A stretch of 35,700 nt of DNA from a virus, in the IMG/VR virus record IMGVR_UViG_3300006128_000005, positions 1-35,700 of that record. One strand, written 5' to 3'. Under the pieces are notes generated by a model. It worked only from the letters and a program-made list of their open reading frames with translations. It was not told the origin of the DNA and searched no databases. Positions 1-35,700 of the stretch are shown here, one piece after another. The translations under genes were made by a program, and so were the position numbers. Within the stretch, counting starts at the first letter, position 1; each line of letters starts with the position of its first letter.

Positions 1-118
1 TATTTCCTCATCTGTTAGGTCTGCTGGATGGGTGTAGAGTGGTTCTGCACCTTCTACAGGTGCTTGATAAATACTCCAATACCCATCTGTATCTTTGCTT
101 CTCCACGCTACTGGTTCA
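1..118. repeat. Left copy of the 118-bp terminal identity
   Basis: Bases 1-118 are identical to 35583-35700. The repeat lies inside a leftward reading frame that continues in frame from base 1 to base 35582, so the simplest reading is an overlap left when a circular contig was opened. The unique genome would then be 35,582 bp. A genuine short terminal repeat on virion DNA is possible but less likely beside a P22-like packaging module. Confidence 0.95.
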
Positions 119-345
119 TTATTTACTTTGTTATTGGCGTCAGATTTACTTTGTTTTAGTGCCTCTATTTCAGCTTGTTGCTCTACTACTTTTGCATAAA
201 GTTTGTCGTGATTAACAAGTAAAGAATAGTATTCAGCTTGTTGCTGGCGCACAAAGTCTGCATATTGCTGAAATGGTTTGCCTTTTCCATCGCCCTGTAT
301 CCAATAAATGTTTTCCAATTCATCAGCTATTTGTTTTGCATTCAT
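1..345 (-). CDS. Phage protein with coiled coil and EPVAW/PLYTHP motif (N-terminal part; gene crosses the joint)
   Basis: The gene starts at the ATG at 345 and runs off the left edge, continuing from base 35582 to the TGA at 35490; the whole protein is 145 residues. Residues 1-115 are encoded here. A polar, Gln-rich stretch at about 33-70 looks like a coiled coil. It is followed by EPVAW (77-81), PLYTHP (102-107) and LTDEEI (110-115), a motif set I associate with small phage and prophage proteins of unknown role. It sits between the annealing protein gene and the exonuclease gene, so it may belong to the recombination module; that is inference from position. Its start codon lies in a 24-nt sequence repeated at the exonuclease start. 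Confidence 0.85.
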   Translation of the reverse strand, partial: MNAKQIADELENIYWIQGDGKGKPFQQYADFVRQQQAEYYSLLVNHDKLYAKVVEQQAEIEALKQSKSDANNKVNNEPVAWRSKDTDGYWSIYQAPVEGAEPLYTHPADLTDEEI

Positions 346-365
346 TTCTCTTGTGCCTTTCTTAG
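342..365 (-). repeat. 24-nt direct repeat at a gene junction, copy 1
   Basis: Identical to 35490-35513. On the minus strand it covers codons for LRKAQEK plus a stop, a purine-rich ribosome-binding stretch and the ATG of the next gene. In this copy it follows the stop of the annealing-protein gene. The short open frame it ends (MFDEILRKAQEK, starting at 381) has the same last seven residues as the 145-residue protein. Confidence 0.85.
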
Positions 366-372
366 AATCTCA

Positions 373-924
373 TCAAACATCGCTTTTAGTTGCCAATTCT
401 GACTTTTTGGCATCTTTGGCTGCGGAAATCTTAGCGACTGCGGATTTATCTTTTGAGAGTTGGTGATAGGCATTACCGTATATAACTTTGAGTTCATCGA
501 TGTCTTTCGCTGTATTGATTGCTTTTACCCAAGTATCTGCTTGGTCCGTTAAGTCAGGTGTGTCTTCTTCAGGAATATCCTCTCCTGCGTAGATATACAA
601 ACCGATGCCATGTAAGGCGATGGCCTTGGCAAGGCAGCGTTGCATGGCGGTATTGACCTCCATTGCGTTGGGGTTTGGTATAGCTTTGTTTTGGTGGTTT
701 AGGACAGGCAACTGGGCCGTCATAGTTTTTCCAAAAGCGTTAACCGAGCAAAATACCATTAAAGTCTCTGCAAAATACATGGGATCTTTATATTCCCAAG
801 TTGCGCCTGAATCTTGCTGTAATAGCTGGTCTACTGCCCATGCCCAGCTTAAGTATGTAAATTTACCCTTGCGGTCTGTATGTTCATTTACATTAATTTT
901 GCGTAGTTCTAAAAATTTACTCAT
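373..924 (-). CDS. Single-strand annealing protein, Sak3/DUF1071 family
   Basis: Predicted to anneal complementary single DNA strands in phage recombination, working with the exonuclease encoded further along the operon. The 183-residue product has the family's N-terminal block KFTYLSWAWAVDQL (21-34), a central beta region with MVFCSVNAFGKT (56-67), and the conserved block from NTAMQRCLAKAIA (91-103) to GLYIYAGED (108-116). The C-terminal quarter is Lys/Ala-rich. I chose the ATG at 924; a GTG directly upstream at 927 is possible, but AGGAG is well spaced for the ATG. The start overlaps the end of the preceding 77-residue gene by 8 nt, indicating coupling. Family assignment is from motif recognition; function is known for the family rather than shown here. 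Confidence 0.85.
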   Translation of the reverse strand: MSKFLELRKINVNEHTDRKGKFTYLSWAWAVDQLLQQDSGATWEYKDPMYFAETLMVFCSVNAFGKTMTAQLPVLNHQNKAIPNPNAMEVNTAMQRCLAKAIALHGIGLYIYAGEDIPEEDTPDLTDQADTWVKAINTAKDIDELKVIYGNAYHQLSKDKSAVAKISAAKDAKKSELATKSDV

Positions 925-1150
925 CACTTGCTCCTAATTCAATTTTGGCTGTGTTCATCATTTCAAACTGGTTGGTAATTTGATCGCTAATCATTCTATT
1001 GATCATGCTTTCAGCGTAAAACTTGGTGTAATGCGGATTACTAAGGTATTCCCTAAGAATTACTAGCATGGCGGTATGTTCCTCATGCCAGCTATACATT
1101 TCCCAAAGGGCCTGCGTTTTAGGGCAATACTCGGTCTTTTTCTTAGCCAT
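917..1150 (-). CDS. Hypothetical 77-residue early protein
   Basis: I do not recognise the family. The product begins MAKKKTEYCPKTQALWEMYS and is rich in Met, His and Tyr, with a predicted helical middle (AMLVILREYL). The ATG at 1150 is preferred over the GTG at 1153 because GGAG sits about six bases upstream of the ATG. It follows the 97-residue gene by 10 nt and overlaps the annealing-protein gene by 8 nt, so it is almost certainly co-transcribed and translationally coupled with recombination genes. The leader GGAGTAAGTGATG closely resembles the GGAGCAAGTGATG before the next gene. Confidence 0.75.
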   Translation of the reverse strand: MAKKKTEYCPKTQALWEMYSWHEEHTAMLVILREYLSNPHYTKFYAESMINRMISDQITNQFEMMNTAKIELGASDE

Positions 1151-1160
1151 CACTTACTCC

Positions 1161-1454
1161 TTAATCGTTAATTTCATACTCGGCAACATCCCTAGCGATG
1201 CGCTCCATATATTCCATCGCCATATTGATTACCTTGCGCCCAATTTGCTCGTAATCGCCTGAGTCGATTGCAGCTTGTAAGGCTTTGTCGGTATCCACAT
1301 CCATTTCGCTAAGGGCCTCGGCAATAGCGCTTGAGGTCCTGTAATCGAATTTACCGCCAACTTTGATTAGTTCCCAGGTGCGCTCTTCTATTTCATCGGA
1401 GCGGTCATCGTAGTCTTCAGGCTCGTAGTAAGCATCGTGTCTTGACATACCCAT
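1161..1454 (-). CDS. Hypothetical acidic 97-residue early protein
   Basis: Unrecognised. The N-terminal part is strongly acidic and Tyr-rich (HDAYYEPEDYDDRSDEIEER), then a helical region follows with SSAIAEALSEMDVDTDKALQ. Such acidic early phage proteins sometimes act as DNA mimics or inhibitors, but nothing here proves that. The frame is open up to an ATG at 1469; I prefer the ATG at 1454 because a GGGGG run lies about seven bases upstream, while the earlier start would overlap the preceding microprotein by 13 nt. Another ATG lies at 1448. Confidence 0.7.
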   Translation of the reverse strand: MGMSRHDAYYEPEDYDDRSDEIEERTWELIKVGGKFDYRTSSAIAEALSEMDVDTDKALQAAIDSGDYEQIGRKVINMAMEYMERIARDVAEYEIND

Positions 1455-1456
1455 GA

Positions 1457-1537
1457 TTAGAACCCCCATCCAAACATACAGCCTAAAAGGATTCCTAAAA
1501 GTATTACACCGACTACATCAAATATGATTTGTTTCAT
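1457..1537 (-). CDS. 26-residue single-span membrane microprotein
   Basis: Reads MKQIIFDVVGVILLGILLGC followed by MFGWGF: one hydrophobic helix (about residues 4-22) with a charged N-terminus. AGGAGAAAG stands just upstream of the ATG at 1537, and the gene lies snugly between the 57-residue gene and the 97-residue gene, which supports translation. No family recognised; it could be an early membrane-acting protein or a small structural peptide. Confidence 0.55.
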   Translation of the reverse strand: MKQIIFDVVGVILLGILLGCMFGWGF

Positions 1538-1547
1538 GACTTTCTCC

Positions 1548-1721
1548 TTACCATGCAAAATTAGAAACTGCTACATGGTCTTTAGGTAGCCAATAGCAAA
1601 TAAAAGCGTTGTCTTTTTGCTCAAAACATCCACCAAATTTACGCTTGCCTGTTGCCCATTTAATAGCTTGCTCAAGGTTGTTAAATTTGACTGTGAATGC
1701 TTCATGTTTTGGATATTCCAT
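1548..1721 (-). CDS. Hypothetical 57-residue protein, first gene of the leftward operon
   Basis: Starts MEYPKHEAFTVKFNNLEQAI and contains KWATGKRKFGGCFEQ; mixed alpha/beta character with several aromatic residues. GGGAAAG lies upstream of the ATG at 1721. It is the first leftward gene after the divergent control region, and the promoter candidate at 1771-1800 would drive it together with the recombination genes. Family not recognised. Confidence 0.65.
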   Translation of the reverse strand: MEYPKHEAFTVKFNNLEQAIKWATGKRKFGGCFEQKDNAFICYWLPKDHVAVSNFAW

Positions 1722-1770
1722 TTTTACTTTCCCTTCATCACTTGGTTTAAAAAATTTACTGCGTAAAAGA

Positions 1771-1800
1771 ACTATAACTCAAAAGTCGTAGAAATGTCGA
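1771..1800 (-). promoter_or_regulatory. Candidate leftward early promoter
   Basis: On the minus strand, TCGACA and TATAGT are separated by 18 bases (5/6 and 5/6 matches to the sigma-70 boxes). It points at the leftward operon starting at 1721 and lies directly beside the dyad at 1808-1825. Confidence 0.5.
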
Positions 1801-1807
1801 GTTTTAT

Positions 1808-1825
1808 ATTAGGACAATCCCTAAT
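1808..1825. promoter_or_regulatory. Candidate operator: 18-bp dyad
   Basis: ATTAGG and CCTAAT are perfect 6-bp inverted arms separated by six bases. The dyad sits between the two divergent promoter candidates, as expected for the operator of the Cro/YdaS-like protein encoded at 1891. Binding is inferred from position and symmetry only. Confidence 0.45.
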
Positions 1826-1833
1826 TAAAATAT

Positions 1834-1863
1834 TTGTTGCTTTTTACCAAATCATGCTATTCT
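1834..1863 (+). promoter_or_regulatory. Candidate rightward early promoter
   Basis: TTGTTG and TATTCT are separated by 18 bases; the start would fall around 1870, shortly before GAGGAG and the ATG at 1891. Confidence 0.45.
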
Positions 1864-1890
1864 TGCGACAAATAAGAGGAGAATTGCTAC

Positions 1891-2088
1891 ATGAATCAGT
1901 TTTACGAATTAAAAATGGAGTTCGGTTCTTTAGCCAATCTAGCCCACCAGCTTGGGATTAGGGAGTCATCTGTCTATCAATGGGTGGCCAGGAAGCAGAT
2001 TCCGCTAAAGCATATAAAAACCCTAGAACGGCTATCTGAGGGCCGTCTTACCAAGGAATTGTTGCGCCCTGATCTTTTCAAGGGCTAA
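1891..2088 (+). CDS. Cro/YdaS-like helix-turn-helix regulator
   Basis: A 65-residue DNA-binding protein, probably repressing one or both divergent early promoters. The helix-turn-helix is LANLAHQLGIRESSVYQWVA (about 14-33), followed by a third helix (IKTLERLSEG) and the C-terminal LTKELLRPDLF that I associate with Cro-type and YdaS-type phage regulators. Length fits the family. A strong GAGGAG stands nine bases before the ATG. No partner CI-type repressor was found on the other strand, where a temperate phage would usually have one, so it may act alone as an early-gene switch. Confidence 0.75.
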   Translation: MNQFYELKMEFGSLANLAHQLGIRESSVYQWVARKQIPLKHIKTLERLSEGRLTKELLRPDLFKG

Positions 2089-2090
2089 AC

Positions 2091-2861
2091 ATGAACTTTT
2101 ATCCATTTCACATAGGTGACTATATAAGCCACACAGCCCATCTAACGAATGAAGAAGATTTAGCCTACAGACGATTGATTGACCTCTACTATTTGACCGA
2201 GAAACCTTTGATTAACGACATACCTACTCTTGCTAGGCGGACAAAATCGAAACAGGAGGCTGTTTTAGCGGTTTTGGGCGAGTTTTTTGAGCTAGATGAG
2301 GGTAAGGTAGCCTGGACCAATAAGAGAGCCACAGAAGAGCTTTCTCGCTATAAGGCAATGGCAGAGGGTGGACGCAAGGGTGCAGCTAAACGGTGGAATA
2401 AAGAAATACCCACCCTATTGCCTAGCGATAGCCCCCCTAAACATCCCCCAATGCCAACCAAGAACCATGAACCAAGAACCAAGAACCAAATAAATACTAA
2501 GACCCCTGAAGGGGTTAATGATTCGGTTTTTCAGGATTTCTTGAAGTTGCGTAAAAGCCACAAAGCGCCTTTAACTGAAACCGCTTTAAAAGGTTTAGCA
2601 AAAGAGGCAGCAAAAGCCAAGATGACCTTAGAGGCTGTAATGGAACTTTGCTGTCAAAGAGGCTGGCGAGGATTCAAAGCAGATTGGGTAGAAAACATCG
2701 ACCCTATTACCAAAACAAAGGAATTGCCTTTAGGAACGGATGCTCAAATCGAGGCAGCGTATAGGGCCGAGTGTGGCGATCCTACAAAAGCAAGATTTAA
2801 TTCCTATTACGAAATGCGCAACTTTATCGTAGCTCAACGTGAGAAAAGGAAAAAGGCATGA
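2091..2861 (+). CDS. DUF1376 (YdaU-like) replication-associated protein
   Basis: The 256-residue product begins with the DUF1376 block: MNFYPFHIGDYISHTAHLT, then EEDLAYRRLIDLYY and LARRTKSKQEAV (to about residue 90). This region is common at the start of phage replication genes standing where lambda O would be. A basic segment (GGRKGAAKRWNK, 93-104) and a Pro/Asn-rich linker lead to a second domain (from about 143) with FLKLRKSHKAPLT and CCQRGWRGFKADW, similar to the C-terminal part of many phage replication-initiation proteins. A role in loading replication machinery is inferred from family and position. The stop overlaps the next gene's ATG (ATGA). Confidence 0.7.
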   Translation: MNFYPFHIGDYISHTAHLTNEEDLAYRRLIDLYYLTEKPLINDIPTLARRTKSKQEAVLAVLGEFFELDEGKVAWTNKRATEELSRYKAMAEGGRKGAAKRWNKEIPTLLPSDSPPKHPPMPTKNHEPRTKNQINTKTPEGVNDSVFQDFLKLRKSHKAPLTETALKGLAKEAAKAKMTLEAVMELCCQRGWRGFKADWVENIDPITKTKELPLGTDAQIEAAYRAECGDPTKARFNSYYEMRNFIVAQREKRKKA

Positions 2862-3409
2862 GAGTTTTAGTAGCTTGCGAATATTCAGGTCGAGTAAGAG
2901 ATGCTTTCATTAGGGGGGGGCACGAAGCCATGAGTTGTGATTTGTTGCCAACTGATCAGCCTGGGCCTCATTACCAAGGTGATGTAATGGACATCATTGC
3001 AGATGGTTGGGATTTAATGATTGCCCATCCTCCATGCACACATTTAGCGGTTTCAGGCTCGAGATGGTTTAAATATAAAGAAAAGGAACAGGCCGAGGCT
3101 TTGGAATTTGTGCGTTTACTGCTAAATGCGCCAATAAAACATATAGCTTTAGAAAACCCTATAAGCGTTATATCCAGCAAGATTAGAAAACCTGACCAAA
3201 TTATTCAGCCTTGGCACTTTGGGCATGGAGAAACAAAGGCAACTTGTTTGTGGCTTAAAAATTTACCCAAGCTATTGCCAACAAATATTGTGGAAGGTAG
3301 AGAAGCAAAGGTCCACAAGATGCCACCTAGTCCTGATCGGTGGAAATTACGCAGCACGACCTATCAAGGAATTGCCGATGCATTTGCCAACCAATGGGGG
3401 AACTTATGA
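2858..3409 (+). CDS. Cytosine-C5 methyltransferase-like protein
   Basis: 183 residues, about half the size of a typical C5 methyltransferase. Visible motifs are an N-terminal VLVACEYSGRVRDAF (3-17), WDLMIAHPPCTHLAVSG (51-67) whose PPC matches the catalytic cysteine motif, and IALENP (96-101) matching the ENV-type motif. C-terminal GIADAFANQW (171-180) resembles the SAM-domain closing helix. A separate target-recognition domain seems absent, so activity and specificity are uncertain; many phages carry this short version. It may modify phage DNA against host restriction. Eight consecutive G bases at 2913-2920 (residues 19-21) are a potential slippage site. ATGA overlaps tie it to both neighbours. 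Confidence 0.7.
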   Translation: MRVLVACEYSGRVRDAFIRGGHEAMSCDLLPTDQPGPHYQGDVMDIIADGWDLMIAHPPCTHLAVSGSRWFKYKEKEQAEALEFVRLLLNAPIKHIALENPISVISSKIRKPDQIIQPWHFGHGETKATCLWLKNLPKLLPTNIVEGREAKVHKMPPSPDRWKLRSTTYQGIADAFANQWGNL

Positions 3410-3615
3410 AAAAGACTTCAAAAGTAGCGAAGAATACCGTCACCAGTGCGAAGTTCGATGGCTTCTTAGATTCAGAAATGAACAGGGATTACAGCGCTTC
3501 AGAGAGTATTTACGATCTCCTGGATTTGGCGCACGACTTACAAGAATCCTACATGACGTATCGGAACAATGGAAGAAGGGGAATCGAGGAAGGATGGGAG
3601 ATTGGCGATGAGTGA
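3406..3615 (+). CDS. Hypothetical 69-residue protein
   Basis: Begins MKKTSKVAKNTVTSAKFDG, with a helical acidic middle (SIYDLLDLAHDLQESYMTY). I chose the ATG at 3406, which overlaps the methyltransferase stop as ATGA, over the longer frame starting at 3340 inside that gene. It ends 8 nt into the next gene. Family not recognised; coupling suggests it belongs to the replication operon. Confidence 0.65.
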   Translation: MKKTSKVAKNTVTSAKFDGFLDSEMNRDYSASESIYDLLDLAHDLQESYMTYRNNGRRGIEEGWEIGDE

Positions 3616-3943
3616 TTTAGAGCATTTAAACGATAGCCGAGTAGAAAAGGCTTTGATATTTTTATCTTCTACCGATGAGGACCATGCAATATTGGCTGGT
3701 GAGGTCAAACGCTTGGAAGAGTGGATTAAGCAATCAAAGGCCCATGCCTTTTTGCTTTCGCAAGGAACGGTTGCGGAGCGAGAGGCCCAAGCGCTAGATA
3801 GCCCCTCTTATAGCAAAGCTGTAGAAGAGTGGGCCAATACATTTAAAGAGTTTAAGACTTTAGACAACAAGCGCCAGCATGAAATACGGATTACTGAAAT
3901 ATGGCAAACACTTAGCGCAAACCGCAGAAAGGGAAGTTTATGA
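3608..3943 (+). CDS. Conserved helical phage protein, 111 residues
   Basis: Predicted to be almost entirely alpha-helical with a probable coiled coil. It contains RVEKALIFLSSTDEDHAIL, then GTVAEREAQALDSPSYSKAVEEW-type sequence and ends RKGSL. This pattern resembles small proteins of unknown function found in phage replication and recombination regions. I chose the ATG at 3608 (MSDLEHL) rather than an upstream start at 3569 inside the previous gene. The stop overlaps the next ATG (ATGA). Confidence 0.7.
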   Translation: MSDLEHLNDSRVEKALIFLSSTDEDHAILAGEVKRLEEWIKQSKAHAFLLSQGTVAEREAQALDSPSYSKAVEEWANTFKEFKTLDNKRQHEIRITEIWQTLSANRRKGSL

Positions 3944-4140
3944 AACGCAGCATGGAAGAGATTGTTGATTACCTTGAGGAAATTAACGAGCATGAAATTA
4001 TTGAATTTATTAAATATCAATATAAAGAAATTGAGCAATATCGGAATGAAACCAATTACTGGTTCAACAAGTGGAACGACTGCTTTCAAGGCAGCGTTAA
4101 ATATTTAGAAGCACAACTTTTTGGAGGAACTACAAAATGA
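3940..4140 (+). CDS. Hypothetical acidic helical 66-residue protein
   Basis: MKRSMEEIVDYLEEINEHEI opens an amphipathic, acidic helical protein with several aromatics (YWFNKWNDCF). No family recognised. ATGA overlaps at both ends show tight coupling in the early operon. Confidence 0.65.
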   Translation: MKRSMEEIVDYLEEINEHEIIEFIKYQYKEIEQYRNETNYWFNKWNDCFQGSVKYLEAQLFGGTTK

Positions 4141-4307
4141 AAGATTACTCATTACCTTACATAGTTTTAAACAGCTTGCTTAAAAAATACCATGACATGA
4201 TGCTAAAAAACAACAGCGATCGAGCCTATGAAATAGCAACCGATATGGTAGAGATGGCCCTATTACTGCAAGACTTTGCTGGCGAAAATGCGAATAAAAA
4301 AGTTTGA
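4137..4307 (+). CDS. Hypothetical 56-residue protein
   Basis: Reads MKDYSLPYIVLNSLLKKYHD and continues with a helical stretch rich in Met and Leu (ATDMVEMALLLQDFAG). It overlaps the preceding gene by ATGA after GGAGG, and its end overlaps the start of the next gene by 20 nt. Family not recognised. Confidence 0.6.
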   Translation: MKDYSLPYIVLNSLLKKYHDMMLKNNSDRAYEIATDMVEMALLLQDFAGENANKKV

Positions 4308-4716
4308 CCAAGGGTTGCATGATCGATACGATCCTCCTGCTAGGGCTGCGGTTTCGGCTTGGTTAAACAATATTTGGGGTGTTGATGCGGTAGACAACCC
4401 TGATATATATGGAACGGATTTAGTTATATATCGAGCAGGCAAACATGTGGGATATGTTGAAGTTGAGGTCCGCAGCTGGACACCCTATTGCCCTTTTAAA
4501 ACTATCCATGTGCCAGGACGTAAAAAGCACATGTTAGAGGTGGAAAATACATTATTCTTTGCCTTAACGCATGACATGACCCATGCGTATTGGATCAAGG
4601 GCAGTAAAGTATTTTCTTATCCTCATGTAGAGCTAAAAGACGAGGAAAAGCATGAGTTTTATTATGACGTCCCATTAGAGCTTTTTAAATATGTTGATTT
4701 AACAGAGATTTTTTGA
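4288..4716 (+). CDS. Possible PD-(D/E)XK-fold endonuclease-like protein
   Basis: 142 residues from the ATG at 4288; a TTG at 4276 would add four residues. The core YGTDLVIYRAGKHVGYVEVE (about 41-60) has the spacing of a restriction-endonuclease fold: an aspartate (D44), a short beta hairpin, then a beta strand with E58 and E60. The usual following Lys is Arg here (EVR). RYDPPARAAVSAWL near the N-terminus is a helix like those preceding such cores. Possible roles include a small phage nuclease or an inactive fold relative. It is followed by a nuclease gene at a TGATG overlap. Function is inference. Confidence 0.55.
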   Translation: MRIKKFDQGLHDRYDPPARAAVSAWLNNIWGVDAVDNPDIYGTDLVIYRAGKHVGYVEVEVRSWTPYCPFKTIHVPGRKKHMLEVENTLFFALTHDMTHAYWIKGSKVFSYPHVELKDEEKHEFYYDVPLELFKYVDLTEIF

Positions 4717-4985
4717 TGAATAAAGCTGAGAAAGAACGTTTTCGAAAGATTGCAGATATAGGCTGCATATTGTGTTACATCCAAAACAATAAAGGAACAG
4801 CTTGTGAAATACACCACATACGCAGAGCAGGACAGCGAAAAACAGCGCCAACAATCGGACTCTGTCCAATACATCATCGATTCCATTTGGGAATTCACCA
4901 CCTTGGACGTAGAGCTTGGGAATCTACTCACTCAACGACAGAAGAGGATCTTCTTGAACTCACCAATAGGTTATTAAATGAGTAG
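4716..4985 (+). CDS. Ref-like HNH-type nuclease
   Basis: The 89-residue product resembles the nuclease domain of phage P1 Ref (RecA-dependent nuclease family). The zinc/active-site pattern is C17-x2-C20, CEIHHIRRAG (30-39) and GLCPIHHR (48-55); the paired histidines supply the metal-dependent core. P1 Ref is much longer, so this is a minimal version; similar short forms are common in phages beside recombination genes. Cleavage at RecA-bound DNA is known for P1 Ref and only inferred here. Start at the ATG of the TGATG overlap; it ends 8 nt into the next small gene. Confidence 0.75.
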   Translation: MNKAEKERFRKIADIGCILCYIQNNKGTACEIHHIRRAGQRKTAPTIGLCPIHHRFHLGIHHLGRRAWESTHSTTEEDLLELTNRLLNE

Positions 4986-5124
4986 CAACCTAATTATTCT
5001 TACAGGTCTTATATACGCTTACATTTGTATTGAAAGCTTCTTTAAAGGCGATCCAGGGCTTGGATGGATGTATTTTGGGTATTCAGTCGCAAATTACGGT
5101 GCTTACCTATTGTCTACAAAATAA
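4978..5124 (+). CDS. 48-residue membrane protein
   Basis: MSSNLIILTGLIYAYICIES opens with one hydrophobic segment (about 4-19), followed by the polar turn FFKGDPGLGW and a second weaker hydrophobic segment (MYFGYSVANYGAYLL). The ATG overlaps the end of the Ref-like gene. This looks like a two-span inner-membrane microprotein of a kind common in phage early operons; no function can be assigned. Confidence 0.6.
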   Translation: MSSNLIILTGLIYAYICIESFFKGDPGLGWMYFGYSVANYGAYLLSTK

Positions 5125-5164
5125 TGTAAAATGGTGCGGTGCAACATCAATATAGGAGAAAGCC

Positions 5165-5281
5165 ATGTTTACATTTGACGAGCAATACAAAAAGTATGAA
5201 GAGTTGATCAATCGCACTAAGCAGGCTTATGATTTTTGGTATAACTGCCTTGTTTCGACTTGGAAAGACTTTTACAAGTAA
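5165..5281 (+). CDS. 38-residue aromatic microprotein
   Basis: Begins MFTFDEQYKKYEELINRTKQ and continues AYDFWYNCLVSTWKDFYK. It is an amphipathic single helix with many aromatic residues, preceded by a strong AGGAGAAAG. The pattern vaguely recalls phasin-type helices (hydrophobic surface-coating proteins), but the likeness is too short to trust. It is separated by 40 bases from the previous gene and its stop touches the end of the leftward metalloprotease gene. Confidence 0.5.
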   Translation: MFTFDEQYKKYEELINRTKQAYDFWYNCLVSTWKDFYK

Positions 5282-5629
5282 TTACAACTCAAGCGGATCA
5301 AAGCCAAGAGATTGACCAACAATCATCTTGCGTCTTTTAAAGGTGGCGTCATGGAGTGTCCATTTGCCTGATTTATGTCTAGAGCAATGAATCATTTCAT
5401 GCGCCATTGATCTGACAATCGTGTCATACCAGCCACAACGAGCCTTTGAAATACAAAAAATATGAGGCCTTGATAACGATTCATCAAACTCATAGGTAGC
5501 CATTACCTGGTGGTCGTCTACTATTTCAAAACGACACAACTCGCTAGGTGGCAAGTCCCATTTAGTAAAAGGCTCGCACTTAGCTAAGGTTAAATAAATG
5601 CCTTCTAGGATTTTAGGAGTGATCTTCAT
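5282..5629 (-). CDS. SprT-like zinc metalloprotease
   Basis: 115 residues with the zinc-protease motif HEMIH at 77-81 inside VRSMAHEMIHCSRHK, and a third candidate ligand H93 after a KSGKW spacer (GKWTLHDATF). This is the arrangement of SprT-like domains, the family of DNA-protein crosslink proteases such as SPRTN; the phage version is a bare catalytic domain. It may process proteins on phage DNA or a virion component; that is inference. It is coupled to the upstream phosphoesterase by an ATGA overlap and both genes oppose the surrounding rightward genes. Its stop abuts the 38-residue gene's stop with no spare bases. Confidence 0.8.
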   Translation of the reverse strand: MKITPKILEGIYLTLAKCEPFTKWDLPPSELCRFEIVDDHQVMATYEFDESLSRPHIFCISKARCGWYDTIVRSMAHEMIHCSRHKSGKWTLHDATFKRRKMIVGQSLGFDPLEL

Positions 5630-6603
5630 ACTTTATGAATACTGCCTCTAAATTCATACTCGTCCTCGCCACAAACCATAATCAATTCAGGCATAAGCAT
5701 TCTACCTTGGTCAAATGAGAGCATTACAAAGCCTGAGCGCCAATCTTTAGGGGAATCCTCGCAATATTCAAAGGTGCTAGAAAATGGGTCTGCTAGGCAG
5801 CCAGTTTGAACCCCCCAAAACGTTCCTTGGTAATTTGAAATTGGGCTGGCACATAAAACGTGCGTATGGCCTGTGACTATGTTTGTATTGCCTGCTGCCA
5901 TCAAATTGCTATATCCAGCCGTTCTACCGCCTTTAAAACGGTGTTTTACAACCGTTTCCTCGCCAATCCAATATGACCAGCAAGTTTTCCATTCAGGAAA
6001 GTGATATTTAAGGCTAAAACCGTCAACTCCGCTATATTCAGGCACTTTATTAACTAGCCAGGACTCGTAGCGCATGTCATGGTTTCCAAGGGTCCAAATA
6101 AGCTCGCAACCTGCTGGCTTGTGTTTGACTATTTCGTCTAAATGGTAACGGCAAGCATTTAACTCTTGTAAAACCGTAGGCTTTTGGTCGTAATTGATAC
6201 TGGGGAATCTTGATAGAACCTGGCCGTCAAATGCGTCACCGTTGCAAATAATGACCTCAGGCTTGAACTCATCAATCATTTTGATAAGCGCCTTAAAAGC
6301 CGTAGTGGTTGTATCGGTAAAATGTGCGTCTGAAAAGACAATAACCCTTTTAACCTTGTCAACGTCTATGCCTCTGCGAACGTTGTGCGGTGTTTGCTCT
6401 ATCTTTTTGGGCCTTTCTTTTTTAGGGTCTCTCAAAGAGTTAAACGTAGGCAGTTTGATGCTGTAGCGAATTTCTATATTTTTGCGCCTTGTCATGGCGC
6501 TTCTAGGGTTTACACCTATCTTTTCAGCTACAAGGGTTGGCGAGCCTAACTCTTTCCAAATTTTAATAAATTCTTGATCAGATACCGCAGAAGTAAATCC
6601 CAT
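5626..6603 (-). CDS. Calcineurin-like metallophosphoesterase with N-terminal helix-turn-helix
   Basis: 325 residues. Residues 8-45 (QEFIKIWKELGSPTLVAEKI, then GVNPRSAMTRR) look like a helix-turn-helix DNA-binding segment. From about 85 the metallophosphoesterase motifs run in order: SDAH (91-94), NGDAFDG (121-127), GNHD (173-176), KHRF with H221, and GHTH (245-248), so all expected metal ligands are present. Enzymes of this fold hydrolyse phosphomono- or diesters, including DNA ends. The HTH plus nuclease-like domain suggests a DNA-targeted enzyme, which is inference. It forms a two-gene leftward unit with the SprT-like protease. The ATG at 6603 is preceded by AAAGGAAA. Confidence 0.85.
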   Translation of the reverse strand: MGFTSAVSDQEFIKIWKELGSPTLVAEKIGVNPRSAMTRRKNIEIRYSIKLPTFNSLRDPKKERPKKIEQTPHNVRRGIDVDKVKRVIVFSDAHFTDTTTTAFKALIKMIDEFKPEVIICNGDAFDGQVLSRFPSINYDQKPTVLQELNACRYHLDEIVKHKPAGCELIWTLGNHDMRYESWLVNKVPEYSGVDGFSLKYHFPEWKTCWSYWIGEETVVKHRFKGGRTAGYSNLMAAGNTNIVTGHTHVLCASPISNYQGTFWGVQTGCLADPFSSTFEYCEDSPKDWRSGFVMLSFDQGRMLMPELIMVCGEDEYEFRGSIHKV

Positions 6604-6622
6604 GATTTTCCTTTGTGATAAA

Positions 6623-6651
6623 GTTGCTAAATACTAACCTATTATTGCAAC
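6623..6651. promoter_or_regulatory. Imperfect dyad in a divergent intergenic gap
   Basis: GTTGC (6623-6627) and GCAAC (6647-6651) form outer arms, and AATA/TATT form inner arms around the centre CTAACC. The dyad is centred between the leftward phosphoesterase and the rightward nuclease genes and could be an operator. It differs in sequence from the dyad at 1808-1825. Confidence 0.35.
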
Positions 6652-6658
6652 AAATCAA
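6631..6658 (-). promoter_or_regulatory. Weak leftward promoter candidate for the phosphoesterase/protease pair
   Basis: On the minus strand, TTGATT and TAGTAT are spaced by 16 bases (4/6 each). It lies in the only gap upstream of the inverted pair, so a promoter is expected somewhere here, but the match is modest. Confidence 0.3.
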
Positions 6659-6951
6659 TGACTTATTACGCAAAACGCACCGATGCCAATCAAAAGGAAA
6701 TCGTAAATGCTTTTAAAGATATGGGTTGCAGCATATTTGATACATCTCGTATTGGTATGGGCTTTCCTGATTTGGTTATAGGAAAGAACGGTAAAACGGT
6801 TTTAGTAGAAATAAAATCATCTGAAAAAGCCAAGTTCACAACTGCACAAGACCTTTTTATGATGAATTGGAAAGGCTCTACTGTTTGCAGGGTGCATGAT
6901 TTGGAGGGTGTCAAAACTATTGTGAAAGTTCTTGACAATGACAATGGATAA
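6658..6951 (+). CDS. VRR-NUC / Holliday-junction-resolvase-like nuclease
   Basis: 97 residues of the small PD-(D/E)XK type. FPDLVIGKNGKTVLVEIKSS (36-55) contains the catalytic set P37-D38, E51 and K53, followed by Q64 in FTTAQ. Length and order match stand-alone VRR-NUC or archaeal-Hjc-like phage nucleases, which cut branched DNA during replication, recombination or before packaging. No clear ribosome-binding sequence precedes the ATG at 6658, and a TATTAT at 6640-6645 would give a nearly leaderless mRNA, so the start is less certain than the protein family. Confidence 0.8.
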   Translation: MTYYAKRTDANQKEIVNAFKDMGCSIFDTSRIGMGFPDLVIGKNGKTVLVEIKSSEKAKFTTAQDLFMMNWKGSTVCRVHDLEGVKTIVKVLDNDNG

Positions 6952-6959
6952 GGCAAAAT
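6932..6959 (+). promoter_or_regulatory. Candidate rightward promoter with perfect TTGACA
   Basis: TTGACA at 6932-6937, a 16-base spacer and CAAAAT at 6954-6959. The -35 is perfect and the -10 matches 4/6. It overlaps the end of the nuclease gene and points at the gene block from 7007. The predicted start lies at the beginning of the stem-loop at 6966-6982. Confidence 0.4.
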
Positions 6960-6965
6960 ATTGAA

Positions 6966-6982
6966 ACTAGAACTTTTCTAGT
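6966..6982 (+). terminator. Short stem-loop followed by five T: terminator or 5' leader hairpin
   Basis: ACTAGAA and TTCTAGT form a perfect 7-bp stem around CTT, followed by C and five T (6984-6988). This could end the nuclease transcript. The stem is AT-rich and the T-run short, so it may be weak or act as a 5' stabilising hairpin for the promoter at 6932-6959. Confidence 0.45.
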
Positions 6983-7006
6983 CTTTTTGATCAAAAGGAA
7001 ATTAAC

Positions 7007-7273
7007 ATGGGTAAGATGGACGCAGAAGTATTTAAGTCTGGTGCAAGTGGCGAGAAAGTTCCTAAGGGTGCTTTGTCTAGCGACACAACTGGCGAGCGTA
7101 AAATGAAGATTACTGGCGGTGTTGGTATGGGTAAGGCTGATGCAATGGGTAGCCGTCCTCTAAGCCATGCTGGTAACTTTGAAGGTAAATTGGGCGAAAT
7201 GAATGATGGCAATATGGGCGAGCGTGAGTGCTATTCCCATAAACGCTATGAGCATGCCCAAGACGGCAAGTAA
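7007..7273 (+). CDS. Hypothetical Gly/Lys-rich phage protein
   Basis: 88 residues, low in hydrophobics and rich in Gly, Lys, Ser and Met: MGKMDAEVFKSGASGEKVPK at the start and GNFEGKLGEMNDGNMGERE later. Probably poorly ordered. A strong AAAAGGAAA precedes the ATG. It is the first gene after the TTGACA promoter candidate and is followed by a long stem-loop, so it may be expressed at a high and separate level. I cannot assign a function. Confidence 0.65.
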   Translation: MGKMDAEVFKSGASGEKVPKGALSSDTTGERKMKITGGVGMGKADAMGSRPLSHAGNFEGKLGEMNDGNMGERECYSHKRYEHAQDGK

Positions 7274-7281
7274 ATAAAGGC

Positions 7282-7318
7282 GAAGGGCCTACAAGCACGT
7301 GAAACTTGTAAGCCCTTC
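7282..7318 (+). terminator. Strong two-part stem-loop between genes
   Basis: GAAGGGC (7282-7288) pairs with GCCCTTC (7312-7318), and TACAAG (7290-7295) pairs with CTTGTA (7305-7310), with a single C/A mismatch between and a nine-base loop. It has no T-run, so it is a weak intrinsic terminator at best; it could be a 3' stabiliser, processing site or partial terminator between 7273 and 7345. Confidence 0.5.
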
Positions 7319-7344
7319 TAACCACTTAGTAATCGGAGAACTAA

Positions 7345-7623
7345 ATGGCTGGTATAGATTCTAAAGTTAGCTGTAAAGAATGTCGATATTATCGGAATGC
7401 CGATATTATGGGCCGTTGCCACCGCTTTCCTGAAGCTGTCAATAAAACTATGAATGATTGGTGCGGTGAGTGGAAGTCACTTATTCCGCCACCAGTTATT
7501 GAATATATGGTTCAAGATTTGTCTAATCAGCCAAATGAAGCAAGAGCCAAAATCTTAGAAGAGGCAGCAAAGGTTCAACCCAAGCCTAAAGGCAGACCTA
7601 AAAAGGTTGAAAATGCCATCTAA
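7345..7623 (+). CDS. Small Cys-rich protein with AT-hook-like tail
   Basis: 92 residues. C10, C13, C25 and C40 (SCKECRYYRNAD, GRCHRF, DWCGEW) form a likely zinc or metal site of the type common in short phage proteins. The C-terminus KPKGRPKK (80-87) matches an AT-hook core and would bind the minor groove of AT-rich DNA. A DNA-binding accessory role is inferred. CGGAGAACTAA precedes the ATG; it overlaps the next gene by 11 nt. Confidence 0.65.
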   Translation: MAGIDSKVSCKECRYYRNADIMGRCHRFPEAVNKTMNDWCGEWKSLIPPPVIEYMVQDLSNQPNEARAKILEEAAKVQPKPKGRPKKVENAI

Positions 7624-7789
7624 CGCACATATAACTATCGAAGTTGACGATGATGGTTTTGTTGAGTTTATTTGTAAATCAAATGGACCTGACGAAGCCC
7701 ACCGAGTCATGATAGAAGTTATGGATTTAATTGACCGTTTTAATGGTCACAATGCTATTAGTCCAACTGAAACGCATGGTGTGCAATGA
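7613..7789 (+). CDS. Hypothetical 58-residue protein
   Basis: Begins MPSNAHITIEVDDDGFVEFI, an acidic beta-hairpin-like start, followed by a helix (AHRVMIEVMDLIDRF). Start taken at the ATG at 7613; a TTG two codons earlier is open. It overlaps both neighbours (11 nt upstream, ATGA downstream), placing it in the same translation unit as the GroES-like gene. Confidence 0.6.
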   Translation: MPSNAHITIEVDDDGFVEFICKSNGPDEAHRVMIEVMDLIDRFNGHNAISPTETHGVQ

Positions 7790-8091
7790 AACTACAACCT
7801 TTAAACGACAAAATAGTAGTAAAACCTGAAAAACGACAGCTTAGTTCCATTATTTATGTTGAAAACAAGGAAGTTGACAACATGGGAACGGTTGTCGCTG
7901 TAGGCCCTGGCAAAAAAGTTAATGGACGCAGAGAAGCTATGCCTATTAATGTGGGGGCTTATGTTCGCTTTGGAACAATGAATGACAACGCTAAAGACGA
8001 ATATTTAAAGTATTTTGAGTATTTTGAAGAAGGTGAACGCTATCTCGTTATGAGTTGGCAGGACATTTGTTTTGAACAGGAGATTGCATAA
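7786..8091 (+). CDS. GroES-like co-chaperonin (Cpn10 family)
   Basis: The 101-residue product follows the GroES layout: the opening strand LQPLNDKIVVKP (3-14), a short mobile-loop region with the hydrophobic patch SSIIYV (20-25) that would contact GroEL, then MGTVVAVGPGKKVNGRREAM (33-52), VGAYVRFG (56-63), and the closing strand YLVMSWQDIC. Bacterial GroES is about 97 residues, so length fits. T4 gp31 is the classic phage co-chaperonin replacing GroES for capsid folding; P22-type coat proteins are known GroEL clients, so assisting coat folding is a reasonable inference. No groEL gene is present, so it must use host GroEL. Coupled by ATGA to the gene before and TAATG to the gene after. Confidence 0.8.
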   Translation: MKLQPLNDKIVVKPEKRQLSSIIYVENKEVDNMGTVVAVGPGKKVNGRREAMPINVGAYVRFGTMNDNAKDEYLKYFEYFEEGERYLVMSWQDICFEQEIA

Positions 8092-8291
8092 TGGAAGATA
8101 TTGTTACAAATCAATCGTTATTAGAGAAAATAATGGCGCATTTTGGCTGGTATAAGGTTAAAAAAGTAGAGTTTGAGTTTGAGAGCTTTGACATTACCTA
8201 TTCTTTTAATAATAAAAAACCTGAACCTACTTTTCCAGTAAAGCCAGCCCTTAAAAAGGCTACCACTAGAAAGCCAAAAAATGGCAACTAA
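8091..8291 (+). CDS. Hypothetical 66-residue protein with basic tail
   Basis: MEDIVTNQSLLEKIMAHFGW opens an alpha/beta protein; the C-terminal third is Pro/Lys-rich (KPALKKATTRKPKNGN) and likely disordered. Its start overlaps the GroES-like stop (TAATG), its end overlaps the next gene by 11 nt. Not recognised. Confidence 0.6.
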   Translation: MEDIVTNQSLLEKIMAHFGWYKVKKVEFEFESFDITYSFNNKKPEPTFPVKPALKKATTRKPKNGN

Positions 8292-8556
8292 ACATGACAA
8301 ACCAATCCCTCATAAAACCACAGGGAAAGACAAAACATACAACCCAACCGAAAAAGGCGCTGGTATGACCGCTAAAGGTCGTGCTGAATACAACGCTAAA
8401 AACGGCAGTCATTTAAAGCCTCCTGCGCCAAATCCTAAAACAGAAAAGGACAAAGGCCGTAAGGCTTCTTTCTGTGCAAGGATGGAAGGTGTAGTTAAAA
8501 AAGCCAAAGGTCCAGCTGAAAGGGCCAAAGCATCACTTAAAAACTGGAACTGTTAA
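8281..8556 (+). CDS. Conserved phage protein, DUF6321-like
   Basis: 91 residues, highly basic. The order YNPTEKGAGMTAKGRAEYNA, GSHLKPPAPNP, RKASFCARMEGV and the terminal LKNWNC matches a small family widespread in tailed phages (I recall it as DUF6321). Its function is not established; it often sits near packaging or DNA-modification genes, as here. Confidence 0.7.
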   Translation: MATKHDKPIPHKTTGKDKTYNPTEKGAGMTAKGRAEYNAKNGSHLKPPAPNPKTEKDKGRKASFCARMEGVVKKAKGPAERAKASLKNWNC

Positions 8557-8558
8557 TC

Positions 8559-8705
8559 ATGCCACTCAAAAAATCCGCAAGCGAGAAAGCATTTAAAGAA
8601 AACATCAAAACCGAAGTAAAAGTTGGTGGTAAGCCTGTAAAGCAGGCTGTTGCCATTGCCTATGCCGTTAAACGTGAAGCAGCTAAGAAAGGAAAGAAAA
8701 AATGA
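8559..8705 (+). CDS. 48-residue basic phage protein
   Basis: MPLKKSASEKAFKENIKTEV followed by KQAVAIAYAVKREAAKKGKK. This 'KKAFxENIKxE ... KQAVAIAYAVKR' pattern is a very common small phage protein near the preceding family. Basic and helical, possibly nucleic-acid-associated. It ends in an ATGA overlap with the next gene. Confidence 0.75.
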   Translation: MPLKKSASEKAFKENIKTEVKVGGKPVKQAVAIAYAVKREAAKKGKKK

Positions 8706-8896
8706 ACATTAAAGACATTGAAATTGAATTAACACATACCGCTGGCGAAGTAGAATTGATTCTTGCTGGCTTGCGTAAGTTACCTATGGAATTGGTTCAA
8801 GAACTGCATGGAAAAATAATTAACCTTGCAAATCAAAAGGTTGCAGATCATATTGCTGCAAATACACCAGCAACACCTGAAACTCCAGCCCAGTGA
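8702..8896 (+). CDS. Hypothetical 64-residue protein
   Basis: MNIKDIEIELTHTAGEVELI then LAGLRKLPMELVQELHGKII: helical, with a Pro/Thr-rich tail (NTPATPETPAQ). Overlaps the basic protein upstream by ATGA and the methyltransferase downstream by GTGA. Family not recognised. Confidence 0.65.
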   Translation: MNIKDIEIELTHTAGEVELILAGLRKLPMELVQELHGKIINLANQKVADHIAANTPATPETPAQ

Positions 8897-10101
8897 AAAT
8901 AGAACAGCGCACCGTTGATTCGTTGATTCCTTACATCAACAATAGCCGAAAGCATTCAAATGACCAAGTGGCTCAAATTGCAGCCAGCATTAGAGAGTTT
9001 GGTTGGACTAATCCCATATTGGTTGATGGCGCTAATGGCATTATTGCTGGGCATGGCCGTCTGCTTGCTGCTCGCAAGTTGTCTATGGATAAAGTTCCTG
9101 TTATCGAACTTGCCCATCTATCAGAGACTCAAAAAAAGGCTCTTATTATTGCTGACAATAAGTTAGCTTTAAACAGCGATTGGGATACAGAGTTATTAAC
9201 AGTAGAACTACAAGACCTATTAGGCGAAGATTTCAACTTAGACCTATTAGGCTTTGATAAAGACGAATTAGACGCTTTATTGAACGTAATAGAGCCAACA
9301 GAGGGATTAACCGATGAAGATGCTGTTCCTGATGCTCCGCTTACACCTAAGTCGAAGATGGGCGATATATTTAGTCTTGGAAACCATCGTCTTATGTGCG
9401 GTGATTCAACTTCTATTGATAGCGTAGAAAAGCTGACAAACGGTTTAGTTGACATATTAGTTACCGATCCGCCATATAACGTTGCATACGAAGGAAAGAC
9501 CAAAGACGCACTAACCATTCAAAACGACTCTATGGGAGATGAAGCGTTCCGCCAGTTCCTAAGAGATGCTTTTGTAGCGGCAGACGCTGTAATGAAGCCA
9601 GGCGCTGTGTTTTATATTTGGCATGCTGACTCAGAAGGCTATAACTTTAGGGGTGCTTGTAAAGACGCTGGCTGGAAGGTCCGTCAATGCCTAATATGGC
9701 AAAAAGACACAATGGTTATGGGCCGTCAAGACTATCATTGGAAACATGAACCTTGTCTATACGGCTGGAAAGACGGTGCAGGGCATCTATGGGCCTCAGA
9801 CCGTAAGCAAACCACTCTTATAGAGTGCAAGCGTCCTAAGCGTAACGATATCCACCCAACGATGAAGCCTGTAGAGCTTATGGAGTATCAGATACTGAAC
9901 AACACCAAAGGACAGGATTTGGTGCTAGACTTATTTGGTGGTTCAGGGTCTACCCTAATTGCTGCTGAAAAAACAGGCAGAAAAGCGGCTTTAATGGAGC
10001 TAGACCCCAAGTATTGTGACGTCATTATCAAACGATGGCAGGAATTTACTGGAAAGCAGGCAATCCATATAGAATCAGGCCTAGAGTTCGATAAACTTTA
10101 A
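8893..10101 (+). CDS. ParB-domain / DNA methyltransferase fusion (N4/N6-type)
   Basis: 402 residues. The N-terminal ParB/sulfiredoxin-type nuclease-like domain shows LIPYINNSRKHS (11-22) and GIIAGHGRLLAARK (49-62). After a linker, the methyltransferase has the catalytic DPPY at 192-195 and the SAM-binding FGGSGST at 348-354. This order (catalytic motif before SAM motif) is the beta-class arrangement. It methylates an amino group of adenine or cytosine; specificity cannot be read. ParB-methyltransferase fusions are common in phages and often lack a partner restriction enzyme. Starts at GTG inside a GTGA overlap. Probably protects phage DNA or sets transcription or packaging marks. Confidence 0.85.
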   Translation: MKIEQRTVDSLIPYINNSRKHSNDQVAQIAASIREFGWTNPILVDGANGIIAGHGRLLAARKLSMDKVPVIELAHLSETQKKALIIADNKLALNSDWDTELLTVELQDLLGEDFNLDLLGFDKDELDALLNVIEPTEGLTDEDAVPDAPLTPKSKMGDIFSLGNHRLMCGDSTSIDSVEKLTNGLVDILVTDPPYNVAYEGKTKDALTIQNDSMGDEAFRQFLRDAFVAADAVMKPGAVFYIWHADSEGYNFRGACKDAGWKVRQCLIWQKDTMVMGRQDYHWKHEPCLYGWKDGAGHLWASDRKQTTLIECKRPKRNDIHPTMKPVELMEYQILNNTKGQDLVLDLFGGSGSTLIAAEKTGRKAALMELDPKYCDVIIKRWQEFTGKQAIHIESGLEFDKL

Positions 10102-10121
10102 ACATTTTCCGTTAATAAAAG

Positions 10122-10472
10122 ATGCAAGAACATATTCCTACTGAAAAGACCAAAGTTCAGGTTCTGCAAGCTGCAGGGCTTGGGCTTCCGCATGAGCAAA
10201 TTGGCGCTTTAATTGGTATATGCGACAAGACATTACGCAAGCATTACGAGATAGAACTTGCGCTTGGTAAGGCTCAAGCGTCCGCTAAAGTGGCCAATTC
10301 CTTGTTTAATAAGGCTATAAAAGGCGATACAACGGCAGCTATTTGGTGGACCAAGGCTCAAATGGGCTGGGGTGAAACCAATACAACCAAGTTGGCCAAC
10401 GCAGACGGTTCAAACATAACTGGCTTTGAGATCATCCTAACCGATATTGATGGAACAAGATCAGAGGCTTAA
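10122..10472 (+). CDS. Terminase small subunit
   Basis: 116 residues. The N-terminal helix-turn-helix (AGLGLPHEQIGALIGICDKT, 18-37) would recognise the packaging site. The helical middle (KVANSLFNKAIKGD, then TAAIWWTKAQMGW) matches small terminase subunits of PBSX-like and related phages. It lies directly before the large subunit and overlaps it by 23 nt. The ribosome-binding sequence is weak (ATAAAAG). Confidence 0.8.
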   Translation: MQEHIPTEKTKVQVLQAAGLGLPHEQIGALIGICDKTLRKHYEIELALGKAQASAKVANSLFNKAIKGDTTAAIWWTKAQMGWGETNTTKLANADGSNITGFEIILTDIDGTRSEA

Positions 10473-11739
10473 CCAGGTTCTTGCTAAGGCAAGATTCCCT
10501 AAAAAGCTGGAAGTTCTATTTAATCCAAAGAACTGCCGTTACCGCATACTTTACGGAGGGCGAGGCGGATCAAAGTCTTGGAATATAGCCAGGGCTTTGC
10601 TTATTAAAGGCTTTAGAAGCCCACTGCGTATCCTTTGCGCTCGAGAGTTCCAAACATCTATTAGGGATTCGGTCCATAAGCTATTGTGCGACCAAATAGA
10701 AAACCTAGAGTTAGGTTGGTATTACAACATTACTCAGAACTCTATTGTAGGCAAAAACGGCACAGAGTTTACCTTTGTGGGCATTAAAAACAACACTAAC
10801 AACGTAAAATCTATCGAAGGAATTGATATTTGTTGGGTGGAGGAGGCGCAGAGCGTAAGTGCTAATTCCTGGAATGTATTAATACCAACAATCCGTAAGG
10901 AAGGCTCGGAGATATGGATTTCATTTAATCCTGAGTTAGAAACCGATGAGACCTATAAACGCTTTATATTGAACCCACCTGAAGATTCTGTGGTGCAGAA
11001 AATAAACTGGTCTGATAACCCTTGGTTTCCTGAGGTTCTAGACTTAGAGCGCCAGGCACTTAAAAATAGGGATTTATCCGCTTATAACAACGTTTGGGAG
11101 GGTATTTGCCGAACTCAAATCGATGGCGCTGTATTTGGTAAAGAGATGGAAGTGGCCGAGCTAGACGGCAGGATTACTAGAGTGCCTTACGATCCAATTA
11201 AGCCTGTTCATGCTGTGTTCGACCTTGGGTGGGCCGATTCAACAGCCATTTGGTTTGTGCAATTTATTGGCATGGAAATTAGGGTTATTCGATATATAGA
11301 GGACAACCAAAAAACTATAAGCCATTACCTAGCCCAAATGCAGACCTATGGCTATGTGTATGACACCTTATGGCTACCCCATGACGCTGCCGCTAAGAAC
11401 TTAGGCACAGGCAAATCTATTGAGGAAATAGTGCGTTCTACTGGCTGGAAGGTGCAAATACTAGACCGAGTGCCTATTACTGATTCTATAAACGCAGCAA
11501 GAACTATCTTTGCAAAATGCTATTTTGATAGGCAAAATTGCGAAGAAGGCTTACAATGCTTAAGACATTATCGCTATGACGTTGATCCTGAAACTGGCGC
11601 ATTTAGTCAGAAGCCTATTCATGACCAATATTCTCATGGCGCAGATGCCTTTAGATATATTGGATTGATGGTCAACGAGCCTAAGAAGCCGAAGCCACAA
11701 AGACAAAATTATGCCCAGTTGGGCAGTTGGATGGGATAA
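10450..11739 (+). CDS. Terminase large subunit
   Basis: 429-residue packaging motor and nuclease. The ATPase domain has Walker A GGRGGSKS (36-43) and Walker B DICWVEEA (126-133). The RNase-H-like nuclease domain has D258 in AVFDLGWADS, D312 in LPHDAAAKN and D399 in SHGADAFRY, all in the expected order. Type is Terminase_3/XtmB-like. With a P22-like capsid and a circular assembly, headful packaging with circular permutation is likely. Start taken at the ATG at 10450. Confidence 0.95.
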   Translation: MEQDQRLNQVLAKARFPKKLEVLFNPKNCRYRILYGGRGGSKSWNIARALLIKGFRSPLRILCAREFQTSIRDSVHKLLCDQIENLELGWYYNITQNSIVGKNGTEFTFVGIKNNTNNVKSIEGIDICWVEEAQSVSANSWNVLIPTIRKEGSEIWISFNPELETDETYKRFILNPPEDSVVQKINWSDNPWFPEVLDLERQALKNRDLSAYNNVWEGICRTQIDGAVFGKEMEVAELDGRITRVPYDPIKPVHAVFDLGWADSTAIWFVQFIGMEIRVIRYIEDNQKTISHYLAQMQTYGYVYDTLWLPHDAAAKNLGTGKSIEEIVRSTGWKVQILDRVPITDSINAARTIFAKCYFDRQNCEEGLQCLRHYRYDVDPETGAFSQKPIHDQYSHGADAFRYIGLMVNEPKKPKPQRQNYAQLGSWMG

Positions 11740-11741
11740 AT

Positions 11742-13823
11742 ATGGCAGATTACGATAGCATCAACGACATGGAAGACGATTCTAGGATTTCCGAAGCCAA
11801 AGAGTTCTTACGACTATGCGGTGACGTAGATTCAAACAATAGAGCCGAAGCCTTAGATGATGTCCGTTTTGCTGCTGGTGACCAATGGCCTGTAGACGTT
11901 CAAAACAGCCGAGTCTTGGAAGCTAGACCTTGCTTAACGATTAACAAGGTAGACGCTTATATTCGTCAAATCTGCAACCAACAGCGCCAGCAACGTCCAA
12001 GAATTAAAGTGCATGGCATGAATAATGAATCAGACGCTAAATTAGCCGAGATTCTTACTGGTGTATGTCGTCATATAGAAACACAATCAAACGCTGATAA
12101 CGCTTACGACACAGCTTTTGAATACGCAGTAAAGATGGGTTGGGGATATTTTAGGGTTACTACTGATTATGTGTCAGACGATACATTTGAGCAGGAAATC
12201 TATATTCGTCCTATTGATAACCCTTTTACCGTATATTTTGATCCAAATTCCCAACTGCCAGACGGTTCTGATGCTGAACGCTGCTTAATTACTACCGTAT
12301 TAAGTAAACGAAACTTCAAGGTCCTTTACCCTTGGGCTGAGGTAGATCAAGGTTTCAGTAGCAGAGGCACTGGGGATACCAACAATGAATGGGTAATGAA
12401 AGAAGATATTCGGATTGCCGAGTATTTTTATACCGTAAAAGAACCTGCAAAACTTTACTATTTATCCGATGGCACTAGCGTCTATGAGGATGAATACAAA
12501 AAAGTTAAAGACTTGCTAGAAGAGGCTGGCATCGAGGTATTAGACAAGCGAGACAGCTACAAAAAGAAGATTAAGTGGTGCAAGCTAACAGCCATGCAAA
12601 TCCTGGAAGAAGGCGAGTGGGCTGGTAAATATATCCCTATTATTCCTGTATATGGCCAACAAGTTATTGTAGATGCCAAGCATAAGAAGTTTGGCTTGGT
12701 TCGTATGGCTAAAGACCCACAACGGATGTATAACTACTGGGCCACCAGCTTGACCGAAACCGTAGCCCTAGCGCCTAAGGCTAAATGGATTCTTGCTGAA
12801 GGCCAAGACGAAGGCCATGAAAACGAATGGGCAATGGCTAATATTAAAGCCACACCTTACCTGCGTTACAAGCAGACGGATACAGAAGGACGGATGGCCC
12901 CTCCTCCTACAAGACAATCGCCTGAACAGCCTCCTACAGGGGTTATGGCTGCATTAAGCGGTATGAATGCAGACTTGCAGGCTGTGGTTGGTATATACGA
13001 CCCTAGCCAGCTACCGCAAGGCAACCAATCAGGCAAGGCTATCCAAGGTCAACAGCAGCAAGTTGACATGGTTAACTACCATTACTATGACAATTTGACT
13101 CGTTCTATTGCATATTGTGGACGTATTATTTTGGATTTGATTCCCAAAATTTACGATACTGAGCGAGTGTTGCGCATAATTGGCGATGACGGCAAGCCTG
13201 AACTGGTTACTTTGAACCAGCGCACCGTTGACGAGCAAGGTGTAGAAAAGATCATGAACGATGTATCCGTTGGCAAATATGACGTTGTTATGGATACTGG
13301 CCCAGGCTATTCATCCAAGCGCCAAGAGGCTGTAGATGCTATGACCAGCTTGTTTGCTGCCGATCCTAACTTAGTTCAAGTAGCTGGTGACCTATTTGTG
13401 CGTAATATGGACTTCCCAGGCGCTGACGTTATTGCTGACCGTTTGGCTGCTATGAATCCAATGTCGCAAATTGATGAGAAATCCCCTATTCCGCCACAAG
13501 TTCAGATGCAACTTAAACTTAATCAACAGCAACTCCAGCAAGCACAGCAAGCTATTCAGCAATTACAGCTTGATATTAAGCATGGCGCTACCGTTAAACA
13601 GTTGCAAGAAGATGCCGAGACCAAGCGAGAGCTTATGCGTCAAACAGCTAAGGCGCATGATATTGAAATGCGAGACGCTACCAAGCAAACTGATACGGTT
13701 ATTAACAACCAAACCAAGCTGGAAATTGAACAGCTTAAGGCTAATTTGGCTTTAGTTTTGGCTCACTTAAATTTAAGAACAGAAAAGGCAGCCGAAGCTG
13801 AAGCAATTGAACGAGCAATTTAA
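11742..13823 (+). CDS. Portal protein, P22 gp1-like
   Basis: 693 residues, close to P22 gp1 (725). The portal forms the dodecameric DNA entry ring at one capsid vertex. The N-terminal half shows the family pattern (FAAGDQWPVDVQNSR, RPCLTINKVDAYIRQ, KMGWGYFRV). Towards the C-terminus come GVMAALSGMNADLQAV and GNQSGKAIQGQQQQVD, then a long Gln-rich coiled coil (about 590-690) comparable to the P22 portal barrel that projects into the capsid. Start at ATG 11742, two bases after the terminase stop; the frame is open to a TTG at 11727. Confidence 0.9.
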   Translation: MADYDSINDMEDDSRISEAKEFLRLCGDVDSNNRAEALDDVRFAAGDQWPVDVQNSRVLEARPCLTINKVDAYIRQICNQQRQQRPRIKVHGMNNESDAKLAEILTGVCRHIETQSNADNAYDTAFEYAVKMGWGYFRVTTDYVSDDTFEQEIYIRPIDNPFTVYFDPNSQLPDGSDAERCLITTVLSKRNFKVLYPWAEVDQGFSSRGTGDTNNEWVMKEDIRIAEYFYTVKEPAKLYYLSDGTSVYEDEYKKVKDLLEEAGIEVLDKRDSYKKKIKWCKLTAMQILEEGEWAGKYIPIIPVYGQQVIVDAKHKKFGLVRMAKDPQRMYNYWATSLTETVALAPKAKWILAEGQDEGHENEWAMANIKATPYLRYKQTDTEGRMAPPPTRQSPEQPPTGVMAALSGMNADLQAVVGIYDPSQLPQGNQSGKAIQGQQQQVDMVNYHYYDNLTRSIAYCGRIILDLIPKIYDTERVLRIIGDDGKPELVTLNQRTVDEQGVEKIMNDVSVGKYDVVMDTGPGYSSKRQEAVDAMTSLFAADPNLVQVAGDLFVRNMDFPGADVIADRLAAMNPMSQIDEKSPIPPQVQMQLKLNQQQLQQAQQAIQQLQLDIKHGATVKQLQEDAETKRELMRQTAKAHDIEMRDATKQTDTVINNQTKLEIEQLKANLALVLAHLNLRTEKAAEAEAIERAI

Positions 13824-13863
13824 TTGTGTTTAATAAAATTTTGTGTTAAAAAGTAGCAATCTA

Positions 13864-13879
13864 CCAATGGATTCATTGG
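13864..13879 (+). promoter_or_regulatory. Stem-loop in the portal-scaffold gap
   Basis: CCAATG and CATTGG form a 6-bp stem around GATT, just upstream of the scaffold gene's GGAG ribosome-binding site. In the same 76-base gap, TTGTGT at 13826 with TTAAAA 16 bases later is a weak promoter-like pair. The stem-loop could tune scaffold/coat expression or be an mRNA processing point. Confidence 0.3.
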
Positions 13880-13899
13880 GTTAATTCTTGGAGTTATCC

Positions 13900-14826
13900 A
13901 TGTCAGAAGTGCAAGAGCGGTTGGCAACAAATGTAGTAACAAGTGAAAATTTAGTCGATTGGACCATGAATCGCTTAGGTTTAGCTACCGAGGAAGCGCC
14001 AGTTGAGGCTGAAGCAGTTGAGGAAACTCCTGAGTCAGAGCCGATTGTTGAAGCTGAAGGTGAGAGTGAACCAGCATCAGAACCTGAGACAAAAGCAACA
14101 GAGGAACGGAAACAAAATCCTAAACTCGAGAAGAGATTCTCTGAGCTTACTAAGGCTAGAAAAGAGGCAGAAGAGAAAGCTGCCAAAGCATTAGCTGATA
14201 AAGAGGCTTTAGAGGAGCGCTTAAAGCAATTTGAAACGGTATCGACACAACCTAAAGAAATCGATCCTGTAGGAGAAGAGCCAAAAGCGGAGCAGTTTAC
14301 CGATGCCATTGAGTATGCGAAAGCACTCGCAATGTGGTCAACTGAGAAGGCTTTGTATGAGCGAGACATGCAAGAGGCACAGCGTAAAGCTGCCGAAGAA
14401 CAGGCTAAGATTGCAAAATCTTGGGCTGAAAAGGTAGAAAAAGCTAAACCAAACTTGCCTGACTTTGATGACTTGGTGACATCAAGTAACGTCCAGGTTT
14501 CTAATGAAATCAGAGATGCTATTTTGGAGTCCGATGTAGGACCACAAATCCTATATGAATTAGCATCAAATACAGAATACGCTCAAAAGGTGGCAGGAAT
14601 GCCATTGATCAAAGCCTTGCGAGAGATTGGGAAATTGGAGGCTCGTTTTGAGACGCAGGAAACTGCGCCTGAACCAGCGAAGAAGCCTGTTGCTGTGCAG
14701 TCTAAAGCGCCTGCTCCGATTAGTCCGCTTAAGGGAACTGGAAGTGCTGAAGTTATAACTACTGATACAGATAAGTTAACTTACGCACAATACAAGGAAC
14801 TTAGGAAAGCTAGACGGATTAGGTAA
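13900..14826 (+). CDS. Scaffolding protein, P22 gp8-like
   Basis: 308 residues (P22 gp8 has 303). Very acidic Glu/Ala-rich N-terminal third (EEAPVEAEAVEETPESEPIV), a long coiled coil (RFSELTKARKEAEEKAAKAL), and a short basic C-terminal helix TYAQYKELRKARRIR that is typical of the coat-binding domain of P22-like scaffolds. It guides procapsid assembly and exits before packaging. It lies between portal and coat exactly as in P22. Start at ATG 13900 with GGAG eight bases upstream. Confidence 0.85.
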   Translation: MSEVQERLATNVVTSENLVDWTMNRLGLATEEAPVEAEAVEETPESEPIVEAEGESEPASEPETKATEERKQNPKLEKRFSELTKARKEAEEKAAKALADKEALEERLKQFETVSTQPKEIDPVGEEPKAEQFTDAIEYAKALAMWSTEKALYERDMQEAQRKAAEEQAKIAKSWAEKVEKAKPNLPDFDDLVTSSNVQVSNEIRDAILESDVGPQILYELASNTEYAQKVAGMPLIKALREIGKLEARFETQETAPEPAKKPVAVQSKAPAPISPLKGTGSAEVITTDTDKLTYAQYKELRKARRIR

Positions 14827-14854
14827 AACCTAATTTCTATTTAAGGAAACTGAG

Positions 14855-16102
14855 ATGAGTAATAATTTATTAACTATCTCGAAGATCACCAACGAAGCGT
14901 TGATGGTCCTCGAAAACGAACTAACATTCACTTCTGAAGTTGACCGCAACTATGACGATCAATTCGCTGTCGTGGGTGCTAAGATTGGTAACACCGTTAA
15001 CGTAAGACGTCCTGGACGCTTCATTGGAACTACAGGGCCTGCTCTTAACGTTGAAGACTTCAATGAAACTTCTGTTCCTGTAACTTTGTCGACACAATTC
15101 CATGTGGACACACAATTTACAACTCAAGATTTGGCATTGAGCCTCGATATGTTTTCTGATCGAGTGCTAAAACCTGCGGTGGCCGCAATTGCAAATAAGA
15201 TCGATCGTGACGGTTTGGTAATGGCTAAGAACGCAACCTACAACACTGTAGGCGTCGCTGGCACACCTCCAACTGGCTTGATCACTTACTTGTCAGCTGC
15301 TGCATACCTCGACTCTGAAGGCGCTCCTCGTGACGGCCGTCGTGCTTGTATCGTTGATCCATTCACATCTGCAACTATCGTTGACAGCTTGAAAGGCCTC
15401 TTCGTTCCACAAGAAGCAATTGGCGAGCAATATCGTAAAGGCCTGATGGGTCGTGACTCCGCTGGCATGAACTGGAAACTCGATCAAAACGTTGTGGCAC
15501 AGACATACGGTAACTTCAGCACAACTACTGTTACTGGCTCTGTAAACGTAACAACTGCAACTGGCTTCTTGACAAGCGGTTGGGCTTCTAACAGCACAAT
15601 CACTTTGACTGCTGCTAACACAGGCACAATCAACTTAAACCAAGGCGATACATTCACCATCGCTGGTGTATATGCAGTTAACCCACAGAACCGTCAGTCA
15701 TACGGCAAACTGCGTAACTTCGTAGTTAACAGCGCTGTTTCTGTTGCTTCAGGTTCTTCTGTTTCTGTAAACGTATCTCCAGCAGTTATTACCGCTGGTC
15801 AGTTCCAAAACGTTTCTGTAACAACTACTGGCGCTCAAGCTGTAACATTCTTTAACAGCACTGGTGTAACTTCTAATCAAAACATGATCTTCCATCGCAA
15901 TGCATTCACATTAGCGGTAGCAGACCTTGAGTTGCCTGAAGGTGTTCACTTTGCTGGACGTGCGTCTGATAAAGAAATTGGTCTCAGCATGCGTGTGGTT
16001 CGCCAATATACAATCAACAATGACAGTATTCCTACTCGTCTTGACGTATTGTATGGTTGGGCTCCTCTGTATCCTGAACTTGCTTGCCGAGTTGCAGCTT
16101 AA
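14855..16102 (+). CDS. Major capsid protein, P22 gp5-like
   Basis: 415 residues (P22 gp5: 430). The N-terminus (SNNLLTISKITNEALMVLEN) and VDRNYDDQFAVVGAKIGNTV match the P22 coat family, followed by VNVRRPGRFIG and VTLSTQFHVDTQFTTQDLAL. A beta-rich, Thr/Ser/Val segment at about 222-335 would correspond to the inserted I-domain region of the HK97 fold. The P22 coat is a known GroEL/GroES client, which makes the GroES-like gene in the same genome notable. Good AAGGAAA ribosome-binding site. Confidence 0.9.
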   Translation: MSNNLLTISKITNEALMVLENELTFTSEVDRNYDDQFAVVGAKIGNTVNVRRPGRFIGTTGPALNVEDFNETSVPVTLSTQFHVDTQFTTQDLALSLDMFSDRVLKPAVAAIANKIDRDGLVMAKNATYNTVGVAGTPPTGLITYLSAAAYLDSEGAPRDGRRACIVDPFTSATIVDSLKGLFVPQEAIGEQYRKGLMGRDSAGMNWKLDQNVVAQTYGNFSTTTVTGSVNVTTATGFLTSGWASNSTITLTAANTGTINLNQGDTFTIAGVYAVNPQNRQSYGKLRNFVVNSAVSVASGSSVSVNVSPAVITAGQFQNVSVTTTGAQAVTFFNSTGVTSNQNMIFHRNAFTLAVADLELPEGVHFAGRASDKEIGLSMRVVRQYTINNDSIPTRLDVLYGWAPLYPELACRVAA

Positions 16103-16128
16103 TTTAACGGATAACGAAAGGAAACTAT

Positions 16129-16578
16129 ATGTCTAATCCAGGACCAGCAATTACTAACTCAACCCACCCATCGAACCTTAACAGCCAACAAGCTCTGCGT
16201 GTTTTAGCAGTTCTTAAGGGTGTTAGCGTTGCAGCTTTGGGTGATACACCATTGCCTGTAATTAACAGCGCTTTGTATTTGCCTGTAACTGTTGTTATTG
16301 CTAACGCAAACAACAACGGTGCAACGCAATCCGTAGCTTCTGTTAACTTAGGTATCTACACAGCACCTTCAGGTGCAAGCGGTTCAGGAACAGCAGTTTT
16401 GACCACAGCAGCATTAACTGGTCAAACTACTCCTTCCTATGTAACTGTTTCACCATCAACTGATACAGCTACTGCTTTGTCAGCACAAACCTTATACATC
16501 AACCAAACAACCGCTGTAGCTACAGCGACTGTGGACGTTTATGTTTACGGTTACGACCTAAGCCCAGGTTACTATTAA
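16129..16578 (+). CDS. Probable capsid-surface or structural protein
   Basis: 149 residues, beta-rich and dominated by Ala, Thr, Ser and Val: MSNPGPAITNSTHPSNLNSQ, then LPVINSALYLPVTVVIANAN. No catalytic motif. It directly follows the coat gene with its own AAAGGAAA site and is followed by a clear terminator, so it is likely made in large amounts with the coat. Head decoration is a plausible inference. Confidence 0.6.
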   Translation: MSNPGPAITNSTHPSNLNSQQALRVLAVLKGVSVAALGDTPLPVINSALYLPVTVVIANANNNGATQSVASVNLGIYTAPSGASGSGTAVLTTAALTGQTTPSYVTVSPSTDTATALSAQTLYINQTTAVATATVDVYVYGYDLSPGYY

Positions 16579-16596
16579 TCTGAGCTGATTTAAGGG

Positions 16597-16628
16597 AAAA
16601 AGCCATCTTTAAAAGGGTGGCTTTTTTT
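16597..16628 (+). terminator. Rho-independent terminator after the coat block
   Basis: AAAAAGCCA (16597-16605) pairs with TGGCTTTTT (16618-16626) around a 12-base loop, followed by a run of seven T (16622-16628). Clear terminator geometry; it would end or attenuate the late transcript after the coat and probable decoration genes. Confidence 0.75.
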
Positions 16629-16650
16629 CCATTTAGTCTTATAATTAATT

Positions 16651-16672
16651 AACCCATTTTTTGGGTTTTCTT
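16651..16672 (+). terminator. Second stem-loop with T-rich tail
   Basis: AACCCA (16651-16656) pairs with TGGGTT (16662-16667) around a T5 loop, followed by TTCTTT. It stands 23 bases after the first terminator's T-run and just before the next gene's ribosome-binding site. It could be a second weak terminator or a leader hairpin. Confidence 0.4.
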
Positions 16673-16687
16673 TGCAAAGGAAAAACT

Positions 16688-17026
16688 ATGTCTAGCACTA
16701 CCGTAACTCGTGGGAATTCCCATGAAACTTTTTACATCCAGCCTACTTTTGACAATACATCAAATTCACTAGCTGCCAACACTACAACTGCTGTTACTTA
16801 CAACGTTCCAGGCTTGTTGACTACCGACCAAATTTGCGTTTTTGGCTATAACGGTTCACAAACTGCTGGTGTTGTTATTGCAGAAGCTGATTGCCTTACA
16901 AACGGTGTTTTGACCATTCAGTTCGGCAATTTGACCTCTACTGCTACTTTGAAGCCAGCAAGTGGTGTTTATACTATTCAAATCGTCCGCATCGAAGGTA
17001 ACCCAGCGCCAGTTAACGCTGCTTAA
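16688..17026 (+). CDS. Small beta-rich structural protein
   Basis: 112 residues from the ATG at 16688 (AAAGGAAA upstream); the frame is open further upstream through the second hairpin, which I reject as coding. MSSTTVTRGNSHETFYIQPT and VFGYNGSQTAGVVIAEADCL suggest a compact beta domain. Position after the coat terminator and before the fibre genes suggests a virion surface or tail-related part. Family not recognised. Confidence 0.6.
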   Translation: MSSTTVTRGNSHETFYIQPTFDNTSNSLAANTTTAVTYNVPGLLTTDQICVFGYNGSQTAGVVIAEADCLTNGVLTIQFGNLTSTATLKPASGVYTIQIVRIEGNPAPVNAA

Positions 17027-17035
17027 GGAATAAAC

Positions 17036-17374
17036 ATGGCAAACACATCGGTTTACCGTTTTGTTGGCCCTACAACTGCTATTACGGTTAGTGGAACGGC
17101 CTCAACAGCCGTTACCATTACCCCAAGTGGCAATGACCAGGTCAACTACTGCGGTTTTTTAAATACTTCAGCTAATCCTGTTGCTATTACTATTACCCCA
17201 ACTTCTGCTCCTGCGGCTGTATTGCCAACAGGCGGAAACACAAGCCAATCCTTTGTCTTGGGTGTAACTATGTCGCAACCAACAGTTATTGCAGTGCCTC
17301 CTATTTTTTCGATTACTGCAATTGGAACTTCAGGAACAACCCTATATGTAATGCCAATGGCTGACCAATCATAA
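17036..17374 (+). CDS. Small beta-rich structural protein
   Basis: 112 residues: MANTSVYRFVGPTTAITVSG, then VTITPSGNDQVNYCGFLNTS, and TLYVMPMADQS at the end. Same length and character as the preceding gene but not an obvious duplicate. Likely a virion protein; precise location unknown. Confidence 0.6.
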   Translation: MANTSVYRFVGPTTAITVSGTASTAVTITPSGNDQVNYCGFLNTSANPVAITITPTSAPAAVLPTGGNTSQSFVLGVTMSQPTVIAVPPIFSITAIGTSGTTLYVMPMADQS

Positions 17375-17383
17375 GGAATTATT

Positions 17384-19792
17384 ATGGCTGTTAATGATTC
17401 TGTAACGCAGAATTTACTGCCTGTTCAGGCTTATTTTAATGTCGATGGATCGTTTAACACCTTCATCGGCCAAGGTCAGCCTTTTTACGCAACATCTAAC
17501 CCTATTCAATCAGGGTTAACCATTACAAATAGCACCTTAGATAGCAGTCCTATAGGTGCAACTACTCCGTCAACTGGTGCTTTTACCAATATCACCACCA
17601 CTACTGGTCAAATTACGACTCAGCCTAGCGGTGCAACCGATATTGTTAACCTTTTAGCGTTGCAATCGTATGCGGCAGGCATTAGCTGGAAACAGCCTTG
17701 TGCCGTTGCTACTTTGACCAATATTACGCTTTCAGGCCTGCAAACTATTGATGGTTACACCACATTAGCTGGTGACCGAGTATTAGTAAAAAACCAATCA
17801 ACTGCCGCTAATAACGGCATTTATATTGCTGCAAGTGGCGCTTGGGCTCGTTCTTCCGATGCTAATACCTGGAATGAGCTTATTTGCGCTATTTCCTTTA
17901 TTGAATACGGCACACAAGCTGGTGGCGCTTGGTTTTGCACAGCGCAACCAGGTGGCACATTAGGAACAACAGCGGTCAATTGGTCACAATTTACAACCTC
18001 TGCTACATATTCTGCTGGCACAGGGTTAACCCTTACTGGTTCAATATTTAGTATTACTCCACAAGGAACAGCAGGAACATACGGTTCTGCATCTACCGTT
18101 CCTGTATTTACTACTAACGCAAGTGGCCAAGTAACAAGCGTTACAAACACCTCTATTGCTATTGCTGGCTCTCAGGTAAGCGGCAATATTAGCGGCAACG
18201 CTGCAAACGTAACAGGAGTGGTTGCTGTGGCCAACGGTGGCACAGGCGCAAGCACATTAAGCGGTTACCTATTTGGCAACGGAACAGGCGCTGTAACGGC
18301 CTCTTCTAGCATTCCTACTAGCGTTTTAAGTGGCACTATTAGCAACGCTCAATTAGCCAATAGTTCTATTACCGTAAACGGCACAGCTATTTCTTTAGGC
18401 GGTAGCGCTACTATTACCGCAGCAGCCCCAAATGCTTTAACTATTGGCACAGGCTTAACAGGAACTAGCTATAACGGCTCTTCTGCCGTAACTGTGGCTA
18501 TTGACAGCACCGTAGCTACTTTGGCTGGTTCACAAACGCTTACAAATAAAACAATTAGTGGCGCAAGCAATACTTTGACCAATATTGGCAACAGTTCGCT
18601 TACTAACTCAAGCATCACTTTTGGCTCTACAGCTGCGGCCCTTGGCACTACTGTTAGCGCCTTAAACGGTGTATCGATTGGCGCAACAACTCGCTCAAGC
18701 GGTGATTTCACTACTTTAAGTGGCAATACCGTTACAAGCACAACCCCTGTATTGAGCTTTAATGCTTCCAATACTATTGCTTCATTTGGATCAACCACAA
18801 GCAGTTCATATAACCAGCTAGTTATTCAAAACCTTAGCAATAGCGCTGGCGCATCGGCAAACTATGTCGTATCTAATAATCTAGGAACGGATTCTAGCTA
18901 TTACGCTGAAATGGGCATGAATTCGTCCACATTTAGCGCATCTACACCAGCCGATTTTTACAGCATTAATAACGGCATTTATTTCTCAGGTCATGATGGC
19001 GATATTGCGGTTGGTTCAGGCAACGGATATAAGCTGTATTTACCTTGGGGCGCAACCCCAAATAATGCCCATGTGATCAACGCAAGCGGTGCTATTGGTT
19101 TATCTACCAACTTAGGCACAACACCTGCTACAAGCGGCACAACAGGCTATGGTTCTGCTGGCCAGGTATTAACCAGCCAAGGCTCTAGCGCTGCGCCAAC
19201 TTGGACCACTATTGTTAGCGGTTTGACTATTACTGACAACACCAGTTCTAGTTCAACTTACTATCCAACGATGGAAACAACTACTAGCGGAACGGCTACT
19301 AGCTTATATACATCGTCTACTAAGTTTAGCTTTGTGCCTTCTACTGGCACTTTAACTGCTACAACGTTTAACGGTGCTTTGACAGGAAATGCCACAACAG
19401 CCTCTAGTGCCGCTAAATGGACCACCGCAAGAACTGAGTCTTTAACAGGCGATATTACTGGCTCTACAACGGTTGACGGTTCTGCAAACTATTCAATTGC
19501 CACTACTTTAGCGACAGTTAATAGCAATACAGGCTCATTTGGCTCAAGTTCAGCCATTCCTGTAATTACTGTAAACGGCAAAGGTTTGATTACTGCGGTA
19601 TCTACAGCAACGGTTGCTGGTGGCCAATATTACGGAACTGCGACAACCAAGGCTATTGCTTATAACTCAAACTCTATTGCTGAAAACATTACGATTTCTG
19701 CTGGAACTAACGGTTTGACGGCTGGCCCTGTAACGATTTCCACAGGATATACAGTAACCGTAGCAACAGGCAGCAGATGGGTTGTTGTTTAA
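17384..19792 (+). CDS. Tail fibre protein
   Basis: 802 residues of beta-repeat sequence with the vocabulary of phage fibres: ATTPSTGAFTNITTTTGQ, VANGGTGASTLSGYLFGNGT, GSQTLTNKTISGASNTLTNI. The N-terminal 130 residues (VQAYFNVDGSFNTFIGQGQP) probably attach to the virion. A compact module around 130-200 (TLAGDRVLVKNQSTAANNGI) recurs in many fibres. The end, SGTNGL-like then TAGPVTISTGYTVTVATGSR and WVVV, is shared with the next gene (23 of the last 36 residues identical). No S74 chaperone domain is visible. Likely receptor-binding or shaft component. Confidence 0.8.
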   Translation: MAVNDSVTQNLLPVQAYFNVDGSFNTFIGQGQPFYATSNPIQSGLTITNSTLDSSPIGATTPSTGAFTNITTTTGQITTQPSGATDIVNLLALQSYAAGISWKQPCAVATLTNITLSGLQTIDGYTTLAGDRVLVKNQSTAANNGIYIAASGAWARSSDANTWNELICAISFIEYGTQAGGAWFCTAQPGGTLGTTAVNWSQFTTSATYSAGTGLTLTGSIFSITPQGTAGTYGSASTVPVFTTNASGQVTSVTNTSIAIAGSQVSGNISGNAANVTGVVAVANGGTGASTLSGYLFGNGTGAVTASSSIPTSVLSGTISNAQLANSSITVNGTAISLGGSATITAAAPNALTIGTGLTGTSYNGSSAVTVAIDSTVATLAGSQTLTNKTISGASNTLTNIGNSSLTNSSITFGSTAAALGTTVSALNGVSIGATTRSSGDFTTLSGNTVTSTTPVLSFNASNTIASFGSTTSSSYNQLVIQNLSNSAGASANYVVSNNLGTDSSYYAEMGMNSSTFSASTPADFYSINNGIYFSGHDGDIAVGSGNGYKLYLPWGATPNNAHVINASGAIGLSTNLGTTPATSGTTGYGSAGQVLTSQGSSAAPTWTTIVSGLTITDNTSSSSTYYPTMETTTSGTATSLYTSSTKFSFVPSTGTLTATTFNGALTGNATTASSAAKWTTARTESLTGDITGSTTVDGSANYSIATTLATVNSNTGSFGSSSAIPVITVNGKGLITAVSTATVAGGQYYGTATTKAIAYNSNSIAENITISAGTNGLTAGPVTISTGYTVTVATGSRWVVV

Positions 19793-19819
19793 TATGTTAC
19801 ACATTAAAATAGGCTAATT

Positions 19820-20371
19820 ATGAGTCAATTAGTTTTCCAAACCAACGCTGGCGGTAACGTTACATTCACAGCTGTAAATACAGCTAGTGCGTTTGCTGTA
19901 ACCGTTCCTGCTACAAGTGGCACATTATTACTGCAAGATACCTCAAATAACACCAATATTACTAACCTTGTAGCAAGCGGAACTGGTAGCTTTGGTGGCG
20001 CTTTGTCGGTTACAGGAGCAACGTCTTTATCGACTCTTAGCACTACTGGTGACGCTATTTTTGGTGGAACAGGCGAGATTCAACTGCCAAGCGGAACGAC
20101 TGCACAACGTAGCGGTAGCCCAGCACAAGGCATGGTTCGCTACAATACATCCTATGGCCAATTTGAGGGCTATAACGGCTCTTCCTGGGGTATTGTAGGC
20201 GGTGGCGCAACTGGTGCTAATGGTGACCAAATCTTTGTTTTAAATGGACAAACTGTAACTGCTAACTATACAATTCCATCAGGCAAGAATGCTTCTACTG
20301 CTGGTAATGTAACAATCAATACAGGCGTTGTCGTAACTGTTTCAACTGGCTCTCGCTGGGTAATCGTTTAA
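19820..20371 (+). CDS. Short tail fibre protein sharing the C-terminal motif
   Basis: 183 residues. The N-terminus LVFQTNAGGNVTFTAVNTAS followed by VTVPATSGTLLLQD is a widespread fibre opening. GTTAQRSGSPAQGMVRYNTS and YGQFEGYNGSSWG form the typical fibre wrap-up module at about 94-126. The C-terminal 36 residues (ending VTINTGVVVTVSTGSRWVIV) match the end of the preceding 802-residue fibre. The shared end may be a trimerisation tip or docking site for other fibre parts. Confidence 0.75.
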   Translation: MSQLVFQTNAGGNVTFTAVNTASAFAVTVPATSGTLLLQDTSNNTNITNLVASGTGSFGGALSVTGATSLSTLSTTGDAIFGGTGEIQLPSGTTAQRSGSPAQGMVRYNTSYGQFEGYNGSSWGIVGGGATGANGDQIFVLNGQTVTANYTIPSGKNASTAGNVTINTGVVVTVSTGSRWVIV

Positions 20372-20380
20372 GGATAAATT

Positions 20381-20743
20381 ATGGCTGGCACACTAGTCGC
20401 AAATACAATTAATACAGATACAGGTGTTTATAACACCAATAATGCACTTACTGGTGTGGCAAAGGCATGGATAAATTTTAATGGTAATAGTGGTGGAACA
20501 ATAAGAGCTTCTTTTAATGTAAGTTCTTTTACTAGAACTGGCACAGGCATTTATCAAATTAACTTTGCAACAACTATGACGGATGCCAATTATGTTGCAG
20601 TTGCTATGAACAATAATCAACAAGCATATTGCAATATTTCTTCAAGTACTGCACAAACTACTTCCGCACTTACTCTTTGTATGTATTATGTGGCGACAGC
20701 TTCAGATGCTTCTGTTGTTACTGTAGCAATATTTGGAAACTAA
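20381..20743 (+). CDS. Small fibre-tip-like protein, copy A
   Basis: 120 residues. MAGTLVANTINTDTGVY, then AKAWINFNGNSGGTIRASFN and VSSFTRTGTGIYQINF: the AKAW-NF ... S-NVSS-TR-GTG-Y-INF pattern occurs at the ends of many phage tail fibres. It is paralogous to the next gene. Probably a separately encoded beta-sandwich tip or accessory adhesin. Leader AAGGATAAATT resembles that of several neighbouring genes. Confidence 0.65.
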   Translation: MAGTLVANTINTDTGVYNTNNALTGVAKAWINFNGNSGGTIRASFNVSSFTRTGTGIYQINFATTMTDANYVAVAMNNNQQAYCNISSSTAQTTSALTLCMYYVATASDASVVTVAIFGN

Positions 20744-20753
20744 AGGATAAATC

Positions 20754-21146
20754 ATGGCAGGAACTCTCGTAGCGGATGTTTTACAAGATGGTGCTGGTAA
20801 TAGCACAGCAATGGATAATGCCATTTATGGTAGTGCAAAGGCTTGGGTAAATTTTGTTGGTTCTAGTGGTTCAATTAATCGTTCTTATAATGTTAGTTCT
20901 GTAACTAGAAACGGCACAGGAAACTATAATATTAATTTTACAAATGCTTTAGCGAGTAATTATTATGCTGTTGCTGGTTGTGTGTCATTAGATGGAACTA
21001 TTGGTGCAAGCGGAACTCCTTGTTTTGTTTTAACTGGTGGAACAAGCAGTAATCAGCAAACGACATCTACTTGTCAAATTGGTGTTGCTCAATATAACTC
21101 TACTAACGCTGACCATACAGTTGTTATGGTTAGTTTTATGGTTTAA
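20754..21146 (+). CDS. Small fibre-tip-like protein, copy B
   Basis: 130 residues, paralogue of the previous gene: MAGTLVADVLQDGAGNSTAM, AKAWVNFVGSSGSINRSYNV, SSVTRNGTGNYNINF. The first half aligns residue for residue in the AKAW to INF region; the second half differs and contains three cysteines. Divergent second halves with similar first halves suggest duplication with a variable exposed part. Confidence 0.65.
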   Translation: MAGTLVADVLQDGAGNSTAMDNAIYGSAKAWVNFVGSSGSINRSYNVSSVTRNGTGNYNINFTNALASNYYAVAGCVSLDGTIGASGTPCFVLTGGTSSNQQTTSTCQIGVAQYNSTNADHTVVMVSFMV

Positions 21147-21159
21147 ATAAGGAAAAATA

Positions 21160-21666
21160 ATGTCACAAGTAATGCCTTCCATTGAAAGACTCAAGCAAGT
21201 GTTTGAGTATAAGGATGGTATTCTTTATTGGAAAGCAAAACCACATCCTATGGCTTTTAGAGTAAAGGTTGGTGATGTTGCCGATAATTTAAAAAGTAAT
21301 GGATATAAATCAGTATTTTTAGATGGCAAATCATATCCATCCCATAGAATAGTTTATAAGCTATTTAATGGCGATTTTGAAGGTTTTATTGACCATATTG
21401 ATGGCAATCCGTCAAATAACAAAATTGATAATTTAAGGATTGCTACTGCCGAAGAAAATCAAAGAAATGCCAAAATTCGCAAAGACAATACATCTGGAAT
21501 CAAAGGTGTATCTTATGACAAATCTAAAGGTTCTTGGCGAGTAAGATTACAAGTAAATAAAAAGCAAAAGATATTTGGCGATTTTAAAGATTTAGAATTG
21601 GCAGAATTAGTAGCAATAGAAGCAAGAGATAAATATCATGGCAAGTTTGCCAATCATGGAATTTAA
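21160..21666 (+). CDS. HNH endonuclease with AP2-type DNA-binding domain
   Basis: 168 residues of the free-standing homing-endonuclease type. The HNH core runs from SHRIVYKLFNGDFEG to IDHIDGNPSNNKIDNLRIAT (about 66-104). The C-terminal AP2-like domain starts at NTSGIKGVSYDKSKGSWRVR. These genes spread by cutting related genomes that lack them. It sits between small fibre genes and does not visibly interrupt a frame. The ATG at 21160 was kept; an internal ATG four codons later also fits. Confidence 0.85.
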   Translation: MSQVMPSIERLKQVFEYKDGILYWKAKPHPMAFRVKVGDVADNLKSNGYKSVFLDGKSYPSHRIVYKLFNGDFEGFIDHIDGNPSNNKIDNLRIATAEENQRNAKIRKDNTSGIKGVSYDKSKGSWRVRLQVNKKQKIFGDFKDLELAELVAIEARDKYHGKFANHGI

Positions 21667-21677
21667 GGAGAAATAGC

Positions 21678-22070
21678 ATGGCAAGTGTAATTATTTATAG
21701 CAATAGTAATAGGGGCGTTTCGGTATGCGTGCCGACTGGTGAGTTACCCATTAATGAAGTTTTGGCAAAGGATGCTCCTGCTGGTGCAATTATTGTTGAT
21801 GATTCTGTATTACCGCAGGGTGCAGATTCGTCTTTTTTTGACGCTTGGGAACTAAACGGCTCTACAGTAACAGTAAACTTTGAAAAAGCTAAAGCAATTA
21901 AGTTAGCACAATTTAATGCTAAAGCTGTTCAAGAAGCTCAAAAGCGACAACTCAATACTTTAGCTGGTATTCCTAATGCTGTTAGCGATGCAGACTTTAC
22001 TGCTAGTTTAACTGCTGGTCGCACAGCTATTGCTAATGCAACAACTACTGCCGAATTAGTGGCTGTTTAA
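21678..22070 (+). CDS. Small tail-associated protein
   Basis: 130 residues. MASVIIYSNSNRGVSVCVPT opens a beta domain with NEVLAKDAPAGAIIVDDS; the C-terminal half is helical (KAKAIKLAQFNAKAVQEAQK, then ALTAGRTAIANATTTAEL-type sequence). The mix of a beta head and helical tail is common for small proteins encoded beside tail fibres, some of which are fibre-assembly factors. Assignment is by context. Confidence 0.6.
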   Translation: MASVIIYSNSNRGVSVCVPTGELPINEVLAKDAPAGAIIVDDSVLPQGADSSFFDAWELNGSTVTVNFEKAKAIKLAQFNAKAVQEAQKRQLNTLAGIPNAVSDADFTASLTAGRTAIANATTTAELVAV

Positions 22071-22079
22071 GGATAGATT

Positions 22080-22571
22080 ATGTCAGTATCTTTATACGGT
22101 AGTGGACAGACAGTCATTCAAGCTGTTTCTACAAGTTTAACTTCGACATTTACCATGTCAGGTCAAACACAAACTGCTATTACTGGTTTATCAGCAACTA
22201 TTACTCCACAAAGCACAACAAGTTCAATTTTAGTTATTGTTACAATTGGCGGTTATTCTCAAGGTACTGGTCAAGGTAGATTTATATTAACTAGAGGTGG
22301 CACAAATATTGGTATTGGTGCGGCTGGTAGCGGTCAATTGCAAATATCTTTTGGTATTAGCGGTCCATCAAGCGGTGTAACAATGATTACTGGTGGAATT
22401 TCTTATTTAGATGCACCATCTTCAACTTCATCTTTAACTTATGGTGTTACTGTAAGTTCAAATGATGCAGGTCAAACAATCTATATTAATAGGTCTGTTT
22501 CTGATACAGGAAGCACATCAGCACAAAGGACTATTTCTAATATTACTCTTTTGGAGATTTCAGGCTCATGA
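22080..22571 (+). CDS. Jelly-roll-like fibre or tip protein
   Basis: 163 residues, nearly all beta with Ser/Thr/Gly. MSVSLYGSGQTVIQAVSTSL, TAITGLSATITPQSTTSSIL and FILTRGGTNIGIG suggest a C1q/TNF-like beta-sandwich known from phage adhesin tips. Ends with RTISNITLLEISGS. Overlaps the next gene by ATGA. Function inferred from fold-like pattern and neighbours. Confidence 0.6.
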   Translation: MSVSLYGSGQTVIQAVSTSLTSTFTMSGQTQTAITGLSATITPQSTTSSILVIVTIGGYSQGTGQGRFILTRGGTNIGIGAAGSGQLQISFGISGPSSGVTMITGGISYLDAPSSTSSLTYGVTVSSNDAGQTIYINRSVSDTGSTSAQRTISNITLLEISGS

Positions 22572-22825
22572 TTGACTATGCACTTATTCTCGCCACAAAT
22601 TATGCTGGCAAACAATGGTCGCTTACTGGCGATTCTTATGATGGTTTGCAATGGCATGATGAATCTGCAAAACCAACACAAACAGAATTAGATGCTTTAT
22701 GGGAAGCAACACAAGCACAAGTTCAAGCTAAAGAACAAGCCGCTAAAGATGCAAAGGCTTCTGCACTAGCTAAACTAACTGCACTTGGCTTAACTGAAGA
22801 TGAAGTAAAAGCCTTAATCGGATAA
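22568..22825 (+). CDS. Small fibre-cluster protein with helical tail
   Basis: 85 residues. MIDYALILATNYAGKQWSLT then LQWHDESAKPTQTELDALWE, then a Lys/Ala/Gln-rich helix ending LTALGLTEDEVKALIG. This 'W-D-SAKPT-EL' plus 'LGLTEDEVKAL' layout recurs in small genes following phage tail fibres. Exact role unknown; fibre assembly is possible. Coupled to both neighbours (ATGA, TAATG). Confidence 0.65.
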   Translation: MIDYALILATNYAGKQWSLTGDSYDGLQWHDESAKPTQTELDALWEATQAQVQAKEQAAKDAKASALAKLTALGLTEDEVKALIG

Positions 22826-23136
22826 TGGAATATCAGTGGAAAATATTAGAAGTATTTGCGCATGACGGTTTAATCACTCATGTTCGTTATCACTTGACCG
22901 CTATTGATGGCGAACACCAAGTTAATACCGAAGGAACGCATTACTTTAAAGATCAAACCATTAAAAAGCCGTTTGAAGAAGTAAAAGAATCAGATATATG
23001 CTCTTGGATTGATCAAGACACTATTCAGGAAGATATATCTAGCATAAAATTAAACCTGGCTGCTCAAATTGAGTTGCTTAAAAACAACAAAAAAGTGGAA
23101 TTTCCTTGGTTAGCTAACACTTTTACCATTGATTAA
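22825..23136 (+). CDS. Conserved small phage protein (DUF7936-like)
   Basis: 103 residues. [40 protein letters not shown] and [17 protein letters not shown] resemble a small protein seen in many environmental phages near tail genes (I recall a DUF7936-type family). Function unknown. It ends nine bases before the gp4-like neck gene. Confidence 0.6.
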
Positions 23137-23144
23137 GGATTGTC

Positions 23145-24116
23145 ATGACGCAGCCGATTGATATTATTTCTAGAGCATTAAAAGATATTGGTGCGTTGGA
23201 AGCTGGCGAGACCCCAACTCCTGAAGCTACCCAAGATGCGTTTGACATGCTTAATGACCTTGTAGACCAGTGGTCTAACGAAGATATGATGGTGTTTTAC
23301 AAAAATGAGATTGTATTCCCTATCACCTCAGGTCAAACTCAATATACGATTGGCCCAGGCGGTCAAATTGGCGCAGTAGTTACAGGCTCTATTTCAGGAA
23401 CTATCCTTACCGTTACTGCAATTACATCAGGCGCTATTAACTTAGGTCAAACCCTTAGTGGCGCAGGCATTACACCTGGCACTAAGATTGTGGCTATGCT
23501 CACAGGCGCAGGCAACAACGTTAATGAGGCTGGAACTTACCAGTTAAATATTAGTCAAACTGTAGCCTCTGAAACAATTAATCTTTACTATCAAAGACCA
23601 TTGCAGATTAACTCTGCCTTTGTGCGTATTAATACCAATTCAAACGGTGTGCCAATTATTAACGGTGGCCTTGACTATCCTGTAGCCGTTTTGAACGTAG
23701 AAGATTACGAAATGATTGGTTTAAAGACCTTAAGCGGTCCTTGGCCAAAGGCTCTTTACTATCAGCCAAGCGAAACTCTAGGCAACCTATATGTATGGCC
23801 AAATCCTTCTCAGGGCGAAATGCATATATTTGTAGATAACCTATTCCAAGGCTATACAACCATTAACGACACCATATTGCTTCCACAAGGCTATTCTATG
23901 GCCCTTAGATGGAACTTGGCAGAGCGTTTAATGCCTATGTATGGCAAAGTAAATCAAACCCAAATTGCCATGATTGGAGGCTATGCAGCACAATCTAAAG
24001 CTACCGTAAAACGCACAAATATGCGTCCAGTTCAATCTGCTAGATTTAATGATGCCATTCTATCTAGCCGTCAAAAAGATGCTGGTTGGATTCTTTCAGG
24101 CGGATTCTTTAGATAA
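23145..24116 (+). CDS. Head-completion / tail accessory protein, P22 gp4-like, with inserted beta domain
   Basis: 323 residues, about twice P22 gp4 (166). The N-terminus [20 protein letters not shown], with [20 protein letters not shown] (32-51), matches the portal-binding helical core. A foreign beta module (about 76-149: [20 protein letters not shown] through [14 protein letters not shown]) interrupts the core, which resumes with [13 protein letters not shown] and [16 protein letters not shown]. It closes the portal after packaging and connects to the gp10-like hub. The same module occurs twice in the next gene. Its stop and the next ATG overlap (TAATG). Confidence 0.8.
23370..23591 (+). 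repeat. Neck beta-module, copy in the gp4-like gene
   Basis: Encodes [28 protein letters not shown] and [14 protein letters not shown], homologous at protein level to 24512-24697 and 24713-25159 in the next gene. Confidence 0.65.
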
Positions 24117-26347
24117 TGGCTGACTTTGGCTTTGTAGGCGCATCCTATGAGGCTCCGAGTATCTATCAAGATGCTCAGGAGTGTATTAATTGGCGGCCTG
24201 AAATTGATCCTACCAAACCTCAAGGTGCAAGGGGTGTTGTAGCGCTTTACCCAACTCCAGGCCTTACTATTAAAGCGGTGCTTTCTGCTTTGTCGCAAGT
24301 AAGAGGCATGAGAACGCTATCAGGCGGACAGTATTTAGTGGCCGTTAGCGGTGCTTATGTCTATATTATGACCAGCAATTTAACTCCCACTATTATTGGT
24401 CAGTTAAATACAAGCACAGGCAACGTTGGAATTACTGATAACGGTCAAAACGTTTATATTACTGACGGCTCTTATCGCTACACATGGCGCATTTCTACTC
24501 CTGCAACTGCTACATTTAATGCTACCATTTCAGGCACAACTTTAACGGTTGTAAACGTAGCCTCAGGCACTATTGGCACAGGACAGGCTTTGTTTGGTAT
24601 TGGAGTGCCAGCTGAAACCGTTATCGTTTCAGGCTCAGGTAGCACTTGGACTTTAAATAATTCCGTAACAATAGCCACCGCAGAAACTATGACGTCCGTT
24701 CCTGTGGCCGCAGTAATTACCGCAGCTACTTCAGGCACAACTTTAACCGTTTCAGCTATTGGCACAAACCAAGTCTTATATCCAGGTCAAACAATTACTG
24801 GCTCGACTATTACTGCCAACACTATTATTTCAGCTTACGGCCAAGGCGCTATATTAAGTGCGACTATTGCTACCGCTGGCACAGGATACGCTGTAAACGA
24901 CACAGTTACGGTTTTGGGCGGTGTTTATGGAAACACCCCAGCTACCTATACAGTTACCGCTATTGGCGCAAGTGGGGCTGTAACAACGCTTTCACAAACC
25001 TTTCCTGGAAACTACACCAGCGTTCCAGCAAATAACGTTTCTACCTCAACAAACGGTTCAGGCACAGGGTTAACCCTAACAGCTACCTTTGGCACAGGAT
25101 ATGGCGGAACTGGTAACTATATTATTAATAATACGCAAACCGTAGGCTCTGCGACTATGTATGCGCTCAACTGGAGCGTATTGCCATCTAATGACGGTGC
25201 TTTCCAGGGCGCTGACGTTGTAGATATTGTGGATAACTACTTTATTTATAACAATCCAAATACACAACAGTGGGCGGCATCTAATGTATTGTCACCCATT
25301 ACATACGGTTTAAGTTTTGCATCTAAATTTACTGGTCCTGACAATCTTGTTTCTTTAATTGCCGATCATGGACAGGTTTATTTGCTAGGCGAAACAACCT
25401 CTGAGGTGTGGGCAGACCAAGGCTTGTTTCCATTCCCATTCCAGCGTATTCCTGGATCGTCTAGCCAGCATGGTATTGCTGCAAAGTTTTCAGTAGCTCG
25501 CCTAGGTAATTCTTTTGCATATTTGGCAAGAAACAATCGTGGCCAATCTGAAATTGTGGTTATGGAAGGATATTTTCCTAAGCGTATTTCAACCCATGCG
25601 GTAGAAAATACCTTGGTAAATCAGTATGTTGCAGATGCCGTAGCCTATACTTATCAGCTAGAAGGCCATGAGTGCTATGTAATATCTTTCCCAACATTAG
25701 ACTTAACTTGGGTATATGACATCGCCACAGGCCTTTGGCATAAATGGTTATGGACAGACAACCAAAATAAATATCACCGTCACCGCTCAAATTGCGCTGC
25801 TTACTTCCAAAATATGGTCTTGGTTGGCGATTGGCAAAACGGCAATATTTACGAGTTAGACCCTCAAAATTACACTGATAATGGCGATTACATACGCAGA
25901 CTGCGTAGATGCCCTCATCTTGTCACAGATTTGCAACGTCAATATTTTGACGAATTACAAATTCAATTCCAGCCTGGTGTTGGTGTTGGTGGCACAACTA
26001 CATCGATTGACACAGGAAACTATATCGGAACACCCTATTACATTCCTGCAAACGGTTCATTAGTTATTTTGGCCAATCAAACGGATATTTTAGGATTTAA
26101 TAACCAAGTTGCTACCGATACGACCTTTACCAACCCACAGGCTATGTTGCGCTGGTCCAACGATGGTGGATCTACATGGTCAAACGAACATTGGTCAAAA
26201 ATTGGTCAACAAGGCAAATATAAGAATCGTGCGATTTGGCGCAGGCTAGGTATGGCTCGAGATCGCATTTTTGAGGTATCTTTTACCGATCCTGTGAAAT
26301 GCGTCATAGTTTCAGCCAATCTAAAAGGTAGCGAGGGAGATAACTAA
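24116..26347 (+). CDS. Packaged-DNA stabilisation / tail hub protein, P22 gp10-like
   Basis: 743 residues, against 472 in P22 gp10. The N-terminus FGFVGASYEAPSIYQDAQEC, INWRPEID and VVALYPTPGL fit the gp10 family, as do PFQRIPGSSSQHGIA and the WVYDIATGLWHKW region. The extra length is mostly an insertion at about 130-350 with two copies of a beta module (133-194 and 200-348); the second is itself split by a GTGY-type beta repeat (245-327). It forms the hub between the gp4 ring and the needle or fibres. TAATG overlaps on both sides. Confidence 0.8.
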   Translation: MADFGFVGASYEAPSIYQDAQECINWRPEIDPTKPQGARGVVALYPTPGLTIKAVLSALSQVRGMRTLSGGQYLVAVSGAYVYIMTSNLTPTIIGQLNTSTGNVGITDNGQNVYITDGSYRYTWRISTPATATFNATISGTTLTVVNVASGTIGTGQALFGIGVPAETVIVSGSGSTWTLNNSVTIATAETMTSVPVAAVITAATSGTTLTVSAIGTNQVLYPGQTITGSTITANTIISAYGQGAILSATIATAGTGYAVNDTVTVLGGVYGNTPATYTVTAIGASGAVTTLSQTFPGNYTSVPANNVSTSTNGSGTGLTLTATFGTGYGGTGNYIINNTQTVGSATMYALNWSVLPSNDGAFQGADVVDIVDNYFIYNNPNTQQWAASNVLSPITYGLSFASKFTGPDNLVSLIADHGQVYLLGETTSEVWADQGLFPFPFQRIPGSSSQHGIAAKFSVARLGNSFAYLARNNRGQSEIVVMEGYFPKRISTHAVENTLVNQYVADAVAYTYQLEGHECYVISFPTLDLTWVYDIATGLWHKWLWTDNQNKYHRHRSNCAAYFQNMVLVGDWQNGNIYELDPQNYTDNGDYIRRLRRCPHLVTDLQRQYFDELQIQFQPGVGVGGTTTSIDTGNYIGTPYYIPANGSLVILANQTDILGFNNQVATDTTFTNPQAMLRWSNDGGSTWSNEHWSKIGQQGKYKNRAIWRRLGMARDRIFEVSFTDPVKCVIVSANLKGSEGDN
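24512..24697 (+). repeat. Neck beta-module, copy 1 in the gp10-like gene
   Basis: Encodes ISGTTLTVVNVASGTIGTGQ through WTLNNSVTIATAETM. The 18 bases at 24529-24546 are identical to 24730-24747 in copy 2. Confidence 0.65.
24713..25159 (+). repeat. Neck beta-module, copy 2 in the gp10-like gene, split by a nested domain
   Basis: Encodes TSGTTLTVSAIGTNQVLYPG at one end and YIINNTQTVGSATMYA at the other. Bases 24848-25096 between them encode a different repeat (ATIATAGTGYAVNDTVTVLG to GTGLTLTATFGTG), so one beta domain lies inside another. Confidence 0.6.
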
Positions 26348-26583
26348 TGTCTAGTTCTTTATGGGGATCTTCCCAAGGCAATCCTTATCCTGTCACACCT
26401 TTATTAGACGATAATACAAAAATGCCCACAAGGGCATGGCAACAATGGTTTTTGAACTTGCTTAACTTTTCAAGTTCAGGAACGGCAACACCTGGCACAG
26501 CGACTTTGCCAACAAAGCCTGCTGGTTTTATGAACGTAACAGTTAATGGCAAACAATACAAAGTCCCTTATTACAACCCATGA
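26347..26583 (+). CDS. Small protein in the tail-needle gene position
   Basis: 78 residues: MSSSLWGSSQGNPYPVTPLL, TRAWQQWFLNLLNF and a C-terminal VNGKQYKVPYYNP. It follows the gp10-like gene as gp26 (needle) does in P22 but lacks the long helical trimer repeats, so it is not a normal needle. The N-terminal Trp/Pro-rich segment and C-terminal aromatic strand suggest a small structural plug or tail component. Conserved-looking but not recognised. Overlaps both neighbours by four bases or less. Confidence 0.6.
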   Translation: MSSSLWGSSQGNPYPVTPLLDDNTKMPTRAWQQWFLNLLNFSSSGTATPGTATLPTKPAGFMNVTVNGKQYKVPYYNP

Positions 26584-27026
26584 TTGAATATAAAAACGAT
26601 AATTGGCTGGAAAATTTAGACAAATTAAAGGTAATTATCCAGGATCATTATGAGGAATTATCTGTTACCAAGACTTTTCCTTTAGATCCTGATTGGGATG
26701 CTTATAAGCAGATTTTAGATAGTGGAAAGTTAAGATTTATTACTTGTAAGGAAGATGGAGAATTAATCGGTTACATCATATTTTTTGTGATGCCACACCT
26801 TCATTACAAGACTTGTATTACCGCTTTTGAGGACATTTACTTTTTAAAGAAAGAATATCGCAAAGGCAGAGTTGGAATTAGGATGTTCCAATTTGCAGAA
26901 AAACTGCTAAAAGAAGAGGGTGTTGATCGAATTCTTTACAACACCAAAATTCACTCTGATAACAGCAGTCTTTTTGAATATTTGGGATATAAACTTATTG
27001 ACAAAGTATTTACTAAACTGTTGTAA
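26580..27026 (+). CDS. GNAT-family N-acetyltransferase
   Basis: 148 residues. FITCKEDGELIGYIIFFVMP (the central beta hairpin), EDIYFLKKEYRKGRVGIRMF (85-104, acetyl-CoA binding; the loop reads RKGRVG in place of the usual Q/R-x-x-G-x-G/A) and NSSLFEYLGYKL (the NxxxxFYExxGF-type end) define a GNAT fold. Such genes are often found among phage structural genes and may modify a virion or host protein. Substrate unknown. It is coupled to the preceding gene by ATGA. Confidence 0.8.
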   Translation: MIEYKNDNWLENLDKLKVIIQDHYEELSVTKTFPLDPDWDAYKQILDSGKLRFITCKEDGELIGYIIFFVMPHLHYKTCITAFEDIYFLKKEYRKGRVGIRMFQFAEKLLKEEGVDRILYNTKIHSDNSSLFEYLGYKLIDKVFTKLL

Positions 27027-27060
27027 AAATGCGAAAATTAGGCATTAGATTGGAGAAATT

Positions 27061-27882
27061 ATGGGCGCAAGTGCAGCAATAGTCGCAGCACCGATTGTCG
27101 GACAAGTAGTTGGTGGCCTCATTGGAGGAGGCGGAGCATCGCAAGCTGGTCAAACAGCAGCGAGTGGCGCACAACAGGCTCAACAGACCCTACAGCAAAA
27201 TCTTCAAAATTTAAGCCCTAATTATCAGCCTTATATTGATCTTGGCAAACAAGGCACATCGTCATTATCTAGCATGATGCCTTACTTGACTAACCAGTTT
27301 AGTAATGCCGATTTAAACGCTAATTTAGCCCCTAATTACGCTTTTCAGCTTCAACAAGGGCAACAGGCTAATACTATGGCAAATAATGCCACAGGAGGCG
27401 CTGTTGGCGGTAATGCGCTTGCTGCACTGCAAAATTACACCCAAGGCCAGGCTGGTAGCGCTTATCAGCAGGCTTTCAATAACTATCAGACTCAACGTGG
27501 CAATATATTTAATACCTTATCAGGTATAGCAAATATTGGTGCAACTGGTGTTTCAAACCTTGGAAACCTTGCTACAGGCACAGCACAAGGTGTGGGCCAG
27601 TTACAAACTGGCGCAGCAAATGCAATCGCAGCTGGTCAAGTTGGCGCAGCAAACGCTTATGGCGGTGCAGCACAAAATATTGGCAACAGCGTTATGTTGG
27701 GATCGTTGCTTAATCAAGGTCAAAATTCAGGAATGAATTTATTTAATAGTTCACCTAATTCTTCAAGTTATATGAATAACATTGGGGCAGGTAGTGGATC
27801 AATGGATTTGTTTGGAAATGCGTCTAATGGCTTAGGAGCTGGTGGATCGGCTGATTATCTATCTATGATTGGATTGGCATAA
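27061..27882 (+). CDS. DNA ejection protein (P22 gp7-position)
   Basis: 273 residues. A hydrophobic Gly/Ala/Val N-terminal segment (MGASAAIVAAPIVGQVVGGL, about 1-27) can enter a membrane, followed by Gln/Ala/Asn-rich helices with LAPNYAFQLQQGQQANTMAN and ALAALQNYTQGQAGSAYQQA. This layout is widespread in podovirus ejection proteins that leave the capsid with DNA and build a channel in the host envelope. Identity as the first of three ejection proteins follows from family look and gene order. Confidence 0.75.
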   Translation: MGASAAIVAAPIVGQVVGGLIGGGGASQAGQTAASGAQQAQQTLQQNLQNLSPNYQPYIDLGKQGTSSLSSMMPYLTNQFSNADLNANLAPNYAFQLQQGQQANTMANNATGGAVGGNALAALQNYTQGQAGSAYQQAFNNYQTQRGNIFNTLSGIANIGATGVSNLGNLATGTAQGVGQLQTGAANAIAAGQVGAANAYGGAAQNIGNSVMLGSLLNQGQNSGMNLFNSSPNSSSYMNNIGAGSGSMDLFGNASNGLGAGGSADYLSMIGLA

Positions 27883-27883
27883 T

Positions 27884-29131
27884 ATGGCAAATTATGATGT
27901 TTCTACAGTAGCTTCACAAATTAACCCCCCTGCAACTACAAGCATAGGAGATATGCTTAATGTTGCTCGAGGCGCACAAGCGTATCAACAAGCGCAACAA
28001 ATTAACCCTTTAAAGCTACAACAAGAACAAACAGCCACAGAACAAGCTAAATACAACTTTCAGCAAGTCAAGGCTGAAAAAGCTAAAGGTTTGGCTACTT
28101 CCTTATTGGCAAGCTCAAATTGGCAAGATCCTGCTGAAATGGCCAAGGAGTTTGATTTTGTAGAGCGCACAGCAACTCATCAAGGTTTGGATGTTACTAG
28201 CCCCAATAACCCTTTAGAGCAGATAAAAACTGTATATGAAAAGGAAGGGCCACAGGCGGCTTATAAAAAGCTATACCAAATGACCTATGGATCTCAGGCG
28301 CCAAGCACTCAATTTGAAGGTGCTGGAAGAACTATTTCACCTAATATTCCAGGCGCACCAGCAACTCCAAGCGGTCCAGCATCAGCACAAGCTATGCCAA
28401 GCGCACAAGCGCCAGCACAGCCTGTTCCTGAACTTAGCCAGCCTGTAGCGCCTTTATATCCAGTAAGAAAAGGTGGTCAGGTATATACGCTTGATCCTTC
28501 TGAGGCTGCCGATAAAGAAAAAGGCTTTGCTCATAGAGATTCTTTAATCAGCAGACAGTCTCAATTAACAACTGAACGCAGAAATGTGGAAGAGGTTATT
28601 AAATCTGCCAATGAACTAGAAAAATCATGGGCTCCAACCTCAGGCATTTTAGGTTCAGCTTATCGTCACCTAGCAACTTGGGCTGGCGATCCTACTTATT
28701 TAGAATTAAGCAAAAACTTAGCACAAGCGCAATTAAGCAATATGAAAGCGTTAGGATTATCTACTGATGCAGATAAAAACTTGGTTGCTGCCGCACAAGG
28801 TAACTACACTTATCCTCCTGAAATTTTAATGAAGATTGCCAATCGAGCTAAAGCCGATATGACCAATATTGATATGCAGGCAACGGCAGCAGATAAGTAT
28901 TCAAGAATTTATGGCGATAACAATATGAAAGCATTCCAGCAAATGTGGAATAAGAATGCTGACTCTAAGATTTTTGAAATTATTAATTTAGCCAAAGATA
29001 CTAATTTGTCTAGAGATGAAAAAGAAAAAATTACAGAGCAATTGTTAGGGCCTAAAGATAGTCCTGAAAGAAAAGTATTTGATCAAAAATATAAAAATAT
29101 TGTGAAGCTCCAACAAACTGGAACTCTGTAA
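27884..29131 (+). CDS. DNA ejection protein (P22 gp20-position)
   Basis: 415 residues from ATG 27884; an open TTG lies at 27869. Helical, Gln/Ala-rich N-terminal part (YQQAQQINPLKLQQEQTATE), a Pro/Ala-rich linker around 152-190 (GPASAQAMPSAQAPAQPVPE), and a helical C-terminal domain. Its place between a gp7-like and a transglycosylase-bearing gene suggests an internal virion protein expelled with the DNA. Sequence similarity to P22 gp20 itself is not obvious. Its stop overlaps the next ATG (TAATG). Confidence 0.65.
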   Translation: MANYDVSTVASQINPPATTSIGDMLNVARGAQAYQQAQQINPLKLQQEQTATEQAKYNFQQVKAEKAKGLATSLLASSNWQDPAEMAKEFDFVERTATHQGLDVTSPNNPLEQIKTVYEKEGPQAAYKKLYQMTYGSQAPSTQFEGAGRTISPNIPGAPATPSGPASAQAMPSAQAPAQPVPELSQPVAPLYPVRKGGQVYTLDPSEAADKEKGFAHRDSLISRQSQLTTERRNVEEVIKSANELEKSWAPTSGILGSAYRHLATWAGDPTYLELSKNLAQAQLSNMKALGLSTDADKNLVAAAQGNYTYPPEILMKIANRAKADMTNIDMQATAADKYSRIYGDNNMKAFQQMWNKNADSKIFEIINLAKDTNLSRDEKEKITEQLLGPKDSPERKVFDQKYKNIVKLQQTGTL

Positions 29132-31302
29132 TGGATGACGTAAGCTCTTTAATTCTTGGCGAACAGCCAAAGCCAAAATATTCTGTTCAAGATGTGCAGA
29201 ATATGGTTTTTGGACAAGAAAGTTCTTTTGGCAAAGCTGACACCAGTAAACCAAACTATGCTGGCGCTGTTGGTCCTATGCAAGTCATTCCATCGACTTT
29301 TGAAGGATTAAAGAAAAAAGGGTTAATTCCTAAGCATTACGATATAAACAATCCTGAGCATAATAAAGAAGCTGGTAATGCTTTAATTGCCGATGCTTAT
29401 GACCGTCATGGTGGCGATGTAGATAAAGTGTTGGCCGAATACTATGCTGGACCAAAAGCTATATTACCTAACGGAACAATCAACACCAGCATTAAAGATT
29501 TAAAAAACCCAAATGCACCTAGTGTTGGTCAATATATTGAACAGGCCAAATCTAAGGCTTCACCTTTTGATGAAGTAAGTGATTTAATTTTAGGTGGCAC
29601 AACAACTGAAAAGAAAAAAGAACAGCCTAAAGGTTTTATGGCTGAACTTAAAAAGCCTTTAAGTGAAATGTCCTTAGAGGGTTTCAAAAAAGAATCTATT
29701 CTAGCCCCTGCAATTGAATACACAGCCTCAAGTCTTGGTTTGCCTGGCTTTACAGAAGAAGATAAAAAAGCAGCCCAAGAAAAGCTAATAGAAAAAGGCA
29801 AAGGTTTGGTTGGCGGTGTTAAACAAATTATTCAACACCCAATTGAAACCGCTAAAGCTATTGGAACAGAAGTTGTTGAGCATCCTGGACGTTTAATTGG
29901 TGAAACTATTAAAGGCACTATTTACGATCCTGAGTTAGCTTTAATACCTGGTAACGCATCTAAAAAGGTGGTTGCAAAAGGTGTGGAAACTGCTGCTGAG
30001 GCTGCTAAGCCTGTTATAAAAACCGTAGCTGAACAATTTGGCAAACAAGAACCAGCGCTTGCTGGTGTTGGCGCTGCCGAAGTTCCTGTTATTAGAAACC
30101 GAATTGAAAGAGCAAAAGAACTGCCTATTCCAATTGAGCTTTCTAAGGATCAGGCAACTCGTAAATTTGGCGATGTTCAATTTGCTAGAGAAACAGCTAA
30201 AGATCCAGTTTTGGGCCAGCCTTTGCAAGAACACTATGCAATCCAAAACCAAAAGATTCAGGACAATTTAAACCAGCTAATTGAAATGACAGGCGCAGAA
30301 CATGCTGGTGTTGGTGCGCCTGAACTTGGCTCTATGCTAGATAAAGTTGTAAGCGCTGAAAAAGAAAGACGCTACAAACAAATAGAACCAGCTTATACAG
30401 CGGCAAGAGAAGCAGGACACATGAGTGAACCTATTCAAATTGACGCTTTGCAAAAATACTTAAAAAACCATGAAGCTGAGGCAATCAACGCTCCAGTTTT
30501 GACTTCCGTTGAAAAGAAATTAGAAACGCTACAAAAAGGCGGTCAAATTTCTATTAATGATTTGGAAGAGATTCGCAAAATGACAGGCAACCTAGCACAG
30601 CAAGGTGGCCCAAATGCTCATTATGGTAAAGAAGTTGTTAAGCTAATTGACAAGCTAACCGAAAACAAAGGTGGCGATCTTTATAAAAACGCAAGAGCAA
30701 TCAATACCGCTTATATGAAGGAGTTTGAGAATACTCCTGTAATCCGAGATATTGTGGCTATTAATCCAAAAACAAAGCAAAGGTCAGTTGCTATAGAGAA
30801 CGTAATAGATCGAGCCATGTTTAAAGGCCCAACTTCTGATGTAAAACAATTATTTACATCCTTAGAACGCATTCCTGAGGGTCAAAAAATGATCAACGAG
30901 TTGCGTGGCGCTGTTGCTGAAAGGATTAGAGATGAAGCTACTAAAGGTGTTGGGCGAGATATTAATGGTAAGCCTTATGTTTCTACTGCCGCTCTTGATA
31001 AAATCATTGTTAACCTCGACAAAAGCGGAAAACTAGAATATATATTTGGCAAAAAAGGCGCTGAATATTACAGAACTTTAAATGAAGTTACTAAAGATTT
31101 ACAAACAGCCCCACAAGGTGCTGTAAATACTTCAGGAACAACATCAACTTTATTGGCTGCTTTGGGTGAGATGGCTGTGCAAGGTGCAACAACTGGAGTT
31201 CCAGTTCCAGCAGTAATGATTGGCAAGCATCTTGTTAAAAAACACCAAACTAAGCAAAAAATAAATAAAATCAATCAATTCATAAATTATGGCAAGGAAT
31301 AA
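29131..31302 (+). CDS. Ejected virion protein with lytic transglycosylase domain (P22 gp16-position)
   Basis: 723 residues. The N-terminal SLT domain has the catalytic glutamate E30 in GQESSFG, then GAVGPMQVIPSTFEGL (45-60) and AEYYAGP (102-108). It would cut peptidoglycan locally during DNA entry. A short motif is repeated around the domain: DDVSSLILGEQ (2-12) and FDEVSDLILGG (about 147-157). The remainder is long, helical and Lys/Glu-rich, ending with a hydrophobic stretch near the C-terminus. P22 gp16 occupies the same place in gene order. Confidence 0.8.
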   Translation: MDDVSSLILGEQPKPKYSVQDVQNMVFGQESSFGKADTSKPNYAGAVGPMQVIPSTFEGLKKKGLIPKHYDINNPEHNKEAGNALIADAYDRHGGDVDKVLAEYYAGPKAILPNGTINTSIKDLKNPNAPSVGQYIEQAKSKASPFDEVSDLILGGTTTEKKKEQPKGFMAELKKPLSEMSLEGFKKESILAPAIEYTASSLGLPGFTEEDKKAAQEKLIEKGKGLVGGVKQIIQHPIETAKAIGTEVVEHPGRLIGETIKGTIYDPELALIPGNASKKVVAKGVETAAEAAKPVIKTVAEQFGKQEPALAGVGAAEVPVIRNRIERAKELPIPIELSKDQATRKFGDVQFARETAKDPVLGQPLQEHYAIQNQKIQDNLNQLIEMTGAEHAGVGAPELGSMLDKVVSAEKERRYKQIEPAYTAAREAGHMSEPIQIDALQKYLKNHEAEAINAPVLTSVEKKLETLQKGGQISINDLEEIRKMTGNLAQQGGPNAHYGKEVVKLIDKLTENKGGDLYKNARAINTAYMKEFENTPVIRDIVAINPKTKQRSVAIENVIDRAMFKGPTSDVKQLFTSLERIPEGQKMINELRGAVAERIRDEATKGVGRDINGKPYVSTAALDKIIVNLDKSGKLEYIFGKKGAEYYRTLNEVTKDLQTAPQGAVNTSGTTSTLLAALGEMAVQGATTGVPVPAVMIGKHLVKKHQTKQKINKINQFINYGKE

Positions 31303-31304
31303 CT

Positions 31305-31850
31305 ATGTCAGTCTTACTATCTCCTATTGGTAACGGATTTCAGTTTTTTACCACCACAGGCTTGCCATTAGCTGGCGGTTATTTATACACATACCAGGCT
31401 GGTTCAACAACTCCTTTGACCACTTATTCTGATAGTAATGGCGCTTATCCTAACACCAACCCTATTGTATTAGGCACAGATGGCAGGCCCCAAGTAGAGA
31501 TCTGGTTTACTTCAGGATATAACTACAAGATTGTTTTGACTGATTCTAGTAATAACACCATTCAAACTTATGACAACCTTTATGGAATTCAAAACGCTAC
31601 CTCAAGTGGCACAACAGTTCCATCAGGCGCAATTATTATGTGGTCAGGTTCTATTGGTTCTATTCCTAGTGGCTATGTTTTATGTAATGGTTCTAACGGC
31701 ACAGCCGATCTAAGAGACCATTTTATAGTTGGCGCTGGAAACTCTTATTCAGTAGCCTCAAACGGTGGTTTTACTAATAACACAACAGTTACATCAGGTG
31801 GCACAAATAATCCACTTTATTATGCTTTAGCATTTATACAAAAGACATAA
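31305..31850 (+). CDS. Tail collar-domain protein
   Basis: 181 residues. The N-terminal half (FQFFTTTGLPLAGGYLYTYQ, LGTDGRPQVEIWFTSGYNYK) is a virion-attachment domain found at the start of many podovirus fibres and spikes. The second half is a phage tail-collar domain: PSGAIIMWSGSIGSIPSGYV, LCNGSNGTADLRDHFIVGAG. The gene takes the place of the P22 tailspike downstream of the ejection genes but lacks a long beta-helix, so it could be an adaptor or short fibre. Confidence 0.8.
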   Translation: MSVLLSPIGNGFQFFTTTGLPLAGGYLYTYQAGSTTPLTTYSDSNGAYPNTNPIVLGTDGRPQVEIWFTSGYNYKIVLTDSSNNTIQTYDNLYGIQNATSSGTTVPSGAIIMWSGSIGSIPSGYVLCNGSNGTADLRDHFIVGAGNSYSVASNGGFTNNTTVTSGGTNNPLYYALAFIQKT

Positions 31851-31859
31851 GGTGAAATT

Positions 31860-32066
31860 ATGTCTGATATTGATCCAGTTAAAGTTGGTGTAATGTGGCA
31901 AAAAGTTGAAGCTATGGAGCATGAAGTATCCGAGCTAAGAGCAGACGTAAAAGAATTATTAAGTCTTGCTAATAAATCCAAAGGTGGCCTGTGGGCTGGC
32001 ATGATGGTGATTTCTGCTGTTTCCAGTTTTGTTGGTTTTTTGATACATTACTTTACGCAAAAATGA
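31860..32066 (+). CDS. Small membrane protein, XhlA/holin-like
   Basis: 68 residues. A helical, coiled-coil-like N-terminal half (WQKVEAMEHEVSELRADVKE) is followed by one transmembrane span (GMMVISAVSSFVGFLIHYF, about 48-66) and a short basic tail. The layout resembles XhlA-type lysis accessories. It opens the lysis cassette; holin or anti-holin roles are inferred. Confidence 0.6.
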   Translation: MSDIDPVKVGVMWQKVEAMEHEVSELRADVKELLSLANKSKGGLWAGMMVISAVSSFVGFLIHYFTQK

Positions 32067-32069
32067 ACC

Positions 32070-32519
32070 ATGTCCGACCCATTTGGTATCTCGCAAGGGG
32101 TGCAATCTCTTAGCGGAAGTCTTGATGCAAGTCGAGAAGCCAGCAAGAAGTTATCTAAAAGCATTGAGGGTATTCAACAGGACGGTGTAGATTTAGCGCA
32201 AAAAAGGGCAAATGAAAGGCGCAGAGCCTTAAAAGAAGCAGAATTTAAGAAGCAAACAGCGTTGATTAAAGCGCTAGAAGATTGGAAGCGAAAGAAGCAA
32301 ATCTCCGATGAGGAGGCAAAGTTAAAAATAGACTTTGTAAAGAAATATGGCGCTAAAGAATGGGATGCTGTTTTGAAGATTAAATTAGATATTGAAAACT
32401 TGGAACGTGCTGCAAATGAAGCGTTTCAGCATGATTTAAGAGAAGTTCGCAAGGTGCAGTTTTATTGTTTTGCTTTAGCGGCTGTAATAGCCTGGTATTT
32501 AACATGGGGTATTAAATGA
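32070..32519 (+). CDS. Coiled-coil protein with C-terminal membrane span
   Basis: 149 residues. Long charged helices (KRANERRRALKEAEFKKQTA, ALEDWKRKKQISDEEAKLK) precede a C-terminal hydrophobic span (VQFYCFALAAVIAWYLTWG). It is tail-anchored in topology, encoded within the lysis cassette with only three bases to the previous gene and an ATGA overlap with the next. Specific function unknown; could be a lysis regulator or membrane-anchoring factor. Confidence 0.6.
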   Translation: MSDPFGISQGVQSLSGSLDASREASKKLSKSIEGIQQDGVDLAQKRANERRRALKEAEFKKQTALIKALEDWKRKKQISDEEAKLKIDFVKKYGAKEWDAVLKIKLDIENLERAANEAFQHDLREVRKVQFYCFALAAVIAWYLTWGIK

Positions 32520-32752
32520 ACGAAATAATGACTCATATACTTACTGGAAAAGATAATCAAACCCACTGCATAGCTCGTTGGGCTTGGATGCTTGGTTTCT
32601 TTTTAGTGGGTGGTTCAGCTATATATTTAATATATGCTGGCAAGGAAATTAGTCTGACAGAGTTAGCTGGTGCGCTTGGAATCATTTCAGGTTCAGGCGC
32701 TGCATCTGTTGCAGGAAAACAATTATCAGGATCGGAGCCTGACCCACAATGA
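32516..32752 (+). CDS. Holin candidate
   Basis: 78 residues with two hydrophobic segments: WAWMLGFFLVGGSAIYLIYA (about 22-41) and ELAGALGIISGSGAASVAG (about 49-67), joined by a short charged turn (GKEISLT). The N-terminal THILTGKDNQTHCIAR is a familiar opening for small phage membrane proteins near endolysins. Among the three small membrane proteins here it has the most holin-like topology. Coupled by ATGA on both sides. Confidence 0.65.
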   Translation: MNEIMTHILTGKDNQTHCIARWAWMLGFFLVGGSAIYLIYAGKEISLTELAGALGIISGSGAASVAGKQLSGSEPDPQ

Positions 32753-33177
32753 GTTTTTTATTTAATCTATTAGGCGGTCTAGGTGGACAAGTCTACATTT
32801 ATTTGGCTTTGGTTTTTGGTGGTTTTAGTGCTGGGTTTTATGTTGAGCATTTACGATATGCTGAATATAAAACTGAGGTTGTGGCAGCAGGAGAAAGACA
32901 GATTGCAGAAAACAAAGCCAAGGCAAAAGAACAGGAGATAATTAATGAAAATGTTTCAAAATCTTATCAAGATAACATCAATAACATCCATGCTTTTTAT
33001 GGCAGGATGCTCGACACCAGTGGCGGTGCAATGCCCCCCAATGGCACAGCCACCATCACAATTAATGGTCAAACCCATAACTTATTATCTGTTGCCGAGC
33101 AATGCGCCCAAACAACCCAGCAACTAGAATCTTTACAAGATTGGATAAACCAACAAGTAGGCTTAAATGACAAATGA
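32749..33177 (+). CDS. Inner-membrane spanin, Rz-like
   Basis: 142 residues. One N-terminal membrane span (VYIYLALVFGGFSAGFYV, about 15-32), then a charged helical region (YKTEVVAAGERQIAENKAKA, KEQEIINENVSKSY) for the periplasm: the Rz layout. A complete Rz1-like lipoprotein gene is nested in another frame (32945-33127). With Rz1 it would fuse inner and outer membranes at the last step of lysis. It overlaps the endolysin by 11 nt. Confidence 0.8.
   Translation: MSFLFNLLGGLGGQVYIYLALVFGGFSAGFYVEHLRYAEYKTEVVAAGERQIAENKAKAKEQEIINENVSKSYQDNINNIHAFYGRMLDTSGGAMPPNGTATITINGQTHNLLSVAEQCAQTTQQLESLQDWINQQVGLNDK
32945..33127 (+). CDS. Outer-membrane spanin lipoprotein, Rz1-like, nested inside Rz
   Basis: 60 residues in the +1 frame wholly inside the Rz gene. 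The signal peptide MKMFQNLIKITSITSM ends in the lipobox LFMAGC with C22 as the lipidation site. The mature 39-residue part is Pro-rich (PVAVQCPPMAQPPSQL), typical for Rz1. CAGGAGATAA stands just before the ATG at 32945, supporting independent translation. Nested Rz/Rz1 genes are known from lambda; this is a clear example. Confidence 0.85.
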   Translation: MKMFQNLIKITSITSMLFMAGCSTPVAVQCPPMAQPPSQLMVKPITYYLLPSNAPKQPSN

Positions 33178-33763
33178 ACAACTAACAGCATTAGGTATTG
33201 ACGCTAAATGGCTAGAACCTTTAAATGCAACCTTTGATAAATACGAAATTAATACACCAAAGCGCCAGGCTGCCTTTATTGGACAATGCCAGCATGAGTC
33301 TAATAACTTTAAAACTCTAGAAGAGAATCTTCACTATTCCGCTGCTGCTTTAATGAGAGTTTGGCCCAGCCGTTTCCCTGATATGGATACTGCTGAAAAG
33401 TATGAAAACAATCCTGAAAAGATAGCTAATAAGGTTTATGGCGGTAGAGCAGATTTAGGCAATACCCAAGATGGGGATGGATGGAAATTTCATGGACGAG
33501 GAATTATTCAACTTACTGGTCGTAGCAACTACACTGTATGTGGTGATGCAATTAATCGTCCACTAACCGATACACCTGAATTACTACTACAGCCTGAAAA
33601 TGCTGTTATGTCCGCTGGCTGGTTTTGGAATAAAAAGGGCCTAAATGCACTTGCCGATGCCGAAGATTACACAACAATGACAAAACGTATCAATGGTGGC
33701 ACACTAGGTATAGATCACCGTATTTCCGCAATTCACAAAGCAATGGATATTTTAGGAGCATAA
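33167..33763 (+). CDS. Endolysin, glycoside hydrolase family 19
   Basis: 198 residues, a single GH19 (chitinase-like) domain that cuts the glycan strands of peptidoglycan. FIGQCQHESNNFKTLEENLH (38-57) carries the catalytic acid E44 and second acid candidate E53; FHGRGIIQLTGRSNY (108-122) and SAGWFWNKKGLNALAD are family signatures. No signal peptide is visible, so release would depend on the holin. It is the last enzyme of the lysis cassette. Confidence 0.9.
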   Translation: MTNEQLTALGIDAKWLEPLNATFDKYEINTPKRQAAFIGQCQHESNNFKTLEENLHYSAAALMRVWPSRFPDMDTAEKYENNPEKIANKVYGGRADLGNTQDGDGWKFHGRGIIQLTGRSNYTVCGDAINRPLTDTPELLLQPENAVMSAGWFWNKKGLNALADAEDYTTMTKRINGGTLGIDHRISAIHKAMDILGA

Positions 33764-33764
33764 A

Positions 33765-33980
33765 ATGAAAGCAGACAATTTTAAGATTACAGGCGCTGCA
33801 AGCGCTGGAAAAATTAAAGGCCACTATGTGGTAGAGCGAGAGCATGAAAAGGCCACAGAGCATGAATTAAAGCGTTTGGAAGCCAAACTAGATAAACACA
33901 TGAGCCTCCCAATGGAAAAAGCGCATCCTGAAGGCAAAAGCCAAGCAGAAGCGCCTCTTCCAAATATGCGGAAATACTAA
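33765..33980 (+). CDS. Hypothetical 71-residue protein at the end of the late region
   Basis: MKADNFKITGAASAGKIKGH then a Glu/His/Lys-rich helix (REHEKATEHELKRLEAKLDK) and a Pro-rich tail. It starts one base after the endolysin stop. Its stop overlaps the stop of the oppositely oriented 68-residue gene, so the two transcription units collide here with no visible terminator. Not recognised. Confidence 0.6.
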   Translation: MKADNFKITGAASAGKIKGHYVVEREHEKATEHELKRLEAKLDKHMSLPMEKAHPEGKSQAEAPLPNMRKY

Positions 33981-34183
33981 GTAATTCTGTTTACCTTAGC
34001 CTTTTTCATTGCTGCCTCATATTGCTTCTTGGCTTGATCGTCAAGTTTGCGTAGAGGCAGTTCTTGATAGTGCTTCCATTTTTCATGGTATTCAGGCAAT
34101 TCTGAGGGTGGAATCCAGCCATATTTCAACCTCCACCTTTCAGTAATATCTGTTCCTGATGCGGTCCAAATAAAATCACTCAT
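33977..34183 (-). CDS. Hypothetical 68-residue protein, last gene of the leftward operon
   Basis: MSDFIWTASGTDITERWRLK followed by YGWIPPSELPEYHEKWKHYQ and a Lys-rich helical end. The YGW-PPSE-PE...W pattern looks familiar from small phage proteins but I cannot name a family. Start overlaps the preceding gene (ATGA). Confidence 0.65.
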   Translation of the reverse strand: MSDFIWTASGTDITERWRLKYGWIPPSELPEYHEKWKHYQELPLRKLDDQAKKQYEAAMKKAKVNRIT

Positions 34184-34377
34184 GCAAGCCCCTCCAGTTC
34201 GTCCATAATATTCATCGCATAGGCCCTGGCTGTAGCTTGATCTAAGGTTGTATAAATGTCAATGTGCTTAATTGCAGTCTTTATAGCCTCATTCCAAGCC
34301 ATCTCCCATAACTTTTGGGCCGTTCCATCTTCAGGAGCATCAGGAAACCGCTCCTTAAATATTTCCTTTCTTAGCAT
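34180..34377 (-). CDS. Hypothetical 65-residue protein
   Basis: MLRKEIFKERFPDAPEDGTA then WEMAWNEAIKTAIKHIDIYT: helical and acidic. AGGAGTTGC stands before the ATG. It follows the SSB-like gene by nine bases in the recombination operon. Not recognised. Confidence 0.65.
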   Translation of the reverse strand: MLRKEIFKERFPDAPEDGTAQKLWEMAWNEAIKTAIKHIDIYTTLDQATARAYAMNIMDELEGLA

Positions 34378-34386
34378 AGCAACTCC

Positions 34387-34641
34387 TTAAAACGGAATAT
34401 CTTCTTCAAGTTGGCTTAAATTCTGTGGCGCAGAATGTCCTTGAGGTTTATCTTCAGGCTCGTTTAAGTAAGCAAAAATTGAACCTTCTTTCATAGCAAA
34501 CACAGGAATGGTTTCTATTTTTAACATTAGCCCATGCTTGGTTTCCATAACTACACCAATAGACTGGTATTTCTTTTTAGATTTACCTTCTTTATCGGTA
34601 TATTCCGAAACCGCTGCTTTTACAAAGTATTTAACTGACAT
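34387..34641 (-). CDS. Mini single-stranded-DNA-binding-like protein
   Basis: 84 residues. A beta-rich body (KYFVKAAVSEYTDKEGKSKK, IGVVMETKHGLMLKIETIPV) is followed by a short linker and the acidic C-terminus LEEDIPF, which closely resembles the SSB C-terminal tip (DDIPF) that recruits DNA-repair partners. Bacterial SSB is about twice this size. The gene lies near an exonuclease and an annealing protein, where phage SSBs are often found. SSB function is inferred from tail and context, as the body is too short for confident OB-fold assignment. Confidence 0.65.
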   Translation of the reverse strand: MSVKYFVKAAVSEYTDKEGKSKKKYQSIGVVMETKHGLMLKIETIPVFAMKEGSIFAYLNEPEDKPQGHSAPQNLSQLEEDIPF

Positions 34642-34643
34642 TT

Positions 34644-34817
34644 TTATTCCTCTTCCGTAGTTTCTAGTTGTGAATTACCCATAATTCCGATATCTTTTGC
34701 TCCAACATATGCTTTTAACTGGCCATTTAACCAGTTTGTAAGCTCTGCTTTATCAATAAGATGAGTGTTATATCCAGCAATATTGCATGAATAGATTAGT
34801 TTTATTTCCTTAAGCAT
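34644..34817 (-). CDS. Hypothetical 57-residue protein
   Basis: MLKEIKLIYSCNIAGYNTHL then DKAELTNWLNGQLKAYVGAK and an acidic end (LETTEEE). It overlaps the exonuclease gene by 8 nt and is separated by two bases from the SSB-like gene; GAGGAA at its end serves as the next ribosome-binding site. Tight packing supports it as a real gene; family unknown. Confidence 0.65.
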   Translation of the reverse strand: MLKEIKLIYSCNIAGYNTHLIDKAELTNWLNGQLKAYVGAKDIGIMGNSQLETTEEE

Positions 34818-35493
34818 TTTTGCTCTCCATTAAATTTACTTCCTCCTCAACTTCACTTAAAAAACTATTAATTTCAGCTTCCATAAAAAGAATAAACTCT
34901 GCATCCCTTGGAATACGCTTTATAAACAACTGGCTGCGTTCAGGCATTCTAGGATCAAACGATACAAAGTCGCACCATTTACGTCCTGTAACCGCCATTT
35001 GCGCTTGCATTTGTATTATGTATTTATTTGGTGGCTCGTCTGCCTTTATATAGGACCAATGTGTAGGAGAGTTAGGACATTTAATTTCAATAAGTCCATC
35101 GTCCCCAACCAGGCCATCAGGAGAACAACCAAACCACTTAATTTTAGGATGATCGACAAAAGGGATTTGATCGACAAAATTACCAGTTGCAACTTCATAA
35201 GCTACCCTCGCTTGCGGTTCAGTTAAAGTTCCCCATTCCATTGATGCGTTGGTGTAAGATGGCTCTAGGGCCTTTGTAACTCGTTGTAAGGCAAGCTCAA
35301 TCAGGTAGTTAACTCGACTAACTGAAGGCCCTGTCTTTGTCTTTGAGAGTATGTCGGCAACCCTAGAGGCCGTTACTTTTCCAAGGCGCATTTGATGCCA
35401 TTCATTTGTGCCTTGTTTTACGGTTAGGTCCACAAGCCCAGCAAATGGTATTGGTTCAACGGCTATGCGATCTTCTGTTGTAAATGTTGTCAT
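34810..35493 (-). CDS. YqaJ/lambda-type exonuclease
   Basis: 227 residues. The N-terminal EWHQMRLGKVTASRVADILS (31-50) is the YqaJ signature. The nuclease core contains EWGTLTEPQARVAYE, then WFGCSPDGLVGDDGLIEIKC with the D and E-x-K catalytic residues, and the helical end KYIIQMQAQMAVTGRKW. Such enzymes digest one strand of a double-strand end for the annealing protein encoded upstream in the same operon. Its ATG lies in the 24-nt repeat and overlaps the preceding stop. Confidence 0.9.
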   Translation of the reverse strand: MTTFTTEDRIAVEPIPFAGLVDLTVKQGTNEWHQMRLGKVTASRVADILSKTKTGPSVSRVNYLIELALQRVTKALEPSYTNASMEWGTLTEPQARVAYEVATGNFVDQIPFVDHPKIKWFGCSPDGLVGDDGLIEIKCPNSPTHWSYIKADEPPNKYIIQMQAQMAVTGRKWCDFVSFDPRMPERSQLFIKRIPRDAEFILFMEAEINSFLSEVEEEVNLMESKNA

Positions 35494-35513
35494 TTCTCTT
35501 GTGCCTTTCTTAG
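35490..35513 (-). repeat. 24-nt direct repeat at a gene junction, copy 2
   Basis: Second copy of the repeat at 342-365. Here it encodes the true C-terminus of the 145-residue protein and carries the ribosome-binding region and ATG of the exonuclease gene. Confidence 0.85.
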
Positions 35514-35700
35514 TATTGCTCTAGCAAAATCAATCACCAACTTGTATTCAGAATAATGAAATGTATTTGCTGCCATTTTCAATATTTCCTCATCTGTTAG
35601 GTCTGCTGGATGGGTGTAGAGTGGTTCTGCACCTTCTACAGGTGCTTGATAAATACTCCAATACCCATCTGTATCTTTGCTTCTCCACGCTACTGGTTCA
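35490..35700 (-). CDS. C-terminal part of the 145-residue protein that crosses the joint
   Basis: Continuation of the leftward gene that starts at 345. This stretch encodes about residues 77-145 (the first part duplicated because of the 118-bp overlap) and ends at TGA 35492-35490. The C-terminus reads ARAILRKAQEK. The stop overlaps the ATG of the downstream exonuclease as ATGA, which indicates translational coupling. No start is present in this fragment; it is not a separate gene. Confidence 0.85.
   Translation of the reverse strand, partial: EPVAWRSKDTDGYWSIYQAPVEGAEPLYTHPADLTDEEILKMAANTFHYSEYKLVIDFARAILRKAQEK
35583..35700. repeat. Right copy of the 118-bp terminal identity
   Basis: Exact copy of bases 1-118. 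It holds the middle part of the leftward 145-residue gene whose start is at 345 and whose stop is at 35490 on the circle. Confidence 0.95.

Follow-up and report, generated by a model that had tools for sequence, protein, structure and literature searches.

Co-inheritance of a GroES-like co-chaperonin gene with the portal, scaffold and coat genes of one branch of P22-type phages

If a small phage encodes the lid of the chaperonin cage without encoding the cage itself, which proteins would that lid serve, and why would the phage need a lid of its own? This question is raised by a 35,700-base viral record (IMG/VR IMGVR_UViG_3300006128_000005), analysed here over its whole length and referred to below as the window, in which a GroES-like (Cpn10) co-chaperonin gene of 101 amino acids runs on the plus strand from an ATG to a TAA at positions 7786..8091, as recognized by profile, PHROG match, structural model and dN/dS. 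The first and last 118 bases of the record (1-118 and 35583-35700) are identical, and these shared ends make it probable that the genome is complete, and either circular or terminally redundant. No match to Cpn60/GroEL (PF00118) was found in the window or in 15 related records; this agrees with the statement of an earlier, first-pass annotation that a GroEL gene is absent, and it rules out a hidden phage GroEL in these records. Because the phage has no Cpn60 of its own, the GroEL partner of the protein must be that of the host. Phages are well known to encode GroES homologues that work with the GroEL of the host (PMC7185714).

The encoded protein is a genuine member of the Cpn10/GroES co-chaperonin family. 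The Pfam Cpn10 model (PF00166) matches residues 2-94 (E 2.3e-10; the score is 40.8 bits, the cut-off 21.1), its PHROG match is phrog_3188 (co-chaperonin GroES), and solved GroES chains match it by sequence with a best E of 2.6e-6. A scan with the protein recovered relatives encoded in 158 viral contig stretches, and purifying selection acts on the reading frame (353 pairs compared, median pairwise dN/dS 0.12); these two observations imply that the open reading frame did not arise by chance, a possibility that the Cpn10 profile and the conservation of the gene likewise rule out. None of the NCBIfam GroES models (PRK00364 subfamilies) scored above its curated cut-off (best, 43.7 bits against 96), and we therefore file the protein as a Cpn10 rather than as a canonical bacterial GroES; since the loop and roof features of T4 gp31 are absent, it is not filed as gp31-type either. 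With Pfam, PHROG, PDB sequences and the predicted fold all in agreement, the original identification of a GroES-like protein of 101 residues at this position holds.

The gene is flanked closely on both sides. A 58-aa open reading frame with no assigned function (7613..7789, plus strand) has a stop codon that overlaps the GroES start (ATGA), and the ATG of a 66-aa open reading frame (8091..8291, plus strand) overlaps the GroES stop (TAATG), an arrangement that is consistent with a single operon. A default-setting search detected no inverted repeat just upstream of this operon, a terminator scan returned a hairpin of 15 pairs (7282-7318, minus strand), and promoter-like sites did not exceed their frequency in shuffled sequences. 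Downstream lies a DUF6321 open reading frame (8281-8556, plus strand), whose product corresponds to the C-terminal part of longer proteins in other phages (its PHROG matches fall at the ends of the profiles); phage DSL-LC05 encodes a 74% identical copy. The interval between GroES and the terminase also contains a gene for a ParB-like N-terminal domain fused to a DNA methyltransferase (8893-10101; phrog_498, PDLC03229). There follow, all on the plus strand, the terminase small subunit (10122..10472; phrog_309), the terminase large subunit (TerL; 10447..11739; phrog_3717), for which some relatives that carry GroES have a replacement or no match, a P22-type portal (11727..13823; PF16510, E 1.3e-183), a scaffold protein (13888..14826; phrog_8865) and a P22-type coat protein of 415 aa (14855..16102; PF11651, E 1.5e-39). 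The gene had been described as lying beside a P22-type coat module, and a P22-type coat and portal are indeed encoded in the same genome, but the coat gene begins 6.8 kb downstream, with the methyltransferase, terminase, portal and scaffold genes in between. Xanthomonas phage PBR31 (MT119766) and L225, a provirus found in Paraburkholderia sp. CNPSo 3274, belong to the coat lineage of the window (55-57% identity) and likewise have GroES followed by terminase, portal, scaffold and coat.

A first AlphaFold2 model of the window GroES, built from 27 sequences, reached a pLDDT of 77.6. Its top 31 Foldseek matches are all GroES/Cpn10 structures (E 1.8e-6 to GroES), and by VIA-align it scores Z 10-13 to GroES/Cpn10, with Z 13.2 to Mycobacterium tuberculosis Cpn10 (1p3h) and Z 7.3-7.8 to T4 gp31. 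These Foldseek and VIA matches rest on the first model and not on the second, which was obtained from a more diverse alignment, has a pLDDT of 83.2 and leaves residues 15-32 without secondary structure. The two features on which the first-pass annotation had staked its reading are both present: a Cpn10 barrel in the predicted fold, as the Foldseek E value and the Z of 13.2 attest, and a mobile loop that is unstructured in both models.

According to the alignment and both models, the mobile loop spans residues 14-33 (PEKRQLSSIIYVENKEVDNM; 7825..7884, plus strand) and is the part of the core with the lowest confidence, devoid of secondary structure in each. When counted from the first barrel strand to the next conserved glycine, the loop has 20 residues; in three bacterial assemblies that also contain a relative of this phage, the GroES loop has 24. 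Residues I22-I23-Y24 (7849..7857, plus strand) align with the IVL of E. coli GroES and are presumably the hydrophobic triad that binds GroEL, as is established for GroES. They are preceded by S-S where bacterial GroES has G-G (or S-G), such that the loop glycine has been replaced, and the motif L-S-S-[IV]-I is conserved in the GroES lineage of the window. An IIYV patch in a shortened mobile loop, as first noted, is therefore an accurate description (residues 22-25; 20 residues against 24). The roof-hairpin segment is kept in the window and aligns at residues 41-56 (PGKKVNGRREAMPINV; 16 aa; 7906..7953, plus strand). In all, the protein has in common with bacterial GroES/Cpn10 (E. coli and M. 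tuberculosis 1p3h) the whole-domain profile match, the barrel, the mobile loop and the roof segment, whereas the shorter loop, the S-S in place of G-G and a longer C-terminal half set it apart.

Among the relatives of the window, both loop and roof vary in length. The GroES proteins of PBR31 and L225, which are 31-32% identical to that of the window, have 30-residue loops bearing a canonical motif, A-G-I-L-V or C-G-I-L-V, and the L240 group, which also falls within the coat clade of the window, has a loop of 33 residues; these longer-loop subclades carry SAGILV and EGFVL motifs. The roof segment is reduced to 9 residues in L157, compared with 16-17 elsewhere, and is similarly lost in L082 and L084. 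The genes without a roof hairpin (L157, 4628-4900; L082, 11032-11316; L084, 15001-15258) parallel T4 gp31 in this respect. We infer that such changes in loop and roof tune the affinity for GroEL or the size of the cage; the shorter loop and the lost glycine before the triad might weaken the binding of GroEL.

RB49 CocO is, like T4 gp31, a phage-encoded Cpn10. In T4, the major capsid protein gp23, which is the client of gp31 (PMC6318259; PMC9576892), cannot fold without this GroES homologue (PMC6318259). The loop of gp31 is longer than that of GroES (22 versus 16 residues as counted in PMC6318259), and roof loops are absent from it. The comparison with gp31 that had been proposed at the outset succeeds in one respect, in that both proteins are phage-encoded Cpn10s unaccompanied by a phage GroEL, and fails in others: the loop of the window protein is shorter than that of GroES, not longer, its roof is kept rather than absent, and the two are only 13% identical over their structural match. 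Given the shortened loop, the lost glycine, an altered C-terminal part (EYLKYFEYFEDGERYLVMSWQDICF) and the loss of the roof hairpin in some sublineages, one could ask whether this Cpn10 fold still works with GroEL at all, or has instead become, for example, a capsid or scaffold accessory or an inhibitor of GroEL. We give this idea hardly any credence: a flexible loop with a hydrophobic triad has been retained in every member of the lineage, the longer-loop subclades included, and T4 gp31 likewise departs from GroES in loop and roof, yet works with GroEL (PMC6318259).

When the results of a portal scan and a GroES scan were pooled and only loci with a portal and at least 5.5 kb of upstream sequence were kept, GroES was present in all of them (57/57). 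A test independent of GroES used as queries the coats of PBR31, L184 and L206 (a GroES-free Paraburkholderia provirus), also drew on bacterial genomes, and was confined to loci that had not been fetched by the GroES query, that extended at least 7.5 kb upstream and that had distinct coats. GroES occurred in all 40 such loci with a coat at least 50% identical to that of the window, in two of the 24 at 45-50% identity (L244 and L276, both of which fall inside the GroES clade on the tree), in none of the five at 40-45%, in one of the 12 at 35-40% (L400) and in none of the 14 below 35%; the loci are mostly metagenomic fragments and the identity bins follow clades, and because neighbours on the tree are related, these counts do not represent independent events. 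Within the sister coat clade (45-48% identity), a search of whole records with the Pfam model detected no Cpn10 of any kind in 26 near-genome-length records. In 89 of 89 carriers, GroES and coat share a strand and GroES comes first, 4.6-7.8 kb upstream of the coat.

Only four of 17 named phage records with a P22-type portal contain GroES (two relatives of Manatee Spring, PBR31 and DSL-LC05), and Cpn10 is absent from the other 13, Sf6 among them. The first-pass description of the gene as unusual in a small P22-like genome is therefore right for most P22-like phages but not for the lineage of the window, where it is a core gene; nor does it extend to small phages more widely, in that the HTVC023P-type pelagiphages, which are small podophages, are reported to have GroES as a core gene (PMC9599517). 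The CHAB-I-5 roseophages are also small podophages with GroES (PMC10149686); they and the HTVC023P type belong to other phage groups, and we liken their GroES to that of the window by description. Phage GroES is thus already known, from T4 gp31, from the core genes of pelagiphages and from the annotations of PBR31 and DSL-LC05, and the window represents a new lineage of it.

In a tree built from the coats of 105 phages, a single clade (SH-aLRT 99) takes in 56 of the 57 GroES carriers. Long branches among the GroES-free outgroups make the deep parts of the trees unsure. When the presence of GroES is mapped as a label, it changes twice on the coat tree, twice on the portal tree and five times on the TerL tree. 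The main groups of the GroES tree are those of the coat tree, and the phage proteins stand apart from the sampled bacterial GroES (SH-aLRT 87, for a short protein with weak deep forks). In PBR31 and L225, which have GroES and coats 55-57% identical to the window's, TerL is only 29-32% identical, and L184 has kept GroES, portal, scaffold and coat while no counterpart to the window TerL was found. Matches to the scaffold over its length come mainly from GroES carriers. That TerL has been replaced or has diverged while GroES and the head genes stay indicates that GroES goes with the portal-scaffold-coat block; since the portal and coat trees fit equally well, the trees do not separate portal from coat as the client. 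The retention of GroES wherever this type of shell genes is retained suggests that the lid helps to fold the shell proteins. That GroES keeps to this block in phages whose terminase has been replaced also lends indirect support to the first-pass suggestion that the protein may adjust host GroEL in favor of coat folding. In the limited open literature searched, we found no earlier account of GroES being constantly tied to a single branch of P22-type head genes.

One possible explanation for this pattern is that the gene is neutral or weakly useful cargo, retained by its linkage to the head genes. GroES is no more than 8 kb from the coat in all carriers, linkage alone would produce some co-inheritance, and what we observe within this 5-8 kb block could in part be due to it. 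As an account of the whole pattern, however, hitchhiking is very unlikely: the gene is under purifying selection (the median dN/dS of 0.12), there is no loss in the 40 GroES-independent loci of the coat clade, whose coats differ at up to half of their residues, and TerL, which is nearer to the head block, has been replaced while GroES stays. Purifying selection and the absence of loss together refute the strictly neutral form of the argument.

Two phages depart from the rule. Segment-wise identity shows the coat, scaffold and portal of L400 to be plainly of the sister clade, which rules out a mosaic coat that would have rescued the rule, and L400 is a true exception. Its GroES (3136-3471) is nested among those of soil phages of the GroES clade (98) and most resembles the L234 type, from which it appears that the gene was probably gained horizontally, beside a different coat. 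DSL-LC05 (L163) encodes at 3627-3875 a very divergent Cpn10 of 82 aa, directly before a P22-type portal; its coat groups with those of GroES-free phages, and we treat it as a separate case and not as a member of the coat clade. That GroES has come to lie by head genes more than once argues for a function in assembling the head. The bacterial assembly REEB109 contains two further very divergent Cpn10 genes (L437 and L438), perhaps from other phages.

It could still be argued that the protein acts on host GroEL as part of a general takeover that has no special link to the capsid, whether by adding to the supply of lids, by steering GroEL to numerous phage proteins (tail, ejection, replication) or by conferring tolerance of host damage. 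Such a role would suit the HTVC023P-type podophages, whose quite different genomes list GroES in the core genome (PMC9599517), the siphovirus B8b, which carries GroES (PMC4294664), and the position of the gene itself, upstream of the packaging genes and outside the head operon block. We nevertheless consider it unlikely, in that the presence of GroES follows the portal-scaffold-coat clade, whereas window genes for the tail, recombination and replication are mostly unmatched in the stretches examined from the distant carriers L225, PBR31 and L184.

The reading that we favor, and judge to be probable, is that the window encodes a gp31-like lid, which substitutes for host GroES as the partner of host GroEL while the procapsid proteins, most likely the coat, are folding. 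The protein would assemble into a seven-membered lid and bind host GroEL instead of host GroES during infection, and lid and host GroEL together would support the folding of phage procapsid proteins. The coat is the proposed main client of the cage formed by GroEL and phage GroES, with portal and scaffold not separable from it. Two things make it the likeliest candidate: no other head protein is as abundant, and the client of T4 gp31 is the major capsid protein. A GroEL cage has room for a protein of 415 residues such as the coat, so that a larger cage would be unneeded, in line with a loop that is not lengthened here. That a lid of its own serves the phage in supply, timing or affinity is speculation.

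Because well-studied P22-like phages such as Sf6, and the whole sister clade, lack a phage GroES, P22-type coats as such need none. A more far-reaching proposal is that one branch of P22-type capsids depends on its own co-chaperonin: GroES and the portal-scaffold-coat genes would form an inherited unit, the loop and roof would have diverged alongside the capsid, and the coat of this branch would fold poorly with host GroES alone. We advance this proposal tentatively, with the balance leaning slightly against it. It is mainly in T4 that the viral proteins responsible for a phage carrying its own GroES are known in detail. Two sister branches of one capsid type, of which one always and the other almost never has GroES, provide a natural comparison set, to which L400 adds a phage of the sister branch that has gained the gene. 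Whether, and why, a capsid lineage needs its own chaperonin lid is accordingly a question that can be tested with small phages, some of which are available as proviruses or isolates. In the relative L082 (MW202674), the coat gene (16569-18081) is annotated as two coding sequences with a small open reading frame between them. Among bacterial assemblies, the nearest match to the window phage is L181, a contig of 34 kb from a Methylococcales bin; it may represent a free phage that was sorted into that bin.
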